From Erwinia sp. JUb26 (GTDB taxonomy: Bacteria > Pseudomonadota > Gammaproteobacteria > Enterobacterales > Enterobacteriaceae), in NCBI RefSeq assembly GCF_003751505.1, contig NZ_RJVB01000005.1:124001-188000 (forward strand): a DNA stretch of 64,000 nucleotides, in the 5' to 3' direction. Under the pieces are notes generated by a model that did no database searches, was not told the DNA's origin, and saw nothing but the letters and a program-made list of their open reading frames with translations. This document shows positions 1-64,000 of this stretch, in pieces. Position 1 is the first letter of the stretch, and every line of letters starts with the position of its first letter. The translations under genes were made by a program, and so were the position numbers.

Positions 1-663
1 CCCGACGGCCACTGGGTGCGGCCGGACGTGTTTATTTCCGCTGCCGAATCCGAAGGCATGATTGTGCCGCTGACCCGCCATCTGTTAGAGATGGTCATCC
101 GCGACACCGCCGGGTGGCAGCTGGATCCGGGCTTTCATATCAGCGTTAATCTGGCAGCGGATCATCTGCAGCATGACGATTTCCTGGCCGATATTCGCGC
201 CTTTGCCGCCGGGATGGATCATCTTAAGCCGACGATCACCCTCGAACTGACGGAACGCAGCCTGATCAATGAAGATCGCATGGTTGCCCAGCGGCTGGCC
301 GAGCTGCGCCGTGAAGGGATCAACATTGCCATTGATGATTTCGGCACCGGCCACTGCGCGCTATCCTACCTGCAAACCTTCCCGCTGGATTACCTGAAAA
401 TCGATCGCGGCTTCGTGAACACCATTGAATCCGTTGATGGCGAAACCCCGGTGCTGGATGCGATTATTTCCCTCGCCGACAAACTGGCGTTGAAGGTGGT
501 CGCGGAAGGTGTGGAAAACGAAATGCAGCTGCGCTATCTGCAAAATCACGGCGTCACGTTTATTCAGGGCTACTACTTCGCCCGCCCGATGGACAGCGCG
601 GCACTGTCCGAATGGCTGCAACAGCACAACGGCACGGTGCCACAAGCTACGCCCGCCGGTTAA
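1..663 (+). CDS. EAL-domain cyclic-di-GMP phosphodiesterase, 3' part
   Basis: Only the C-terminal part of the gene is in the window; the frame is open from base 1, so the true start lies upstream. The protein is an EAL domain, which hydrolyses c-di-GMP to pGpG. Visible signature residues are the Glu of ELTERSL, the paired Asp of DDFGTGHCALSYL, the Lys of LKIDRGFV, the Glu of VAEGVE and the closing QGYYFARPM. All metal and catalytic residues downstream of the first EAL motif are present, so an active enzyme is likely. Whether the missing N-terminus carries GGDEF, CSS or other sensor domains cannot be seen. Confidence 0.9.
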   Translation, partial: PDGHWVRPDVFISAAESEGMIVPLTRHLLEMVIRDTAGWQLDPGFHISVNLAADHLQHDDFLADIRAFAAGMDHLKPTITLELTERSLINEDRMVAQRLAELRREGINIAIDDFGTGHCALSYLQTFPLDYLKIDRGFVNTIESVDGETPVLDAIISLADKLALKVVAEGVENEMQLRYLQNHGVTFIQGYYFARPMDSAALSEWLQQHNGTVPQATPAG

Positions 664-980
664 TCCCCATACGCTGGAATATTCACCAGGTCGGGTGCCG
701 ATATCGGCGCTCGATCGCCCACCAACGGCCCGTTCTGCTGTACATCCGCCTGATAACAATTTCTGATATTTTTTCCCGAAAAAATGCGACATCGCGCAGA
801 CGAGATATACTAAGTGGTGGCGAAGTGCGTGATTGGGCCGTGTAAGTACGCCATTGAAGCCCGTCGCGGACGCATTTTGCCGCAGGATTTTTCCCACATT
901 ATCGCGCCGTCAGCTCTTCTGATCCACGCGGTGATGTCGGAATTTTGGGATTAGAATCAGAAAATTACAGGGTGCTTTAT
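664..980. other. Intergenic region upstream of proP
   Basis: About 320 bases without a convincing gene. It contains a short AT-rich palindrome around 772-788 (TTTTTTCCCGAAAAAA), which could act as a weak terminator for the upstream gene, and should also contain the proP promoter(s). I could not assign promoter boxes with confidence. Confidence 0.4.
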
Positions 981-2486
981 ATGATTTCACGTAGGAAGCG
1001 TGTCAAACCAATTGGTTTAAAAGACGTCACTATCATCGACGACAGTCGGTTACGCAAAGCGATTACCGCGGCCTCACTGGGTAACGCCATGGAATGGTTC
1101 GATTTCGGCGTTTACGGCTTTGTTGCCTATGCCCTTGGCCAGGTATTTTTCCCCGGAGCCGATCCCGGCGTGCAGATGATCGCTGCGCTGGCCACCTTCT
1201 CGGTGCCGTTCCTGATCCGCCCGCTTGGCGGTCTGTTCTTTGGTGCACTGGGCGATAAATACGGTCGCCAGAAAATCCTTTCCATCACCATTATCATTAT
1301 GTCGGTCAGTACCTTCTGTATTGGTCTGATCCCTTCTCATGCCTCTATCGGCATCTGGGCACCGATCCTGCTGCTGCTCTGTAAAATGGCGCAGGGCTTC
1401 TCGGTGGGTGGCGAATATACCGGTGCATCGATTTTTGTTGCTGAATACTCCCCGGACCGCAAACGCGGCTTTATGGGCAGCTGGCTGGACTTCGGCTCGA
1501 TCGCCGGTTTCGTGCTGGGTGCGGGCCTGGTGGTACTGATTTCCACCGTGATCGGTGAAGCGAAGTTTCTCGACTGGGGCTGGCGTATCCCGTTCTTCGT
1601 TGCGCTGCCACTGGGCATTATTGGCCTGTATCTGCGTCACGCGCTGGAAGAAACCCCGGCGTTTCAGCAGCACGTTGAAAAACTGGAGCAGGGCGACCGT
1701 GAAGGCCTGGCCGATGGCCCGAAAATCTCCTTCAAAGAGATTGCCACTAAACACTGGCGCAGTCTGCTGTCGTGCGTTGGCCTGGTGATTGCCACCAACG
1801 TCACCTACTACATGCTGCTGACCTATATGCCGAGCTACCTGTCGCACAACCTGCACTACTCGGAAGATCATGGGGTGATGATTATTATCGCCATCATGCT
1901 GGGGATGCTGTTTGTGCAGCCGGTGATGGGGCTGATGAGCGATAAGTTTGGCCGTCGTCCGTTTGTGATTATCGGCAGTATCGCGCTGCTGGTGCTGGCT
2001 ATTCCCTGCTTCATGCTGATTAACAGCGGCGTGATGGGGCTGATTTTTGCCGGTCTGCTGCTGCTGGCGGTGATCCTCAACAGCTTCACCGGCGTAATGG
2101 CATCAACGCTCCCAGCGATGTTCCCGACCCATATCCGCTACAGCGCCTTAGCCAGCGCCTTCAATATTTCAGTGCTGGTTGCGGGCCTGACGCCAACGCT
2201 GGCGGCGTGGCTCGTTGAAACAACCAGCAATCTGTATATGCCGGCCTATTACCTGATGGTCGTCGCGGTGATTGGTCTGGTGACCGGCCTGACGATGAAA
2301 GAGACGGCGAATATGCCGCTGCGCGGTGCGACGCCGGCGGCGTCGGATATCACCGAGGCGAAGGAAATTTTGCAGGAGCATCACGACAATATCGAGCAGA
2401 AGATCGAAGACATCAACGATCAGATTGCCGAACTGGAAGCGAAGCGTTCGCGTCTGATCGACCAGCATCCACGTATTAACGAGTAA
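981..2486 (+). CDS. proP: ProP osmoprotectant/proton symporter
   Basis: 501-residue major facilitator that imports proline, glycine betaine and other osmolytes with protons under hyperosmotic stress; inner membrane. It is near-identical in layout to E. coli ProP (500 aa): 12 membrane segments, the MFS loop motif GDKYGRQK and the block NAMEWFDFGVYGF near the N-terminus. The C-terminus (about residues 445-495) is a heptad-rich coiled coil ending in QHPRINE, the osmosensing tail of group A ProP proteins. The ATG at 981 was chosen over an in-frame TTG 36 bases upstream because it matches the family N-terminus and follows a CAGGGTG ribosome site. Confidence 0.97.
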   Translation: MISRRKRVKPIGLKDVTIIDDSRLRKAITAASLGNAMEWFDFGVYGFVAYALGQVFFPGADPGVQMIAALATFSVPFLIRPLGGLFFGALGDKYGRQKILSITIIIMSVSTFCIGLIPSHASIGIWAPILLLLCKMAQGFSVGGEYTGASIFVAEYSPDRKRGFMGSWLDFGSIAGFVLGAGLVVLISTVIGEAKFLDWGWRIPFFVALPLGIIGLYLRHALEETPAFQQHVEKLEQGDREGLADGPKISFKEIATKHWRSLLSCVGLVIATNVTYYMLLTYMPSYLSHNLHYSEDHGVMIIIAIMLGMLFVQPVMGLMSDKFGRRPFVIIGSIALLVLAIPCFMLINSGVMGLIFAGLLLLAVILNSFTGVMASTLPAMFPTHIRYSALASAFNISVLVAGLTPTLAAWLVETTSNLYMPAYYLMVVAVIGLVTGLTMKETANMPLRGATPAASDITEAKEILQEHHDNIEQKIEDINDQIAELEAKRSRLIDQHPRINE

Positions 2487-2522
2487 CTTAACGGCCGGTG
2501 CGCAGCCGGCCGTCCCTCCCCA

Positions 2523-2548
2523 GGGTGTAGCCAGCTACACCCTTTTTT
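2523..2548 (+). terminator. Rho-independent terminator of proP
   Basis: Perfect 8-bp stem GGGTGTAG/CTACACCC with a 4-base loop, followed by six T, 36 bases after the proP stop. Confidence 0.92.
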
Positions 2549-2849
2549 GTTCACGACATCCTGGCGTTCACGCTGCATGAACACATTCGTTTGGTGAACA
2601 TCGTCGCTGTGCCGATCACAGTATGTCAGCATAATGGCGCAAGGCTGTAGTATTCCCAACCCGCTTAGTTTTCCACTATGGCCCGAACCGTAATTTATGC
2701 GGGCCAGACAGTGTGAAATATCGCGCTGTTGCCCACTTTCCCCGCAGTCAGTTGTTCAGATAAACCTTACGTGCGGCGCAGACACCATTTTGACTCACTA
2801 AACGGCTACACTTGCCCTTCGACCGAAAACTGAATCTGAGGTAAGAAAC

Positions 2850-3866
2850 ATGAAAATCAAAAGCTATGCGGCACTGGCAGCAGGACAGGCTCTGGAACTG
2901 TACGAGTACGAAGCCGGTGCGCTGGGTGCAGAGGAAGTGGAAGTCGAAGTGGAATACTGCGGCGTCTGCCACTCTGACCTGTCGATGATCGATAACGAGT
3001 GGGGTATTTCTCAGTTCCCGACTATCGCCGGGCATGAAGTAATTGGTCGTGTGGCGGCCCTCGGCGAAGCCGCACAAACCAAAGGCCTGAAAATCGGCCA
3101 GCGTGTTGGCATTGGCTGGACGGCCAAAAGCTGCCAGCACTGCGATGCCTGCATCAACGGCGAGCAGGTTAACTGCCAGCAGGGCAGCACGCCGACCATC
3201 CTGAATCACGGCGGCTTTGCCGAGAAGCTGCGTGCCGACTGGCAGTGGGTGATCCCGCTGCCGGAGAGCCTGGATGCGGCCAGCGCCGGTCCGCTGCTGT
3301 GCGGCGGCATCACGGTCTTTAAACCGCTGCTGATGAGCAATATCACCGCTACCAGCCGGGTCGGAGTGATCGGCATCGGCGGTCTGGGCCATATCGCGAT
3401 TAAAATTCTGCGCGCGATGGGTGCCGAAGTGGTGGCGTTCAGTTCCACGCCGGCCAAAAAGCAATCGATCCTCGACATGGGCGCAGACGAGGTGGTGAAC
3501 AGCCGCGATCCTGAGGCACTGAAGGCGCTGGCAGGCCGTTTCGATCTGATTATCAGCACCGTCGCCGTTGACCTCGACTGGCAGCCCTACTTCAATGCGC
3601 TGGCACCGCAGGGTAAGTTCCACACGGTGGGTGCGGTGATGAAGCCGTTCCAGGTGAGCGCATTCGACCTGATTATGGGCGATAAGGCGATTACCGGCTC
3701 GTCTACCGGTTCACCGGGCCAGCTGCGTTCGCTGCTTAAGCTGGCCTCGCGCCGCGATATTGCCCCAAAAGTGGAATTCTTCCCGATGTCGAAAATCAAC
3801 GATGCGCTGGACCACGTGCGCGCCGGTAAAGCCGATTTCCGCGTGGTGCTGAAAGCCGACTTCTGA
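2850..3866 (+). CDS. ahr: Zinc-dependent NADPH aldehyde reductase (Ahr/YjgB)
   Basis: 338-residue medium-chain alcohol dehydrogenase of the cinnamyl-alcohol type, reducing a broad range of aldehydes to alcohols in the cytoplasm. The catalytic zinc ligands are in CGVCHSDLS and GHEVIGRV. The structural-zinc cysteine cluster is [15 protein letters not shown]. The Rossmann motif [11 protein letters not shown] is near residue 175. Similarity to E. coli Ahr runs along its whole length, including KADWQW-type and FPMSKINDA blocks. A strong ribosome site GAGGTAAG precedes the ATG. It is monocistronic between two terminators. Confidence 0.93.
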
Positions 3867-3933
3867 TCGCTGCGCCACTGCCGCCCCACGGGCTCGCAGC
3901 CGCTGTAAACCTATCGGCGCACTCCCTTCTTTC

Positions 3934-3959
3934 AGCCACCTCCTGCAGGTGGCTTTTTT
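3934..3959 (+). terminator. Rho-independent terminator of ahr
   Basis: Perfect 8-bp stem AGCCACCT/AGGTGGCT, 5-base loop CCTGC, then a run of T to 3959. Confidence 0.93.
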
Positions 3960-4033
3960 ATTTCGCCCTCACGGCAACTGTTAAGATTTCGTTATTCTGG
4001 AACTAACCGAAACTTTAATTGTCGTTCGCGCCT

Positions 4034-4046
4034 GATAATCATTTAC
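4034..4046 (+). promoter_or_regulatory. Candidate Fur box upstream of fhuE-like gene
   Basis: GATAATCATTTAC matches 11 of 13 bases of the right two-thirds of the classical Fur box (GATAATCATTATC). It lies about 200 bases before an iron-siderophore receptor gene, where Fur control is expected. The left third of the box is poorly conserved. Confidence 0.45.
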
Positions 4047-4067
4047 AGGCACAACGCTAATACATAT

Positions 4068-4102
4068 AGTTCTCATTCTCTTTTTTAATAAAGATGAGAA
4101 CT
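4068..4102. promoter_or_regulatory. 9-bp inverted repeat AGTTCTCAT/ATGAGAACT
   Basis: Perfect inverted repeat (4068-4076 and 4094-4102) separated by 17 AT-rich bases, between the candidate Fur box and the receptor start. The arms resemble Fur-like half sites (GAGAA/TTCTC), but a hairpin or another regulator's operator is equally possible. Confidence 0.45.
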
Positions 4103-4246
4103 ACGGCGCGGAATGGGCCGTAAATGCGCCTCACCGGTTAATACAGGGACAAATTAACACGCCAGAATGACCTTCCATTTATTGGGATTTTAAAGCGCGC
4201 GGTGCGGGAAAAGCGTCAATAAATTACTGATAAATGAGGCTCGACT

Positions 4247-6412
4247 TTGTCTTCTTCGCGTACCCTGCCGCAACACCGTACAGCAGATTCATCTGCATGT
4301 TCCCTGTTTAAACCTACTCTGGCCGCCCTGCTGGTGCTTACCGCACTTCAGCCGGTATTTGCCGCCGAGACCAGTGAAAACACCCTGACCGTAGAAGCGA
4401 AGGCTGACGACGGCGCAGCATCGCCAACCGCCGATACCGACTACAGCGTTCCGGTGACCACCGCCGGGACTAAAATGCCGCTGGCGCTGCGTGACATTCC
4501 GCAGTCGGCGACCATCGTCAGCAAACAGCGTATGCAGGATCAGGCGCTGCAAAGCGTCGGTGACGTGCTGACCAATACCACCGGTATCTCCGCGTTTAAT
4601 ATCGACTCCAACCGCTCTTCTTACTGGTCACGTGGTTATCTGATCAATAACTACCTGTTCGACGGCATCCCAACCGTGGTGGATGATATCTGGGACTTCG
4701 GCGATAACGCCTCCGATACCGCCATTTACGACCGTATTGAAGTGATTCGTGGAGCTAACAGCCTGAGCACCGGTTCCGGCTATCCTTCGGCTTCCGTTAA
4801 CATGGTGCGTAAACACGCCGACAGCAAAGAGCTGACCGGCAGCCTGTCTGCGGAAACCGGCAGCTGGGACAAACAGCGCTATGTTGGCGATGTCACCGTG
4901 CCGCTAAACGAAGAAGGTACCGTGCGTGCTCGCGCCATCGGCGGCTATCAGGAAAACGACAGCTGGCTGGACCGCTACCACAACCGTAAGCGCTTCCTGA
5001 GCACTATCGTGGATGCCGATCTGACCGATTCCACCACTCTTTCACTCGGCTGGGACTTCCAGCAGACTGAAACCCGCGACCCGAGCTGGGGCGGGCTGCC
5101 GACCTGGTACAGCAACGGCGAGCGCACCCATTACGACCGCAGCTTTAACGCCGCGCCGGACTGGTCCTACACCGACAAACAGAGCAACAAAGTCTACGCT
5201 AACCTGACGCAGAGGTTTGATAACGGCTGGCAGGCGCAGATTAACGGCAGCCACAGCAAAACCACCTTCGACAGCAAGCTGATGTACCCGTACGGCTACC
5301 CGGATCAGCAAACCGGTCAGGGTGCCTACCTCTTCAGCGGCTGGAACAAAGGCACGCGTAAAGTAGACTCGGTTGATGTGTATGCCAACGGGCCATTTGA
5401 ACTGCTTGGCCGCAGCCACGAGCTGATGCTCGGCGGCAGCTACAGCCGCCAGAAAAACTACTTCATGAACACGTTCTTTGACGGCATGACCTACAACGGT
5501 GACTACAACAACTGGGATGGCAACACGCCTCAGGGTGACTGGAACGACTGGACGGTGGAAGATGACGATACCATTCGCCAGAAATCTGCCTACACTGCCG
5601 CACGCTTCTCGCTGGCCGATCCGCTGTCGCTGCTGGTTGGTGCGCGCTATACCCAGTGGAGCGCACGTGGGACCTCCGGCGATAAAGACAGCAATAAAAT
5701 CGCGCCTTATGCCGGTCTGACTTACGACATTAACGACACGTATTCAGCGTACGCCAGCTACACCACCATCTTCCAGCCGCAAAGCTCGCGCGACGCCAGC
5801 GCCAGCTACCTCGACCCGGTTACCGGTAAGAGCTATGAAGCCGGCCTGAAGGGTGACTGGGCAAACAGCCGCCTGACCGCCACCCTGTCCGTGTTCCGCA
5901 CCGAGCAGAATAACCTCGGCGTGAACACCTACGGCTTTATTACCGGCACCACCGAGTACGCCTATCAGGCGGTGGATTCTGTCAGCCGTGGCGTTGAGTT
6001 TGAAGTGAACGGCGCGCTGACCGACAACTGGCAGATGACCTTTGGCGCATCGCGCTATATCGCCGAGCAGCGTGACGGCACGGCGGTAAAACCTGAACTG
6101 CCGCGCACCACGGCGAAGCTGTTCACCAGCTACCGCCTGCCGATGCTGCAGGATCTGACCGTCGGCGGCGGCGTGAACTGGCAGAACCACACCTGGCAGG
6201 ACAACGTCGCCGGGCCGTTGGGTTCAACGCAGGTCGAGCAGAGCAGCTACACGCTGGTGAATCTGTTCAGCCGCTACCAGGTGACCAAACAGCTTTCCGT
6301 GCAGGCCAACATCAACAACCTGTTCGATAAAGAGTATTACGACTACCTGGGCACCTACGCCGTTTACGGTGCGCCACGCAACTTCTCCGTCTCGGCTAAC
6401 TACAATTTCTGA
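4247..6412 (+). CDS. fhuE: FhuE-like TonB-dependent siderophore receptor
   Basis: 721-residue outer-membrane receptor. A signal peptide ends near the VFAAET site around residue 40, followed by a candidate TonB box NTLTVEA, the plug domain (RDIPQSATIVSKQRM to NMVRKHA) and a 22-strand barrel ending in the aromatic residue F of NFSVSANYNF. It matches E. coli FhuE (ferric coprogen, ferrioxamine and rhodotorulic acid uptake) along its length, with blocks such as SWLDRY, GGYQENDSWLD, FQPQSSRDAS and PRTTAKLFTSYRLP. The start is a TTG, seven bases after GAGG. Exact hydroxamate specificity is inferred from family resemblance. Confidence 0.88.
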   Translation: MSSSRTLPQHRTADSSACSLFKPTLAALLVLTALQPVFAAETSENTLTVEAKADDGAASPTADTDYSVPVTTAGTKMPLALRDIPQSATIVSKQRMQDQALQSVGDVLTNTTGISAFNIDSNRSSYWSRGYLINNYLFDGIPTVVDDIWDFGDNASDTAIYDRIEVIRGANSLSTGSGYPSASVNMVRKHADSKELTGSLSAETGSWDKQRYVGDVTVPLNEEGTVRARAIGGYQENDSWLDRYHNRKRFLSTIVDADLTDSTTLSLGWDFQQTETRDPSWGGLPTWYSNGERTHYDRSFNAAPDWSYTDKQSNKVYANLTQRFDNGWQAQINGSHSKTTFDSKLMYPYGYPDQQTGQGAYLFSGWNKGTRKVDSVDVYANGPFELLGRSHELMLGGSYSRQKNYFMNTFFDGMTYNGDYNNWDGNTPQGDWNDWTVEDDDTIRQKSAYTAARFSLADPLSLLVGARYTQWSARGTSGDKDSNKIAPYAGLTYDINDTYSAYASYTTIFQPQSSRDASASYLDPVTGKSYEAGLKGDWANSRLTATLSVFRTEQNNLGVNTYGFITGTTEYAYQAVDSVSRGVEFEVNGALTDNWQMTFGASRYIAEQRDGTAVKPELPRTTAKLFTSYRLPMLQDLTVGGGVNWQNHTWQDNVAGPLGSTQVEQSSYTLVNLFSRYQVTKQLSVQANINNLFDKEYYDYLGTYAVYGAPRNFSVSANYNF

Positions 6413-6433
6413 TGCGGTAAAACCTGCCTTTTG

Positions 6434-6465
6434 ATGCCAGTCCGCTACGGCGGCTGGCATTTCTT
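6434..6465 (+). terminator. Terminator of fhuE-like gene
   Basis: Stem ATGCCAG+CCGC / GCGG+CTGGCAT (11 bp with one bulged T), loop TACG, followed by TTCTT. The T tract is interrupted, so termination may be partial. Confidence 0.65.
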
Positions 6466-6545
6466 ATCCTGATTAGCAAAAAAACGATCCGCGTTATTGG
6501 TTTCCCGATACACTGCACCATGGACCGGATAAACACTGCTTATTC

Positions 6546-7631
6546 ATGCACTATAATTCACCCGATCACAGCCATCTGAAAATGCGCTCAACGCGCTTTA
6601 TCCGCCGCATGTTTGCCATGCGTCAGCTGGGCACATTTCTCTGTTTTAATCCGATTATCTCGGTGCTGCTGGAACTACAAAAAGGCAACGCCTTTTACGT
6701 CCTGCTGTTTATCAACGCCTTTGTCTGGCCCTGGGTGGCTTATCGCGTGGCGATGTCCTCCGCCGATCCCACCGCCAGCGAGCGGCGTAATCTGACCATC
6801 GATGCGGCCCTTGGCGGTTTCTGGGTAGCGATGATGGGCATCAGCCCGATGCCGTCGCTGATTATCATCGCGGTGCTGGCCTCCGATCGCTACGCCGTGG
6901 GCGGCTGGCTGCAGCTGCAGTCCGCCATGCGGGCGTTTTTACTGATCTTTATCCCGATGTGGATGCTGAACGGCATGCCGTGGCAGACCAGCTTTAGTAC
7001 CCGTACAGTCTGGTTAACCCTGCCGCTGGCCGCTGGGTACATGTTCGTGCTTAGTGCCGTTTCTTATAAATTGACCCTAACGCTGCGGCGTAAAAATCGC
7101 GAACTGGAACGCATCTCGCTGATGGATCCCAGCCTGGGCATTCCCAACCGCCGTCTGTTCGATCGCCGGCTGGAAAGTGAATATTTACGCACCCGGCGCG
7201 GTGAGTGCCGCGCCTGGCTGCTGCTGCTCGATGTGGATAACTTCAAAACTGTGAATGACACCTTTGGTCACGAAGCGGGGGATTTTCTGCTGGCGGAAAT
7301 TTCCGCGCTGCTGCGCAACGAAGCGGGTGAGCAGGATATTCCGGCGCGGTTTGGCGGTGATGAATTAGGGGTTATCGTTCACGACGCGGATGAGGTAGGG
7401 ATCCTCACACTCGCCGAAACCCTGCAGCAGAAGATTACCCAGCTGCGGCTACCTGCCTCGGCGGATTTCCACTGCTCGATCAGTATCGGCATTGCCGCCG
7501 CCAGCGAGGCGGAAAGCCTGCAGCAGTGGTTAAGCCGCGCCGATCTGGCCCTGTACAGCGTGAAGCGCGCGGGCAGAAACGGCGTTCAGCTGTGGCGGCC
7601 CGCGCCGGAAAACGCAGCGGTGAATCAATAA
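6546..7631 (+). CDS. MASE2-GGDEF diguanylate cyclase (DgcC/AdrA type)
   Basis: 361 residues. The N-terminal half (about 25-175) is a MASE2 membrane sensor with several hydrophobic segments (including FVWPWVAYRVA). The C-terminal half is a GGDEF domain making c-di-GMP from two GTP. The active-site loop reads RFGGDELGV, so the fifth signature residue is Leu instead of Phe; the metal and GTP residues (LDVDNFKTVNDTFGH) are intact. The Arg of the RxxD inhibitory site, expected three residues before the Asp of GEQDIPARF, is absent, so product inhibition is probably lost. The architecture equals AdrA/DgcC, which controls cellulose synthesis, but cellulose genes are not in this window. Confidence 0.88.
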   Translation: MHYNSPDHSHLKMRSTRFIRRMFAMRQLGTFLCFNPIISVLLELQKGNAFYVLLFINAFVWPWVAYRVAMSSADPTASERRNLTIDAALGGFWVAMMGISPMPSLIIIAVLASDRYAVGGWLQLQSAMRAFLLIFIPMWMLNGMPWQTSFSTRTVWLTLPLAAGYMFVLSAVSYKLTLTLRRKNRELERISLMDPSLGIPNRRLFDRRLESEYLRTRRGECRAWLLLLDVDNFKTVNDTFGHEAGDFLLAEISALLRNEAGEQDIPARFGGDELGVIVHDADEVGILTLAETLQQKITQLRLPASADFHCSISIGIAAASEAESLQQWLSRADLALYSVKRAGRNGVQLWRPAPENAAVNQ

Positions 7632-7683
7632 CATCTGGCCGTAGCGCATTCTGAACGGCGATGAAGGCTGCACGCCAGCGGGG

Positions 7684-8283
7684 TCACCGACTGGCCGCCG
7701 CCGGAGGCGTCAGCAGCACCTGCGCAATAAAGGCATCGATATCCTCCATCGCCTGCTGCCGCGCACTGGCGGAAGGCTCGACAATCAGCAGATCGCTGTA
7801 GCCGTTAACGATCGCGCCCAGCTGGCGGGTGATGCGCGCCGGGTCGCGGCTGCTGAACATGCCTTCGTCGATGCCCGCCGCGATGATATCGGCCATCAGC
7901 TGCTGCCATCGGTCAACCATCAGCCGGGCCAGCGCGGCATAGTCTTCATTATGCACGGCCAGCTGCCACAGCGATCCGTACAGCTGCCAGACCGCATCCT
8001 GCACCTCGGGAAGATAGTTGTTAATCAGTAAACGCAGCTGCTCTCTGGCAGGCAGGCCGGCAACCCGCGCCTTCAGATTATCCAGATCGGCCTGCATATA
8101 GACGGTCAGCGCCTCCAGGCACAGCGTCTGCCAGTCACGGAAATAGTGATAGATATGGCTACGGGAGATCCCCACGCGCTCGGTCAGTTCACGCGTGGTG
8201 ACTTTTTCCACGCCTTTCTCAATAAATAACGCAATCGCGCTGCTGAGAATGTTGGCCCTCAGCTCTTCCGCCGTTTCTTTCAT
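7684..8283 (-). CDS. TetR/AcrR-family repressor, SmvR-like
   Basis: 199 residues. An N-terminal TetR DNA-binding domain (about residues 8-55) has the recognition helix region ELTERVGISRSHIYHYFRD, followed by a helical ligand domain. It lies 25 bases downstream of a SmvA-like efflux gene on the same strand, so the two are co-transcribed. The paired palindromes at 9854-9899 upstream of the efflux gene are the obvious operators. Role inferred: autoregulated repressor of the pump, relieved by a cationic or biocidal ligand, as for SmvR in related bacteria. Confidence 0.85.
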   Translation of the reverse strand: MKETAEELRANILSSAIALFIEKGVEKVTTRELTERVGISRSHIYHYFRDWQTLCLEALTVYMQADLDNLKARVAGLPAREQLRLLINNYLPEVQDAVWQLYGSLWQLAVHNEDYAALARLMVDRWQQLMADIIAAGIDEGMFSSRDPARITRQLGAIVNGYSDLLIVEPSASARQQAMEDIDAFIAQVLLTPPAAASR

Positions 8284-8308
8284 CTCTTATTCCGTGTCAC
8301 ATCTGAAT

Positions 8309-9799
8309 TTATTGTCCGGGGCAATGAGCCGGACGCAGCACCCTCCGGAGAACCAGAAAAGCGATCAACAGCAGCACTGCGGCGCTGCTCAGCACGGCAA
8401 GATAGGCGCGATCGAAGGCGTTCTGTGCCAGGCCAATCAGCGTGTCAGCACGCTCTACCCCCATACCGGCGGCAATGCGCAGGGCTTCGTCAATGCTATC
8501 ATAAGCCGCTTCCCCGTGAACTAATCCATCCGGCAAAGTCAGGCCGTAGCTGTAAACGGCGGTCATCATCCCGCCCAGTAGCGTCACGCCCAGCACGCCA
8601 CCCAGCTCCCAGGATACATCCTCAATCGCCGCCACCATACCGGCCTTTTCTTCCGGGGTATTGAGCATGATGGACGTTGAGGCCGCGGTAAACATCGCGC
8701 CCAGACCACTCCCGGCAACAAATAGCGCCAGCATCTGCCAGACCAGCGCACTGTTAAACAATGCCAGCAGGCTGATAATCCCCAGCCCGCAGACCGTAAA
8801 GCTGAACAGGATCACCGCACGCTCACCGTAGCGCGGCAGCAACACACCCGCCAGCGGAGCGGCCAGCACCGACGCCACCGGCAGCGGCAGCAGCATCAGC
8901 GCCGACATCAGCGGCGACAGGCCCAGCACCAGCTGCAGGCGCTGGGTCAGCACCAGTTCAACGCCGGTCAGCGCAACCCCTGAAACGATGGCAATCATGA
9001 CGCCGCCGGAAAAGCCGCCGTTGCGAAACAGCGAGAAATCGATCATCGGCTGCGCGGCGCGCTGCTGGCGACGCACGAACAACGTCAGGAACAGCGCGCC
9101 GACGGCGGCAGAAGCCACAACCGAAAAGAGCGAGGCGTTGATATTGCTCAGCTCTTTCAGGGCAAAGACCGCACCGACCAGGCCCAGCATAATTTGCAGT
9201 GAACCCAGCAGATCGAAAGGCCGCTGGCGGTTGCCGCCGCAGTGGGGGATCAGCCAGCAGGCGAAAGGCAGCACCAGCATCACCACCGGCACATTGATCA
9301 AAAAGACCGATCCCCACCAGAAGTACTCCAGCAGCAGCCCGCCCAGCACCGGGCCGAGCGCCGCTGCACCGGACGCCACCGCCGCCCAGATGCCGATGGC
9401 CAGCGCCCGTTCGCGCTCATCGGTAAAGACCTGGCGCACAATCGCCAGCGTGGCGGGCATCATCATCGCCGCGCCCACGGCCAGAAACACGCGGGAGGCA
9501 ATCAGCAGCCCGGCGGTGGGTGAAAATGCCGCACACCACGAGGCAACGGCAAACAGCGGCAGGCCGGTGATAAACAGTCGTTTATGGCCCAGGCGATCGC
9601 TGAGCATGCCCGCGCCCGGCAGCAGTCCGGCCACCACCAGCGGGTAGGCGTTGATAATCCATAATTTATCCGCCGCCGTACCGTCCAGATCCTGCATGAT
9701 GCGCGGCAGTGCGGTGTACAGCACCGTCATATCGATGACGATCAAAAATAGCGTACTGGTGACGATCGCCAGCACCAGCCAGCGGTTATTAACGTGCAT
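8309..9799 (-). CDS. DHA2-family drug/proton antiporter, SmvA-like
   Basis: 496 residues with about 14 predicted membrane segments. It is an MFS DHA2 efflux pump with the motifs LSDRLGHKR (motif A) and LWIINAYPLVVAGLLPG near the N-terminus, and GSVFLINVP in mid-protein. Resemblance to Salmonella SmvA (efflux of methyl viologen and quaternary cationic antiseptics) runs end to end (for example GPVLGGLLLEYFWWGSVFL). A GAGAGGG ribosome site precedes the ATG. First gene of a two-gene operon with the TetR repressor downstream. The natural substrate is not deducible. Confidence 0.87.
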   Translation of the reverse strand: MHVNNRWLVLAIVTSTLFLIVIDMTVLYTALPRIMQDLDGTAADKLWIINAYPLVVAGLLPGAGMLSDRLGHKRLFITGLPLFAVASWCAAFSPTAGLLIASRVFLAVGAAMMMPATLAIVRQVFTDERERALAIGIWAAVASGAAALGPVLGGLLLEYFWWGSVFLINVPVVMLVLPFACWLIPHCGGNRQRPFDLLGSLQIMLGLVGAVFALKELSNINASLFSVVASAAVGALFLTLFVRRQQRAAQPMIDFSLFRNGGFSGGVMIAIVSGVALTGVELVLTQRLQLVLGLSPLMSALMLLPLPVASVLAAPLAGVLLPRYGERAVILFSFTVCGLGIISLLALFNSALVWQMLALFVAGSGLGAMFTAASTSIMLNTPEEKAGMVAAIEDVSWELGGVLGVTLLGGMMTAVYSYGLTLPDGLVHGEAAYDSIDEALRIAAGMGVERADTLIGLAQNAFDRAYLAVLSSAAVLLLIAFLVLRRVLRPAHCPGQ

Positions 9800-9853
9800 T
9801 GGAAACCCTCTCTGAGCGGCACTGGTCGTCAGCCCTCGCGCCGCACTGCAATT

Positions 9854-9899
9854 TTGAGCGGTTGCTCAAGACCGGGAAATTACTTGAGCACCCGCTCAA
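9854..9899 (-). promoter_or_regulatory. Double palindromic TetR-type operator
   Basis: Two near-identical palindromes TTGAGC-N4-GCTCAA lie at 9854-9869 and 9884-9899, with centres exactly 30 bp apart. Extended, the second is almost the exact reverse complement of the first, so the whole block is a palindrome of palindromes. It sits 55-100 bases upstream of the efflux gene start and is the likely binding site of the co-encoded TetR protein. Confidence 0.85.
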
Positions 9900-9929
9900 A
9901 ATCAAGAGGAGTTTTTACGGCTGTGGAAG

Positions 9930-10931
9930 CTAAACCGGATTGAGAATCGCCGTCACCTGGTCGGGGGTCAGCGAGGTATCGAAGAAGTCATGATAAAAAT
10001 CAAATACTTCCTTATATATGTCAATATCGGAAAAGCGCGCCGGATAGAGCGTTTTCGCCAGCCACAGAATTTGCAGCGCGGCTTCGCTGGTTTCCCGGCA
10101 CCACCAGAACATTCCCTGCGGGTTGGTATACACCCGATGCTGCTGCACCGCCGCCACGCCCTGCCAGGCCGGGGAGTGCAGGATCTCTTCCGCATCGCGG
10201 TGGTTCATCGCCACAATCACCTGCGGATTGGCGGCCACCACCTGCTCCAGCGACACTTCACCGTTGCTGTTTTTCCGCTGCCCGAACCACGGTTCCGCCA
10301 CGTTGCGCGCCCCGGCCAGATCCATCCAGTCCTGATTAAGCGAAGGCCGACCGCTGCTGGTCAGCGGGCTGCCCATGCTGTGATACAACGAGACGCGTTC
10401 GCTCGGCGGCAAATCCTTCAGGCGTTCACGGATCAGCGCCACGTTGCGGTCGAAATATTGCTGGTAACGTGCATCCACCGCCACCGCATCCGGCCCCAGC
10501 GCCTGCGCGGTGCGGGTGACCCGTTCGCGCAGGGCAGCCATCGAGTTCGACTTGAGCATCAGCGTGTAAATGCCCGCCGCCGTCAGCGCTTCCGGCTGCG
10601 CCAGCCGCATGCTTTCAGGCACGATTAGCAGCTGGGCGTTGAGCGCAATCACCTGTTCGGCGCTGATTTCGTGGCCGTTGTTGGCGCTGATAATCGGCAC
10701 CCTCGCCAGCTCCGGATAGCTTTGCAGCAGCAGCGGGATACGCTTTGCCACCACCGAGGTCCCCACCAGATTCTGGCTGTAGCCGAGCATGGCAATCGTC
10801 GCGGTCTGCGCGGGCCAGGGCGTGGCCACGCGGATGGCGGTGTGCCCCGCAGGCTCCGCCGCAGCCACGGCGGCAGGCAGCAGCATGATGGCCAGCAGCC
10901 TGAGCGCCCGCCGTTGAAGTAATGAAATCAT
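9930..10931 (-). CDS. Periplasmic siderophore/metal-chelate binding protein (FepB/FhuD type)
   Basis: 333 residues from the ATG at 10931, which begins a typical signal peptide (MISLLQRRALRLLAIMLL... AAVAAAEPA). A longer TTG-initiated frame to 10979 overlaps the receptor gene and is less likely. The fold is the two-lobed PF01497 binding protein of iron-complex ABC importers: LARVPII, LNAQLLIVPES, SGRPSLNQDWMDLAGARNV and VVAANPQVIVAM are typical. The gene follows a TonB receptor by 37 bases, so the pair probably delivers one iron complex across the envelope. No cognate permease or ATPase is adjacent, so it must share a transporter encoded elsewhere. Confidence 0.8.
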   Translation of the reverse strand: MISLLQRRALRLLAIMLLPAAVAAAEPAGHTAIRVATPWPAQTATIAMLGYSQNLVGTSVVAKRIPLLLQSYPELARVPIISANNGHEISAEQVIALNAQLLIVPESMRLAQPEALTAAGIYTLMLKSNSMAALRERVTRTAQALGPDAVAVDARYQQYFDRNVALIRERLKDLPPSERVSLYHSMGSPLTSSGRPSLNQDWMDLAGARNVAEPWFGQRKNSNGEVSLEQVVAANPQVIVAMNHRDAEEILHSPAWQGVAAVQQHRVYTNPQGMFWWCRETSEAALQILWLAKTLYPARFSDIDIYKEVFDFYHDFFDTSLTPDQVTAILNPV

Positions 10932-10968
10932 CGTTATCTGGCGCACCCGCAGGCGCGCCCCTCGGTTA

Positions 10969-13158
10969 TCAGAAGTCAAACGTCACCGACGCGCGAACCT
11001 CGCGGGCGGTACCGGCAAAGGCGCTGGCGGAACTGCCGCTGCCGTCGGTGTCGCCAGGGAAGATCGACGCCCAATAGCGCTCATTAGTGACGTTATTCAC
11101 CATCAGGCGCAGCGTGGCCGGAACATTGCTTATGCGGGTGCTGTAGCGGGTGCCCAGATCCAGCGTGGTATAGCTCCCGGCCCAGGTGCTGTTGGTGTTG
11201 TTAGCCGCGCGCTTACCGGTGTAGTGCAGATTCGCGCTGTAAACCAGTTCCGGCATAGACGGCAGGTTGTACTCCACCAGCAGGTTAGACTGCACCTTCG
11301 GCACGCCCACCACCCGCTTGTTACTGGTATCTTCAGAAACGGTGTTTTTCAGTTTCGGATCGAGGAAGGTCACGCCGCTGTAGACGTTCAGCCCCTGCCA
11401 CAGATTGCCGCTGGCGGTCAGCTCCAGCCCTTTATTCAGCTGGTCGCCCTGCTCTTTGTAAACCATGTCGTCGGGATCGACGTAAGCAAACGGACGCTTC
11501 AGTCGGAACAGCGCCGCGCCCAGATTCATGCCGCTCACATCCGCCTTCAGGCCGATTTCATACTGCTCGCTGCGGTACGGATCGAGGGTGGTGCCTTCGT
11601 TTTTCACCCCCTGGCCGGTCGGCGCGGTGCCGCCCTGCTCCAGCGAGTCGGCATAGCTGATATAGGCCATCACCGACGGGGTGATTTTGTACATCAGCGC
11701 CAGGTTCGGGCTGAGTCCGTCTTCGTTAACCTGGTCGGTTTTCGCCGCCTGGTTGTTATAGCTACGGGTTTCCAGCCAGCTCTGGCTAAGGTAGGCCATC
11801 GCCGACCAGCGCGGGTTAAAGGTCAGCGTATCGCCGATGGTTACGCTCTGCTGACTGGTCACGCTGGTGCGGTAGCGCGCGCCGCTGTTGATGATCCGCC
11901 CGTCGCCCGGCTCCTGCATTGCCGACGGATCGTAGTAGTTGCTAGTGCCCAGGCTGTAGCGCTGGCTGCTGCCCTTCGCCGAGTAGATAGACCAGACGTA
12001 GCCGCTGGTGGCAAAGGCCAGATCGTGGCCGATGCTGCCGGTATCAACGTGACCGTTCAGCGTCAGCATATTGCTCAGCACGCGGAAGCGGCCTGCGGCG
12101 GCGGAGTCGGTCACCGAGCGGCTGATGGTTCCGCTGTTGCTGGTCAGGGTGTTCGACACGGTACGCATCGCGCGGTCGGCCTGCTGATAGCCCACGCCGG
12201 CGGTCATCGACCAGCTGTTATCGAAGTAGTGGATCAGATGGCTGCTGATCGTGTCGGTGGTCAGATCGTTACCGGTGGTCGGCAGCGTGTAATTTTTGTT
12301 ATTCGGATTCGGTGCTTTTGGCAGGTCGATACCAGTGCCGTAGCTGAAGCCGCTGACGTAGCCTTTTTGCAGGAACTCATAGTGGCTGGCATCCAGCTGT
12401 AATTGCGTACCGGGGCTGATATTCCAGTCCAGCGCCAGCGACACCAGCTTGCGGCGCAGGGTGCTGTCGTCGACGTTGCCTTCACCCTCTTCATCCAGCA
12501 GATTCAGGCGATAGCCGAACTTATTCTCATCGTCAAAATGGCCGCCGAGGTCGATATGCCCGCTGTAAGCGTTACGGCTCTGATAGCCAAGGGTGACGCG
12601 GCGCAGCGTCTGCTCGGTCGGGCGCTTGGCGACGAAGTTAAACTGCCCGGCGGGGCTGGCCGGGCCGTAAAGCGCACCGGTCAGGCTGTTCAGCACGTCC
12701 AGCCGCTCCAGCATTTCTACCGGAAACGCGGTGGTAGAAACAATATTCAGGCCATCCAGGCGACTGTTGGACACCACGCTGCCCTGCATGCCGCGGCTTT
12801 GCGGGCGGCCGACGTCCATGCCGCCACGCGCCTGCATCTGCGTGCTGGGCGAATACTTCAGCAGTTCGCTGACGCTTTTCGCCTGCTGATTATCAATCAT
12901 TTCGTGGGTAACGGTGGTGGTGGAATACGGCGTTTCCAGCCGGTCTTTACTGCCCAGCGGCCCCAGATCGGTCTCGGCGGTGGTGAAGCCAGCGCCGGCT
13001 CTGCTTTCATCGATCAGATCGCGAGGCGCGCTGGCGGTGACGAGGATTTGCTGTTCTTTGCTGTTTTCAGTGCTGGCAGAGGACGTAGCAGATACGGCAT
13101 TTTGGGCAGCGAAGCCCGGCAGCGCGACAAAAATCGCGCCGAAAAATATGTTTTTCAT
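10969..13158 (-). CDS. TonB-dependent siderophore receptor
   Basis: 729-residue outer-membrane receptor. It has a short signal peptide (cleavage near VSATSS), a TonB-box-like ILVTASAP near residue 40, a plug with RPQSRGMQG and GALYGPASPAGQFNFVAKRP (typical of the TonB-siderophore family), and a barrel ending in VRASVTFDF with a terminal Phe. It resembles ferrichrome/hydroxamate-type receptors, but I cannot name the ligand. No clear Shine-Dalgarno sequence precedes the ATG on this strand. It forms an operon with the binding protein downstream. Iron control is expected, but only a poor Fur-like match is visible upstream. Confidence 0.87.
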   Translation of the reverse strand: MKNIFFGAIFVALPGFAAQNAVSATSSASTENSKEQQILVTASAPRDLIDESRAGAGFTTAETDLGPLGSKDRLETPYSTTTVTHEMIDNQQAKSVSELLKYSPSTQMQARGGMDVGRPQSRGMQGSVVSNSRLDGLNIVSTTAFPVEMLERLDVLNSLTGALYGPASPAGQFNFVAKRPTEQTLRRVTLGYQSRNAYSGHIDLGGHFDDENKFGYRLNLLDEEGEGNVDDSTLRRKLVSLALDWNISPGTQLQLDASHYEFLQKGYVSGFSYGTGIDLPKAPNPNNKNYTLPTTGNDLTTDTISSHLIHYFDNSWSMTAGVGYQQADRAMRTVSNTLTSNSGTISRSVTDSAAAGRFRVLSNMLTLNGHVDTGSIGHDLAFATSGYVWSIYSAKGSSQRYSLGTSNYYDPSAMQEPGDGRIINSGARYRTSVTSQQSVTIGDTLTFNPRWSAMAYLSQSWLETRSYNNQAAKTDQVNEDGLSPNLALMYKITPSVMAYISYADSLEQGGTAPTGQGVKNEGTTLDPYRSEQYEIGLKADVSGMNLGAALFRLKRPFAYVDPDDMVYKEQGDQLNKGLELTASGNLWQGLNVYSGVTFLDPKLKNTVSEDTSNKRVVGVPKVQSNLLVEYNLPSMPELVYSANLHYTGKRAANNTNSTWAGSYTTLDLGTRYSTRISNVPATLRLMVNNVTNERYWASIFPGDTDGSGSSASAFAGTAREVRASVTFDF

Positions 13159-13268
13159 TAAGGAGTTAGCTGTCGTTATATAAAATGATATATTACGATC
13201 GATACTATGGACATTTAGTGATCACGATCACACTTTGGCGCCACATTGCCTCAGGGTAAGGGTGGAGT

Positions 13269-13297
13269 AAAAAAAATGCCGCACGGGAGTGCGGCAT
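13269..13297 (-). terminator. Terminator of the PQQ dehydrogenase gene
   Basis: Perfect 9-bp stem ATGCCGCAC/GTGCGGCAT with a 4-base loop; on the minus strand it is followed by seven T (plus-strand A run 13269-13275). Confidence 0.92.
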
Positions 13298-13319
13298 CGG
13301 TTTGCTCATTCAGTTCTGC

Positions 13320-15710
13320 TTACTTTTGGCTGTCCGGCAGTGAGAAGGCAATCAGATAATCGCCCAGTTCAGCCGCATGCGCAGCGCCACCGGCGGAAAT
13401 GACCACGTACTGTTTGCCGGTCTGCGGTGACTTATACACCAGCGGAGACGCAGTCGCGCCAACCGGCAGACGGTATTTCCAGATCTCTTCGCCGGTTTTG
13501 CTGTTGAAGGCGCGCATATAGTTATCCTGGGTGCCCGCGAAGAACACCACGCCACCGGCCGTCGCGGTCGGGCCGCCCAGCGTCGGCATACCAATTGGCA
13601 TCGGCAGATGGGTTTTCATCCCCAGCGGGCCGGTGTCCTCAACGGTGCCGACCGGAACCTGCCACACCAGCTTCTTGGTATTCAGGTCAATCGCGCTCAG
13701 CGTACCGAACGGCGGATTCTGGCAGGGAACGCCCAGCGACGACATAAAGAAGTCCGATTTCAGACCGACGTAAGGTTTGGCCAGCATCGAGCGGATCGGC
13801 GAGCCTTTATAGGTTTTGGCCTGCTCTTCCGTCTTCAGCGCCATCACTTTGCCCATGCGGATGTCGTTAACGTACATCATGCCGTTACGTTCATCGATGG
13901 AAATACCGCCCCAGTTCATCCCGCCCAAGGTGCCTGGGAACTGGATATAGTCGGATTCTCCCGATGGCGTATAGATGCCGTTATAGCGCGCGGACTTGAA
14001 GGTGATGCGGCACTCAAGCTGGTCAAATGGCGTGATCCCCCACATTTCGCTCTCTTTCAGCGTCGACAGGCCCAGGCTTGGCATATTTGTCGAGAACGGC
14101 TGGGTCGGCGACATATGGTCATTCTGCCCGGTCGGCGTGGTGGTCACCGGCAGCTCTTCCACCTTACTGGCCGGTTTACCTGTCCGACGGTCCAGCACGA
14201 AGATCTGGCCCATTTTGGTGGTCTGAATCAGAACGGGAACGCGCTCGCCTTCCTCATTCTTCATCTCGTACATCACCGGCTGCGACGGCACGTCATAGTC
14301 CCAAACGTCGTGGTGTACGGTCTGGAAGATCCACTTAGTCTTACCGGTGGTGGCATCAACGGCCACGACGGCGGAAGAGAACTTCTCGGCCGACGGCGTA
14401 CGTTTGCCGCCCCAGTAGTCAGGCGGCCCCATGCCGGTCGGCAGGTAAACCGTATTCAGGTCGCGATCGTAGGTCGCCGGTGCCCAGACGTTTGGCGTGC
14501 CGCCGGTGTGATTCACCGCATCCGGTGCATCTTCCTCGGCATTCCACGACCAGACCAGCGCACCGCTACGCACATCATAAGCACGCACCACGCCCGAGGC
14601 GTCGTTATCCGAGTGATCGTGGATCCAGGTGCCAAACACGGTCAGGTGGCCCATGATCACCGGCGTACCGCTCGGATGGTAACCCTGACCGTTTTCCGTC
14701 GGCGCCATGCCGACACGCAGATCGACCGTGCCCGCATTGCCAAAGTCTGTACAGGCACTGCCGGTTTTCGCATCCAGCGCCATCATGCGGGCGTCAATGG
14801 TAGTCACGATGATACGACGACGGCACTCGGCGGGTGACTGCGCTTTTTCCTCACTGGAAAGTGACGCATCTTTATCGAGGTCGTAGTAGCCGACGCTGCG
14901 GCAGGTGACGTGCGATGTAGCAGCGGCTTTCGGATCGACCCGCCAGATTGATTTACCGGTATCGGCATCCACGGCGGCGACCACATTCTGCGGCGTACAG
15001 GTGTAAAGCACGTTGCCGATCTGCAGCGGGGTATTTTCATCAACCCCGGCGACTTTGCCTTCCAGGATGCGGCCGGTGCGATAAGTCCATGCCACCTGCA
15101 GCTTATTCACATTTTCCGGGGTGATCTGGTCAACGGCCGCGAAACGGGTGCCGCTGGCGTTGCGGGAAAGATGATCCCAGTCCTGATCCGCCTGCGCCTT
15201 ATATTCTCCGTCCAGGGCCGCGGGCTGACTGGCCGCCGCGTCGGGATGATAGATCTTGCCGTGCGGCACAAACGCACCGGCCAGCACGCCTAGCAGGCAG
15301 ACAAATACGCCCCAGCCGCTGAGATGCACCGCGCGTTTGGGGCGGATTTCCTTCGCCAGCGCGGGAAAGACCCACAGGCTGAGCATCAGGATAATCGCCG
15401 GAACCACCAGACGCGCCATCAGCGGCCAGTAAGCCACGCCGCCGACCTCAATTAAGGCCCAGACTGCCGTCGCCACGAATATAACAATCGACAGCGTGAG
15501 TCCGGGGCGCTTTTTCAGCACCAGCATAACCAGAAGAAGCAGATAGGCCACGCCGGCGATGATATAGTACAAAGACCCGCCCAGCGCGGCGAGTTTCCAT
15601 CCACCAATCAGAAAATATATCCCGGTGACGGCGGTAAGTAATCCAAATACCAGAACCAGTATTGGGAAAAACTTATTCACGCGCCCCCCTGAACCACCTG
15701 TAGATGACAT
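13320..15710 (-). CDS. Membrane-bound PQQ-dependent dehydrogenase, glucose/quinate/shikimate family
   Basis: 796 residues: five N-terminal membrane helices (about 1-140), then a periplasmic eight-bladed quinoprotein domain. It oxidises a sugar or polyol in the periplasm and passes electrons to ubiquinone. Residues matching the Gcd active site are visible: His in SHVTCRSV, Asp in VHHDVWDYDVP and Lys in TTKMGQIFVLDRR; W-motif repeats such as KTKWIFQT and LVWSWNAE mark the blades. It is clearly diverged from E. coli Gcd (different N-terminus and mid-region), so quinate/shikimate or another polyol is as likely as glucose. No PQQ synthesis genes are in the window. Monocistronic, with its own terminator. 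Confidence 0.87.
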   Translation of the reverse strand: MSSTGGSGGRVNKFFPILVLVFGLLTAVTGIYFLIGGWKLAALGGSLYYIIAGVAYLLLLVMLVLKKRPGLTLSIVIFVATAVWALIEVGGVAYWPLMARLVVPAIILMLSLWVFPALAKEIRPKRAVHLSGWGVFVCLLGVLAGAFVPHGKIYHPDAAASQPAALDGEYKAQADQDWDHLSRNASGTRFAAVDQITPENVNKLQVAWTYRTGRILEGKVAGVDENTPLQIGNVLYTCTPQNVVAAVDADTGKSIWRVDPKAAATSHVTCRSVGYYDLDKDASLSSEEKAQSPAECRRRIIVTTIDARMMALDAKTGSACTDFGNAGTVDLRVGMAPTENGQGYHPSGTPVIMGHLTVFGTWIHDHSDNDASGVVRAYDVRSGALVWSWNAEEDAPDAVNHTGGTPNVWAPATYDRDLNTVYLPTGMGPPDYWGGKRTPSAEKFSSAVVAVDATTGKTKWIFQTVHHDVWDYDVPSQPVMYEMKNEEGERVPVLIQTTKMGQIFVLDRRTGKPASKVEELPVTTTPTGQNDHMSPTQPFSTNMPSLGLSTLKESEMWGITPFDQLECRITFKSARYNGIYTPSGESDYIQFPGTLGGMNWGGISIDERNGMMYVNDIRMGKVMALKTEEQAKTYKGSPIRSMLAKPYVGLKSDFFMSSLGVPCQNPPFGTLSAIDLNTKKLVWQVPVGTVEDTGPLGMKTHLPMPIGMPTLGGPTATAGGVVFFAGTQDNYMRAFNSKTGEEIWKYRLPVGATASPLVYKSPQTGKQYVVISAGGAAHAAELGDYLIAFSLPDSQK

Positions 15711-16190
15711 GAGAAGAATCCCTTTTTAATTATTAAAATAACAGAACCACTCTGACCGACACGAGTGTGCCGGTCCGCAAGTGAAAGCCATAGACATGGT
15801 AAATAAATACCATAATTTTTAAGATACATTTCAAACCAGTGAGATGCACGAAAATATAACCCTTATAAAATGCAGGAGAATATTTTATTGGATATATTTC
15901 ACAGAGAAAAATAAAGATAGCCAGTGAGAAATACAGAGAATAAATAACGTCCTGTTAGCAACACCCTCCGTTATTACTTCGTAAAATCCCGGTTAAACAG
16001 CAAATTAAATATGAAATAAATAAACAGCACATTTTGATTAAATACAAAATGGAGAGTTCCGTTAAATAATTATCTGCCGTTATAGAAAACCTGAGGGATT
16101 ATATTAAAACCCCTCAGAAACTCCGCATTACTCTCAACAGAATGGCGCATGGATTATTATGATGCGTGGGGAATGCTGGTTTGTGCCGTC
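15711..16190. other. AT-rich region upstream of the PQQ dehydrogenase
   Basis: Roughly 480 bases, clearly more AT-rich than the neighbouring genes, with no convincing gene. It must hold the dehydrogenase promoter on the minus strand; no operator or riboswitch pattern was recognised. Confidence 0.4.
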
Positions 16191-16213
16191 TGGTGCGATA
16201 GTGACTGCGTGGA

Positions 16214-16228
16214 CGGGTGGCGGCTACG
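16214..16228 (-). repeat. Solo terminal arm of the structured repeat family
   Basis: Exact copy of the 15-base arm CGGGTGGCGGCTACG, followed by an altered stretch (about 16229-16262) with a CAATCCGCAG remnant. It looks like a truncated type I element next to the full copy at 16309. Confidence 0.7.
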
Positions 16229-16308
16229 GCTGGGGAGACCGGACAATCCGCAGGTCTGGGGTGAATTCGGCTGGTTTGTATAGTCTGGTGCCTGAGTACC
16301 TGCGTGGG

Positions 16309-16500
16309 CGGGTGGCGGCTACGGCTGGCGGTCCTCGCGCCACGCTCTGCGTGGTCCCTTCACGTCGTTCGTCAGCCGGGCGGACCGGCTCAGACGGCAC
16401 ATCCGTGTGCCGACCGAGCCTTGCGCCCGCGTCCTGCGGGCTTATCCTGGCTTCCTCTCTCCGCTCAGCGCTGCGGATTGCCCGTCGTAGCCGCCACCCG
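16309..16500 (-). repeat. Structured palindromic repeat, type I, copy 1
   Basis: 192 bp closed by a perfect 15-bp terminal inverted repeat, CGGGTGGCGGCTACG (16309-16323) and CGTAGCCGCCACCCG (16486-16500). On the minus strand it carries, in order, GGCAATCCGCAGCGCTGAG, the GCCCGC-AGGAC-GCGGGC hairpin, GGCACA/TGTGCC and GCCGG/CCGGC hairpins, the CCACGC-N3-GCGTGG hairpin and GGCGCGAGGACCGCC. Same length as the two type I copies at 23420 and 23777, and the flanks (GTCACGGCG on one side, GCACCAGAC on the other) are shared too. Confidence 0.9.
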
Positions 16501-16611
16501 TCCTCGCCGTGACTTTTGAGTTGTCTTCAGATCAGACAACATCTGTGTCAGTCATCAAATGGAAATTGGTGTTGTGCCAGGCTGTATAGCCACCCTGATG
16601 CCCTTTATTTA

Positions 16612-16651
16612 GACAGCGCTGCGGGTTGCTCACCGTAACCGCAACTCGTCC
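16612..16651 (-). repeat. Decayed end of a type I repeat
   Basis: About 40 bases (CAGCGCTGCGGGTTGC... GTAACCGCAACTCGTC) align with the last 40 bases of copy 1 at 16466-16505 with several substitutions. A relic without a partner arm. Confidence 0.6.
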
Positions 16652-16684
16652 GAGATGTGAATAAGAAAAACAACCTGCGAGCAA

Positions 16685-17017
16685 GCCTTAACTCTTCTAA
16701 TACAGCGACAAAAATCCCATGAAGGTGCACAGCATCTGCCGGGGATACCGGGCAATACGCAGCGCTGAGGTGGAAGCAGCTGGCCAGGAGACACCGACAG
16801 GACGTCGGTGTCAGGCGAAGTCGGGTCAGGGACGACACGTCTTCGGCGGTCCGCCCGCCCGGATGCTGAAACTGAAGGCATCACGCAGCGCGTGGCGCGA
16901 GGACCGCCCGGGAACCCCGGCAGAGGCTGGGAACCCGGCACGGTTTTATTAGCGACTAGATTTATCGGGCCGCCCGACGCCTCCCCGACATCACATACCC
17001 GGCACAGGCGCAGGCCG
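16685..17017. repeat. Tandem duplication, copy A (repeat plus permease 3' end)
   Basis: 333 bases that recur with few changes at 17079-17405 (offset 394). It comprises the leader GCCTTAACTCTTCTAATACA, one type II structured repeat and, at its right end, about 65 bases matching the last codons and stop region of the APC permease gene. It shows that the permease 3' end was copied together with the repeat. Confidence 0.92.
16730..16929 (+). repeat. Structured palindromic repeat, type II, copy 1
   Basis: 200 bp with terminal arms CAGCATCTGCCGGGG (16730-16744) and CCCCGGCAGAGGCTG (16915-16929), 14 of 15 positions paired. Internal order: a GGCAATACGCAGCGCTGAG box, then a 9-bp hairpin GACACCGAC/GTCGGTGTC with the same AGGAC loop as type I, GGCGG/CCGCC, a CACGC-N3-GCGTG hairpin and GGCGCGAGGACCGCC. 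Confidence 0.9.
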
Positions 17018-17078
17018 TGACTATTGAGCTGTCTGTCCAGTAGAACACTTTCTCCGAATTCCCATGCTGGACGCCATA

Positions 17079-17405
17079 GCCTTAACTCTTCTAATACAGC
17101 GACAAAAATCCCATGAAGGTGCACAGCAGGGGATACCGGGCAATCCGCAGCGCTGAGGTGGAAGCGGCTGGCCAGGAGACACCGACAGGACGTCGGTGTC
17201 AGGCGACGTCGGGTCAGGGACGACACGTCTTCGGCGGTCCGCCCGGCCGGATGCTGAAACCGAAGGCATCACGCAGCGCGTGACGCGAGGACCGCCCGGG
17301 AGCCCCGGCAGAGGCTGAGAACCCGGCACCGTTTTATGAGCGACTAGATTTGTCGAGCCGCCCGACGCCTCCCCGACATCACATACCCGGCACAGGCGCA
17401 GGCCG
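17079..17405. repeat. Tandem duplication, copy B (overlaps permease gene 3' end)
   Basis: 327 bases matching 16685-17017. Its right end (17344-17405) is the functional 3' end of the APC permease gene. It differs from copy A by a small deletion in the left arm of the repeat and scattered substitutions. Confidence 0.92.
17120..17317 (+). repeat. Structured palindromic repeat, type II, copy 2 (left arm shortened)
   Basis: Same modules as the copy at 16730, but the left arm has lost about 6-8 bases (GCACAGCAGGGG instead of GCACAGCATCTGCCGGGG), so the closing stem is impaired. Right arm CCCCGGCAGAGGCTG at 17303-17317 is intact. Confidence 0.85.
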
Positions 17406-18735
17406 CAATAAACCACGGAATAAACTTAATCAGCGCCGAATCACTGCCGCTAATCAACTGCAAATTATCAATCACCAACACAATCGTTATCAGCATAAAA
17501 ATAATCGCCAGCAGCGGTGCCCAGAACACCTGCCACGCGCCGTTATCATGCTTAACGCGATAACGGAAAAACACGATAACCGCCGCCGAAACCCCCACCT
17601 GCAGCATCAGAATCGCCAGCGTGGCAATCGCCGAACCGAAGGCGAAAATATGCACCATCGGATCCATATTGGTACTGCCCATCCCCACCAGCAGCAGCAG
17701 TAAAATCACACTGTGCATATGGCTGGCCTTGTGCGGCGTTCCGTTGGTCGGATGCGTCTCCGACAGCTCCTTCCAGATCAACCCGTCGCGGCTGATGCTG
17801 TAGATATAGCGCGAAATATTGTTGTGGAAGGCCAGCGTGGCGGCAAACAAGCTGGTAATCAGCAGCACCGACATGGTTTCAACCGCCCACTGGCCGACGT
17901 ACTGCCGGGTGATATCAAACACGAAGTTGCCGGGATCTTTACTGGCAATCGCCGCAATCTGCTCAAAGCCGTAGACCTGCACAAACGACCAGCTGGTAAA
18001 ACAGAAGAAGGCGGTAATAATCACCAGCGCACAAATGGTGGCGCGCGGAATGGTTTTCTTCGGATCGCGGCACTCCTCGGCATAGATCGCCGTGGACTCA
18101 AAGCCGATAAATGCGGCGATGGAAAATACAAAGGCAATGCCGAGATTGCCGTGCATAAACACCGAGGGCTCAAACGAGCTGAAGTTCAGCGGGCCGCTCT
18201 TTTTCAACAGAATCATCACGTCGGTCAGCAGCACAATCGCCACCTCGGCCAGCATCAGCACGCCCAGCAGCTTGCCGCCGACCTCAACCCGCTTGATGCC
18301 CAGCACCCAGGCAATCACCGCAAACAGCATGCTCAGTGCCCACCAGGGAATGTGTGCGGCCAGATGCTGTTCCAGGAACAGGCTGCTGAAGAAACCGAGC
18401 ATCGCCATAATCGCCGTCTGCACCGAGAAATAGGCCAGCAGCGCCAGCATCGAAGCCGATGCGCCCCAGCTTTCGCCCAGCCCCTTCGAGATATAGGTAT
18501 AGAACGCCCCTGCATCGGTGACGTAGCGGCTCATGGTCAGATAGCCGACGGAAAACAGCATCAGGATCAGGCAGGCGATAATATAAACAACCGGTATGCC
18601 GCCGCCGTTGCCGGTGAAAATCGCCACCGGCAGCCCGCCGACGACCCCGGTAAGGGGTGAGGCCGCCGCCACAACAAAGAACACCAGGGAGGAAAGTCCG
18701 AGGGTATTTTTTCGTAAACCGCTTGAGTTACTCAT
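17344..18735 (-). CDS. APC-family amino acid/amine permease
   Basis: 463 residues, about 12 membrane segments, amino acid-polyamine-organocation superfamily. Typical features are the N-terminal GLSSLVFFVVAAASPLTGVVGG and the mid-protein FIGFESTAIYAEECRDPKKTIPRA block. It lies downstream of an AraC regulator on the same strand and faces a divergent amine/amino-acid oxidation operon, so it probably imports that pathway's substrate. The last ~20 codons (GYVMSGRRRAARQI) lie inside the tandem duplication, and a second, non-functional copy of this 3' end is found at about 16953-17017. Confidence 0.87.
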   Translation of the reverse strand: MSNSSGLRKNTLGLSSLVFFVVAAASPLTGVVGGLPVAIFTGNGGGIPVVYIIACLILMLFSVGYLTMSRYVTDAGAFYTYISKGLGESWGASASMLALLAYFSVQTAIMAMLGFFSSLFLEQHLAAHIPWWALSMLFAVIAWVLGIKRVEVGGKLLGVLMLAEVAIVLLTDVMILLKKSGPLNFSSFEPSVFMHGNLGIAFVFSIAAFIGFESTAIYAEECRDPKKTIPRATICALVIITAFFCFTSWSFVQVYGFEQIAAIASKDPGNFVFDITRQYVGQWAVETMSVLLITSLFAATLAFHNNISRYIYSISRDGLIWKELSETHPTNGTPHKASHMHSVILLLLLVGMGSTNMDPMVHIFAFGSAIATLAILMLQVGVSAAVIVFFRYRVKHDNGAWQVFWAPLLAIIFMLITIVLVIDNLQLISGSDSALIKFIPWFIAACACAGYVMSGRRRAARQI

Positions 18736-18928
18736 CGCCAGCGCCTTATTACAGAGTGAAATCGAACTCAGAGAAGCGCGCTTTTCTGAGCTGGGAACTG
18801 ATATGCATCATTTCCCAGCGGTGAGGGCGGCGATAGAAAAAATCGGACAGTACGGCGGTGCAACACCTGCACCATTTCAGTGCTACTTTCTGCTAACGGG
18901 TCGCTAACCTTGCGCTAACGACCGGGGC

Positions 18929-19762
18929 TCAGTGATGACGAATACGACCGTTGTAGGACTCGTGCAGCGTGCGGCGCTGATAGTCCAGCGGTGTGGTGCT
19001 GACCAGTTTTTTGAACTCGCGCAGGAAGTGCGACTGGTCGCTGAAACCCAGGTCCAGCGCGAGGTCGGAAAACGATACCGCGCCCTGCTGATGCAGGCTG
19101 TTCAACGCAGCCTGGCAGCGCATAATGCGGCCAAAGGTTTTCGGCGACATCCCGGTATCCTGCCTGAACTGGCGCTGAATGGTCCGGCAGGTGTAGCCGG
19201 TCAGCGACTCCAGCTGCTCAATGCGAATATTGCCCTTTTGCCGCAGGATCGTTTGAATACTCACCCCGGTCACGGCGGACGTCTTGCGCACCAGTCGCGA
19301 GGTAAAGTGCTGATTAAACAACTCTATCTGTCGCGAGAACTGCGAATGACGCAGGATCTGCTCGCAGGCCAGCCGGGCATCCGGCACCACGTCCAGAAAG
19401 TTAAACTCACGGTCGGTTAACTCCTCCGCCACCAGATCGAGAAAGTCCGGAACCACCCCCGGCGCGAAGCGTACGCCGAAGTAGCGGTGATCGCGGATGA
19501 GCTCCGCGCTGCGCGCCTCCAGCGTGGTGCCGCATACCCGCGCGACCGGCTTAACCGCATCACAGTCAAACACGATATCCACGCAGCCGTCCGGGATCGC
19601 CAGCGTCAGGCTGGCGGAGTGCGCCACGTCAAAACTGTAGAAGTGCGCAATGGCCGGATGTCGGGAGGCCATCAGCGAATACTGATGCGCTGCGCTAAGC
19701 ACAAACCACGGCTGTTCCGGCTGGATAACGGCGCTCTGGCCGCAGACAAGATCGTGTGACAT
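18929..19762 (-). CDS. AraC-family transcriptional regulator
   Basis: 277 residues from the ATG at 19762 (a GGGA ribosome site lies six bases upstream; an in-frame TTG at 19798 would add 12 residues). The C-terminal third has the double helix-turn-helix of AraC regulators: IEQLESLTGYTCRTIQRQFR and FSDLALDLGFSDQSHFLREFKK. The N-terminal part is a DUF6597-like ligand domain (AIPDGCVDIVFDCD). It is divergent from the cyclodeaminase/Rid/oxidoreductase operon and upstream of the permease, and likely activates both. Confidence 0.87.
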   Translation of the reverse strand: MSHDLVCGQSAVIQPEQPWFVLSAAHQYSLMASRHPAIAHFYSFDVAHSASLTLAIPDGCVDIVFDCDAVKPVARVCGTTLEARSAELIRDHRYFGVRFAPGVVPDFLDLVAEELTDREFNFLDVVPDARLACEQILRHSQFSRQIELFNQHFTSRLVRKTSAVTGVSIQTILRQKGNIRIEQLESLTGYTCRTIQRQFRQDTGMSPKTFGRIMRCQAALNSLHQQGAVSFSDLALDLGFSDQSHFLREFKKLVSTTPLDYQRRTLHESYNGRIRHH

Positions 19763-19930
19763 AGGCATTCCCGCATAGCAATGATGATGGTCAGTCAATG
19801 CAATCGGGGTGCCACTTCCGTTTTGGCGCTTTTCGGCGCGTGTCGCAAATATTCAATACAGCCCTGGCAGCCGCACGATATTCATAAACGCAATTCCTGC
19901 GCTATCACCCGTTTTCCAGAGGCGACCGAG

Positions 19931-21070
19931 ATGACCGACAACACCAGAATTGATTTTCTCTACCTTTCCGAGCAGGACATGATCCGCGCCGGAGTCACCG
20001 ATATGGCGAGCTGTGTCGATACGATGGAGGAGATGTTCGGCCTGCTGTATCAGGGCGACTATCGCATGGCCGGGGCCAACAACGACTCCCACGGCGCGAT
20101 GGTCACCTTCCCTGAAAACTCGCCGTTTCCCACCATGCCGAAACCGACGGCCGATCGCCGTCTGATGGCGATGCCCGCCTACCTCGGCGGCAGCTTTTGC
20201 ACTGCCGGAGTGAAGTGGTACGGCTCGAACATCGCCAACCGCCAGAAGGGGTTACCGCGCTCGATCCTGATGTTCACCCTCAACGACGCCGACACCGGTG
20301 CGCCGCTGGCGCATATGTCCGCTAACCTGCTGTCCGCCTACCGCACCGGCGCGGTGCCGGGGGTCGGTGCCCGTCATCTGGCGCGTAAAGATTCCAAAGT
20401 GATTGGCCTGCTGGGGCCGGGCGTGATGGGCAAAACCGCCGTCGCCGCGTTTCTCGCCGTCTGCCCGCAGATCGATACCATCAAGGTGAAAGGGCGCGGG
20501 CAGCGCAGCCTGGATAATTTTATCTCCTGGGTGGCCGCCACCTGGCCGCAGATCGCCACCGTGAAGGTGGTGGATACCCTCGAAGAGGTGGTGCGCGGAT
20601 CCGATATCGTCACCTACTGCAGCTCCGGCGAAGTGGGCGATCCGGCGACCTATCCGATCGTGAAACGCGAATGGGTGAAGCCCGGTGCGTTCCTCGCGAT
20701 GCCCGCGCTGTGCAATATCGACGAAGGGATGGAGCAGCCCGAGGTACGCAAGGTGCTGGATAACACCGGCCTGTATCACGCCTGGTACGAAGAGGTGCCC
20801 AAACCCGCCCACCATACCATCCCGGTTATCGGCGTGCGCTTTATGGACATGCTTGCCGCCGGGCAGCTGGCTCCCGAGCAGCTGGAAGACATCGGCAAAA
20901 TCATCGCCGGGGACGCGCCGGGCCGCCTGAATGACGAAGAGATCATCATTATGTCGGTCGGGGGAATGCCGGTCGAGGATGTGGCCTGGGGCACGGTGGT
21001 TTACCGCAATGCGCTGGCTAACAACATCGGCGTCAAGCTGAACCTGTGGGACAGCCCGGCGCTGAGCTGA
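19931..21070 (+). CDS. Ornithine cyclodeaminase/mu-crystallin family enzyme
   Basis: 379 residues. The NAD-binding Rossmann motif is GLLGPGVMGKTAVAAF around residue 160, preceded by the substrate-site block KWYGSNIANRQKGLPRS. Members convert ornithine to proline, reduce cyclic imines or act as amino-acid dehydrogenases. The family member with EutC function acts in hydroxyectoine breakdown, but sequence alone cannot choose. ATG 19931 follows AGAGG; the open frame extends 150 bases further upstream, across the divergent promoter region, without a ribosome site. First gene of a three-gene operon. Confidence 0.85.
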   Translation: MTDNTRIDFLYLSEQDMIRAGVTDMASCVDTMEEMFGLLYQGDYRMAGANNDSHGAMVTFPENSPFPTMPKPTADRRLMAMPAYLGGSFCTAGVKWYGSNIANRQKGLPRSILMFTLNDADTGAPLAHMSANLLSAYRTGAVPGVGARHLARKDSKVIGLLGPGVMGKTAVAAFLAVCPQIDTIKVKGRGQRSLDNFISWVAATWPQIATVKVVDTLEEVVRGSDIVTYCSSGEVGDPATYPIVKREWVKPGAFLAMPALCNIDEGMEQPEVRKVLDNTGLYHAWYEEVPKPAHHTIPVIGVRFMDMLAAGQLAPEQLEDIGKIIAGDAPGRLNDEEIIIMSVGGMPVEDVAWGTVVYRNALANNIGVKLNLWDSPALS

Positions 21071-21124
21071 ACCGATTTTCACACGCCAATACCCCTGACA
21101 TTTTCACCTGAATGGAATAACTAC

Positions 21125-21547
21125 ATGACCAGAATCATCAAAGTAAAAACCGGATCGATCTTCGAAGAAAAAGCCAGCTACTCGCGCGTAGTGGCCGTCG
21201 ATAACTGGATCTACGTTTCCAATACCGCCGGGCGCAACCCGCAGACCAAAGAGATCCCCGAGGACATTGCCGAGCAGACGCAGCAGGTGTTTGCCAATGT
21301 TGAACAGGCGCTGGCGGCGGTTGATGCCACACTGGCTGACGTGATTTGTTCACGTCTCTTTATTCAGGATCCTGCCGATATCCATACGGTGATGGCCATC
21401 GTCGGCGAGAAATTCCGCGGTATAGATCCCGCCTTAACGGCTACCTGCCCGCCGCTGGGTTCCACGGTGTACAAAGTGGAACTGGAGGTCACCGCCTACC
21501 GTGGCGCTTCCACGGCCAGCGTTGAAAATATTAACGTTTCTCTCTAA
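21125..21547 (+). CDS. Rid-family (YjgF/UK114) protein, atypical
   Basis: 140 residues of the small trimeric Rid fold. The canonical RidA Arg, expected in an ARSC-type motif near residue 105, is replaced here (ALTATCPPLGS), so this is probably not a classical 2-aminoacrylate deaminase but one of the other Rid subfamilies that accompany oxidases and amino-acid enzymes. Located 54 bases after the cyclodeaminase-like gene and 28 bases before the FAD oxidoreductase gene, it probably handles an imine produced by that enzyme. Confidence 0.85.
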   Translation: MTRIIKVKTGSIFEEKASYSRVVAVDNWIYVSNTAGRNPQTKEIPEDIAEQTQQVFANVEQALAAVDATLADVICSRLFIQDPADIHTVMAIVGEKFRGIDPALTATCPPLGSTVYKVELEVTAYRGASTASVENINVSL

Positions 21548-21575
21548 TTCCACTCAGCATAAGAAGGTGATGGCG

Positions 21576-22868
21576 ATGGCACCTGCGATAACGCCGGTAC
21601 AAACGTCCGCGAACTTCCCGCCGGAAACCACGGTGGTGATTATTGGCGGTGGCATAGTCGGCCTGACGGCGGCGCTGACGCTGGCGGAGCGCAATATTCC
21701 GGTGGTGGTGCTGGAAAAGGGCCGCATTGCGGGTGAACAGTCCTCCCGAAATCTCGGCTGGGTGCGCAAAACCAGCCGCCTGGCCGAGGATATTCCGCTG
21801 GCGCAGGCCGCCGATCGGCTATGGGCCGAGATGCCCGCGCGGGTCGGCAGCGATGTTGGCTACCGCCAGGCGGGGATTATGTTTGCCGCCCGCACGGATG
21901 CGCAGATGGCGATGTACGAAGGCTGGCTGAAATCGGTCAGTCCTCTGCAGCTTGATTCCCGCCTGCTAAGCGCGCAGCAGATCGCTGGTCAGGTGCCGGG
22001 CGGCGGCAGCCAGTGGGCCGGGGGGATCTTCACCCCCTCCGACGGGCGGGCGGAGCCGACGCTGGCCTCCAGCGCCATTGCCCGCGCGGCGATGGCCAAA
22101 GGGGCGGTGATTGTTGAGCACTGCGCGGTGCGCACGCTGACCACGGCAGCGGGCAGGGTCAGCGGCGTGGTGACTGAACGGGGAGAAATCCGCTGTGAGC
22201 AGGTATTGCTGGCCGGGGGGATCTGGTCAAGGCGCCTGCTGGGCAATCTGGGGATTTCGCTGCCGGTGCTACCGCTGGTGTGCTCGGTGCTGCGCACGAA
22301 GCCGATGGACGGGCCGACGGAGATTGCCGTCGGCGCGCCGGATTTCTCCTTTCGCAAGCATATCGACGGCGGCTTTATCGTCACCCAGCGCGGGGCGCTG
22401 GACGCTTCGCTGACGCTGGATCATCTGCTGCTGGGAACGCGCTATCTGCCGCAGCTACGGGCGCAGCGCGACTTTCTACGGATTAAAATCGGCACGCCGT
22501 TTGTCCGCAATCTGATGCTGGCGCGGCGCTGGCGGGCCAGCAGTCGCACGCCGTTCGAGCGGGTACGCACGATAGATCCAGCGGTCAATGCATCGCTGAA
22601 TCAGGAGGCGTTAACCAACCTCCGGGCGGCGTGGCCGGTGTTTGCTCAGGCGGAAATTGCCGAAGCCTGGGCCGGGACAATCGATGTGACGCCGGATTCC
22701 AATCCGGTTATCGGCCCGGTGGCGAAGTTGCCCGGTCTGACGCTGGCGACCGGTTTTTCCGGGCACGGTTTCGGCACTTCACCGGCGGCAGGGCAGCTGG
22801 CGGCGGATTTGGTGTGTGGGCATGCGCCGCTGATCGATCCTGCGCCGTACCGGTTCGATCGGTTTTGA
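21576..22868 (+). CDS. FAD-dependent amine/amino-acid oxidoreductase (DAO family)
   Basis: 430 residues of the D-amino-acid oxidase/sarcosine oxidase superfamily. The N-terminal FAD motif VVIIGGGIVGLTAALTLAE is near residue 20. The C-terminal FAD-contact block is TPDSNPVIGP ... GFSGHGFGTSPAAGQLAADL. It oxidises a secondary amine or D-amino acid to an imine. The start at 21576 was chosen because AAGAAGG lies eight bases upstream (ATG 21570 is too close). The stop is followed after about 15 bases by the repeat locus at 22.9 kb. Confidence 0.87.
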   Translation: MAPAITPVQTSANFPPETTVVIIGGGIVGLTAALTLAERNIPVVVLEKGRIAGEQSSRNLGWVRKTSRLAEDIPLAQAADRLWAEMPARVGSDVGYRQAGIMFAARTDAQMAMYEGWLKSVSPLQLDSRLLSAQQIAGQVPGGGSQWAGGIFTPSDGRAEPTLASSAIARAAMAKGAVIVEHCAVRTLTTAAGRVSGVVTERGEIRCEQVLLAGGIWSRRLLGNLGISLPVLPLVCSVLRTKPMDGPTEIAVGAPDFSFRKHIDGGFIVTQRGALDASLTLDHLLLGTRYLPQLRAQRDFLRIKIGTPFVRNLMLARRWRASSRTPFERVRTIDPAVNASLNQEALTNLRAAWPVFAQAEIAEAWAGTIDVTPDSNPVIGPVAKLPGLTLATGFSGHGFGTSPAAGQLAADLVCGHAPLIDPAPYRFDRF

Positions 22869-22880
22869 GGGTGATGCCGG

Positions 22881-23031
22881 GTCGCGGATAAAACCGTGCC
22901 GGGTTCCCAGCCTCTGCCGATGTCGCGGATAAAACCGTGCTGGGTTCCCAGCCTCTGCCGGGGCTTCCGGGCGGTCCTCGCGTCACGCGTTGCGTGATGC
23001 CTTCGGTTTCAGCATCCGGCCGGGCGGCTTG
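22881..23031 (-). repeat. Truncated type II repeats with duplicated end module
   Basis: A ~39-base module (GTCGCGGATAAAACCGTGC followed by the arm CAGCCTCTGCCG) occurs three times in direct order, at 22881-22919, 22922-22960 and 23041-23079. The second is followed by a truncated element (to about 23031) that still holds the CACGC hairpin and CATCCGGCCGGGCGG but stops before the central hairpins. Confidence 0.85.
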
Positions 23032-23067
23032 GCAAATTTAGTCGCGGATAAAACGGTGCCGGGTTCC

Positions 23068-23267
23068 CAGCCTCTGCCGGTGCTCCCGGGCGGTCCTCGC
23101 GTCACGCGCTGCGTGATGCCTTCGGTTTCAGCATCCGGCCGGGCGGACCGCCGAAGACGTGTCGTCCCTGACCCGACTTCGCCTGACACCGACGTCCTGT
23201 CGGTGTCTCCTGGCCAGCTGCTTCCACCTCAGCGCTGCGGATTGCCCGGTATCCCCGGCAGAGGCTG
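23068..23267 (-). repeat. Structured palindromic repeat, type II, copy 3
   Basis: 200 bp with perfect 13-bp arms CAGCCTCTGCCGG (23068-23080) and CCGGCAGAGGCTG (23255-23267). Opposite orientation to the copies at 16730 and 17120. Central hairpin GACACCGAC/GTCGGTGTC intact. Confidence 0.9.
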
Positions 23268-23419
23268 TGCACCTTCAGGAAATTGTTGTCGCTGCTTAAT
23301 GAACCGTTTAGCCGAATGCACTCAGTATGAGTATTGAGCCGGAATGTAGCGCAAGGCAGCAACAGGCTTCGCTATGCAAATGTTTTGCTCTGAAAGCGGC
23401 TCAACAGTCACGGCGTGGA

Positions 23420-23611
23420 CGGGTGGCGGCTACGGCGGGCAATCCGCAGCGCTGAACGGAGAGAGGAAGCCAGGATAAGCCCTCAGGACGCGTGCGCAAG
23501 GCTCGGTCGGCACACGGATGTGCCGTCTGAGCCGGTCCGCCCGGCTGACGAACGACGTGAAGGCACCACGCAGCGCGTGGCGCGAGGACCGCCAGCCGTA
23601 GCCGCCACCCG
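23420..23611 (+). repeat. Structured palindromic repeat, type I, copy 2
   Basis: 192 bp with perfect 15-bp arms CGGGTGGCGGCTACG (23420-23434) and CGTAGCCGCCACCCG (23597-23611). The AGGAC-loop hairpin is degraded in this copy (GCCCTC/GCGTGC); the CCACGC-N3-GCGTGG hairpin is intact. Confidence 0.9.
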
Positions 23612-23670
23612 TCAGCGCAGGCACTCAGGCACCAGACAACACAAACTAGCCGAACCTACTCTAGATTTAC

Positions 23671-23708
23671 GGATTGCCCGGTATCCCCGGCAGAGGCTGT
23701 GCACCTTC
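23671..23708 (-). repeat. End fragment of a type II repeat
   Basis: 38 bases identical to 23238-23275 (right arm of the type II copy plus GTGCACCTTC), lying between the two type I copies. Both are followed further on by GCTGCTTAATGA. Confidence 0.8.
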
Positions 23709-23776
23709 TCGGGACATAGTTACCGCTGCTTAATGACGAGTTCAGCCTAAAGACAACTCAACAGTCACGGCGTGGA

Positions 23777-23968
23777 CGGGTGGCGGCTACGACGGGCAAT
23801 CCGCAGCGCTGAGCGGAGAGAGGAAGCCAGGATAAGCCCGCAGGACGCGGGCGCAAGGCTCGGTCGGCACACGGATGTGCCGTCTGAGCCGGTCCGACCG
23901 GCTGACGAACGACGTGAAGGGACCACGCAGAGCGTGGCGCGAGGACCGCCAGTCGTAGCCGCCACCCG
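23777..23968 (+). repeat. Structured palindromic repeat, type I, copy 3
   Basis: 192 bp with perfect 15-bp arms at 23777-23791 and 23954-23968. Best-preserved copy: the GCCCGC-AGGAC-GCGGGC, GGCACA-CGGA-TGTGCC, GCCGGT-CCG-ACCGGC and CCACGC-AGA-GCGTGG hairpins are all perfect. Confidence 0.92.
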
Positions 23969-23983
23969 TCCGCGCAGTCACCG

Positions 23984-24031
23984 TAAGCACCTAAGCACCT
24001 AAGCACCTAAGCACCTAAGCACCTAAGCACC
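23984..24031. repeat. 8-bp tandem repeat, six units
   Basis: TAAGCACC repeated six times without error, directly after the type I copy and about 57 bases before the ABC exporter stop codon. Copy number is likely to vary between strains through slipped-strand replication. Confidence 0.97.
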
Positions 24032-24088
24032 ACGGTGCCAGACAACAAACTGGAGACACATACATCCACCTCCAAATTGTCGGAAAAA

Positions 24089-25807
24089 CTACGCCCGTGT
24101 CAGCTGCGCATCATACAAATGCGCATAACGCCCCCGGCGCTCCAGCAGCTGCTTATGACTGCCCTGCTCCACAATCCCACTATCGTCCACCACAATAATC
24201 CGATCGGCATTCTGAATCGTCGTCAAACGGTGTGCAATAATCAGCGACGTGCGCCCCACCGACAGCTCGGACAGCGACTGCTGAATCGCCTGCTCCGTCG
24301 CCGTATCCAGCGCCGACGTCGCCTCATCCAGAATCAGAATCGGCGGATTCTTCAGGAACACGCGGGCAATCGAAATACGCTGCTTCTGACCGCCGGACAG
24401 CTTCACGCCGCGCTCGCCCACGATCGTATCCAGACCGTCCGGCAGACTGTTGATCAGATCCGCCAACCGCGCGCGGGTCGCCGCCTGCCAGATCTCCTCT
24501 TCCGTTGCGTGCAGACGACCATAGGCAATATTCTCGCGAATCGAACCGCCAAACAGGAACACGTCCTGCTGCACAATCCCGATCTGACCGCGCAGCGACT
24601 GCTGGGTCATATCGCGAATATCCAGACCGTCGACCCGAATCGCCCCCTGCTGCACGTCATAAAAACGCGGCAGCAGCGAGCACAGCGTGGTTTTACCCGC
24701 TCCGCTCGGCCCGACAAACGCCACCGTTTCACCGGCGCGGATGGTCAGATTCAGATCCTTCAGCACCGTCGAACCGGCGCTGTAGCCGAAGGTGACATTA
24801 TCAAACTCAATATCGCCCTGCAGCGAGCTGACCACGCGCGCATCCGGCTTATCGGTAATATCCGGCGCGGTATCCAGCAGCTGGGTGAAGCGGCGGAAAC
24901 CGGCAATCCCCTTCGGATAGCTCCCCATTACCGACGAAATCTTCTGCACCGGGCGGAAAAACACCTCCACCAGCAGCAGGAAGCCGATAAAGCCGCCGTA
25001 GCTCAGCTCACCCTTCAGCACGTACCACGTGCCCGCCACCATAATCACCAGCTGAACCAGACGGGTGCTGAGATAGCTCAGCGTCATGCTGGCGGTCATA
25101 ATGCGGTAGGCCTGCAGCTTGGTGGTTTTGTAATTCACGTTATCGCGGGCAAACAGCTTCTCTTCCTGATGCTCGTTGGCAAACGCCTTCACCACGCGCA
25201 CGCCGCCGATGCTCTCTTCGATACGGGCGTTGAAATCACCGATCTGGCCAAACAGTTTGCGCCAGGTGTTGGTCATCTGGCTGCCGTGTCGGCTGACCAG
25301 CCAGGTCATCGACGGCACGATAATAATGGTCATCAGCGCCAGGGGCATATGCACCGTCGCCATCAGAATAAAGGCGCCAATAAAGGTCATCACCGCAATA
25401 AACAGATCTTCCGGACCGTGGTGGGCGATTTCTCCCACTTCTTCCAGGTCTTTGGTGACGTGAGTAATAATGTGGCCGGTTTTCACGTTGTCGTAATAGC
25501 CCAGCGACAGCTTCTGCAAATGCTGGAACGCCTGCTGGCGCATATCGGTCTCAATGCCGACGCCCAGCGCGTGCCCCCAGTAGTTCACCACCGCCATCAG
25601 CCCGGTGTTAATCAGGTAGATCGCCAGCAGTGCAGCCGAGGCCACAATAATCATCCCCCAGTCCTGGTTGGGCAGCAGCTTATCGATAAAGGCGCGAACG
25701 GCCATCGGGAAAGAAAGCTCCAGCAGCCCGGCAAGAATGGCGCAGCCAAAATCGAGCAGAAAAAGCTTCTTGTAGGGTACGTAATAACTAAAAAAACGCC
25801 TGAGCAT
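24089..25807 (-). CDS. MsbA/BmrA-like ABC exporter (fused TMD-NBD)
   Basis: 572 residues from the ATG at 25807, preceded by GAGGGAG (an upstream GTG would add six). Six membrane helices (about 1-310) are fused to an ATPase: Walker A GPSGAGKTT, Q-loop VQQDVFLF, signature LSGGQKQR, Walker B ILILDEATSALD, H-loop AHRL. A homodimeric exporter of lipid or drug-like molecules. No partner genes or regulator are adjacent, so the substrate cannot be inferred. It converges on the oxidoreductase operon across the 1.2-kb repeat locus. Confidence 0.9.
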   Translation of the reverse strand: MLRRFFSYYVPYKKLFLLDFGCAILAGLLELSFPMAVRAFIDKLLPNQDWGMIIVASAALLAIYLINTGLMAVVNYWGHALGVGIETDMRQQAFQHLQKLSLGYYDNVKTGHIITHVTKDLEEVGEIAHHGPEDLFIAVMTFIGAFILMATVHMPLALMTIIIVPSMTWLVSRHGSQMTNTWRKLFGQIGDFNARIEESIGGVRVVKAFANEHQEEKLFARDNVNYKTTKLQAYRIMTASMTLSYLSTRLVQLVIMVAGTWYVLKGELSYGGFIGFLLLVEVFFRPVQKISSVMGSYPKGIAGFRRFTQLLDTAPDITDKPDARVVSSLQGDIEFDNVTFGYSAGSTVLKDLNLTIRAGETVAFVGPSGAGKTTLCSLLPRFYDVQQGAIRVDGLDIRDMTQQSLRGQIGIVQQDVFLFGGSIRENIAYGRLHATEEEIWQAATRARLADLINSLPDGLDTIVGERGVKLSGGQKQRISIARVFLKNPPILILDEATSALDTATEQAIQQSLSELSVGRTSLIIAHRLTTIQNADRIIVVDDSGIVEQGSHKQLLERRGRYAHLYDAQLTRA

Positions 25808-26038
25808 AACTCCCTCAATATTCACTATAATTTTTTAATGCCGGACGGCGGGTGCGGTAATTTTCGGCGGGATTATAACATTGTGCGGGAATATCAAGTC
25901 GTTTTAATTACGCCCTGAAAAGGGTAGGGATTAATTTGCAGCTATTCCCGGAAAGTTAACCGGGAATAATCTCAGCGTTATTTAACCCAGCCCTGGGTAA
26001 GCCTTTAAGCAGGCAGCAGCGATGCCAGTGACCGTAGG

Positions 26039-26854
26039 TCAAATACCGTGGTTGCCGCAATAGTCCGGCGACAGCGGCGGCTGCCAGTTTGTTAGCAGCG
26101 ATGCCTCGGGCTGATAAATCTCAATGCCCAGCGGGCGGCAGACCGACAGCGTATCCTGCGCCTCATCGCCCCACATCGCCAGCGACAGGTCGCCGCCCGG
26201 GCAGGTGGAGATGGCGCAGAGCAGGTCGATCTCGGCAAAGAACTCCAGGTAGTCGCCGCGCTTTGCCGGGCAGGCCTTCATAAAGTACTTATCCTCATCA
26301 TTCAGCCCGGTGCACTGGAATACATTCATCACGTCGTGGACGTCAAACTCACTTAATCCCCACGGCTGCACCGCGCGCGTCAGGTTGGAGTGGCAGTGAA
26401 CATCGCAGTCCTCCCCGGTCAGCATCTTATTGACGTAGGGATCGCAGCGGGTGCCCAGCAGATCGTGTACCCGTCCACCGTGTTCATCGATGCCGTAATC
26501 CGCCAGGCTGTCTGCGGTAATCGTGGCTATCGGGCGCAGAAACGGCAGATTTGACCACAGCCGGTCGAAGGTGGAGAGGTGCGCACGCTGCAGCTGGCGC
26601 GTGCGCGCAACCCACATCCGCTCGCGGGGATTATCACGATTCCAGATGTTCAGGTCGCCAACCTGCGGGCCTTCCGGGGTGGTGATACGAAACAGGTGCC
26701 CGGCGGGAACTTCCCAGGCAAATCCGCTGCGGATCGGCACAAGCTCCTGACGGATTAACCGGCGTTTACCGTCGGCCAGCCCCTGATAAAAATCACGATC
26801 GACATCTAACGCCGAGCCGGTGGTGCTTTGATAAGCGGCGGGATAAGACGGCAT
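26039..26854 (-). CDS. DUF1989 (urea-carboxylase-associated family) protein
   Basis: 271 residues, a DUF1989 protein. Such proteins accompany urea carboxylase/amidolyase or amino-acid ABC systems; the molecular activity is unknown. Conserved features visible are IPAGHLFRITTPEGPQVGDLNIWN-like start (here VPAGHLFRITT), GTRCDPYVNKML, CHSNLTRAV and CPGGDLS. Cys and His residues in DCDVHCHSN and the CPGG motif could bind metal. AAAAGGAG precedes the ATG. It is the last gene of the operon running from 32956, and carbamoyl or urea chemistry fits the M20 carbamoylase-type enzyme in the same operon. Confidence 0.8.
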   Translation of the reverse strand: MPSYPAAYQSTTGSALDVDRDFYQGLADGKRRLIRQELVPIRSGFAWEVPAGHLFRITTPEGPQVGDLNIWNRDNPRERMWVARTRQLQRAHLSTFDRLWSNLPFLRPIATITADSLADYGIDEHGGRVHDLLGTRCDPYVNKMLTGEDCDVHCHSNLTRAVQPWGLSEFDVHDVMNVFQCTGLNDEDKYFMKACPAKRGDYLEFFAEIDLLCAISTCPGGDLSLAMWGDEAQDTLSVCRPLGIEIYQPEASLLTNWQPPLSPDYCGNHGI

Positions 26855-26916
26855 AGAACACTCCTTTTACAACTGACGATGATTTTGTGGATGAATGCGG
26901 TAGCGGGTTGCAGGCG

Positions 26917-28425
26917 TTATCCCACCCTGCCAATAAACCGCTGTAGCCTTTCTGGCTGGCTGTCCTGCTTTAATTCCGCTGGCGTGGCGTCGTGTATGAC
27001 TTCGCCCTTTTCCATATAGATAATCCGGTCCGATACGCTGAAGGCAAAGTTCATCTCATGAGTCACGATCACCATCGTCATGCCCTCTTTTGCCAGCTCC
27101 TCAATCACCTTCAGCACTTCGCCCACCAGTTCAGGATCCAGCGCGGAAGTCGGCTCATCGAACAGCATCACCGAAGGCTGCATGGCCAGCGCTCGGGCAA
27201 TCGCCACCCGCTGCTGCTGGCCGCCGGAGAGCTGATGCGGATATTTATTCGCGTGCTCCGCGAGTCCCACTTTTTGCAGCATCGCCAGGCTCAGCAGGCG
27301 GATGGCGATGCGGGTGTCGTGCCGGTGATAAAGCGGTGCCAGCATGACGTTTTCCAGCACCGTCAGGTGTGAGAATAAATTGAAACCCTGGAAGACCATA
27401 CCGACGTGGACGATGCGGCTGAGATGGTTCTTTTCATCATATTTTTCACCGGACCAGGAGCCGATCAGGAACGGTTTGTTTTGCAGCCACACGGCGCCGT
27501 TATTCAGCGTTTCCAGGCCGTTCAGGCAGCGGATCAGCGTGGTCTTGCCCGAACCGGAGGGGCCGATAATCGAGATCACCTCGCCCCATTTCACCTTCAG
27601 GCTGACGTTTTTGATCACCTCATTTTCGCCGTAAAACTTCTGCCCACGCTTCAGTTCCAGCGCAAACTCGCCCTCGGGCTGAATATTCAGCCTGCGGCGC
27701 GTGGCGACCTGTGCCGGGGGAACGTTAAACTCATTGGTGATACCGGGCGTTCTTCTGGCGATATCGAGGCGTTTTTCCAACTGCTGCAGCAGCAGGCCGA
27801 ACACCGTCACCACCAGCACATAGTAAAATGCGACCGCCGTCAGCGTTTCCAGGATCAGGAAGTTCTGCGTGTATAGCTGCTCGCCCACCAGCAGGATCTC
27901 TGCGAGAGAGATTACCGACACCAGCGAAGTGAGCTTCACAATCGAGATGTATTCGTTAATCAGCGTGGGTAGCGCCACGCGAAAGGCCTGCGGCACCACG
28001 ATTAACCGCTGCACGCCAGGATAACGGATGCCGAGCGCCTTACCGGCTTCCAGCTGACCTTTCGGGATCGACAGCAGCCCGCCGCGATGGATCTCGGCAA
28101 TATACGCCGATTCACTCAGCACCAGCGCCACCAGACCGGCGATAAACGGGTTGCCCAGAAATGCACTGGTGGAGGCGAAGAACTGCGGCAGGTTGTAGAC
28201 AAAAATCAGCAGGACCAGCAGCGGCAGGCTACGGAAAAACCAGATATAGCCGCGGGCAAAGTAGCTGAGGAATGGATTTTTTGACTGCTTTGCCAGCGCC
28301 AGAAAAAAGCCAAACACAATGCCAAGCACCCAGGCATAAAGGCTGAGTTCCACCACGGTTCCGGTCGCCTGCCAGAAAGATTTGTCCACGAACAGGCCCA
28401 GCAGATAGTTCCAGTCAAAGGTCAT
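26917..28425 (-). CDS. Polar amino-acid ABC transporter, fused permease and ATPase
   Basis: 502 residues. The N-terminal ~220 residues are a HisM/GlnP-type permease with the EAA loop ([22 protein letters not shown]). After a ~35-residue linker comes a GlnQ/HisP-type ATPase: Walker [10 protein letters not shown], signature LSGGQQQR, Walker [16 protein letters not shown]-loop THE. The normally separate subunits are thus one chain. It partners the binding protein encoded immediately upstream (28492-29325). Start ATG 28425 follows GGAGAATGGG. Confidence 0.9.
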
Positions 28426-28452
28426 TTCCCATTCTCCGCAAGAAAATAGTTG

Positions 28453-28477
28453 GGAGCCATGCGCCGTGCATGGCTCC
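28453..28477 (-). other. Intercistronic hairpin between binding-protein and permease genes
   Basis: Perfect 10-bp stem GGAGCCATGC/GCATGGCTCC with a 5-base loop and no T run. Such stems after a binding-protein gene usually stabilise or pause the mRNA, so the binding protein is made in excess over the membrane subunit. Confidence 0.7.
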
Positions 28478-28491
28478 GGGCTGGGTGGGGG

Positions 28492-29325
28492 TTAACCTTT
28501 GTACGCGGCGGCAATCTCTTCCGCCGACGGTTCCTGGAGGTTGTATTTCTTCAGCAGCACCTGATAGTTGCCGTTCTTCTTCTGCTCTTCCAGCGCCGAG
28601 GTGAGGGCAGCCAGCAGCGAGTCGTTCCCCTTCGCCACGCCGAGGCCGATAATCACCGGCTCCAGAATCTCTTTTGAGGTGATTTGCAGACGTCCTTTGG
28701 TTTGATCGACCATCATCTGCGAGACGGCGGCATCGTCAAACTGTACGTCGGCCGCACGCGAAAGCAGTGCCTGAGCCGCCAGCGGTGAAGAGGGATATTC
28801 CTGCACGGTGATAGACCCGAGCTTATTTTCCGCGCAGTATCCGACGGAGAGCTTATGCAGCGCCGGAACCCAGGCCGCGCCTTTCAGCGAAGCGACTTTC
28901 TTACCGCACAGGTCTTTCTGCGTTTGCGGCATAAACTCGCTGCCTTTCAGCGTCATTAACGATCCCCCGGTTTTCAGGTAGGGAATGTAGTTAATCTGCT
29001 TTGCGCGCTCCGGGGTGATATACAGCGCCGAGGCAATCACGTCGTAGTGATGCCCGGTAAGGCCGAGGATCAGGCTGGCAAATCGCGTATCTTCGGTTTT
29101 GGTTTTCAGGCCGAGCGAGGCCGCCATTTCCTTCATTAAATCCGCATCAAAACCCGCGGCCTCGCCATCGACCAGGTAATCATAGGGTGCCCACGTTAAG
29201 TCGGAACCGATGCTCAGGATCCCTTCCTGTTTGGTGTTGACCGCCGCCTGCGCACTGCCTAACAGGCCGGTGAGTGTGATTGCCAGCAGCGCTTTAACGG
29301 TGGTGATTTTATATTTACAAACCAT
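28492..29325 (-). CDS. Periplasmic polar amino-acid binding protein
   Basis: 277 residues: a signal peptide (cleavage near GSAQAAVN) followed by a family 3 solute-binding domain (GSDLTWAPYDYLVDGEAAGFDADLMKEMA, and YDVIASALYITPERAKQINYIPYL). It captures an amino acid or related zwitterion for the fused permease-ATPase. AGGGGG lies seven bases before the ATG. Position between the catabolic enzymes and the transporter points to the operon's own substrate, possibly a substituted diamino acid. Confidence 0.87.
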   Translation of the reverse strand: MVCKYKITTVKALLAITLTGLLGSAQAAVNTKQEGILSIGSDLTWAPYDYLVDGEAAGFDADLMKEMAASLGLKTKTEDTRFASLILGLTGHHYDVIASALYITPERAKQINYIPYLKTGGSLMTLKGSEFMPQTQKDLCGKKVASLKGAAWVPALHKLSVGYCAENKLGSITVQEYPSSPLAAQALLSRAADVQFDDAAVSQMMVDQTKGRLQITSKEILEPVIIGLGVAKGNDSLLAALTSALEEQKKNGNYQVLLKKYNLQEPSAEEIAAAYKG

Positions 29326-29355
29326 GGTGAACCCCCTGATGTGTCAGAAAAAGAA

Positions 29356-30516
29356 TTAACGACCGATAACAATCAATTCACGCGGTGCGCGTCGGGTCAG
29401 GATCTGCGGGCCGGACGCGGTGATATGAATATTTTCTTCATGAACCAGCATTTTCCCCGGCGCATATTCCATGCCCGGCTCGATGGTAATCACCATGCCC
29501 TCTTGCAGAACGGTGTTATCACCCGGCATATGCGATGGCGGTTCGGTCAGCTGTAATCCCAGACCGTGGCCCAGTCGGCCCACGTTGTAGCCCTGCGCGC
29601 CCGCCTTCTCCAGCACGCCGCTCATGCAGCGCCAGAGATCGGTGGTGGTGGTGCCCGGCACGGCCAGCTTAATCGCCGCATCGGTGGCGTCCCACAGCGC
29701 TTCGTTCGCCCGGAGCGCCGCATCCGGCACCTGGCCAAAACCAAAGTTGCGGTCGAAGTCGCAGAAGTAGCCGTTGACCGTCGCCCCCACGTCAATAATC
29801 AGAATGTCACCGTCGTTCAGGGTGCGGCCTGACGGGCGTGAGATAATCTGTTCGTAGCCGCCCCAGCCCGATGCCGCCGCCATAAAGGGCACCGAGTGGG
29901 CACCGCCCAGAATGATATCGGCGGTCAGCCGCTGGCCGATTTCGCGCTCGCTGAGGCCGCAGCGGGCATAGCCCGGCAGCTTATCGAAGGCATCGCAAAC
30001 CACGGTGCAGGACTGATGGATATACGCCACTTCCGCCGCTGACTTCACGGCGCGGATAGTCCAGATGCAGGGTGAGCCATCGACCAGTTCAAAACCGGTC
30101 AGCCGCTCTTTCAGCAGGAACAGGTCGTTCAGCGGCATGCGTACCGCAGATTCGCGGCCAAACTCCATGCCGATGCGGCCAAAACGCTTCGGCAGCCGTT
30201 CCAGCGCACCGGCCAGCAGCGTCACGCCGTCGTCCGCCGGGCACGGTGCCGGCCAGCTCAACGTGTCGCCGATCCAGCTGCCCTTCAGCAGCGGCGCACC
30301 GATTTCGGGAACAATCGCGGTACAGAGTCCCTCGGCGGGGATGAGGAAAAACCACGGCCGGGTGGGGCTTTCCCAGAACTGGCTGTCAAAACCGCTGAAG
30401 TAGCGGAAGTTAGGCGGCGAGGTGACCAGCAGGGCATCAAGCTGATGCTCACGCATTTCTGCCTGCACACGGGTCAAACGTGCTTCAAATTCCTGTGCTG
30501 GAAAGGCCAGTTCCAT
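29356..30516 (-). CDS. M24-family hydrolase (Xaa-Pro peptidase/creatinase/ectoine hydrolase fold)
   Basis: 386 residues, creatinase N-terminal domain plus 'pita-bread' M24 catalytic domain. All five metal-ligand positions are visible: Asp in IIDVGAT, Asp in CDFDRNFG, His in RLGHGLGLQ, Glu in TIEPGME and Glu in VHEENIHIT. Members cleave Xaa-Pro dipeptides, creatine or, as DoeA/EutD, the ectoine ring. The N-terminal part (FRYFSGFDSQFWESPTRPWFF) is not obviously DoeA-like, so the substrate is open. CAGGAG precedes the ATG. Lies 32 bases after the M20 gene in the same operon. Confidence 0.83.
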   Translation of the reverse strand: MELAFPAQEFEARLTRVQAEMREHQLDALLVTSPPNFRYFSGFDSQFWESPTRPWFFLIPAEGLCTAIVPEIGAPLLKGSWIGDTLSWPAPCPADDGVTLLAGALERLPKRFGRIGMEFGRESAVRMPLNDLFLLKERLTGFELVDGSPCIWTIRAVKSAAEVAYIHQSCTVVCDAFDKLPGYARCGLSEREIGQRLTADIILGGAHSVPFMAAASGWGGYEQIISRPSGRTLNDGDILIIDVGATVNGYFCDFDRNFGFGQVPDAALRANEALWDATDAAIKLAVPGTTTTDLWRCMSGVLEKAGAQGYNVGRLGHGLGLQLTEPPSHMPGDNTVLQEGMVITIEPGMEYAPGKMLVHEENIHITASGPQILTRRAPRELIVIGR

Positions 30517-30548
30517 AGTGAACTCCTGGTAACGGTCTGAATGAAGAG

Positions 30549-31769
30549 TTAGTTGGCAAGCGTCCAGACAACGTCGGCAAGGATCTGCGCGCCCATTATC
30601 AGGTCGGCTACTGCGGTTGCTTCTGCCGGGTGATGACTGATGCCGCCCACGCTGGGGACAAAAATCATCGCGGTCGGGCAGATCCTCGATATCATTTGTG
30701 CGTCGTGGCTTGCGCCGGAAATCATCCGCATCGTGCGCGGCGTTCTGGCGCTCGCCGCATCGCTGATAGCCGTCACGATGTCGGCGGAGAAAAACACCGG
30801 CTCCGCGCGGGAAATACTGCGCAGATCCACGCGAAAGCCGTCGTCCTCAAGCTGGCGTGCTTCCTGGTGCAGGCGGATATCGGCCTGCCGCAGCACATCG
30901 GCGCTGGCATCGCGAAAATCGACGGTAAAACGAGCCAGTCCGGGAACCACGTTGATGGCGCCAGGCACCAGGCTCAACGTGCCGACGGTTGCCACGGCGG
31001 GCACTCCCTGCAGTGCGGCATGCTCAGACAGGCTTTGCGCCAGACGCATGGCCGCCTGTCCGGCATCCCGTCGCAAATGCATCGGCGTGGTTCCGGCGTG
31101 GTTAGCCTGCCCCTGCACCTCAACCTGCCACCAGGAATGCCCCTGCACGCCTTCGACGATGCCGATTTGGTTGTTTGTTGCCTCCAGCAGCGGCCCCTGT
31201 TCGATATGCAGCTCAACGAAGCTGCCCGGCAGATGCCGCCACGGGTCCGCATCGCCGCCGCTGCCGCTGCGCTTCAGCTCGTTGCCAAACTGCTCGCCGG
31301 TGCGGGACTCCACGGCTAACGCCTCGCTGAGGCTGACGTCTTTGACCATTACCCGCGAACCCAGCAGGTCCGGGGTAAACCTGACGCCCTCTTCATTGGT
31401 GAAGACGATGACTTCAATCGACGTGGTGGGTTTCAGCCCCTGCTCGTGAAGGGTTTGCAGCAGCTCAATACCGGCCAGCACGCCGAAGCTGCCGTCCAGC
31501 GTTCCGGCATTAATCACCGTATCGATATGCGATCCGGTACACACCGCTGGCTGCGTATTTTCACCGGAGCAGACGGCGTGAATATTGCCAATGCGATCGA
31601 CCCATACCCGGGATCCTGCCTCCTCCAGCCACAGTATTACCTGTGCTCTGGCACGGGTATCTTCATCGCTCAGCGCCAGACGGGTCAGTTCACCGCTGCG
31701 GTTCCTGCCGATGGCGGCCAGCGCTTCCAGCCGCGCCAGCAGGCGATCGCCGTTGATTTCAGGCGTCAT
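30549..31769 (-). CDS. M20-family amidohydrolase (N-carbamoyl-amino-acid hydrolase type)
   Basis: 406 residues of the hydantoinase/carbamoylase group. Di-metal site motifs are visible: GSHIDTV, GTLDGSFGVLAG, TNEEGVRF, HIEQGPLLE and SGASHDAQM. The enzyme removes an N-carbamoyl or similar group from an amino acid. Its start overlaps the ammonia-lyase stop by four bases (ATGA), so the two are translationally coupled. In E. coli the diaminopropionate ammonia-lyase gene ygeX is also next to an M20 gene, ygeY, which supports a shared route from an N-substituted diaminopropionate. Confidence 0.87.
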   Translation of the reverse strand: MTPEINGDRLLARLEALAAIGRNRSGELTRLALSDEDTRARAQVILWLEEAGSRVWVDRIGNIHAVCSGENTQPAVCTGSHIDTVINAGTLDGSFGVLAGIELLQTLHEQGLKPTTSIEVIVFTNEEGVRFTPDLLGSRVMVKDVSLSEALAVESRTGEQFGNELKRSGSGGDADPWRHLPGSFVELHIEQGPLLEATNNQIGIVEGVQGHSWWQVEVQGQANHAGTTPMHLRRDAGQAAMRLAQSLSEHAALQGVPAVATVGTLSLVPGAINVVPGLARFTVDFRDASADVLRQADIRLHQEARQLEDDGFRVDLRSISRAEPVFFSADIVTAISDAASARTPRTMRMISGASHDAQMISRICPTAMIFVPSVGGISHHPAEATAVADLIMGAQILADVVWTLAN

Positions 31770-32956
31770 AGCAGCGCCCTTCCCTGCTTCAGCAGCGAGG
31801 CATACAGCGTTTCATCCGTCGCGCCCTCGGTATTGATCAGCAGCACCACGGAGTGCTGATCCAGGCCCAGCAGCGCGCGCGCTCGGGCGGAGTCGGCGCA
31901 GGCGTGAAGACCGGCCAGGCCGGCAGCGCCGCTTTCACCGCCCTGGATGGCCGGATCGTTGCCCAGCGGCGTGGCCAGGCGCGCCATGGCGCGCAGTCCG
32001 CAGTCGTCGGATACGGTGATAAACGCCGTGGCGGTTTTTTCGAGGATTTTCCAGGCCAGCATGGACGGCTCGTAGCATTCCAGCATGCCCATCACGGTCG
32101 ATTCGCTTTCATCAACGCGGACGCTACGGTTGCTGATGCTGCTGTGAAACAGGCAGGCCGCACGTTCGGGTTCGACCACGATAAATTTCGGTGGCCGCTC
32201 GCCGGTCCGGCTGCGGATATGGGCACCGACCGCAGCGGCAAATCCGCCCACGCCCGCCTGCAGGAAAACGTGGGTCGCCGATTTTCCCGCGGCGGCAATC
32301 TGTTCCATCAGCTCATCCGCCATCGGCAAATAGCCCTGCATCACCCAGGTCGGAATGATTTCGTAACCGGGCCATGAGGTGTCAGATACCACGTGCCAGC
32401 CGTTTTCTGCAGCGGTGCGGGTGGTAAACGCCACCGAATCGTCATAGTTGCCCTTCACGCGGATCACTTCAGCGCCCTGCGCGGCTATCGCCTGCGCACG
32501 GCTTTCGCTGACGCCACTGTGGATATAAATCACCGAGCGGCAGCCGAGTCGCGTTGCCGCCGCGGCAACGGCACGACCGTGGTTGCCGTCCGTTGCACAG
32601 GTAATGGTGATCTGCCGGGCAACGTCGCGCACTTCGGGGCTATCTGCTTCAGAGGGTGCCACCGTTCGAGCCAGCGCCTTTCCCGCCACCGCCAGAACCA
32701 GCCGAATCACCGCATGCGCGCCGCCCAGCGTTTTGAAACTGCGCAGTGAGGAGCGCTGACCTTCATCTTTAATATAAAGATCCGCAACGCCTAACGATCT
32801 CGCCAGATCGGTCAATCGATACAGGGGCGTTTCCGCATAGTCGAAACAGCCCAGATGATGATTAATTTCCGCAATATGTTCAGAACGAAAAGGATCGCAT
32901 TCCGGTGCATCGTGGGAACTCAGCAGTTGGTCAGAAGCATTTATATGAAGTTGCAT
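31766..32956 (-). CDS. dpaL: Diaminopropionate ammonia-lyase (PLP)
   Basis: 396 residues, fold type II PLP enzyme converting 2,3-diaminopropionate to pyruvate and two ammonia. The PLP lysine lies in RSSLRSFKTLGGAHAV, the phosphate and amino-acid binding loop is ATDGNHGRAVA, and the block IQGGESGAAGLAG near the C-terminus is typical. Similar in layout to E. coli YgeX (398 aa). First gene of the operon, with AAGGATAGAGAG before the ATG, divergent from an Lrp/AsnC regulator. Confidence 0.87.
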   Translation of the reverse strand: MQLHINASDQLLSSHDAPECDPFRSEHIAEINHHLGCFDYAETPLYRLTDLARSLGVADLYIKDEGQRSSLRSFKTLGGAHAVIRLVLAVAGKALARTVAPSEADSPEVRDVARQITITCATDGNHGRAVAAAATRLGCRSVIYIHSGVSESRAQAIAAQGAEVIRVKGNYDDSVAFTTRTAAENGWHVVSDTSWPGYEIIPTWVMQGYLPMADELMEQIAAAGKSATHVFLQAGVGGFAAAVGAHIRSRTGERPPKFIVVEPERAACLFHSSISNRSVRVDESESTVMGMLECYEPSMLAWKILEKTATAFITVSDDCGLRAMARLATPLGNDPAIQGGESGAAGLAGLHACADSARARALLGLDQHSVVLLINTEGATDETLYASLLKQGRALL

Positions 32957-33037
32957 CTCTCTATCCTTGCTGTCAAAGTGACCGAGAGAATATAAGATCC
33001 CCGATAAGATAAGTGCTGTCGTAATAATGACAAAAAA

Positions 33038-33052
33038 AGAGAAATTTTCTCT
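33038..33052. promoter_or_regulatory. Palindrome between dpaL and the Lrp-family gene
   Basis: AGAGAAA-T-TTTCTCT: 7-bp arms around one base with an AT-rich core, in the 119-base divergent gap. Lrp/AsnC operators are AT-centred palindromes of about 15 bp, so this is the best candidate site, although the outer bases depart from the E. coli Lrp consensus. Confidence 0.55.
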
Positions 33053-33075
33053 CCCGCCAAATTGAGGGCACGGTG

Positions 33076-33558
33076 ATGGCTAAATCGCTAAAATCAATCG
33101 ACGACTTTGACAGAAAAATACTGAATATAATTCAACACGATAACAGCACACCAGTGAGGGAAATTGCCGATAAAATTAATCTTTCATTACCGGCAGTCGC
33201 TAAACGATTACAGCGATTAAAAACCACTGGCTACGTCACCCATAACAAAAGCGTATTATCCCCTGACCTGTTAGGAATAAATAACACGATAATTGTTAAT
33301 GTTTCCGTTGAGAATGAAGCGGTCAAAGAACTGGATGAAATCCGGGAACGGTTTATGAAGTGCCCGCAAATCCAGCACTGTTATTACGTTACCGGCGACA
33401 TTGATTTCGTGTTAATTCTGGCGGTTAAGGATATGCAGGAATATGAGCGACTCACCCGGGAGTTATTTTTTGAGGGCGGCAACGTTCGACGTTTCAGAAC
33501 CTACGTTGCGATGGAAAGGGTTAAGTCTTCTCAGGACTTATATTTAAGCGCTATATAA
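33076..33558 (+). CDS. Lrp/AsnC-family regulator
   Basis: 160 residues: N-terminal winged helix (FDRKILNIIQHDNSTPVREIADKIN then LSLPAVAKRLQRLK) and C-terminal RAM ligand domain with VTGDIDFVLILAVKD. It is divergent from the diaminopropionate/M20/M24/ABC operon and probably senses an amino acid from that pathway. The ATG at 33076 follows GAGGG by seven bases; a GTG directly before it is less likely. Confidence 0.87.
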   Translation: MAKSLKSIDDFDRKILNIIQHDNSTPVREIADKINLSLPAVAKRLQRLKTTGYVTHNKSVLSPDLLGINNTIIVNVSVENEAVKELDEIRERFMKCPQIQHCYYVTGDIDFVLILAVKDMQEYERLTRELFFEGGNVRRFRTYVAMERVKSSQDLYLSAI

Positions 33559-33659
33559 CGGTAATAAGAATAACGTATTTTACAAATGCGATACGATTAC
33601 AGAGCAAGATAAAAAGTCACTCAACATGGGTGCGCTGCTGAAATAACCCGAACTGGAGC

Positions 33660-33683
33660 GATCGGCAACAGATCGTGCCGATC
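33660..33683 (-). terminator. Possible terminator hairpin between convergent genes
   Basis: Perfect 8-bp stem GATCGGCA/TGCCGATC with an 8-base loop, four bases after the stop of the minus-strand gene. No T run on either side, so function is uncertain. Confidence 0.4.
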
Positions 33684-33687
33684 GGAA

Positions 33688-34323
33688 TTACGCTTCTCTG
33701 GCCCGCAGCGGCCGGAAGACATAATCGTACAGCGCGGAGAACTGGTTGAATCTTTTGACTAACGCCTCGGAAACGATGCGATGCAGATCGTCCTGCAAAA
33801 AGCCCAACGTCGTAGCGTAGTTCTTCGGATGGAAGAAGGCCTTGTCGTACACCATCACCGTGCCTTCCCAGGTCAGGGCGAACTGACCGTCCTGCTGCGG
33901 CAGGCTGAGGAAGTTGGCTTTATGGTACGCCTTACCGTGCATGCCAAGGTAGGTGGTGCGCGAGTCGTACTCTTTTTTATTCACCAGGCGGCAAAACTCA
34001 TAGGGAGAATCGTACTGCGGCAACGAAAAGTCCGGCCCCAGCAGATTAACATCTCCCGACATCCCCTCGATCGACACCCGCACAGCGATCTTGTCGAACA
34101 GGAAATCGAAGTTGCTCGATTTGGCGAATTCAATGTTAATCCTGAAGGTGTCCGATCTGACGGCCCAACAGTTCAGAAAACCCACCAGCAGCACGTTAAA
34201 AACCTGCCACTCGCTCATCTTCTTTTCACCGGCCAGGCTGCGGAAGCGGCTGACGATCAGCTTTGATTTCGGGTGCATGAACAATGTGTAAAGTGGATCG
34301 CTGGAGCTTAGCACTTCCATCAT
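33688..34323 (-). CDS. Unrecognised protein of 211 residues
   Basis: I do not recognise a family. The start MMEVLSSSD follows AGGGCTGA, and codon use looks like the neighbours, so a real gene is likely. The predicted protein is soluble, with no signal peptide or membrane helix, and is rich in aromatic residues in short strands (WEGTVMVYDKAFFHPKNYATT, HGKAYHKANFLSLPQ). It lies alone between two amino-acid catabolic operons, ends facing the Lrp-family gene and starts 116 bases after the end of the dehydratase gene, so it could be a distal gene of the second operon. Confidence 0.7.
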   Translation of the reverse strand: MMEVLSSSDPLYTLFMHPKSKLIVSRFRSLAGEKKMSEWQVFNVLLVGFLNCWAVRSDTFRINIEFAKSSNFDFLFDKIAVRVSIEGMSGDVNLLGPDFSLPQYDSPYEFCRLVNKKEYDSRTTYLGMHGKAYHKANFLSLPQQDGQFALTWEGTVMVYDKAFFHPKNYATTLGFLQDDLHRIVSEALVKRFNQFSALYDYVFRPLRAREA

Positions 34324-34439
34324 TCAGCCCTTCATCTCAAAATCGCCTTAACAGCCGAGCACCTTAGCATTTACGAGGGGCGAAATCAGCCGATCCATGG
34401 CTTTTCAGACAAAGTGCCCGGCTTCTGTTTTGGACAACG

Positions 34440-35384
34440 CTAGGTCATGCCGTTGTTCCCGCTACCGCACAGGACGACAGCAATCTTTTCACCCGGCCGG
34501 GTGGCAAACAGCTTCCTTGTTACGGCCGCTACGGCGGTGGCTGCGCCTAATTCAATCGCCAGCCCCGTCGCGGCCCACACTTCCCGCGCGGAGTCCTCAA
34601 CCTGGTCCTCGGGAACCAGAACGATTTCATCAACGTACTGTTCTGTCAGCGTAAAGTTAATTTCTTCCGTTGAACGCGCGGCCAGAATAGGAACGAGGGT
34701 TTTAACATTCTCCAGTTTGACGATTTTCTGTTGCTGACGGCTGGTCCACATCATCGGGCATCCCGCCGCTTCAACGCCCACGATCCGGATCCCAGGTTTT
34801 AGCAGTTTGGCCGCCTGCGCCACCCCGGCAATCAGCCCGCCACCGCCAATGGAAACCACCAGGGTATCCACCTCCGGCCACTGCTCAAGGATTTCCAGCG
34901 CCATGGTGCCCTGCCCCACCACCACATCCCGATCGGCATAAGGATGCAGCAGTGCCCCGCCGGTTTCCTGCACCCGCGTACCCGCCGCATCCCAGCTTTG
35001 ATCCCAGAAATCGCCCTCAACGGTCAGTTTTGCGCCGTAGCTTTCAATGCGCTTTCGCGTTAGCTCGGTACTGGTATTCATCACGAAGACATCTGCCGGG
35101 ATCGCCAGTTGCTGCCCGACGTAGGCGACGGCCGCACCAAAATTTCCACCTGACGCGGTGGCTAATCCCTGCTTGCGCACGGCATCCGCAAGGCTGAGAA
35201 CACGGTTGAATGCGCCTCGGGCTTTAAAAGAACCGGTAACCTGACAGCACTCGGCCTTCAGCCTCAGCTCAATCTCCGGCACCGGCTGCCAGGGGGCGGT
35301 TTCAACCAGCGGAGTTTTACGCACCCACGCCCGCACGCGGTCCAGAGCCGCCTGATAGTCTGACAGTGTGATGTTCTGGCTCAT
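34440..35384 (-). CDS. Threonine-dehydratase-like PLP enzyme (EutB-like)
   Basis: 314 residues, fold type II PLP enzyme without the C-terminal ACT domain of biosynthetic threonine dehydratase. The PLP lysine is in VTGSFKARGAFNR, the loop ASGGNFGAAVAYVG follows, and the glycine loop is SIGGGGLIAG. It would deaminate a beta-hydroxy (or beta-substituted) amino acid, releasing an enamine. Its ATG overlaps the upstream deacylase stop by four bases (ATGA), and a Rid-family protein is encoded in the same operon, which fits enamine chemistry. EutB of hydroxyectoine catabolism has this architecture, but serine/threonine deaminase activity is equally possible. Confidence 0.83.
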   Translation of the reverse strand: MSQNITLSDYQAALDRVRAWVRKTPLVETAPWQPVPEIELRLKAECCQVTGSFKARGAFNRVLSLADAVRKQGLATASGGNFGAAVAYVGQQLAIPADVFVMNTSTELTRKRIESYGAKLTVEGDFWDQSWDAAGTRVQETGGALLHPYADRDVVVGQGTMALEILEQWPEVDTLVVSIGGGGLIAGVAQAAKLLKPGIRIVGVEAAGCPMMWTSRQQQKIVKLENVKTLVPILAARSTEEINFTLTEQYVDEIVLVPEDQVEDSAREVWAATGLAIELGAATAVAAVTRKLFATRPGEKIAVVLCGSGNNGMT

Positions 35385-36388
35385 GAGTTTTCCTTTTCAG
35401 ACAGATTTTGTACCAGGACCGCCAGGCTGTTCCCCTGAGACGTGGCTCCAAACGTACGCTGAGAATAGACGCGCCCCTTCACCTGAAAGTGCACGGCCAG
35501 AGGTACGGCTTCCGGTTCGGAGAGGCGGTGAAGCCATCCCGCCAAATCACCCGCCTGAACCTCGTCACCGATTGCCATGACGGGCTCAAACCAGCCATCA
35601 CCGGGCGAAAGAAGATTGCCCCCGGCGGGAATGAAGACCTGTAATGAGGGCTCCGCCGGTTGGGTTTCCGTCTTGATTAAACCCAGGTGATTCAATACCC
35701 GCTCCACCGCAAACCGGGTGCGCTGTACGCCGAGTGGCGAGACGCTGCCATTGCTGCCCATCTCTGCGGCAATTGCGGGTATACCCAGATTTGCCGCCGC
35801 GCCACAGCTGGTGCGCGGATCGCCCATGTTATTGGTGACCACGGTAAGTTTGGCGGCAAAGGCGCGAGCCATCGCCTCACTTTTTTCGCGGACCTCGGGG
35901 CATAAATCGTCGGTGACCACCACCTGTGCGCTCTCGTCAATAAAGAGTGAACTCCCGCCGCTGTGCAGATCGATATAGAAGTCGCACAGGGGGAAAATCG
36001 AATCATGGATCCACGCAGCAATTTGCTCTGTCGGTGTTCCCCACGGATTCCCGGGAAAAACGCGCGCCAGATTTTTGTTGTCGACGGGGCTGACGCGCAT
36101 TGATGCCCGTAGAGCGGGCGTATTGGCACAGGGAAGCAGTATCAGTTTGCCCTGAACGCGTTCAGCCGTGAGATGACGGATCAGCTCGTTGATGATAATC
36201 GGGCCTTCGTACTCATCGCCATGTATAGCACCCGTAATAAGCACGGTAGGGCCCTGGCCATTGGCAATCACGGCCAGCGGCATCGCAATCGTCCCCCAGG
36301 CATCATTGTGGGCAGACAGCGGCAGGTGGGCGAAACCAACCTGCTTACCCTGCTGATTAAAATCGATATTGGTGAAAACTGTGGACAT
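35381..36388 (-). CDS. Succinylglutamate desuccinylase/aspartoacylase-family deacylase (DoeB/EutE-like)
   Basis: 335 residues, zinc-dependent M14-like deacylase. Zinc ligands are visible in GAIHGDEYEGP (His, Glu) and DLHSGG (His); the catalytic Glu is in AAEMGSNGS. Family members remove acyl groups from amino-acid nitrogens; the DoeB/EutE branch deacetylates N-acetyl-diaminobutyrate made from ectoine. GGAG lies eight bases before the ATG. Sits between the binding-protein gene (14 bases upstream) and the dehydratase (overlapping), so an imported N-acyl amino acid is the likely substrate. Confidence 0.85.
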   Translation of the reverse strand: MSTVFTNIDFNQQGKQVGFAHLPLSAHNDAWGTIAMPLAVIANGQGPTVLITGAIHGDEYEGPIIINELIRHLTAERVQGKLILLPCANTPALRASMRVSPVDNKNLARVFPGNPWGTPTEQIAAWIHDSIFPLCDFYIDLHSGGSSLFIDESAQVVVTDDLCPEVREKSEAMARAFAAKLTVVTNNMGDPRTSCGAAANLGIPAIAAEMGSNGSVSPLGVQRTRFAVERVLNHLGLIKTETQPAEPSLQVFIPAGGNLLSPGDGWFEPVMAIGDEVQAGDLAGWLHRLSEPEAVPLAVHFQVKGRVYSQRTFGATSQGNSLAVLVQNLSEKENS

Positions 36389-36402
36389 AGTGACTGCTCC
36401 GT

Positions 36403-37176
36403 TTACAGATCGTTTTGCGCGTCGTTAAACCATTTCTGCCGCAGCGCCGGCAGCTCTCCATCTTTGCTGCTTTTCTCAATAAACTGGTTAATCGCTGCCA
36501 TCAACTCAGGCTGCCCTGGACGAATGGCAATATAGGCGGGGCTTTTACGCAGCAGGAATTTCAGCGCGATCTGTTTATCCGGGTTCTCCTGACCGACCTT
36601 TTGAGCGATCAGGTTATTTTCGGCAAATAGCGGAGCCTGACCCGACAGGAACGCGCTGATGGCGGAGGCGGTATCCTCAAGGCGCAGATAATTCCCCTGC
36701 GGATATAACTCACTGAGCGTCAAATCCGGCGTGGAACCTTTCGGTACGGCAATGGTGCGGTTGCCCAGCTCATCCAGCTTTGCAACCTTCTGCACGCTGC
36801 TGCCGCCATAGACGCCAAGGTAAACCGCGGCGTAAGGCTCGGAGAACGTCACCAGTTTTGCCCGCTCCGGGCTGGAGCCCAGCGCAGCGATAAGCACATC
36901 GACTTTGCGCGACATCAGATAAGGAATACGGTTGGCTCCGGTGACCTGCTGTAATTGCAGTTTCACGCCGAGGTTATCGGCCAGTTTCTGGGCAATATCG
37001 ACATCCAGCCCGGTCGGTTTTCCGTTGCTGTCGGTGAATCCCCACGGTGCAGCATCAACCGTGGTGGCAACACGCAGTACGCCACGCGATTTAATATCGT
37101 CCAGCGAGCTGGCCTTTGCCAGGAGAGGCAATGAACAAAAAGCCAGCAGTGCCAGTGTCTTGCATAATTTTTTCAT
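36403..37176 (-). CDS. Periplasmic amino-acid binding protein
   Basis: 257 residues: a signal peptide (MKKLCKTLALLAFCSLPLLA then KASS) and family 3 solute-binding domain (GVLRVATTVDAAPWGF, PTGLDVDIAQKLADNLGV, PYLMSRKVDVLIAALGSSPERAKLVTFSEPY). Binding component of the transporter encoded by the three genes upstream (37194-39224). GGAGAAATTC precedes the ATG. Different from the binding protein of the neighbouring operon at 28.5 kb, so the two systems probably take different ligands. Confidence 0.88.
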   Translation of the reverse strand: MKKLCKTLALLAFCSLPLLAKASSLDDIKSRGVLRVATTVDAAPWGFTDSNGKPTGLDVDIAQKLADNLGVKLQLQQVTGANRIPYLMSRKVDVLIAALGSSPERAKLVTFSEPYAAVYLGVYGGSSVQKVAKLDELGNRTIAVPKGSTPDLTLSELYPQGNYLRLEDTASAISAFLSGQAPLFAENNLIAQKVGQENPDKQIALKFLLRKSPAYIAIRPGQPELMAAINQFIEKSSKDGELPALRQKWFNDAQNDL

Positions 37177-37193
37177 GAATTTCTCCGGTGTGA

Positions 37194-37922
37194 TTAAGCA
37201 GGAATTTGTATGAATCGTTGTAATTCCGGTGTACGAGGTGCGCCAAAGATCTGGTCGGGAGGTCCGCTTTCCCAGACTTCACCCTGATGCATGAAAATCA
37301 CCTTGCTGGAAACTTTGCGGGCAAATGCCATTTCATGCGTTACCGCGATCATCGTCATTCCCTGCTTCGCCAGGTCCTCCATGACGCGCAGCACCTCGCC
37401 AACCAACTCGGGATCCAGCGCCGATGTCGCCTCATCAAAGAGCATCACCTCCGGCGACATCGCCAGAGCACGCGCAATGGCCACGCGCTGCTGCTGCCCG
37501 CCCGATAAAGAGGAGGGGAAGGCGTCGGCTTTTTGCCCCAAACCAACCTGTTCCAGCAGGCGCTTCGCCAGAGCAGGCGCTTCGGCTTTCGTGATGCGTC
37601 GGGTCAATAAGGGGGCCAGCATGACGTTTTCCGCGGCGGTGAGATGCGGGAACAGATTGAAGCTCTGGAAAACCATGCCGACGTTCTGCCGCAGCTTTTG
37701 CAGCTCAGCAGCAGAGCCGCCGACCTCCATGCCGCCGACATTAATTGACCCACCGTCCAGCTTCTCCAGGCCGTTGATACAGCGCAGAAGCGTGCTTTTG
37801 CCGGAACCACTCTTGCCGATGATTGAAATAATGTCTCCACGCTCAATGGTGGTGCTGATGCCGCGCAGAACGTCGTTCTGCCCGAAGCTTTTCCTGACTG
37901 AATCAATGACGACCAGTGACAT
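37194..37922 (-). CDS. Amino-acid ABC transporter ATPase
   Basis: 242 residues from the ATG at 37922 (MSLVVIDSVRKSF); the open frame runs 108 bases further upstream inside the permease gene, but the family start is here. Walker A GKSGSGKST, signature LSGGQQQR, Walker B VMLFDEATSALDPE, H-loop THE. GlnQ/HisP type. Overlaps the permease gene by about 20 bases, indicating translational coupling. Confidence 0.9.
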   Translation of the reverse strand: MSLVVIDSVRKSFGQNDVLRGISTTIERGDIISIIGKSGSGKSTLLRCINGLEKLDGGSINVGGMEVGGSAAELQKLRQNVGMVFQSFNLFPHLTAAENVMLAPLLTRRITKAEAPALAKRLLEQVGLGQKADAFPSSLSGGQQQRVAIARALAMSPEVMLFDEATSALDPELVGEVLRVMEDLAKQGMTMIAVTHEMAFARKVSSKVIFMHQGEVWESGPPDQIFGAPRTPELQRFIQIPA

Positions 37923-38559
37923 GAAAACGAGCCTCCAGATGAAGAGAAAGTCTTGCCAGGGGAAAACAGAGAGCAAAGTAACAAAGCGCCACGAGCAGAT
38001 AGACCAGCAAGGGTTGCAGTGTTGAACCACTCACAATCTGCCCGGAACGGGTTAGCTCAACGAACCCCACCAGTGCTGCTAACGATGTGTTTTTAATTAA
38101 CTGGACCGAAAAACCGATGGTCGGCGGGAGCGACAGACGAAATGCCTGCGGAAGGATGACCTTGCGCATCATCTGCAAACGGGAAATACCCAGCGACAGC
38201 GAGGCCTCCCATTGTCCTTTCGGGACTGCTGCAATGCTTCCTCGCCATATTTCACCTAAAAATGCGCCCGCAGAAAGCGAGAAGGCGATTGTTGCGGCCA
38301 TAAATGAGCTCACATCAATGCCAAACAGGGTCGGCAAACCAAAGAAAAGCAGAAACAGCATCCCCAGCAGAGGGATCCCCTGAATCAGCTCCACATAGAA
38401 CCAGGCGATCCCCTGAAGCCACTTTTGGTGAGAGGAACGCGCCATCGCCACCATCAGCCCAATAACCGAGCCGAGAGCAAACGTCGTTAGCGCCAGCAGC
38501 AGGGTCCAGCGAAGTGCGCCGACGATCATCCAGATGTCATTGATTGAAATACCGCGCAT
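37903..38559 (-). CDS. Amino-acid ABC transporter permease 1
   Basis: 218 residues, about five membrane helices, HisM/GlnP type with the EAA-like loop EASLSLGISRLQMMRKVILPQAFRL facing the ATPase. An AAGGAGG ribosome site precedes the ATG. Two bases separate it from the preceding permease stop. Confidence 0.9.
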   Translation of the reverse strand: MRGISINDIWMIVGALRWTLLLALTTFALGSVIGLMVAMARSSHQKWLQGIAWFYVELIQGIPLLGMLFLLFFGLPTLFGIDVSSFMAATIAFSLSAGAFLGEIWRGSIAAVPKGQWEASLSLGISRLQMMRKVILPQAFRLSLPPTIGFSVQLIKNTSLAALVGFVELTRSGQIVSGSTLQPLLVYLLVALCYFALCFPLARLSLHLEARFHVTGRH

Positions 38560-38561
38560 GG

Positions 38562-39224
38562 TTACCTCCTTGCCTGAAAGCGATACCAGACAATCCTGAG
38601 CAACACTTTCATCAGGCTGACGGCAAAAAAGTACAGACCGCAGATCACCATGTAGATCTCAAAGCTGCGGAAAGTGCGGGATTCAACGAAGCTGCCACTG
38701 TGGAATATCTCCTCAACGCCGATTTGCGAAATAAGGCTGGTGCCGATCAGCGTCAGCACCATCTGGCTTGCCAGGGCAGGGAAAATATTCTGCAGCGCGG
38801 GCAGTGCCAGCACATGGCTGATGATGTGTCTTCTCGGCAGGCCCAGCGCTTCTCCCGCTTCGGTCAGGCCGCGCGGGAGCGATATCAGCCCGGCGCGTAA
38901 AATTTCGGTCATGTAAGCGCCGCAATAGAGAGAAAGCGCAATGACACCGGCAACCGGGGGTGAGAGATGCAGGCCAATCACCGGAAGGCCGAAATAAATA
39001 AGAAACAGCTGCACCAGGGAAGGCGTATTGCGGAAGAACTCCACATAGCAGCGCACCAGCCGCCGCCACGCTTTGCTGGCATAGACCAGCGTCAGTGCAC
39101 AGCCGGTGCCCATCATTAGGCCGAAAAGAATAGACAGCGCCGCATAAATCGCGGTTTCCATCAGTCCTTTGGCCATGATCCCGGCATAGGGCAGCAAAGA
39201 GGCAAAATCAAATGCGTAATCCAT
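38562..39224 (-). CDS. Amino-acid ABC transporter permease 2
   Basis: 220 residues from the ATG at 39224 (MDYAFDFASLL), preceded by GAGGGGG; a TTG 18 bases upstream is less likely. Five membrane helices; EAA-like loop EAGEALGLPRRHIISHVLALPAL. Forms a heteromeric channel with permease 1. Overlaps the end of the Rid-family gene by 17 bases. Confidence 0.9.
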   Translation of the reverse strand: MDYAFDFASLLPYAGIMAKGLMETAIYAALSILFGLMMGTGCALTLVYASKAWRRLVRCYVEFFRNTPSLVQLFLIYFGLPVIGLHLSPPVAGVIALSLYCGAYMTEILRAGLISLPRGLTEAGEALGLPRRHIISHVLALPALQNIFPALASQMVLTLIGTSLISQIGVEEIFHSGSFVESRTFRSFEIYMVICGLYFFAVSLMKVLLRIVWYRFQARR

Positions 39225-39735
39225 CGGCAATGACCCCCTCAATTTCCAGAATGGCTTCTATTTCCACGGTCTGGTTTTGCGGCAGTGAACCCGCCCCGAT
39301 GGCAGAGCGCGCTCCCCGGCCAATCGCTTCGCCAAACACCTGCACAAACAGATCCGAACAGCCATTGATGACCTGCGGATGCTCTTTGAAACCGTCCCCG
39401 GCATTGACCCACCCCAGAAGCTTTACAACACTTTTCACGGTGCCCAGATCGCCCGTCGCCTGCCTGACGACGGCAAGCAGGTTCAGCCCGGTGAGACGCG
39501 CATGGCGATAAGCGTCTTCCACGCTCACTTCACTGCCCACTTTTCCGGTATGTAAATGGCCGTTGGCTTCCAGCGGTCCCTGCCCGGAGAGATAGAGAAA
39601 GTTGCCAAAAATCCGATAGGTCACAAAATTTGCGACGGGAGCAGGAACCGGAGGCAGTTCAATACCCAGTTCCCGTAAATGGTCATCAAGGCTGATATCA
39701 GTCTGTCGTTGAGGTTCGGAAATGGATGCGTTCAT
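39208..39735 (-). CDS. Rid-family (YjgF/YER057c) enamine/imine deaminase
   Basis: 175 residues, longer than RidA by an N-terminal extension, of the YjgF_YER057c_UK114-like_1 subgroup. The substrate Arg is present (GRGARSAIGAGSLPQNQTVEIEA). First gene of the operon with the ABC transporter, deacylase and PLP dehydratase; it would hydrolyse the reactive enamine released by the dehydratase. Transcribed divergently from the GntR regulator, with a strong operator candidate in the gap. Confidence 0.85.
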   Translation of the reverse strand: MNASISEPQRQTDISLDDHLRELGIELPPVPAPVANFVTYRIFGNFLYLSGQGPLEANGHLHTGKVGSEVSVEDAYRHARLTGLNLLAVVRQATGDLGTVKSVVKLLGWVNAGDGFKEHPQVINGCSDLFVQVFGEAIGRGARSAIGAGSLPQNQTVEIEAILEIEGVIADGLRI

Positions 39736-39784
39736 TTATTAGCCCGTATTGAATTTCAGGCATTATGAGCATCATGGTTTTTAA

Positions 39785-39807
39785 TGGTCAACCATAATGG
39801 TTTACCA
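39785..39807. promoter_or_regulatory. Paired GntR/FadR-type operators
   Basis: Two palindromes TGGTCAACCA (39785-39794) and TGGTTTACCA (39798-39807), both TGGT-N2-ACCA, 13 bp centre to centre, with a further half site ATGGTT at 39774. FadR-subfamily regulators bind TGGT...ACCA-type sites. The block lies 50 bases upstream of the Rid gene and about 200 bases from the GntR gene. Confidence 0.8.
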
Positions 39808-40010
39808 ATAAGTATTTAATATGCGTGAATGCGTAGTGCCTCACATAATGAGATAAGCACCGCGATCAGAGGCCGTTGCGGAACAAGGGGCCGATAAGCA
39901 GCGGATATGATGATAAATAAACCTTTCAATTACGACCTTGTGGAAGGTTATAATGTTCAGATTACTTTCGAATTGGTCAGCCATTCATGCGCATTGATTG
40001 GAGTCACAGG

Positions 40011-40745
40011 ATGGATAGCAACGATGACATCTCCCAGCGCATAGTGGGCCACGATAAAACGGCTGCGGTTAGCGTTTATCGTTCCATTATGCAGGCAATT
40101 AAGGATGGCGCTCTGAAAGCCGGGGATAAACTCCCCAACGAACGAGAATTGGCCCGGCGCTTTGAGACTTCCCGCAGCACGATTCGCAACGTTCTGGCGA
40201 TGATGTCCACGCAGGGATTAGTGACGCGTAAGGTCGGGAGCGGCTCCTATCTGTCTGAGAATTTAGAACAGCAGCTGAACGTGACCGATCGTCCCGTTGC
40301 GGCGTGGCATCAGGAAGTCCCGACCTATACCGAGATTTTAGAAGGCCGACTGCTGTTTGAGCCGATGATGATGAATATGGTTGCGAGTCGCGCCACCGAT
40401 GAAGATTTTGCCAGAATGAGGCTTCATCTGGAGGGTATCCGCGAGGCTCAGGAATGGATTATCTACAAAGAGCATATCTATGCCGTTCATCAGGCGATGT
40501 TTGCGGCAACGCGTAACCGTTTTCTGATACAGATTTTTGACAACGTCATCGCCGACCGCCGCGCCGTACAGTATGACGGTCAGCACGCTGTTCATGCCGC
40601 CGTCAGCAGCATCGTCAGAGAGCAAACGCTGAAAGAGCTAGTCCCTCTTGTCGACGCGCTGGAAGCCAGAGACGGTAAACTGGCACAAAAACGCGCGGAT
40701 GATTACTTCACGCGGATCCTTGTGTCACTCAGCCTGTACGGGTGA
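40011..40745 (+). CDS. GntR/FadR-family regulator (FCD domain)
   Basis: 244 residues from the ATG at 40011, chosen because GGAG lies seven bases upstream (ATG 39987 would add eight residues). N-terminal winged helix: IKDGALKAGDKLPNERELARRFETSRSTIRNVLAMMSTQGLV. The C-terminal helical FCD domain has putative metal-binding His residues (AVHQAMFAATRN, HAAVSSIV). It probably represses the divergent Rid/ABC/deacylase/dehydratase operon through the paired TGGT-N2-ACCA sites. Confidence 0.9.
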   Translation: MDSNDDISQRIVGHDKTAAVSVYRSIMQAIKDGALKAGDKLPNERELARRFETSRSTIRNVLAMMSTQGLVTRKVGSGSYLSENLEQQLNVTDRPVAAWHQEVPTYTEILEGRLLFEPMMMNMVASRATDEDFARMRLHLEGIREAQEWIIYKEHIYAVHQAMFAATRNRFLIQIFDNVIADRRAVQYDGQHAVHAAVSSIVREQTLKELVPLVDALEARDGKLAQKRADDYFTRILVSLSLYG

Positions 40746-40839
40746 TGTAGATCGGGCTATGCCACTTTTCACTATCGTGGCATGCCGCATCATGCTGCCC
40801 GGAGCTGGCATGAAGCGATAACGTAACGCCAAAGTGCAA

Positions 40840-42024
40840 TCACAGCGCCTGCGCGCAGGCCCAGGCCGAACTCCACGCCCACTGGAAGTTATATCCGCCC
40901 AGCCAGCCGGTCACGTCCACCACTTCCCCAATAAAGTACAGCCCCGGCACGTCGCGGGCTTCCATGGTTTTAGAAGACAGCTGCGTGGTATCCACGCCGC
41001 CCAGGGTCACTTCGGCCGTGCGGTAGCCTTCGGTACCGTTCGGCTGCACGCGCCACTGGTGCAGCGTGGTTGCCAGATCGTTCTGCTGGCGGCTGTTGAG
41101 CTGTTTCAGGGTGCATTCCGGCACATGGCCCAGCAGCTGCAGGCACTCGACCAGTCGCTTAGGCAGCAGTTTCGCCAGGGTATTTTTCAGGCTCTGGTTC
41201 GGGTGCTGATTACGCTCTTCATTAATAAATGCGTCGATGTCCTGCTGCGGTGACAGGTCGATGGTGACAAACTCGCCCGGCTGCCAGTAGCTGGAAAGCT
41301 GCAGCACCGCCGGGCCGGACAGGCCGCGATGGGTAAACAGCAGCGCTTCTTTAAACACCGTGCCGTCTTCCGCCGTCATCACCGACGGCACCGACACGCC
41401 GGAGAGCGTCTGCAGCTGTTCCAGCAGCGGCTTGTGCAGGGTGAACGGCACCAGTCCGGCGCGGGTCGGGAATACCTTCAGGCCGAACTGTTCGGCAATT
41501 TTGTAGCCAAACGGCGATGCGCCCAACCCCGGCATCGACAGGCCGCCGCTGGCGATCACCAGTTTTGCCGCCTGTACCTCTTCGCCGTTGAGCTGCAGCG
41601 TATAGCCCGCATCGTCACGCACCACCGACATCACTTCGCTACGCAGCCGCAGTGCGACGTTACCCGCCTCGCACTCTTTCAGCAGTAGATCGACGATCTG
41701 CTGGGCAGAATCATCACAGAACAGCTGGCCGAGGGTTTTCTCATGCCAGGCGATGCCGTGGCGATTGACCATATCGATAAAATCCCACTGGGTATAACGC
41801 GCCAGGGCGGATTTACTAAAGTGAGGGTTGTGCGAGAGATACGCCGCCGGTTCAGTATACAGGTTGGTGAAGTTGCAGCGGCCACCGCCGGACATCAGGA
41901 TCTTGCGACCGGCCTTTTTGCCATTATCAATCAGCAGTACGCGGAGCCCTTTCTGGCCCGCCTGCGCCGCGCAAAACAGGCCCGCAGCCCCCGCGCCAAT
42001 TACGATAACGTCATATTTTTCCAC
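40840..42024 (-). CDS. yhiN: YhiN-family (HI0933) flavoprotein
   Basis: 394-residue FAD-dependent oxidoreductase of the HI0933/BaiN family. N-terminal dinucleotide motif VIVIGAGAAGLFCAAQAG; conserved MSGGGRCNFTN; C-terminal VTGWLGGYNFQWAWSSAW. Physiological substrate unknown. Divergent from pitA, as in E. coli. Confidence 0.93.
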   Translation of the reverse strand: MEKYDVIVIGAGAAGLFCAAQAGQKGLRVLLIDNGKKAGRKILMSGGGRCNFTNLYTEPAAYLSHNPHFSKSALARYTQWDFIDMVNRHGIAWHEKTLGQLFCDDSAQQIVDLLLKECEAGNVALRLRSEVMSVVRDDAGYTLQLNGEEVQAAKLVIASGGLSMPGLGASPFGYKIAEQFGLKVFPTRAGLVPFTLHKPLLEQLQTLSGVSVPSVMTAEDGTVFKEALLFTHRGLSGPAVLQLSSYWQPGEFVTIDLSPQQDIDAFINEERNQHPNQSLKNTLAKLLPKRLVECLQLLGHVPECTLKQLNSRQQNDLATTLHQWRVQPNGTEGYRTAEVTLGGVDTTQLSSKTMEARDVPGLYFIGEVVDVTGWLGGYNFQWAWSSAWACAQAL

Positions 42025-42266
42025 TGCTCACCCCGGCACTGCCCGACAAAAACGCTGATTGTAGAGAGTTGGCGGGAGGGATACCAGCATCAGGCGAAAC
42101 CTGAGCGGAAACAATTTGTAACTTAATGATTTACCATAGTTTTCTTGGGGTATTGTCACTGTACTGACACATTAATGTCAAAAAAAGTCTATATTTCACT
42201 TTCCCCCGGTGCGGTTTGTCGCTGATAATGCGCCGCGTTCATGTCCTCCTAAATGGCGTAACGCTT

Positions 42267-43766
42267 ATGCTACATCTATTTGCTGGTCTTGATTTTCACA
42301 CCGGCCTGTTACTGGTTCTGGCTTTGTTGTTTGTATTGATTTATGAAGCAATTAACGGCTTCCACGATACAGCCAACGCGGTCGCAACCGTGATCTACAC
42401 CCGTGCAATGCGCTCGCAGTTAGCGGTCGTCATGGCGGGGGTGTTCAACTTCTTTGGTGTACTGTTGGGCGGCCTGAGCGTAGCTTATGCCATTGTCCAT
42501 CTGTTACCCACCGATCTGTTATTGAACGTTGGATCGGCTCACGGGCTGGCAATGGTCTTTTCCATGCTGCTTGCCGCCATTATATGGAATCTCGGAACCT
42601 GGTATTTTGGGTTACCGGCTTCCAGCTCCCACACCCTGATTGGTGCCATTATCGGTATCGGCCTGACTAACGCGTTGCTGACCGGAACCTCGGTTGTGGA
42701 TGCGCTGAACGTGCCGAAAATGATTGGCATCTTTATGTCATTGATTATCTCGCCGATTGTTGGCCTGGTTGTTGCTGGCGGACTGGTGTTCCTGCTGCGT
42801 CGTTACTGGAGTGGTAACAAAAAGCGCATGCGTGTCCACATGACTCCAGCGGAACGTGAAAAGATCGATGGCAAGAAAAAGCCCCCGTTCTGGACCCGTA
42901 TCGCCCTGATCGTTTCCGCGATTGGCGTCAGCTATTCACACGGTGCAAATGACGGCCAGAAAGGCATTGGTCTGATTATGCTGGTGCTGATTGGCGTGGC
43001 TCCGGCAGGCTTTGTGGTCAATATGAATTCCACCGGTTATGACATCACCCGTACGCGTGATGCCGTTAACCATCTGGAGCAGTATTACCAGCAGCACGCC
43101 GCTTCGCTGACGCACATCATTGAGATGTCGCCACCGGCGATCCCGTCGCCGGAAGAAATTCCGTCCGGTCCTCAGGAGTTCCACTGTGATGCCGCGCGCG
43201 CGCTGCCGGTTATCCAGCGTGCTCAGGGACTGCTGAACGACCTGTCCAGCTACGATTCACTGACCGTTGAGCAGCGCAGCCACCTGCGCCGCATGCTGAT
43301 GTGTATCTCGGATACGGCGGAAAAGGCGGCGAAACTGCCGGAAACCAGCGCGGACGATAAACGCTTCCTGACCAAGCTGAAAGGCGATTTGCTGAACACC
43401 ATCGAGTATGCTCCGGTATGGATTATCGTAGCGGTGGCTCTGGCTCTGTCGTTAGGCACTATGGTTGGCTGGCGTCGTGTTGCCACCACTATCGGTGAAA
43501 AAATCGGTAAGAAAGGCATGACTTACGCTCAGGGGATGTCGGCGCAGATGACGGCGGCGGTATCGATTGGCGTAGCAAGTTATACCGGTATGCCGGTTTC
43601 AACCACTCACGTTCTCTCCTCTTCGGTGGCGGGTACGATGCTGGTTGACGGCGGCGGCGTGCAGGGGCGCACTATCAAGAACATCCTGCTGGCGTGGGTG
43701 TTTACCCTGCCGGTGTCGATTGTTCTTTCCGGTGTGCTGTACTGGATTGCGCTGAAGCTAATTTAA
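42267..43766 (+). CDS. pitA: Low-affinity inorganic phosphate transporter PitA
   Basis: 499 residues, same length as E. coli PitA, from the ATG at 42267 ([13 protein letters not shown]); the frame extends upstream but the family start is here. It imports metal-phosphate complexes with protons. The two family signature repeats are visible: [11 protein letters not shown] near the N-terminus and [12 protein letters not shown] in mid-protein. A hydrophilic cytoplasmic loop lies between, and [16 protein letters not shown] near the C-terminus. Confidence 0.97.
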
Positions 43767-43805
43767 GGCAGCGTGGCGGCGTTGCCCGCCACGCAAGAAT
43801 AGTTG

Positions 43806-43832
43806 AAAGCGGACTTCGGTCCGCTTTTTTTA
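43806..43832 (+). terminator. Rho-independent terminator of pitA
   Basis: 9-bp stem AAAGCGGAC/GTCCGCTTT with a stable TTCG loop and a T run to 43831. Confidence 0.93.
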
Positions 43833-43848
43833 TGCCAGCGCGCCGCGC

Positions 43849-44184
43849 TTAATGCCAGATAGCCAGGCCAATCAGGCTGATCACCACCAGCCCGCAGAGG
43901 GAACTGGTCAGAATAAACTGGCCGCGCACGCGCTGACAGCGGCGGATAAATTCATCGTCATGATGATCGAGATAGCGCTGGGCCCAGATGTAGTACACCA
44001 GCCGAACCTGCTTGCCCGGCTGCCCGTGCGAGGTAAAGAACCCCGCCCCATCGACGTACTGATACAGCAAAGGATCGCAACCGCGTAACACCACAAGCAA
44101 GGCGCGCAGCGAAGAGAAATAGCGCACCATATTCACCACACAAACAACACAAAGAGCCCAGAAAAGCGCGATGGTGCTGATCAT
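43849..44184 (-). CDS. uspB: Universal stress protein B
   Basis: 111 residues, same length as E. coli UspB, with two membrane helices and the conserved core [27 protein letters not shown]. An inner-membrane protein linked to ethanol tolerance in stationary phase. The ATG at 44184 follows AGGGGATC; the frame extends 24 bases upstream without need. Divergent from uspA, as in E. coli. Confidence 0.95.
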
Positions 44185-44516
44185 GATCCCCTCCCGGCCA
44201 TTCATCACAGAAAACGAAAAGCGGGCAAGCCGCTGCGCCCTGCGATGGTTGAACTGCCCCTGTTATCGATATCGGCCAGATTCGGCGGTCCGCCGGACGA
44301 GGCGATAAGAAAGCGCTCACTGGCGCCTCTTATCAGTGTAGGAGATCTGCACAAAATTTTTCCAGCACTCTGTACCGCATCCGCGATAAACGGAGGAAAT
44401 TTCATGTTGATCCTGTTCGCAAAGCCCGCAGGCTGCCACAACATCCTTTAACAATTTTCGCTATACTGAATCGTATCCCGCATGTATCAGAACTTACGCG
44501 AAAAGGAGTATTCATC

Positions 44517-44954
44517 ATGGCTTACAAACACATTCTGATTGCTGTTGACCTGTCGCCTGAAAGTAAACTGCTGGTTGATAAAGCAGTATCGATGGCTCGC
44601 CCTTACGATGCAAAAGTCTCATTGATCCACGTTGATGTGAATTATTCAGATCTTTATACCGGTCTGATCGACGTTAACCTGGGTGATATGCAGAAACGGA
44701 TTTCGGAAGAAACCCACACCGCGCTGACCGAGCTGTCGAACAGCGCCGGTTATCCGATTACTGAAACCCTCAGCGGCAGCGGCGATCTCGGCCAGGTGCT
44801 GGTTGATGCCATTAAGCAGTATCAGGTGGATTTAGTGGTCTGCGGCCACCACCAGGATTTCTGGAGCAAGCTGATGTCTTCTGCCCGCCAGCTGATCAAT
44901 ACCGTGCACATTGATATGCTGATTGTGCCGCTGAACGACGAAGACGAAGATTAA
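44517..44954 (+). CDS. uspA: Universal stress protein A
   Basis: 145-residue cytoplasmic stress protein, one residue longer than E. coli UspA, with [16 protein letters not shown] at the start and [21 protein letters not shown] toward the end. UspA does not carry the ATP-binding G-2X-G-9X-G motif of other Usp proteins, and none is visible here. AAGGAG lies eight bases before the ATG. Confidence 0.97.
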
Positions 44955-44970
44955 TTTCGTTTTGTTGCAC

Positions 44971-44996
44971 AGGCCGGGTTCGCCCGGCCTTTCTTA
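44971..44996 (+). terminator. Terminator of uspA
   Basis: Perfect 8-bp stem AGGCCGGG/CCCGGCCT with TTCG loop, followed by TTCTTATT. It is only four bases from the end of the convergent Rrf2 gene and could serve both strands poorly. Confidence 0.85.
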
Positions 44997-45497
44997 TTCC
45001 CGCCGAGCTTCAATCCACTCCTGAACGTCCACCACAAACGTCGGTGGGGCCTTACGGTACATCTTCAGCGCCAGATCCCGTATAGAGTGCTGCGCCAGCG
45101 ATTCTTCCATGCGCTGCTGCGCCATCTCCATCACCGAACGCACCCCGCAAATTCCCGAACAGGCCCACTCCGGCGGTGTTTCATCAAAAACGGCGGTGCG
45201 CTGGCGGATCTCACGGCAGGCAAAAACCTGTTTATCGCCATCAATGGCATTCACCACGTCGAGCAGCGTGATATTTGCGGCAGGATGCGCCAGCTGAAAG
45301 CCGCCGCCCTTGCCTTCGCTGCTGCGCACCAGCCCCGCTTTTGACAGGCGGGTAAAGATTTTAGCCAGATAGTCGTAAGGCACATTTTGCAGATCGGCAA
45401 TCTCCCGCACGCTCATCTCACGCGCGTCCCCGCTGTTATCAACCATAAACATCAGGCTGTGAATGCCGTACTCAACGCCAGAACTATAGAATGCCAT
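44994..45497 (-). CDS. Rrf2-family regulator with three cysteines
   Basis: 167 residues: winged helix (MSVREIADLQNVPYDYLAKIFTRL, then KGGGFQLA wing) and a C-terminal loop with Cys94, Cys113 and Cys117. Three Cys in this position hold an iron-sulphur cluster in IscR and NsrR, so it may be a redox or NO sensor; the spacing differs from both. Divergent from an NADH-dehydrogenase-like flavoprotein gene, which it probably represses. This gene pair occupies the place of dtpB in the E. coli uspA-rsmJ interval. Confidence 0.88.
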   Translation of the reverse strand: MAFYSSGVEYGIHSLMFMVDNSGDAREMSVREIADLQNVPYDYLAKIFTRLSKAGLVRSSEGKGGGFQLAHPAANITLLDVVNAIDGDKQVFACREIRQRTAVFDETPPEWACSGICGVRSVMEMAQQRMEESLAQHSIRDLALKMYRKAPPTFVVDVQEWIEARRE

Positions 45498-45556
45498 GCA
45501 CTTATCTCAACCCTTTCAACTCGCGCTAGTGTAGCGTTTTCAGCACCACCGTGCGC

Positions 45557-45596
45557 ACAAATCACCTTTGTCTTTTTAAACTACGACCAATATAAT
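45557..45596 (+). promoter_or_regulatory. Sigma-70 promoter with overlapping palindrome
   Basis: -35 TTGTCT (45568-45573), 17-bp spacer, -10 TATAAT (45591-45596), 35 bases before the flavoprotein start. The inverted repeat ACAAA-N5-TTTGT (45557-45571) overlaps the -35 box and is a candidate Rrf2 operator. Confidence 0.7.
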
Positions 45597-45630
45597 CCGA
45601 GTTAATAACCGTAACAAGAGTGACAGTAAA

Positions 45631-46827
45631 ATGCGTAAACAGATTCTGATAGTCGGTGCAGGTTTCTCGGGGATGTGGTCAGCGCTGAGCGCCGCACGGC
45701 TGGCGGAGGGCAATACCGATATCGACATCACCGTTATCGCCCCACAGCCCGAACTGCGCGTGCGCCCGCGTTTTTATGAAAGCGCCGTGCGTTCGCTGGT
45801 CGCCCCTTTGCAGCCGCTGTTCGACGTCACCGGAGTCACGTTCCTGCGCGGCAAGGTCAGCCAGATCGATGCGACGGCTCGCCGGGTTAACTGGCGTGAC
45901 GAATCCGGCATGACGCAGCAGCAGCGCTATGACCGCCTGATTCTGGCCAGCGGCAGCCACGTTAATCGTTCGCAGGTGGCGGGCGTGGCAGAGCACGCGT
46001 TCGACCTTGACCAGCTGGAGAGCGCCGAGGTACTGGAGCAGCACCTTAACAGTCTGGCGCAGCGCCCGGACAGCGAGACGCGCAACACCGTGGTAGTCTG
46101 CGGCGGCGGTTTTACCGGGATTGAGATGGCGACCGAACTGCCGGCACGCCTGCGCGAGATCCTCGGCGCACAGGCAAAAACCCGCGTAGTGGTCATTGAG
46201 CGTGGCCCTCAGCCTGCGGCGCGATTCAGCGAGGAGCTACGCAATGTGATTATCGACGCTTCCGCCGAGCTGGGCGTGGAGTGGCGGGTCAATGCGGAAG
46301 TGGAACAGGTGACAACGGAGGGGGTGACGCTGAAGGACGGGCAGACTATTGCCGCGCAGACCGTTATCTGGACCGTTGGTGTACAGGCCAACGATCTGAC
46401 GGCGCAGATTGACGCGCCGCGTGACCGCCAGGGCCGACTGCACGTTAACGCCCAGCTGCAGGTCATCGGCCATGAAGAGATTTATGCCACCGGTGACGTG
46501 GCCTATGCCGCCACCGACGACAGCGGCAACCACGCGCTGATGACCTGCCAGCACGCCATTCAGCTCGGTAAATTTGCCGGTAATAACGCGGCGGCGAGCC
46601 TGCTGGATATCACCCCGCTGCCCTATCGTCAGGAAAATTACGTTACCTGCCTCGATCTTGGCGCGTGGGGCGCGGTCTACAGCGAAGGCTGGGATCAGCA
46701 GGTCAAGCTGACGCGTGCGGAAGCGAAAAAGCTTAAGGTGTCGATCGTCAGTGAACTGATCTACCCACCGGCCGCCGATAAAGCCACCGCGTTCCGCATC
46801 GCCGACCCGCTCGCGCCGTTTGTGTGA
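45631..46827 (+). CDS. NADH dehydrogenase-like FAD/NAD(P) oxidoreductase
   Basis: 398 residues of the type II NADH dehydrogenase superfamily. FAD motif ILIVGAGFSGMWSALSAAR at the N-terminus, NAD motif VVVCGGGFTGIEMATELP around residue 155, then IYATGDVAYA near residue 290. No C-terminal membrane anchor is obvious, so it may be peripheral or soluble. Controlled, by position, by the divergent Rrf2 regulator. Confidence 0.87.
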   Translation: MRKQILIVGAGFSGMWSALSAARLAEGNTDIDITVIAPQPELRVRPRFYESAVRSLVAPLQPLFDVTGVTFLRGKVSQIDATARRVNWRDESGMTQQQRYDRLILASGSHVNRSQVAGVAEHAFDLDQLESAEVLEQHLNSLAQRPDSETRNTVVVCGGGFTGIEMATELPARLREILGAQAKTRVVVIERGPQPAARFSEELRNVIIDASAELGVEWRVNAEVEQVTTEGVTLKDGQTIAAQTVIWTVGVQANDLTAQIDAPRDRQGRLHVNAQLQVIGHEEIYATGDVAYAATDDSGNHALMTCQHAIQLGKFAGNNAAASLLDITPLPYRQENYVTCLDLGAWGAVYSEGWDQQVKLTRAEAKKLKVSIVSELIYPPAADKATAFRIADPLAPFV

Positions 46828-46853
46828 TCGCTGGTTAGCACTGGGCCGATAGC

Positions 46854-46897
46854 AAAAAAAAGGGCACGGCCTGGGATGTTAACCGCAGGCTGTGCCC
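46854..46897 (-). terminator. Terminator of the prlC-rsmJ operon
   Basis: 12-bp stem GGGCACGGCCTG/CAGGCTGTGCCC with one G-T pair; on the minus strand it is followed by eight T (plus-strand A run 46854-46861). Confidence 0.88.
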
Positions 46898-46915
46898 TCT
46901 GTTCAAATCGCGCCG

Positions 46916-47668
46916 TTACGCTGTTAACGGCGCATAAATATCAAACCGATGGCCTTTGGTGATCACCGCGTTCGGCGTGGCCACATCGGCCAGCGGCGGC
47001 GCGTAGTCCGGGCGCTTAACGACCACGCGTTTGGTCGCCAGCTGACGCGCCGGGTGCAGCAGCCCGTCGGCATCCAGATCCGGCCCCACCAGCGACTGAA
47101 ACACCCGCATCTCTTTCTTCACCAGCGCGCTTTTCTGCTTGTGTGGAAACATCGGGTCGAGGTACACCACCTGCGGCCGTGGCGAGATATCCGTCAGCGC
47201 CGTCAGGCTGGAGGCGTGCAGCAGCGTCAGCCGCTCGCGCAGCCACGGACCGATCTCCGCATCGGCATAGCCTCGCGCCAGGCCATCATCCAGCAGGGCC
47301 GCCACCACCGGATTACGCTCCAGCATCCTCACGCGACAGCCGACGGATGCCAGCACAAACGCATCGCGCCCCAGCCCGGCCGTGGCATCAACCACATCCG
47401 GCAGATAGCCGCTTTTAATGCCGACGGCTTTCGCCACCGCCTCACCGCGCCCGCCGCCGAATTTGCGGCGATGCGCCATCGCGCCGCCGACGAAATCAAC
47501 GAAAATGCCGCCGAGCTTCGGCTCGTCGCGCTTGCGCAGTTCAAGATGCGTGGCGGTCATCACCAGCGCCATCGGGGCAGCGTCGTCATGCGTCAGCTGC
47601 CAGCGGTCAGCCAGAATAGATAAGGCACCGTTTCCGGTGCCCGTTTCATCCAGTAAACAGATGTTCAA
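46916..47668 (-). CDS. rsmJ: 16S rRNA (guanine-1516-N2) methyltransferase RsmJ
   Basis: 250 residues, same size as E. coli RsmJ (YhiQ). SAM-binding motif [15 protein letters not shown], then [20 protein letters not shown] containing the DPMF variant of the NPPY-type motif. Methylates G1516 of 16S rRNA. Six bases downstream of prlC and co-transcribed with it, as in E. coli. Confidence 0.95.
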
Positions 47669-47674
47669 AACTGC

Positions 47675-49717
47675 TTATCCCTTGATGCCGTAGTGTTTCA
47701 GCATCGCATCCAGCTGCGGCTCGCGGCCACGGAAGCGTTTGAACAGCTCCATCGGCTCCTCGGAACCGCCGCGCGTCAGGATGTTATCCAGGAACGACTG
47801 CCCGGTTTCGCGGTTGAAGATCCCTTCCTGTTCGAAGCGCGAGTACGCGTCCGCCGCCAGCACATCCGCCCACAGATAGCTGTAGTAGCCTGCGGCATAG
47901 CCACCGGCAAAGACGTGGCTGAAGGCGTGCGGGAAGCGGCCCCACGACGGGCCCGGTACGACGGCCACCAGCGATTTCACTTCTTTCAGCGTTTCCAGGA
48001 TCTGTGCCCCTTTCGCCGGGTCGAACTCGGTGTGCAGGCGGAAGTCGAACAGGCCGAACTCCAGCTGGCGCAGGATAAACAGCGCGGCCTGGTAGTTTTT
48101 CGCAGCCAGCATTTTTTCCAGCAGTTCCTGCGGCAGCGGCTCACCGGTTTCATAATGACCGGAGATAAACGCCAGCGCTTCCGGCTCCCAGCACCAGTTT
48201 TCCATAAACTGGCTCGGCAGCTCGACCGCATCCCACGGCACACCGCTGATGCCGGATACGCCCGGGGTTTCAATGCGGGTCAGCATGTGGTGCAGACCGT
48301 GACCGAATTCATGGAACAGGGTGGTCACTTCGTTGTGGGTGAACAGCGCAGGCTTGCCGCCGAGCGGGCGGTTGAAGTTACAGGTCAGATAGGCCACCGG
48401 CTTTTGCAGGCTGCCGTCGGCTTTGCGCATCTGACCAACGCAGTCGTCCATCCAGGCGCCGCCGCGCTTGTGCTCGCGCGCGTAGAGGTCCAGATAGAAG
48501 CTGCCGCGCAGCTCGCCGCTTTCGTCAAACAGGTCGAAGAAGCGCACGTCGGGGTGATACACATCGACATCTTTGCGCTCGCTGGCGGTGATGCCGTAAA
48601 TGCGTTTCACCACTTCAAACAGGCCGCTCAGCGCGCGCTGCTCCGGGAAGTACGGGCGCAGTTGTTCGTCGCTGATGGAGTACAGGTGCTGTTTCTGTTT
48701 TTCACCGTAGTAAGTCAGATCCCACGGCTGTAAATCGTCCACACCGAACTCTTTTTTCGCAAAGGCACGCAGCTCGGCCAGCTCCTGCTCCGCCTGTGGG
48801 CGGGCGCGTTTCGCCAGATCGGTCAGGAAGTCGATCACCTGCGCCGGGCTTTCCGCCATCTTGGTCGCCAGTGATTTATGCGCGAAGGAGTCAAAGCCCA
48901 GCAGCTGAGCCAGCTCGTGGCGCAGCGCCAGCTCCTCGGCCATCACTTCGCTGTTATCCCACTTACCGGCGTTTGGCCCCTGATCGGAGGCACGGGTGGA
49001 ATAGGCGCGGTACAGTTCTTCACGCAGCGCCTGGTTGTCGCAGTAGGTCATCACCGGCAGGTAGCTTGGGATGTCCAGGGTCAACAGCCAGCCCTGCTGC
49101 TCTTTGGCTTCCGCCTGCGCTTTCGCGGCGGCCAGTGCGCTTTCCGGCATGCCGGACAGCTCGCTTTCGTCACTAATCAGCTTGCTCCAGCCCATGGTCG
49201 CATCCAGCACGTTGTTGCTGTAGGTCGACCCCAGTTCGGAAAGGCGTGCGGCGATTTCACCGTAGCGCTGCTGCTTCTCTTTCGACAGGCCGATACCGGA
49301 CAGTTCGAAATCGCGCAGGGCATTATCCACCGCTTTTTTCTGTGCCAGATCGAGCGCGGCGTAATGGCTGCCCTCTTTCAGGTCACGATATGCCTGATAA
49401 AGCCCTTCATGCTGGCCCGCCCAGGTGCTGTATTCCGACAGCAGCGGCAGGGTTTGTTCGTAGGCCTGGCGCAGCTCCGGGCTGTTTTTTACCGAATTCA
49501 GGTGGCTGACCGGGGAGAACAGGCGACTTAAACGATCGTCCACTTCCGCCAGCGGCTGCACCAAGTTATCCCAGCTGTAGGGCGCGCCCTGGGCCACGGC
49601 TTTCTCAACCGCCGCACGGCAATCATCCAGCGCCTGGGTCACGGCAGGAACCACATGTTCAGGCTTGATGGCGGAAAACGGAGGGAGAGTAAAAGAAGAG
49701 AGTAACGGGTTGGTCAT
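47675..49717 (-). CDS. prlC: Oligopeptidase A
   Basis: 680 residues from the ATG at 49717 (MTNPLLSSF), identical in length to E. coli PrlC/OpdA; the frame extends 120 bases upstream without family support. M3-family zinc metallopeptidase with HEFGH in TLFHEFGHGLHHML and the downstream Glu in ELPSQFMENW. Degrades cytoplasmic oligopeptides and signal peptides. Confidence 0.96.
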   Translation of the reverse strand: MTNPLLSSFTLPPFSAIKPEHVVPAVTQALDDCRAAVEKAVAQGAPYSWDNLVQPLAEVDDRLSRLFSPVSHLNSVKNSPELRQAYEQTLPLLSEYSTWAGQHEGLYQAYRDLKEGSHYAALDLAQKKAVDNALRDFELSGIGLSKEKQQRYGEIAARLSELGSTYSNNVLDATMGWSKLISDESELSGMPESALAAAKAQAEAKEQQGWLLTLDIPSYLPVMTYCDNQALREELYRAYSTRASDQGPNAGKWDNSEVMAEELALRHELAQLLGFDSFAHKSLATKMAESPAQVIDFLTDLAKRARPQAEQELAELRAFAKKEFGVDDLQPWDLTYYGEKQKQHLYSISDEQLRPYFPEQRALSGLFEVVKRIYGITASERKDVDVYHPDVRFFDLFDESGELRGSFYLDLYAREHKRGGAWMDDCVGQMRKADGSLQKPVAYLTCNFNRPLGGKPALFTHNEVTTLFHEFGHGLHHMLTRIETPGVSGISGVPWDAVELPSQFMENWCWEPEALAFISGHYETGEPLPQELLEKMLAAKNYQAALFILRQLEFGLFDFRLHTEFDPAKGAQILETLKEVKSLVAVVPGPSWGRFPHAFSHVFAGGYAAGYYSYLWADVLAADAYSRFEQEGIFNRETGQSFLDNILTRGGSEEPMELFKRFRGREPQLDAMLKHYGIKG

Positions 49718-49940
49718 AGCGCAGTAGTCCTTTAATCGGTGTAAGGAGCGCGTTTTTACGCACGATTTCTTTAACATGAGGCTAAGTGTAGCGAAAATCA
49801 ATGGTGGCCAACGTAACATCTGCCCTTCATCCGCCATCGGAGCCCGTGCTCACCGCACTTTCGGCTTTGCTGGTGCAGATTCAGCATTGCATACTCTTTC
49901 GCTTTGTTACGCCGTATTACTCATTTAAACAGGGAGTGAA

Positions 49941-50768
49941 ATGATGTGGTTATTGCTGGCGCTGTCTCTGCTGTTTTTGTCATTTAGTCTGCGCAGCGCG
50001 CTGGTGTTATTGGTGATTACCCTGGCTATCGCCATCGTCAATCAAACGCTGTTGCCACCGGGGATTATCGCCCTCGGCGGCATGTTCGGCATTGCCCTGT
50101 GCTGGGGATATCGCCAGCGGCCAACGCCATTTGCGCTGCCGGGGGAGATCCTGCTGGTGTCAGGCGCTATCGCGCTGGTACTGCATTTAATCCCCGGCTT
50201 TAATAATCAGATCGCCGCCTCGGGCGTGCAGGCCGGGCCACAGAGCCTGCCGTTCACCTTCTCTTTTAACCTTGATAAAGCGCTAATCCCTTTCCTGCTG
50301 CTCGGCTGCATGCCGACGCTGTTCGCCCGCCCTTCACAGCCGCCGCAGAATCCGCTGTGGTGGCTGATACTGCTGCTGTCGATGCCTCTTTTGCTGTTGG
50401 TGGCGACCGTGCTCGGCGCGCTGCGGGTAGAACCCCATGTGCCGGGATGGATAGGCTCCTTTATGCTGGCCAACCTGTTTTTCGTCTGCCTGGCGGAGGA
50501 AGCCCTGTTCCGTGGCTATATCCAGCAGCGCCTGAGTCCGTTAATCGGTGATAAGCGGGCGCTGGTCATTGCCTCGGTATTATTTGGCCTGGCGCACTTC
50601 TCCGGTGGGTTAATGCTGGTATTTTTCGCCACGCTGACGGGGGTGATTTACGGCCTTGCCTGGCTGTGGAGCGGCCGCCTGTGGGTCGCTACGCTGGTGC
50701 ATTTTTCCTTTAATATGCTGCACCTGCTGTTCTTCACCTATCCTGTATGGCAACGCCTGCCGACCTGA
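49941..50768 (+). CDS. CPBP-family intramembrane protease
   Basis: 275 residues with about eight membrane helices and the CAAX-protease/bacteriocin-processing (Abi) motifs: EEALFRGYI (paired Glu), FGLAHFSGG and HFSFNML (His). Substrate unknown. GGGAG precedes ATGATG. It is an addition between prlC and rlmJ compared with E. coli. Confidence 0.87.
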   Translation: MMWLLLALSLLFLSFSLRSALVLLVITLAIAIVNQTLLPPGIIALGGMFGIALCWGYRQRPTPFALPGEILLVSGAIALVLHLIPGFNNQIAASGVQAGPQSLPFTFSFNLDKALIPFLLLGCMPTLFARPSQPPQNPLWWLILLLSMPLLLLVATVLGALRVEPHVPGWIGSFMLANLFFVCLAEEALFRGYIQQRLSPLIGDKRALVIASVLFGLAHFSGGLMLVFFATLTGVIYGLAWLWSGRLWVATLVHFSFNMLHLLFFTYPVWQRLPT

Positions 50769-50907
50769 TATAATCGGCGCAATTCGTTCTCATGCTTTTT
50801 CCTGCATCCGTTGCTGTGCGCCGTTCTGTAGGGTAATCCGTGGGGTAATAATTGTAGAAAATTGATTCACCATCAATTAAAGCCGCATAAAATCAACAGG
50901 ATAAATA

Positions 50908-51750
50908 ATGCTCAGCTATCGCCACAGTTTTCATGCCGGTAACCATGCCGATGTACTGAAACACACCGTACAAAGCCTGATTATCAGTTCGCTTAACGAG
51001 AAAGATAAACCTTATCTCTACCTCGACACCCATGCAGGTGCCGGCCGCTATCTGCTGAGCGGCGAGCATGCGGAGCGTACCGGCGAATATCTGGAAGGCA
51101 TCGCACGTATCTGGCAGCAGGACGATCTGCCTGCCGAGCTGGAGCCGTATATCAAAGCGGTCAAGGATCTCAACCCCAACGGCAAGCTGCGCTACTACCC
51201 GGGTTCGCCGCTGATTGCCCGCTATCTGCTGCGCGAGTATGACAAGCTGCAGCTGACCGAACTGCATTCCAGCGATTTTCCGCTGCTGCGCGGCGAGTTT
51301 CTGAAGGACAGCCGCGCACGTACCGATCGTGCCGACGGCTATCAGCAGCTGAAGGCCAAGCTGCCGCCGCTGTCCCGCCGTGGTTTTGTGCTGATCGACC
51401 CGCCGTACGAGCTGAAAAGCGACTATCAGGCGGTGGTGAAGGGCATCGAAGAGGGCTATAAGCGCTTCGGTACCGGCGTTTACGCGCTGTGGTATCCGGT
51501 GGTGCTGCGTCAGCAGATTAAGCGCATGTGCAAAGATCTGGAAGCCACCGGCATCCGTCGTATTCTGCAAATCGAGCTGGGCGTGCGCCCGGACAGCGAT
51601 CGTTTCGGCATGACCGCATCGGGAATGATTGTGGTTAACCCGCCGTGGAAGCTGGAGCAGCAGATGAAAAACGTGCTGCCGTGGCTGGAAAAAGTGCTGG
51701 TGCCGTCCGGGACCGGGCATTCTAAGGTTGAGTGGATCGTTCCGGAGTAA
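50908..51750 (+). CDS. rlmJ: 23S rRNA (adenine-2030-N6) methyltransferase RlmJ
   Basis: 280 residues, same as E. coli RlmJ (YhiR). N-terminal MLSYRHSFHAGNHADVLKH and catalytic DPPYE in GFVLIDPPYELKSDYQ. Methylates A2030 of 23S rRNA; loss also affects use of DNA as a nutrient in E. coli. AGGA lies before the ATG. The repeat locus begins about 35 bases after its stop. Confidence 0.96.
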   Translation: MLSYRHSFHAGNHADVLKHTVQSLIISSLNEKDKPYLYLDTHAGAGRYLLSGEHAERTGEYLEGIARIWQQDDLPAELEPYIKAVKDLNPNGKLRYYPGSPLIARYLLREYDKLQLTELHSSDFPLLRGEFLKDSRARTDRADGYQQLKAKLPPLSRRGFVLIDPPYELKSDYQAVVKGIEEGYKRFGTGVYALWYPVVLRQQIKRMCKDLEATGIRRILQIELGVRPDSDRFGMTASGMIVVNPPWKLEQQMKNVLPWLEKVLVPSGTGHSKVEWIVPE

Positions 51751-51786
51751 CTGCTGCTGGTTCGCGGGGCGCATCGTGCGGGAGCA

Positions 51787-51984
51787 CGGCCTCTGCGGCG
51801 GCGTCGGGCGGTCCTCGCGCCGCGCTTTGCGCGGTGCCCTCGTCTCCGGCATCTGGCCGACGGACCGTTTGAGAGCGGGCTTCCTGCCCGCGCTCAAACT
51901 GACGCCAGCGTCCCTGCTGTCGTCTCCTGGCCAGCTGCCTCCACCTCAGCGCTGCGGATTGCCACTTTGCCGCCGCAGAGGCCG
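51787..51984 (-). repeat. Structured palindromic repeat, type III
   Basis: 198 bp closed by a perfect 16-bp inverted repeat CGGCCTCTGCGGCGGC (51787-51802) and GCCGCCGCAGAGGCCG (51969-51984). On the minus strand it has the same two conserved boxes as types I and II. The 3' hairpin is CCGCGC-AAA-GCGCGG, and an extra strong hairpin (GTTTGAG... GCCCGC type, about 51867-51900) replaces the middle of types I and II. Confidence 0.9.
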
Positions 51985-52089
51985 TTCTCCTTCAGTTTTC
52001 GTGCTTGCTATTCGTTAAGCCGGCGTTCAGTCTTCACTCGATAAATCTGCTTTGCTTTCTCAACGCTCAACGCTCAACGGTTAGCCGAT

Positions 52090-52113
52090 ACGCAGGTACG
52101 CAGGTACGCAGGT
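52090..52113. repeat. 8-bp tandem repeat, three units
   Basis: ACGCAGGT repeated three times, preceded at about 52058-52079 by repeated CAACGCT. A short variable-number tract inside the repeat locus. Confidence 0.9.
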
Positions 52114-52204
52114 AAATGCACAGCTCCCCCTCCTTCTCCCTCACAATCATAAGAAAGTGATTTATCTAACTTTTGTGTGAATTTACTTCAGGCAATCCGG
52201 TTTT

Positions 52205-52270
52205 CTATGTAAGGCACTTTGCCATATCCGCAGCGCCGAGCGGAGAGAGATAACCAGAACTTACCCGTAA
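52205..52270 (+). repeat. Decayed type I repeat fragment
   Basis: CCATATCCGCAGCGCCGAG and the following CGGAGAGAGATAACCAGAAC align with the start of type I elements (GGCAATCCGCAGCGCTGAG, CGGAGAGAGGAAGCCAGGA) with several changes; no arms are recognisable. Confidence 0.55.
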
Positions 52271-52372
52271 AACGAGGATGGAAAGCCATGCCGGGACGGG
52301 GACATTAGCGGCTTATCTGCAACATTTAACGCCAGGCTGGATTATCCCTTGCAGGTAATACCAGAAATCACA

Positions 52373-52578
52373 GCGCTGACGGGTCGCTGTCACGGCTGGC
52401 AATCCACAGCCCTGAGCGGAAAGAGAAAGCCAGGATGTGCCCGCAGGACGCGGGCGCAAGGCTCGGTCGGCACAGGGACGTGACGTCCGAGCCGGTACGA
52501 CCGGCTGACGAACGACGCGAAGGAACCACGCAACGCGTGGCGCGAGGACCGCCAGACGGGGCAGCGACCCGTCAGCGC
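52373..52578 (+). repeat. Structured palindromic repeat, type I variant with new arms
   Basis: 206 bp closed by a perfect 17-bp inverted repeat GCGCTGACGGGTCGCTG (52373-52389) and CAGCGACCCGTCAGCGC (52562-52578). The interior follows type I (GCCCGC-AGGAC-GCGGGC, GCCGGT-ACG-ACCGGC, CCACGC-AAC-GCGTGG), but the arms differ, so both strands of the closing stem have changed together. Confidence 0.92.
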
Positions 52579-52602
52579 AGGCACTATAGCGTCAAACTGC
52601 AT

Positions 52603-52660
52603 AGTGACCCGTCAGCGCGAACCCCTTGGTGCCAGACAGCACAGCGACCCGTCAGCGCAG
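52603..52660 (+). repeat. Two solo right arms in direct order
   Basis: The right arm (GACCCGTCAGCGC) recurs at 52606-52618 and, in longer form, at 52642-52660, giving with the element's own arm three copies about 40 bases apart. The last is 15 bases from the rnz stop codon. Confidence 0.8.
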
Positions 52661-52674
52661 CCACTCAGCCACCA

Positions 52675-53589
52675 TCAGACAACAAACACCGCAAAATCGT
52701 GCGCCATCTCCGTCGCCGGAAATATCGCCCGACACTCATCCAACAGCCGCTCACAGTCATGGCGTAAATAGCGTGAACTCAGATGGGTGATAATCAGCCG
52801 CTTCGCGCCGCTCTCCTTCGCCACCCTGGCCGCCTGCACCGTCGATGAATGACCGCGCCCGTTGGCCTTTTCCTCCATCGCCACTTCCAGCGTCGCCTCA
52901 TGCACCATCAGATCGACACCCGCCGCCAATTCGGTTGCCGCCGCCGTCGGCGCGGTATCGCCAAAGATCGCCAGACTGCGCCCTTTGACCGAGCTGCCAA
53001 CGTAGTCCCAGCCGTTCACCACCCGACCATCGTCGAGCGTCACGCTGCGCCCCTGCTTTAAATCGTAATAGTAAGGGCCGGGCAGGAAACCGTCCGCTTT
53101 CAGCCGATCCGCATCCAGCGCGCCGGGTTTATCATGCTCGTCAATCCGGTAGCCGTAGCACTCCACCGGGTGAGTCAGCGGAAACGCCGTGACGCGAAAC
53201 TGCTCATCGTTGCACACCTCCCCGGCGGTAATCTCAACGATCTCCAGCGGGAATGTCAGCCACGAACCGCTCAGCTGCAGCGCGGTTTCCACAAAGGTCT
53301 TAATCCCCACCGGGCCGTAAAGCGTTAATGGCTCGGCGGCACCGTTCATCGAACGGCTGGTCAGCAAACCCGGCAGGCCAAAAATATGGTCGCCGTGCAG
53401 ATGGGTGATAAAAATTTTCTCGATTTTTCCGGGCTTAATCGGCGTGCGCAGGATCTGATGCTGGGTCCCTTCCCCGCAGTCAAACAGCCAGCAGCCACGA
53501 TGGTATTCACTCAGGTTCAGCGAGATGCTAGTGACGTTGCGTTCGCGGCTCGGCGTACCGGCCCCCGTACCTAAAAACTGCAGTTCCAT
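52675..53589 (-). CDS. rnz: Ribonuclease BN/Z
   Basis: 304 residues, metallo-beta-lactamase fold, matching E. coli RNase BN (ElaC). Metal motif HLHGDH near residue 63, N-terminal [22 protein letters not shown] around residue 210 and HLSSRY near the C-terminus. Processes tRNA 3' ends as endo- or exoribonuclease. In E. coli the gene is elsewhere in the chromosome; here it is inserted between rlmJ and gor, converging on rlmJ across the repeat locus. Confidence 0.95.
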
Positions 53590-53790
53590 ACGCTTTTTAC
53601 TCCGTCATCGCGTGGTTACCTGCTGCGGGCAGGATCATATCGTGCGAGTTTAACATTAGTTATTCCGCGGATGCCGGGAGTTTAGCCCTCCGCCCTATCG
53701 CAATCATAGACGCAATCTTTGCGGCATTTGGCCGAGTGGCGTTACACTTATGCCCAGAAAAATAATTCACTTACTGAACTGGAAGATTCG

Positions 53791-55143
53791 ATGACCAAAC
53801 ATTATGACTATCTCGCCATCGGCGGCGGCAGCGGCGGTATCGCCTCCATCAACCGTGCGGCCATGTACGGACAGAAATGTGCGCTGATCGAAGCGAAAGA
53901 TCTCGGCGGTACCTGCGTGAACGTGGGCTGCGTACCGAAGAAAGTAATGTGGCACGCCGCGCAAATTGCCGAAGCCATTCATCAATACGGCCCGGACTAC
54001 GGCTTCGACACCACCGTTAACCAGCATAACTGGGACGTGCTGCTGAAGAACCGCAGCGCCTATATCGACCGTATTCACACCTCGTACGATAACGTACTGG
54101 GTAAAAACAACGTGGATGTCATCAAAGGCTTCGCGCGTTTTGTTGATGCGCATACCGTGGAAGTGAACGGTGAAAAAATTACCGCTGACCATATCCTGAT
54201 TGCTACCGGCGGCCGTCCGGTTCAGCCGAAGATCCCGGGTGCTGAGTACGGCATCAACTCCGACGGTTTCTTTGAACTGCAGGCGCTACCAAAACGCACC
54301 GCCGTGGTGGGTGCTGGCTATATCGCGGTAGAAATTGCCGGCGTGCTGAACGCGCTGGGTTCTGAAACCCACCTGTTCGTTCGTAAACACGCGCCGCTGC
54401 GTACGTTCGATCCGCTGATCGTTGATACGCTGCTGGAAGTGATCAATACCGAAGGCCCGACGCTGCACACCGAATCCATTCCGAAAGCGGTGGTGAAGAA
54501 TGCCGACGGCAGCCTGACACTCCAGCTGGAAAACGGCAAAGAGCAGACCGTTGACTGCCTGATTTGGGCGATTGGCCGCGAGCCGATGACCGACAACCTG
54601 AACCTGGACGTGACCGGCGTTGCGCTGAACGACAAGGGCTATATCAACGTTGATAAGTTCCAGAATACCAACGTGAAAGGCATCTACGCGGTAGGTGATA
54701 ACACCGGCGCGGTAGAGTTGACTCCGGTGGCGGTTGCCGCAGGTCGTCGCCTGTCCGAACGCCTGTTCAACAACAAGCCGGACGAGCATCTGGATTACAG
54801 CAACGTGCCAACCGTGGTATTCAGCCATCCGCCGATCGGCACCGTGGGCCTGACCGAACCGGAAGCGCGCGAGAAGTTTGGTGATGACCAAGTGAAAGTG
54901 TACAAATCCGCCTTTACCGCGATGTACACCGCCGTCACTCAGCACCGTCAGCCTTGCCGTATGAAGCTGGTCTGCGTCGGTGCCGATGAGAAAATTGTCG
55001 GTATTCACGGTATCGGCTACGGCATGGACGAAATGCTACAGGGCTTCGCGGTAGCGCTGAAAATGGGCGCAACCAAGAAAGACTTCGATAACACCGTTGC
55101 GATCCACCCAACCGGTGCGGAAGAATTCGTGACCATGCGTTAA
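53791..55143 (+). CDS. gor: Glutathione reductase
   Basis: 450 residues, same length as E. coli Gor, from the ATG at 53791 ([16 protein letters not shown]), preceded by GGAAG. FAD motif [16 protein letters not shown], redox-active disulphide [18 protein letters not shown] motif [11 protein letters not shown] and the C-terminal [12 protein letters not shown] with the catalytic His-Glu pair. Reduces glutathione disulphide with NADPH. Confidence 0.97.
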
Positions 55144-55502
55144 TAGCGTTACCGGTACACCCGTGGCGATAGCTGCGGGTGTGCCGCGTCTGCCGATTTC
55201 ATTAATAGAATAGGGTTGAAATAATAATTCCTCGCACGTCACCCCCACGATTTGCTTACCTGAATATGCGATATTGCTAACGAATTCTGATTTTATCGCC
55301 AGACATGTACCGCAGGTGATGAACTTTTGGACGTCTCAGTCATTATTTCACTACGTGAATAAAAAAGACCGGAAGACAGGGGCATATTTAATCCCTCTGT
55401 GAAACGATATTTTTGACAAAAACAGATCGCTGTTCGATTCTAACCCCTGATAAACAGTGGGTGAAAACAGGATATTGTACTGACAATATGCCGTACGGAC
55501 AT

Positions 55503-55536
55503 AAAAAAAAGCACAACCATTGACGGTTGCGCTTTT
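55503..55536. terminator. Bidirectional terminator hairpin
   Basis: AAAAGC-A-CAACC paired with GGTTG-C-GCTTTT (one mismatch) with flanking A and T runs on both sides. About 360 bases after gor and 300 before luxR. Confidence 0.65.
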
Positions 55537-55692
55537 ATCGTTTTTTATATTTTTAGTAAATCATTTTCCCTGGTGGTTGGCACTTTTTCCCCAACAAATA
55601 TAAAACGCGTCGGGGATTTTTATACTACAATGCGTACCACGCTGTAATTCTGTACATGATATTAATACAATTAGTCTGATAAATAATCTGAC

Positions 55693-55722
55693 CAAAAGTA
55701 CAGGTTGTGACTGTACCTTTTG
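55693..55722. promoter_or_regulatory. Inverted repeat upstream of luxR, candidate EsaR-type operator
   Basis: CAAAAGTACAG (55693-55703) and CTGTACCTTTTG (55711-55722) are complementary except for one extra base. It contains AGTACAGGT, which resembles half of an EsaR box, but the half sites point outward instead of inward as in a standard lux box, so the assignment is tentative. Confidence 0.4.
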
Positions 55723-55837
55723 TCGATACCCTGACTGGTAGAAGATATGAAGAGCTTACATCGCCTCATCCAACAGGCAACACATTCTTTACCCTATATT
55801 GCTGTTCATCACGCGATCGCTGTCAAGGAGACGGTGC

Positions 55838-56560
55838 ATGTTAATGAGAAGTGAAGAAAATGTTGAGGAGGTTATCAGGCGTTTCCTTGAGAACACCTTA
55901 AATGAATTGGGACCGTTGACCTGGGCCTACGTGGTGCTTTCCAAAAAGGATATGTCGTGCATTTTTGGGGTGACAAATTACCCCGATGAATGGGTGCAAC
56001 GCTATCGCGAAAATTCGCTACAGTACACCGACCCGGTGGTCATCACCGCGCTTAACCGCCTCACGCCGTTTGCCTGGGATGAAAATCTGTTGGTCAGCTC
56101 AGGATTTAACCTCACCGATCCCTTTACTCAGGCCAAAGCATTTGGCTTAGTCAACGGCTACACCTTTGTATTGCACGATTATAATAATAATCTGGTCACG
56201 CTGTCCTTTATCCTCCCCCCCGAGAACAGTGCCGAAGTGATGCAGACTCTGATTCAGAATAAAGGGGATCTCTCGATTTTACTGGCCTCGGTCCATGAAA
56301 CCTATCTGGCCTTAAATTCGCTTTCTGAGAAAAATTCATCAGGTAAAGAAAAAACGGCAGGGTTCACCGAGCGAGAGAATGAAATTCTCTACTGGGCAAG
56401 CGTTGGTAAAACCTATCAGGAAACCGGTATCATTCTTGGAATAACCGTGCGTACGGTAAAATTCCATATGTCGAATATCGTTAAAAAGCTGGGAGTCGCC
56501 AATGCCCGGCATGCTGTGCGTTTAGGCGTGGAACTTCAGCTGATTAAACCGGTTAATTAA
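55838..56560 (+). CDS. LuxR-family quorum-sensing regulator, EsaR/EanR type
   Basis: 240 residues from the ATG at 55838, seven bases after AAGGAG. The acyl-homoserine-lactone domain keeps the invariant residues Trp and Tyr of PDEWVQRYRE, Asp-Pro of YTDPVV and Trp of FAWDEN. The C-terminal LuxR helix-turn-helix is TERENEILYWASVGKT to VKFHMSNIVKKLGVANARHAV. In EsaR-type proteins the AHL-free form binds DNA and AHL releases it. It converges on the luxI gene with only six bases between, the arrangement seen for esaI/esaR and eanI/eanR. Confidence 0.92.
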   Translation: MLMRSEENVEEVIRRFLENTLNELGPLTWAYVVLSKKDMSCIFGVTNYPDEWVQRYRENSLQYTDPVVITALNRLTPFAWDENLLVSSGFNLTDPFTQAKAFGLVNGYTFVLHDYNNNLVTLSFILPPENSAEVMQTLIQNKGDLSILLASVHETYLALNSLSEKNSSGKEKTAGFTERENEILYWASVGKTYQETGIILGITVRTVKFHMSNIVKKLGVANARHAVRLGVELQLIKPVN

Positions 56561-56566
56561 GGGTTA

Positions 56567-57202
56567 TTATACGGCAAACGGCAATGGCCAGGCGTTAAGT
56601 TCCTGCTCATCCTGCTGTTCATAGCGTCTGATTTTCGCCTTTAATTTTTCCTGGCTCTTCGCATCAATATGCCCAAGCAGGAGATAAACGGGTTCATTTT
56701 TTTCAGACATGCCGATTTCCAGCACCGTGACGTTCCAGCCAGAACGCCTGATAATCGCCATCATCGAGTGGCTGGCAACCGCCAGGATGCCGTCATAGTG
56801 GCGCTCTTGTGCGTAGTTAATCAGTGACAGGAACAGGCTCATGGTTACCGGATATTTTCCACCCAGTAGTGAGTGGGTTCTCTCCTTGTCCACGAAGAAA
56901 CGCGTCGACTCCACAAAATTCCCTTCAGGGATATTGACCTTATTAAAAAACCCAGAAAATGTATCATTCAACATATTATTCTCCTTCATATCAATCATCC
57001 TTGTGCCGCATAATATCACTCCATTTTCTGCTCCAAATATATAATCCGTCTTTTCATTATCGAATTCATCGCGTTCCATACCATCCGAACAGGTGACGGC
57101 CCATTGCAGACGATCTTTAAAGGTGTTCTTTCTCAGCATAAAAAGATCTTCCGTTTTCTCGTTATCCAACAGTGAATAGTTTACAGCATAAATATTAAAC
57201 AT
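56567..57202 (-). CDS. LuxI-family acyl-homoserine-lactone synthase, EsaI/EanI type
   Basis: 211 residues. Conserved LuxI residues visible: Arg, Phe and Trp of MLRKNTFKDRLQW, the acidic DEFDNEKTDY block, Arg of GTRMID and the ESTRFFVD motif. It joins an acyl-ACP to S-adenosylmethionine; acyl length cannot be read, though EsaI/EanI make 3-oxo-hexanoyl-HSL. The start is ATG 57202 with AAGG six bases upstream, and that ribosome site falls inside an inverted repeat (57205-57241). Confidence 0.92.
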   Translation of the reverse strand: MFNIYAVNYSLLDNEKTEDLFMLRKNTFKDRLQWAVTCSDGMERDEFDNEKTDYIFGAENGVILCGTRMIDMKENNMLNDTFSGFFNKVNIPEGNFVESTRFFVDKERTHSLLGGKYPVTMSLFLSLINYAQERHYDGILAVASHSMMAIIRRSGWNVTVLEIGMSEKNEPVYLLLGHIDAKSQEKLKAKIRRYEQQDEQELNAWPLPFAV

Positions 57203-57204
57203 AA

Positions 57205-57241
57205 TGTTACCTTTTAGAATTTAAATAAAAATCCGGTAACA
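57205..57241 (-). promoter_or_regulatory. Inverted repeat covering the luxI ribosome-binding site
   Basis: TGTTACC (57205-57211) and GGTAACA (57235-57241), 7 bp perfect. On the minus-strand mRNA the start-proximal arm is GGTAACA, directly after AAAA, so pairing would occlude the Shine-Dalgarno sequence. The loop is AT-rich and the hairpin weak, so it could instead be a protein site. Confidence 0.4.
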
Positions 57242-57590
57242 TCAGCGAAGCTTCATTCATAGCATGCCGGGGCACACCGATAGTAATTCTTTTTTATGGC
57301 ATTTCGCCATTAGAATAAAACGGGAAAATAATGAGGGTAATGATTGTACTGGAGAGATATTGGTAGCAATGGATGGAGATAAGACGTCCGCTACGCAACG
57401 GAAATCACACGGAGGGTATTAATAACGAAAAATCATTATTTAATATATTGAAATTCGACTCAAGACGTATTTATCAAAACAAAAACACTGAAATTCAATT
57501 ATAAACCAGTGTATCTCTAAGAAAAAACAGTCCCCTATAGAATAAACCGTAACTGTAACGATCGGCGCTGGCTCGTTTTCGATACGTCAA
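57242..57590. other. AT-rich region upstream of luxI
   Basis: About 350 bases with no convincing gene. It should include the luxI promoter; no standard inward-pointing lux box was found. Confidence 0.4.
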
Positions 57591-57618
57591 TCTGGTATGG
57601 CAGATCCACCATACCAGA
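57591..57618 (-). terminator. Hairpin downstream of the araD-like gene
   Basis: Perfect 10-bp stem TCTGGTATGG/CCATACCAGA with an 8-base loop, 34 bases past the araD-like stop. No T run, so termination, if any, is Rho-assisted or weak. Confidence 0.5.
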
Positions 57619-57652
57619 ACGGATGAAAAATTATTCCCGGCGGAGAAAGCGA

Positions 57653-58348
57653 TTACTGCCCGTAATAGGCATTCGCCCCGTGCTTACGCAAATAGTGCTT
57701 ATCCAGCAGCGTCTGCTGCATGCTGTCCACGCCGGGCTGCAGCTGGCGGGTAAACAGATTCATATAGGCGATCTCCTCCAGCACCACGGCATTATGTACC
57801 GCATTGTCCGCATCGGTGCCCCAGGCAAACGGACCGTGGCCGTTGACCAGCACGGCAGGAATATCCTTTGCGCTAATTCCCTGCTGATTCAGCGTTTCAA
57901 CAATCACGTTGCCGGTGTCATGCTCATACTGCCCGTTAATCTCCTCATCACGCATCAGTCGGGTGCAGGGAATGGTGCCGTAGAAATAGTCTGCGTGGGT
58001 AGTGCCCAGCGCCTTCAGCGGCTGACCGGCCTGTGCCCAGATGGTGGCGTGGCGTGAGTGAGTGTGCACCACGCCGCCGATATGCTCAAAGGCGCGATAC
58101 AGCACCAGATGCGTCGCGGTATCGGAAGAGGGTTTCTTATCACCCTCCACTACTTTTCCGGTTTGCAGATCGACCACCACCATGTCCTGCGGCGTCATAT
58201 CTTTATACTCCACGCCGGAAGGTTTAATCACCACCAGACCACGCTGGCGATCGATGCCGCTGACGTTTCCCCAGGTAAAGGTGACCAGCTTGTGGGCGGG
58301 TAATAATAGATTAGCGTCAAACACCTGTTGTTTTAATTCCTGCAGCAT
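57653..58348 (-). CDS. araD: L-ribulose-5-phosphate 4-epimerase (AraD/UlaF family)
   Basis: 231 residues, same length and closely similar to E. coli Ara[20 protein letters not shown], the zinc ligands in [14 protein letters not shown] and the later His of [10 protein letters not shown], and the C-terminal [18 protein letters not shown]. It interconverts L-ribulose 5-phosphate and D-xylulose 5-phosphate. No araA, araB or araC is adjacent. It is divergent from a DeoR regulator and a sugar ABC transporter, so it probably serves a pentose or pentitol route fed by that transporter. Confidence 0.9.
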
Positions 58349-58607
58349 TGTTTACCTCACGTAATAAAAATTTTATTCCCAGAGAATTTATTCGTCTCTG
58401 GAAATATCCATTTCGCTTTTCAAGAAGGGAGTGATCTTTTATTACGTTACGTCTAATAGACTGCTGCGAAAAGCCTCCGGCTGGGATGAGACCCGGCAAA
58501 CAAATACAATCGGCCGTAATCGGTCACAAATGGGCAATCAAAGCATGACCGTTTATGTTGATTTAAACCTGTCGGTGATTTTTTATCTGCGCTAATGCCC
58601 GATATTG

Positions 58608-58623
58608 CGTGATAAAAGTCACA
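58608..58623. promoter_or_regulatory. CRP-like site 1
   Basis: CGTGA-N6-TCACA, 9 of 10 core bases of the TGTGA-N6-TCACA consensus, in the araD/deoR divergent gap. Confidence 0.7.
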
Positions 58624-58660
58624 TTAAAATGCATATATCCTGGCACCATCATCATTATAT

Positions 58661-58676
58661 AGTGATATCAATCACA
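58661..58676. promoter_or_regulatory. CRP-like site 2
   Basis: AGTGA-N6-TCACA with ATT following, 9 of 10 core bases. Its centre is 53 bp (five helical turns) from site 1, so two CRP dimers would sit on the same DNA face. Confidence 0.75.
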
Positions 58677-58787
58677 TTAAGGTGTATGGAAAAAACCGCT
58701 AACGGGTTTCTTGAAATCAGTCACTTTAAAAATAACTGAAAAGTAAGAGTATTAGATCATGTGATAAGCAATGGAATCGGGCTATTT

Positions 58788-59597
58788 ATGTTACAGGCTG
58801 AACGTTACAAGATGATTTGTAGCTATGTGCAACAGAATGGCTCCGCGCTGGTTGCCGAACTGTCGACCATGTGTAGCGTTTCGCAGGAGACTATCCGCCG
58901 CGATTTGAATCTGCTGGAGCGGAATAAAAAGCTGATACGCAGCTTTGGCGGCGCGGTGTCGCTGGATGACTATGATGACCGCACCCGGCCCGTACAGGAC
59001 GCGTTCTATAAGGCGGATACTATCGACCGGGCTGAGTCTTTACGTAAAAGAACGGAAGAGCATCCCGACGTTAAAATGAAGCTGGCCAAGGCGGCGCTAC
59101 AGTTTATTCACCCGGGCGACTGCATTCTGCTGGATAACAGCAGCACCTGCTGGTTCCTGGCGCGGCAGATCCCGGATATTGATATCACCGTGGTGACCAA
59201 TTCGGTCAAAATCATCCAGGCGCTGGCCTGCCGCGATAAGGTGCGCATCATCGGCTGCGGCGGCGAATACTCGGAGCGCCACGACGACTTCCACGGCCCA
59301 GTGGCCGAAAGCGCGATCCGTAACTTCCAGATTAATACCTTCTTTTTTTCCTGCCAGGGGCTGAATCTGGAAAACGGCATTCGCGACGGCAGTGAAATTA
59401 ACGCCCGCTTAAAGCAGGTGATGCTGCAGGTTTCCGGCAAGAAAATTCTGCTGGCCGACGCCAGTAAATTCGATCAGTTCGCATTTTGTAAAATCTGCAT
59501 GCTCGACGACATTGATATATTAATCACTAATAAAGTGGCTGAAGAAAGAAACTGGGGACCCAGCCCGCAATTTAACGTAATTGAAGTCGACAAATAG
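58788..59597 (+). CDS. DeoR-family sugar-operon regulator
   Basis: 269 residues from the ATG at 58788 (MLQAERYKMI, the usual DeoR start; an in-frame GTG at 58761 is less likely). N-terminal helix-turn-helix with VAELSTMCSVSQETIRRDLNLLE; C-terminal sugar-phosphate sensing domain with LLDNSSTCWFLARQI, VVTNS and DASKFDQFAF. Probably represses both the araD-like gene and the ABC operon, with a phosphorylated sugar as inducer. Confidence 0.9.
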   Translation: MLQAERYKMICSYVQQNGSALVAELSTMCSVSQETIRRDLNLLERNKKLIRSFGGAVSLDDYDDRTRPVQDAFYKADTIDRAESLRKRTEEHPDVKMKLAKAALQFIHPGDCILLDNSSTCWFLARQIPDIDITVVTNSVKIIQALACRDKVRIIGCGGEYSERHDDFHGPVAESAIRNFQINTFFFSCQGLNLENGIRDGSEINARLKQVMLQVSGKKILLADASKFDQFAFCKICMLDDIDILITNKVAEERNWGPSPQFNVIEVDK

Positions 59598-59871
59598 CAT
59601 TCATTGCGAAATAAACCCACACTCATTCTGACGCATTTAGTCAGAATGGTTTATTACCGTCAATACCAGTGAAAGTTGCAATAAATAACCTGAACCTGAA
59701 TACCCCGCCATTTTTTATGAAATAGCTAAAGCGGATTGTTGCGTGCTTTGCGTTATCCGTAGCCGCTCATTTCATTAAGCAACATGCGGTGTCATGGCGA
59801 AGGGTAAACAAACCGAATAATGCACTGTTCAGCAACGATGATAATTAAAATAACCTTCTGAGGATCTAATA

Positions 59872-60876
59872 ATGAAAAAATTACTCTTACCCTGTGTAAT
59901 CGCCTCACTGATCGCTTCATTTTCCACCCAGGCCGATGACGCAGCGGTCCCTCAAAAAGCCAACAAGCCTTTTACCATGGGCGTGGTGGTGAAAGTGGGG
60001 GGAATTCCCTGGTTTAACGTGATGGAGCAGGGGATTAAAGAAGAAGGTAAAGCGTTAGGCGTTAACGCCTGGCAGGTGGGGCCAACTACCGCCGACCCGG
60101 CCGAGCAGGTGCGTGCCATTGAAGATTTGATCGCCAAGAAAGTTGACGTCATCGGCGTGGTGCCAAACGACGCCAAAGTGCTGGAGCCGGTGCTGAAACG
60201 CGCGCAGGAAGCGGGCATTAAGGTGATTACCCACGAATCCCCGGCGCAGGCCAATGCGGACTGGGACTTCGAGCTGCTGGACACCCAGACCATGGGCGCT
60301 AACCATATGAAAGATATGGCCGCCTGTATGGGTGAGGAAGGTAAATATGCCATGTTCGTGGGCAGCCTGACCGTACCGCTGGTGAACGACTGGGCCAACG
60401 CCGCCATCGCCTACCAGAAAGAACACTATCCGAAAATGCAGCTGGTTGAGGACCGCTTTGGCGTCGCCGAATCGGTGGACGACTCTATGCGTACCGCCAA
60501 CGACCTGATGTCCAAACACAAAGATCTGAAAGGCATTATGTCCTTCGGCTCTCAGGGCCCGATCGGCGCAGGCCGCGCTATCGACAAGCGCAAGAAAAAT
60601 AAAGACATCTGCGTCTTCGGCACCTTCACCCCGGGCCAGGGCATCAAACTGCTGGAGAAAGGCGCGATCGACGGCGGCTATATCTCTAACCCGATGACCG
60701 CCGGCAAGGTCTTTGTGCAGGTGGCGACCGCGATGATGAACGGTGAGCCGATCAAAGACGGCGTTAAGCTGGGCGACATGGGCGAAATCAAAATTAAAGG
60801 CAACACCATCCTCAGCGATAACCCGGAAAAACTGGATGTGGAAAACACCAAACGTCTGGTGAAACTGGGCCTCTGA
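59872..60876 (+). CDS. Periplasmic sugar-binding protein (RbsB/LsrB/RhaS type)
   Basis: 334 residues. A signal peptide is cleaved near FSTQADD, followed by a type I periplasmic-binding fold (MGVVVKVGGIPWFNVMEQGIKEEGKALG, VDVIGVVPNDAKVLEPVLKRAQEAGIKVITHES). The closest family resemblance is to the rhamnose/AI-2 branch, but the ligand cannot be named; pentose or pentitol fits the araD-like neighbour. GAGGA lies eight bases before the ATG. First gene of the ABC operon. Confidence 0.88.
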   Translation: MKKLLLPCVIASLIASFSTQADDAAVPQKANKPFTMGVVVKVGGIPWFNVMEQGIKEEGKALGVNAWQVGPTTADPAEQVRAIEDLIAKKVDVIGVVPNDAKVLEPVLKRAQEAGIKVITHESPAQANADWDFELLDTQTMGANHMKDMAACMGEEGKYAMFVGSLTVPLVNDWANAAIAYQKEHYPKMQLVEDRFGVAESVDDSMRTANDLMSKHKDLKGIMSFGSQGPIGAGRAIDKRKKNKDICVFGTFTPGQGIKLLEKGAIDGGYISNPMTAGKVFVQVATAMMNGEPIKDGVKLGDMGEIKIKGNTILSDNPEKLDVENTKRLVKLGL

Positions 60877-60943
60877 CCCTGAGCCGTATCGCCGGAGCCG
60901 TTGCGCTCCGGCTTTATTCACGTCTGACACCAGGGCAAGAACC

Positions 60944-62458
60944 ATGCTGAATAATAACCATGCCGATAATGCCGCCCCGCTGATTACGCTGAACGCGCTA
61001 TCAAAAAGCTTTGGCGGCCATCAGGCATTAAAAAACATCACGCTGACCTTAAATAAAGGCGAAGTCCACTGCCTGGCCGGGGCCAATGGCTGCGGTAAAA
61101 GCACGCTGATTAAAACCATCAGCGGCGTCTACGCACCCGATGCCGGTAGCGAAATCATCATTGATGACAAAACCCATTCCCGCCTGACGCCGGACCGCGC
61201 GAGGGCTTTAGGCATTCAGGTCATTTATCAGGACCTGTCGCTGTTTCCAAACCTGACCGTCGCCGAAAACATCGCCTTCGAATATAACCTGAAGGGCTAT
61301 TTCGGCTGGTTTAAGCAAAAAAAACTCCGGGAAAAAGCGCAGCAGATCCTCAGCGAGCTGGCGTTCAATATCGATCCGGACGCGCTGGTGCAGCATCTGC
61401 CGATTGCGCAGCGCCAGCAGATTGCCATCTGCCGCGCGCTGGTTGCCGACGCCCGGCTGGTGATTATGGATGAGCCCACCGCCTCGCTGACGCGCACGGA
61501 AGTGAACCAGCTGCTGCGCACGGTGAACTACCTGCGGGATAAAAATATCACCGTAGTCTTCGTCAGCCACCGTCTGGATGAAGTGAAAGAGATTTCCGAC
61601 CGCATTACCGTCATTCGCGACGGCGAGAAGATCGGCACCTGGGACGCGGCCGCCCTCTCCACCGAAAAAATTACCGAGCTGATGACCGGACTGGTCATTG
61701 AGCACCAGCAGAAGCTGCCGAACGCCGAACTCGGCAAGGTGGTGCTGGAGCTGAATAACCTCAGCCGGAAAGGCCAGTATGACGATATATCCCTGCGGCT
61801 GCACCGGGGAGAGGTGCTTGGCCTGTGCGGCCTGCTGGGGTCCGGCCGCACCGAGCTGGCGCTGAGCCTGTTTGGTATCACCCACCCTGACCGTGGCGAG
61901 ATCCTGCTCGACGGTAAAAAGGTGCGGCTCAAAGACAACACCCAGGCGCGGGAAATGGGTATTGCCTATGTCTCGGAAGACCGGCTGACGCTGGGGGCCA
62001 TTCTGCCGCAGTCGGTGGCCGATAATATGGTGATTTCCATTCTCGATGAGATCAAAACGCCGTGGCACCTGATTGACGAGCAGCGCAAAGACGCGCTGGT
62101 GCAGGAATGGATTAAGGACCTGGATATCAAGGTGACCAACCCGGATAACCCGCTTTCGACCCTTTCCGGCGGCAATCAGCAGAAGGTGGTGCTGGCCAAG
62201 TGGATCCTCACCCGGCCAAAAGTATTAATTCTCGATGCCCCCACCGTCGGCGTGGATATCGGCGCGAAAGACAGTATTTACAAGCTGATCCACCGCCTCT
62301 CCGGCGTCGGTATTTCCGTGCTTCTGATCACCGATGAAGCCCCGGAAGCCTATTACAACTGCGATCGCGTGCTGCATATGCAGCAGGGAAAGATCGTCAA
62401 CGAGTTAATTCCTTCAACGCTGAGCGAACATCAACTCGCGGAGGCCATCAATGGCTAA
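60944..62458 (+). CDS. Sugar ABC transporter ATPase with two ABC domains (RbsA type)
   Basis: 504 residues. Domain 1 has Walker A GANGCGKSTL and Walker B LVIMDEPTAS, but a degenerate signature (LPIAQRQQ). Domain 2 has a degenerate Walker A (GLLGSGRTEL), as usual in RbsA, a full signature LSGGNQQK, and Walker B LILDAPTVGVD in which the catalytic Glu is Ala. Hydrolysis is therefore expected only at the composite site using domain 1's Walker motifs and domain 2's signature. It overlaps the permease gene by eight bases. Confidence 0.92.
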   Translation: MLNNNHADNAAPLITLNALSKSFGGHQALKNITLTLNKGEVHCLAGANGCGKSTLIKTISGVYAPDAGSEIIIDDKTHSRLTPDRARALGIQVIYQDLSLFPNLTVAENIAFEYNLKGYFGWFKQKKLREKAQQILSELAFNIDPDALVQHLPIAQRQQIAICRALVADARLVIMDEPTASLTRTEVNQLLRTVNYLRDKNITVVFVSHRLDEVKEISDRITVIRDGEKIGTWDAAALSTEKITELMTGLVIEHQQKLPNAELGKVVLELNNLSRKGQYDDISLRLHRGEVLGLCGLLGSGRTELALSLFGITHPDRGEILLDGKKVRLKDNTQAREMGIAYVSEDRLTLGAILPQSVADNMVISILDEIKTPWHLIDEQRKDALVQEWIKDLDIKVTNPDNPLSTLSGGNQQKVVLAKWILTRPKVLILDAPTVGVDIGAKDSIYKLIHRLSGVGISVLLITDEAPEAYYNCDRVLHMQQGKIVNELIPSTLSEHQLAEAING

Positions 62459-63437
62459 CATTTTTAAATTGCCACGTTCGGTCGAAGGCTGGCTGGGCTG
62501 GGTTATCGTCTTAATGCTGGTGCTGTTTTCGACGTTAAGCAGTGAGTTTTTGTCGATTCAGAACCTGCTGGACTTAACCGAAAGTTATGCCGTGACCGGC
62601 ATTTTTGCGCTGGGCCTGTTTGTGGTGCTGGTGACCGGCGGCATTGATATTTCCTTCGCCGCCGTGGCGTCCGTCGCCCAGTATGTCATTGCCTCGCTGC
62701 TGCTGAACGATGTCATCGCCAGCCCGCTGCTGTGCATCGTGCTGGCGATTGCCTGCGGCATCGTCTTCGGCCTGATCAACGCCGTTCTTATCTACTACCT
62801 CAATATTGTCTCGATCATTATCACCATCAGCATGCAGTCGCTGCTGTTCGGCATGCTGATGTGGATCACCAACGGCCACAGTATCTACGACCTGCCCGAC
62901 TGGTGGGTTAACCAGCGCACCATCCTGCCCTTCGAATTCGGTGGGGAAAGCTACCAGGTGGGCCTGCCGGTGGTGGTCATGCTCGGCATGGCACTGCTGA
63001 CCTGGCTGCTGCTGAATAAAACCCATATCGGTCGGCAGCTCTACGCCGTCGGCGGCAGCAATGAATCCGCACGTCGCATCGGTATCCGCGTCTCCGTTAT
63101 CTATCTGTTTGCCTATGGCTACCTGGGTGCGGCGGCGGCGATTGGCGGCATGCTGCAGGCCTATCGTATGAGCGAAGTGGTGCCTAATGCGCTGGTCGGC
63201 GGCGAGCTGGACGTGCTGGCGGCAGCGGTGTTGGGCGGAGCCAGCCTCTCCGGCGGCAGGGGTTCAGTGATCGGCACCCTGATGGGCGTATTCCTGATCG
63301 GCATTTTGAAAAACGGCCTGAACCTGATTGGCGTTTCCAGCTATTTCGTCAACATCGTGATTGGCGTCGTTATTGTCGCGGCTATCTGCGTCACCCACTA
63401 CAAGAAGCGCAAAGAAACCGATGTCGGCTTCGTCTGA
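62451..63437 (+). CDS. Sugar ABC transporter permease 1 (RbsC type)
   Basis: 328 residues, about nine or ten membrane helices, BPD_transp_2 family. GGIDISFAAVASVAQYV and the coupling-loop region GGSNESARRIGIRVSVIYLFAY are typical. The start overlaps the ATPase gene end by eight bases. Partners the second permease downstream. Confidence 0.92.
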   Translation: MANIFKLPRSVEGWLGWVIVLMLVLFSTLSSEFLSIQNLLDLTESYAVTGIFALGLFVVLVTGGIDISFAAVASVAQYVIASLLLNDVIASPLLCIVLAIACGIVFGLINAVLIYYLNIVSIIITISMQSLLFGMLMWITNGHSIYDLPDWWVNQRTILPFEFGGESYQVGLPVVVMLGMALLTWLLLNKTHIGRQLYAVGGSNESARRIGIRVSVIYLFAYGYLGAAAAIGGMLQAYRMSEVVPNALVGGELDVLAAAVLGGASLSGGRGSVIGTLMGVFLIGILKNGLNLIGVSSYFVNIVIGVVIVAAICVTHYKKRKETDVGFV

Positions 63438-63450
63438 CGGAGACTGTTGA

Positions 63451-64000
63451 ATGAAAAATAAATCGTTTTTACCCCTGGACGGGACCAGCACCGGGCTGCT
63501 CGGTATCTGCCTGATTGCCACGGTAGCCTTTTCACTGGCGATGCCGGGCCGCTTTCTGACCGAAAATACCTTTCTGAGCATTGCGTTTCAGCTGCCGGAG
63601 CTGGGCCTGCTGACCTTTGCGATGTTTGTACCGATGCTGAGCGGCGGCCTGAATCTGTCGATTATCGGCACGGCCAACCTCACCAGCCTGTTTATGGCCT
63701 GGCTGCTGATCCACTACGTGCCGGTTGATGCCAGTATCGGCGTGCAGCTGATGTGGCTGCTGCTGGCGCTGCTGGGCGCGGCGGTGATTGCGGTGCTGAT
63801 CGGCGTACTGACCGGGCTGATGATTTCCCGCATCGGCGCGCACCCGATTCTGGTGACGCTCGGCAGCATGACGATTATCAGCGGCGTTGGGGTGTATCTG
63901 ACCAAAGGCGCGGCGCTGAGCGGCATGCCGCCGATCGTGCGCAGCATGGGATCGGAGGTGATCGGGGGGATCCCGGTTCCGCTGATTATCTTTCTTGTCG
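63451..64000 (+). CDS. Sugar ABC transporter permease 2, 5' part
   Basis: Starts at ATG 63451, 13 bases after the permease 1 stop, with ACGGAG upstream; the frame is open to the end of the window. The visible 183 residues (MKNKSFLPLDGTSTGLLG onward) are a second RbsC/LsrD-like permease with LSGGLNLSIIGTANLTSL and ISRIGAHPILVTLGSMTI. Two different permeases with one binding protein and one double ATPase is the arrangement of the AI-2 and rhamnose importers. Confidence 0.9.
   Translation, partial: MKNKSFLPLDGTSTGLLGICLIATVAFSLAMPGRFLTENTFLSIAFQLPELGLLTFAMFVPMLSGGLNLSIIGTANLTSLFMAWLLIHYVPVDASIGVQLMWLLLALLGAAVIAVLIGVLTGLMISRIGAHPILVTLGSMTIISGVGVYLTKGAALSGMPPIVRSMGSEVIGGIPVPLIIFLV

Follow-up and report, generated by a model that had tools for sequence, protein, structure and literature searches.

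Tandem duplication of a permease gene end

A tandem duplication in the window, the whole 64,000-nucleotide stretch of the plant-associated bacterium Erwinia sp. JUb26 analyzed here, lies in a hairpin-rich repeat array at the end of a block of genes that is flanked by inverted arrays and has opposite orientations in two sister species, and we consider it on balance probable that this description holds jointly with a reading of the repeat as an RNA element with putative CsrA sites. The window genome (G000) is of the Erwinia/Pantoea type and comprises 5.37 Mb in 23 contigs. The segments 16684-17017 and 17078-17405 form a direct duplication, and global alignment of the two copies gave 316 of 328 aligned bases identical, with 12 substitutions and 6 gap columns. 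Two direct repeats make it up, one perfect (16684-16734 and 17078-17128, 51/51 identical) and one with 95% identity (16738-17017 and 17126-17405). An earlier note had described two near-identical stretches here, the second with a shortened arm, and both observations were borne out: its starts (16685 and 17079) are one base off, and the 6 gap columns correspond to one continuous stretch missing from an arm of copy 2. Given the length and identity of the copies, a chance origin is not an issue, and taken alone the duplication is an ordinary event.

From the alignments, copy 1 (16684..17017, plus strand) consists of proximal linker, a repeat module and an orphan permease end, and copy 2 (17078..17405, plus strand) is joined to the intact permease. 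The module in each, termed alpha, occupies 16749..16911 in copy 1 (plus strand; profile and cmsearch), with two GGA-loop hairpins at 16785-16853, and 17138..17299 in copy 2 (plus strand; cmsearch), with a match to RF01731 at 17173-17241. All 12 substitutions fall between the two identical ends (0/100 versus 12/228; Fisher p = 0.02, from a single test whose limits were set after inspection of the data). A reading of the table against four other alpha-type copies placed 8 of the 12 changes on copy 1 and 3 on copy 2, with one ambiguous; at one of the 8 copy-1 changes, the copy in a third relative (G027) carries the copy-1 base.

The gene involved encodes an APC-type amino acid permease of 463 aa (17344..18735, minus strand), and the coding sequence runs out, stop included, within repeat-like DNA. 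Native permease sequence accounts for 49 bases in both copies, 17357-17405 and the orphan end at 16969..17017 (minus strand; genome search and alignment), with 0 differences. Thus the roughly 65 bases of gene end previously claimed for each copy hold as to these 49, and the remainder is the last codons and stop in repeat-like DNA. In eight orthologues from the genus, the match to the permease extends as far as residue 459-461 of 463, ruling out that the common end is non-host DNA, and each of the orthologue ends inspected (G008, G033, G016, G032, G019) has its own last residues; the window protein ends in RRAARQI and that of Pantoea coffeiphila 1480 (G008, the sister species) in RRAVRAE, each followed by the stop. 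Because the orthologues match that far and then diverge into their own last residues, the gene end is host DNA up to residue 459-461. The idea that the orphan end is a mere part of the repeat was also ruled out, since only two genomic places hold the gene end: a 76-base query matched those two and no third across the whole genome (E ≤ 0.001), and the check for the orphan end within the repeat at unrelated loci found none at the same threshold. The earlier view of a single copied unit comprising repeat and gene end is therefore upheld, as the end is host coding DNA, conserved in homologues, without a further match in the genome at that threshold and single in P. coffeiphila; the duplicated end is likewise one case in which the repeat has carried host coding sequence.

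Comparison with a single-copy relative had been proposed, and P. coffeiphila provides it: both a permease search of its genome and its locus L041 showed one permease end. Of 46 positions in that end, 3 differ from the window, and at each of these the two window copies agree on the window base. Since the P. coffeiphila end is single and both window copies carry the window bases, the duplication is most simply, and probably, younger than the split between the two species.

The duplication join

The linker between the divergent modules was placed at 16484..16683 by alignment with the left array of P. coffeiphila, and the part of it from 16512 onward (TGACTTTTGAG) serves as left partner in the join. 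The same alignment defined a spacer of 60 bases (17018..17077) between the copies. No second full copy of this spacer was found in the genome, where a search at E ≤ 1 returned the spacer itself, one 17-base match and one 16-base match. Following the orphan end, the sequence reads TGACTATTGAGCTGTCT and resembles the linker start after a beta module (16512 in the window; about 953 in L041); for the rest of the spacer, the aligned counterpart is the alpha-proximal linker in the left array of P. coffeiphila. Judged by this resemblance, the spacer can be read as a linker with an internal deletion; relative to the P. coffeiphila linker, the two window linkers lack different parts. The join shows a 4-base microhomology, GCCG, common to the permease end and the linker start: the permease reads CAGGCCG followed by CAATAA, the copy-1 join CAGGCCG followed by TGACTATTGAG, and the linker start TCGCCG followed by TGACTTTTGAG. 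Four bases of microhomology can arise by chance. Because the spacer resembles the linker and GCCG is present in both parents, the copied unit was linker, module and gene end together. Slippage or template switching on hairpin-rich DNA may have created the join, and each linker would afterwards have lost a different part.

Inversion of the gene block between repeat arrays

Alignment with L041 showed that a five-gene block of 5.6 kb (17358..22962) is inverted relative to P. coffeiphila 1480. Besides the permease gene it includes genes for an AraC-type regulator (18929..19798, minus strand; protein scan), a tyramine oxidase subunit B-like protein (19928..21070, plus strand; NF004848, 730.6 bits), what we take to be a RidA-like protein (21125..21547, plus strand) and an FAD-dependent amino acid oxidase-like protein (21561..22868, plus strand; scanned as 21501-22868). 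Positions 1679-7280 of L041 correspond to window positions 22962-17358, with 92.8% identity over 5607 columns; this segment runs opposite to the window and the flanks, L041 1-618 and 7717-9831, are collinear and the same in both species. Because both assemblies are drafts (23 contigs for the window genome and about 30 for P. coffeiphila), the inversion rests on assembled contigs.

Arrays of modules lie on both sides of the block in inverted orientation. To the left is a beta module (16325..16483, minus strand; nhmmer, with cmsearch giving 16324-16483 at 148.7 bits and RF01731 giving 16367-16449 at 48.6 bits), the 5′ end of which faces the linker at its right. The right array, called by profile and cmsearch, contains an alpha module (23086..23247, minus strand) inverted with respect to that at 16749-16911, and two beta modules on the plus strand, 23437..23596 (RF01731 39.2 bits, below the gathering score) and 23794..23953. 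Partial module copies (22881..23069, minus strand; profile and cmsearch), two of which are spaced 119 bases apart, adjoin the end of the FAD oxidase gene, and partial modules with a spacing of about 119 bases adjoin it in P. coffeiphila as well (L041 1447-1719). Because they stand beside the FAD oxidase end in both species despite the inverted block, these partial copies probably predate the inversion. Short tandem units follow the last beta module, of the CACCTAAG type in the window (23985-24035) and of the CACAGTCAC type in P. coffeiphila (L041 7940-7990). The window also holds a second divergent pair of modules, 51804..51964 (minus strand; no RF01731 match at gathering) and 52397..52556 (plus strand; RF01731 46.4 bits), both called by profile and cmsearch.

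We propose that the block was turned around in one of the lineages by homologous recombination between the inverted modules on its two sides, and such recombination would also have tended to homogenize the alpha modules. No recombinase was recognized among the six neighboring proteins scanned. Alpha modules are 95.8-96.7% identical within the window and 97.8% within P. coffeiphila, as against 93.7-95.5% between the two, and at 5 sites the three window copies agree on one base and both P. coffeiphila copies on another. Higher identity of alpha modules within each genome is what recombination among them would be expected to produce. Beta modules of P. coffeiphila show no such homogenization, with 92.1% identity to each other versus 93.4% to beta 2 of the window. 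With the sister species for comparison, the locus offers a concrete example of inverted repeats enclosing a catabolic gene block whose orientation differs between species, and also of a host gene end copied together with the repeat.

Other histories of the locus have to be weighed against this one. An assembly artifact might be suspected, the genome being in draft contigs and the repeats exceeding the length of short reads; because the copies are told apart by the 12 substitutions, the indel and a spacer that has no second full copy, we regard misassembly as very improbable. It is also rather improbable that the duplication predates the species split, with P. coffeiphila having lost a copy and gene conversion having kept the ends identical. 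Differences at 12 of 328 sites imply that the event is not very recent, and gene conversion among alpha modules is likely, but both permease ends carry the window base at all 3 sites that differ in P. coffeiphila, and a second end is absent from L041 and from the matches of the permease search in that genome. We give a little more weight, while still judging it unlikely, to the block having entered the site between GDH and the ABC gene in the manner of a composite transposon, with the inverted arrays as its carriers and the duplicated end as an insertion scar. The G027 site has GDH, repeats and the ABC gene as direct neighbors and lacks both the block and the left inverted array; the permease search found no orthologue in that genome. 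Elsewhere in the genus, 8/8 stretches bearing the block showed neither of these two genes, GDH or ABC, next to it. Against such an entry, no transposase was recognized among the 4 of 5 block proteins scanned, and P. coffeiphila has the block at the same site with the scar absent. We retain a duplication by slippage or template switching, and an inversion by recombination between modules, as the preferred account. As a separate observation, the block-free site of G027 (L106 3922-4941) contains a direct duplication of about 470 bases of array.

Copy number and arrangement of the repeat

The module is about 162 bp long. An exact two-anchor pattern counted at least 98 modules in the window genome, 67 in P. 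coffeiphila, 109 in G027, 11 in G028 and 7 in G029, with 0 matches in the remaining 32 of 37 genomes of the genus; the reversed pattern, used as a control, gave 0 matches in all genomes. A profile search of the window plus 72 loci from three genomes returned 194 module matches, 170 of them full length, of which 77 came from the window genome. Among 114 neighboring pairs no more than 1.5 kb apart, partial modules included, 74 were arranged minus-plus, 20 plus-plus, 18 minus-minus and 2 plus-minus, so that the 5′ ends mostly face each other across the linker. By mechanical ORF calls around 60 clusters, the flanking genes were convergent in 29 cases, codirectional in 25 and divergent in 6; sites common to species enter this tally repeatedly, and individual calls may err, as at the right array of the window, where the opposite-strand ORF of the ABC gene was taken.

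We compared sites across species, and in a selection of sites with both flanks matched (26 comparisons involving 17 clusters of the window genome) all 26 were collinear, with the number of full modules differing in 12. A further 11 comparisons had one matched flank only, and 11 of 33 loci of the window genome had no counterpart among the P. coffeiphila and G027 loci compared. Change in module copy number is common, and the inversion in the window is the exception in this sample. The earlier suggestion that the repeat promotes or suffers local rearrangement therefore stands in its second half, given the differing module number (12/26) and the inversion of the adjoining block; that the repeat promotes rearrangement, beyond being a place where rearrangement is tolerated, is plausible.

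Paired GGA hairpins as putative CsrA sites

We infer that the repeat is a dispersed putative CsrA/RsmA-binding RNA element that suffers recombination. Its structure was derived from 66 of the 77 full-length modules of the window genome, 11 having been removed by hand, mostly as near-duplicate copies; median pairwise identity among the 77 is 72%. The consensus contains 31 pairs, 24 of them with compensatory change. Paired cells made up 96.0%, compared to 75.9 ± 0.6 in shuffles and 30-46% in slid versions, although the tested structure was predicted from the same alignment, which favors this score. Covariation was 0.514 versus 0.150 ± 0.008 in shuffles; among paralogues, it could instead reflect selection on single-stranded DNA. 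The first and second hairpins each carry an A(N)GGA loop in 66/66 modules, with the base preceding GGA varying, and the third hairpin has GGA in its loop in 0/66. Single-sequence folds beat shuffles in 3 of the 4 cores tested (z -3.2 to -3.5). The fold of the copy 2 core (17173-17241) was weak (z -1.40, with 21/200 shuffles as good), and the best single fold of copy 2 lacks the second GGA hairpin.

The SELEX consensus for CsrA is given in the passages available of PMC4347634 as RUACARGGAUGU, with ACA and GGA fully conserved and GGA preferred in a hairpin loop. The module would thus act at the RNA level, as two adjacent A(N)GGA hairpins in the form that CsrA/RsmA binds. Since each module has two such hairpins, transcripts through the arrays would carry paired putative CsrA sites. 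We suggest, tentatively and with less than even confidence, that the roughly 100 copies of this selfish-looking intergenic repeat could form a distributed CsrA/RsmA sponge, a role either acquired or present from the outset, with two high-affinity hairpins added by every copy that is transcribed by read-through from adjacent genes, and that the YPAL repeats of Yersinia and its relatives could be a second, sequence-unrelated case of this design.

An alternative that we consider unlikely, though less so than the other histories of the locus above, is that the repeat is a DNA-level element of the REP or MITE kind, with its loops kept for recognition as single-stranded DNA by a transposase or other protein and any RNA function incidental. 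High copy number, intergenic position, divergent pairing and patchy species distribution all fit a mobile repeat. Against this, matches to Y1_Tnp (PF01797) number 0 in the window genome and in P. coffeiphila, with one just above the cut-off in G027; the comparable sites are collinear in 26/26 cases, so little recent mobility is seen there; and 132/132 loops retain A(N)GGA, the motif of CsrA sites. An element acting as RNA remains the reading that we prefer.

Comparison with known RNAs and repeats

RF01731 (TwoAYGGAY), whose proposal as a CsrA-binding RNA reportedly goes back to Gardner and Eldai, reaches its gathering score (43 bits) in all but two of the 8 full modules in the window, with 6 modules at 46.4-51.5 bits; of the other two, one scored 39.2 bits, below gathering, and one was unreported. 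As in TwoAYGGAY, two adjacent GGA-loop hairpins are closed by a short stem, but alignment of the window modules is confined to the middle of the 168-position model (43-114 or 43-128); some other copies in the window genome match 1-168. Within the genus, matches occurred in 13/37 genomes, 11 of them above the cut-off, and six genomes besides that of the window had at least 27, counting up to 55 scored candidates per genome; 14 control genomes had 0. A family-wide draw with stricter filters, covering up to 13 scored candidates per genome, gave matches in 30/198 genomes, 16 above the cut-off. Four genomes of the genus (G028, G029, G031 and G020) each have at least 27-44 RF01731 matches, but 11, 7, 0 and 0 matches to the module pattern, and their matches may represent distinct variants within one RNA type, each at high copy number. 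TwoAYGGAY is described, in the parts of the literature consulted, as a candidate RNA of the human gut, gamma-Proteobacteria and Clostridiales (PMC2864571) and has been proposed to bind CsrA (PMC4333381). The same passages contain no description of it as a dispersed Erwinia repeat, or at about 100 copies per genome in divergent pairs, and those on Erwinia and Pantoea repeats, on CsrA with repeats and on inversion hold nothing that describes the module, within a scope that leaves most subscription journals outside. The larger finding is a repeat scattered in about 100 copies, each with two GGA hairpins, whose arrays enclose a gene block that occurs in either orientation; its CsrA role is putative.

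Among interspersed repeats, the modules resemble REP/BIME and ERIC elements in being dispersed palindromic repeats between genes. REPs are given as 20-40 bp in the excerpts of PMC3733652, compared to about 162 bp for the module, and no REP-type transposase was found in the window genome or in P. coffeiphila. The ERIC consensus is 127 bp long. An origin from REP/RAYT was unsupported, as PF01797 had 0 matches in these two genomes and one of 24.0 bits (cut-off 23) in G027. One further genome, G035, contains 64 Y1_Tnp (PF01797) matches, a large expansion of the REP-type transposase, and 0 matches to the module pattern.

YPAL/RU-2 of Yersinia, of about 168 bp, is closer in kind, being similar in size, intergenic and of high copy number according to the passages available (PMC2759123, PMC2229807, PMC2267715). 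Its published sequence, taken from such a passage (PMC2759123), folds into two GGA-loop hairpins inside a long stem, and relatives were found in 37/392 genomes of the family. In an alignment of 12 loci (L145-L156) with the published sequence, GGA was present in the first loop in 11/13 and in the second in 12/13; folded singly, 8/13 had at least two GGA loops and 2/13 had none. The family covariance model, searched against the 12 loci, reached at best 13.3 bits, at a match outside the YPAL copy (L147), followed by 8.4 bits over 20 bases (L150), and RF01731 had no match in these loci at E ≤ 0.1. Rfam Ysr224 lies on the strand opposite RU-2 in 12/12 YPAL loci (10 above the gathering score); RF02770 was not reported in the window at the gathering threshold. 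Because no family-model match was found and Rfam Ysr224 is on the other strand, we regard the likeness of YPAL to the module as one of design, CsrA-like by eye, with the model matches lending no support to common descent. Literature passages on YPAL contain no mention of divergent pairing, and no paper on YPAL with CsrA was found within a scope that likewise leaves out most subscription journals.

The small RNAs CsrB, CsrC and RsmX/Y/Z hold numerous CsrA sites and compete for CsrA, as stated in passages of PMC4333381. Should CsrA bind the modules, these bacteria would rely for global post-transcriptional control on a dispersed repeat and not on CsrB-type genes alone, and the field of interspersed repeats would become linked to Csr regulation. 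If they act as a sponge, the copy number of the repeat and the transcription of many loci would set the free CsrA level, and if the reading of YPAL also holds, dispersed CsrA-site repeats would be a general kind of element in Enterobacterales. For CsrB, CsrC and RsmX/Y/Z, many hairpins are concentrated in a single dedicated gene or a few such genes, whereas the repeat described here spreads its GGA hairpins, two per module, over about 100 scattered modules.
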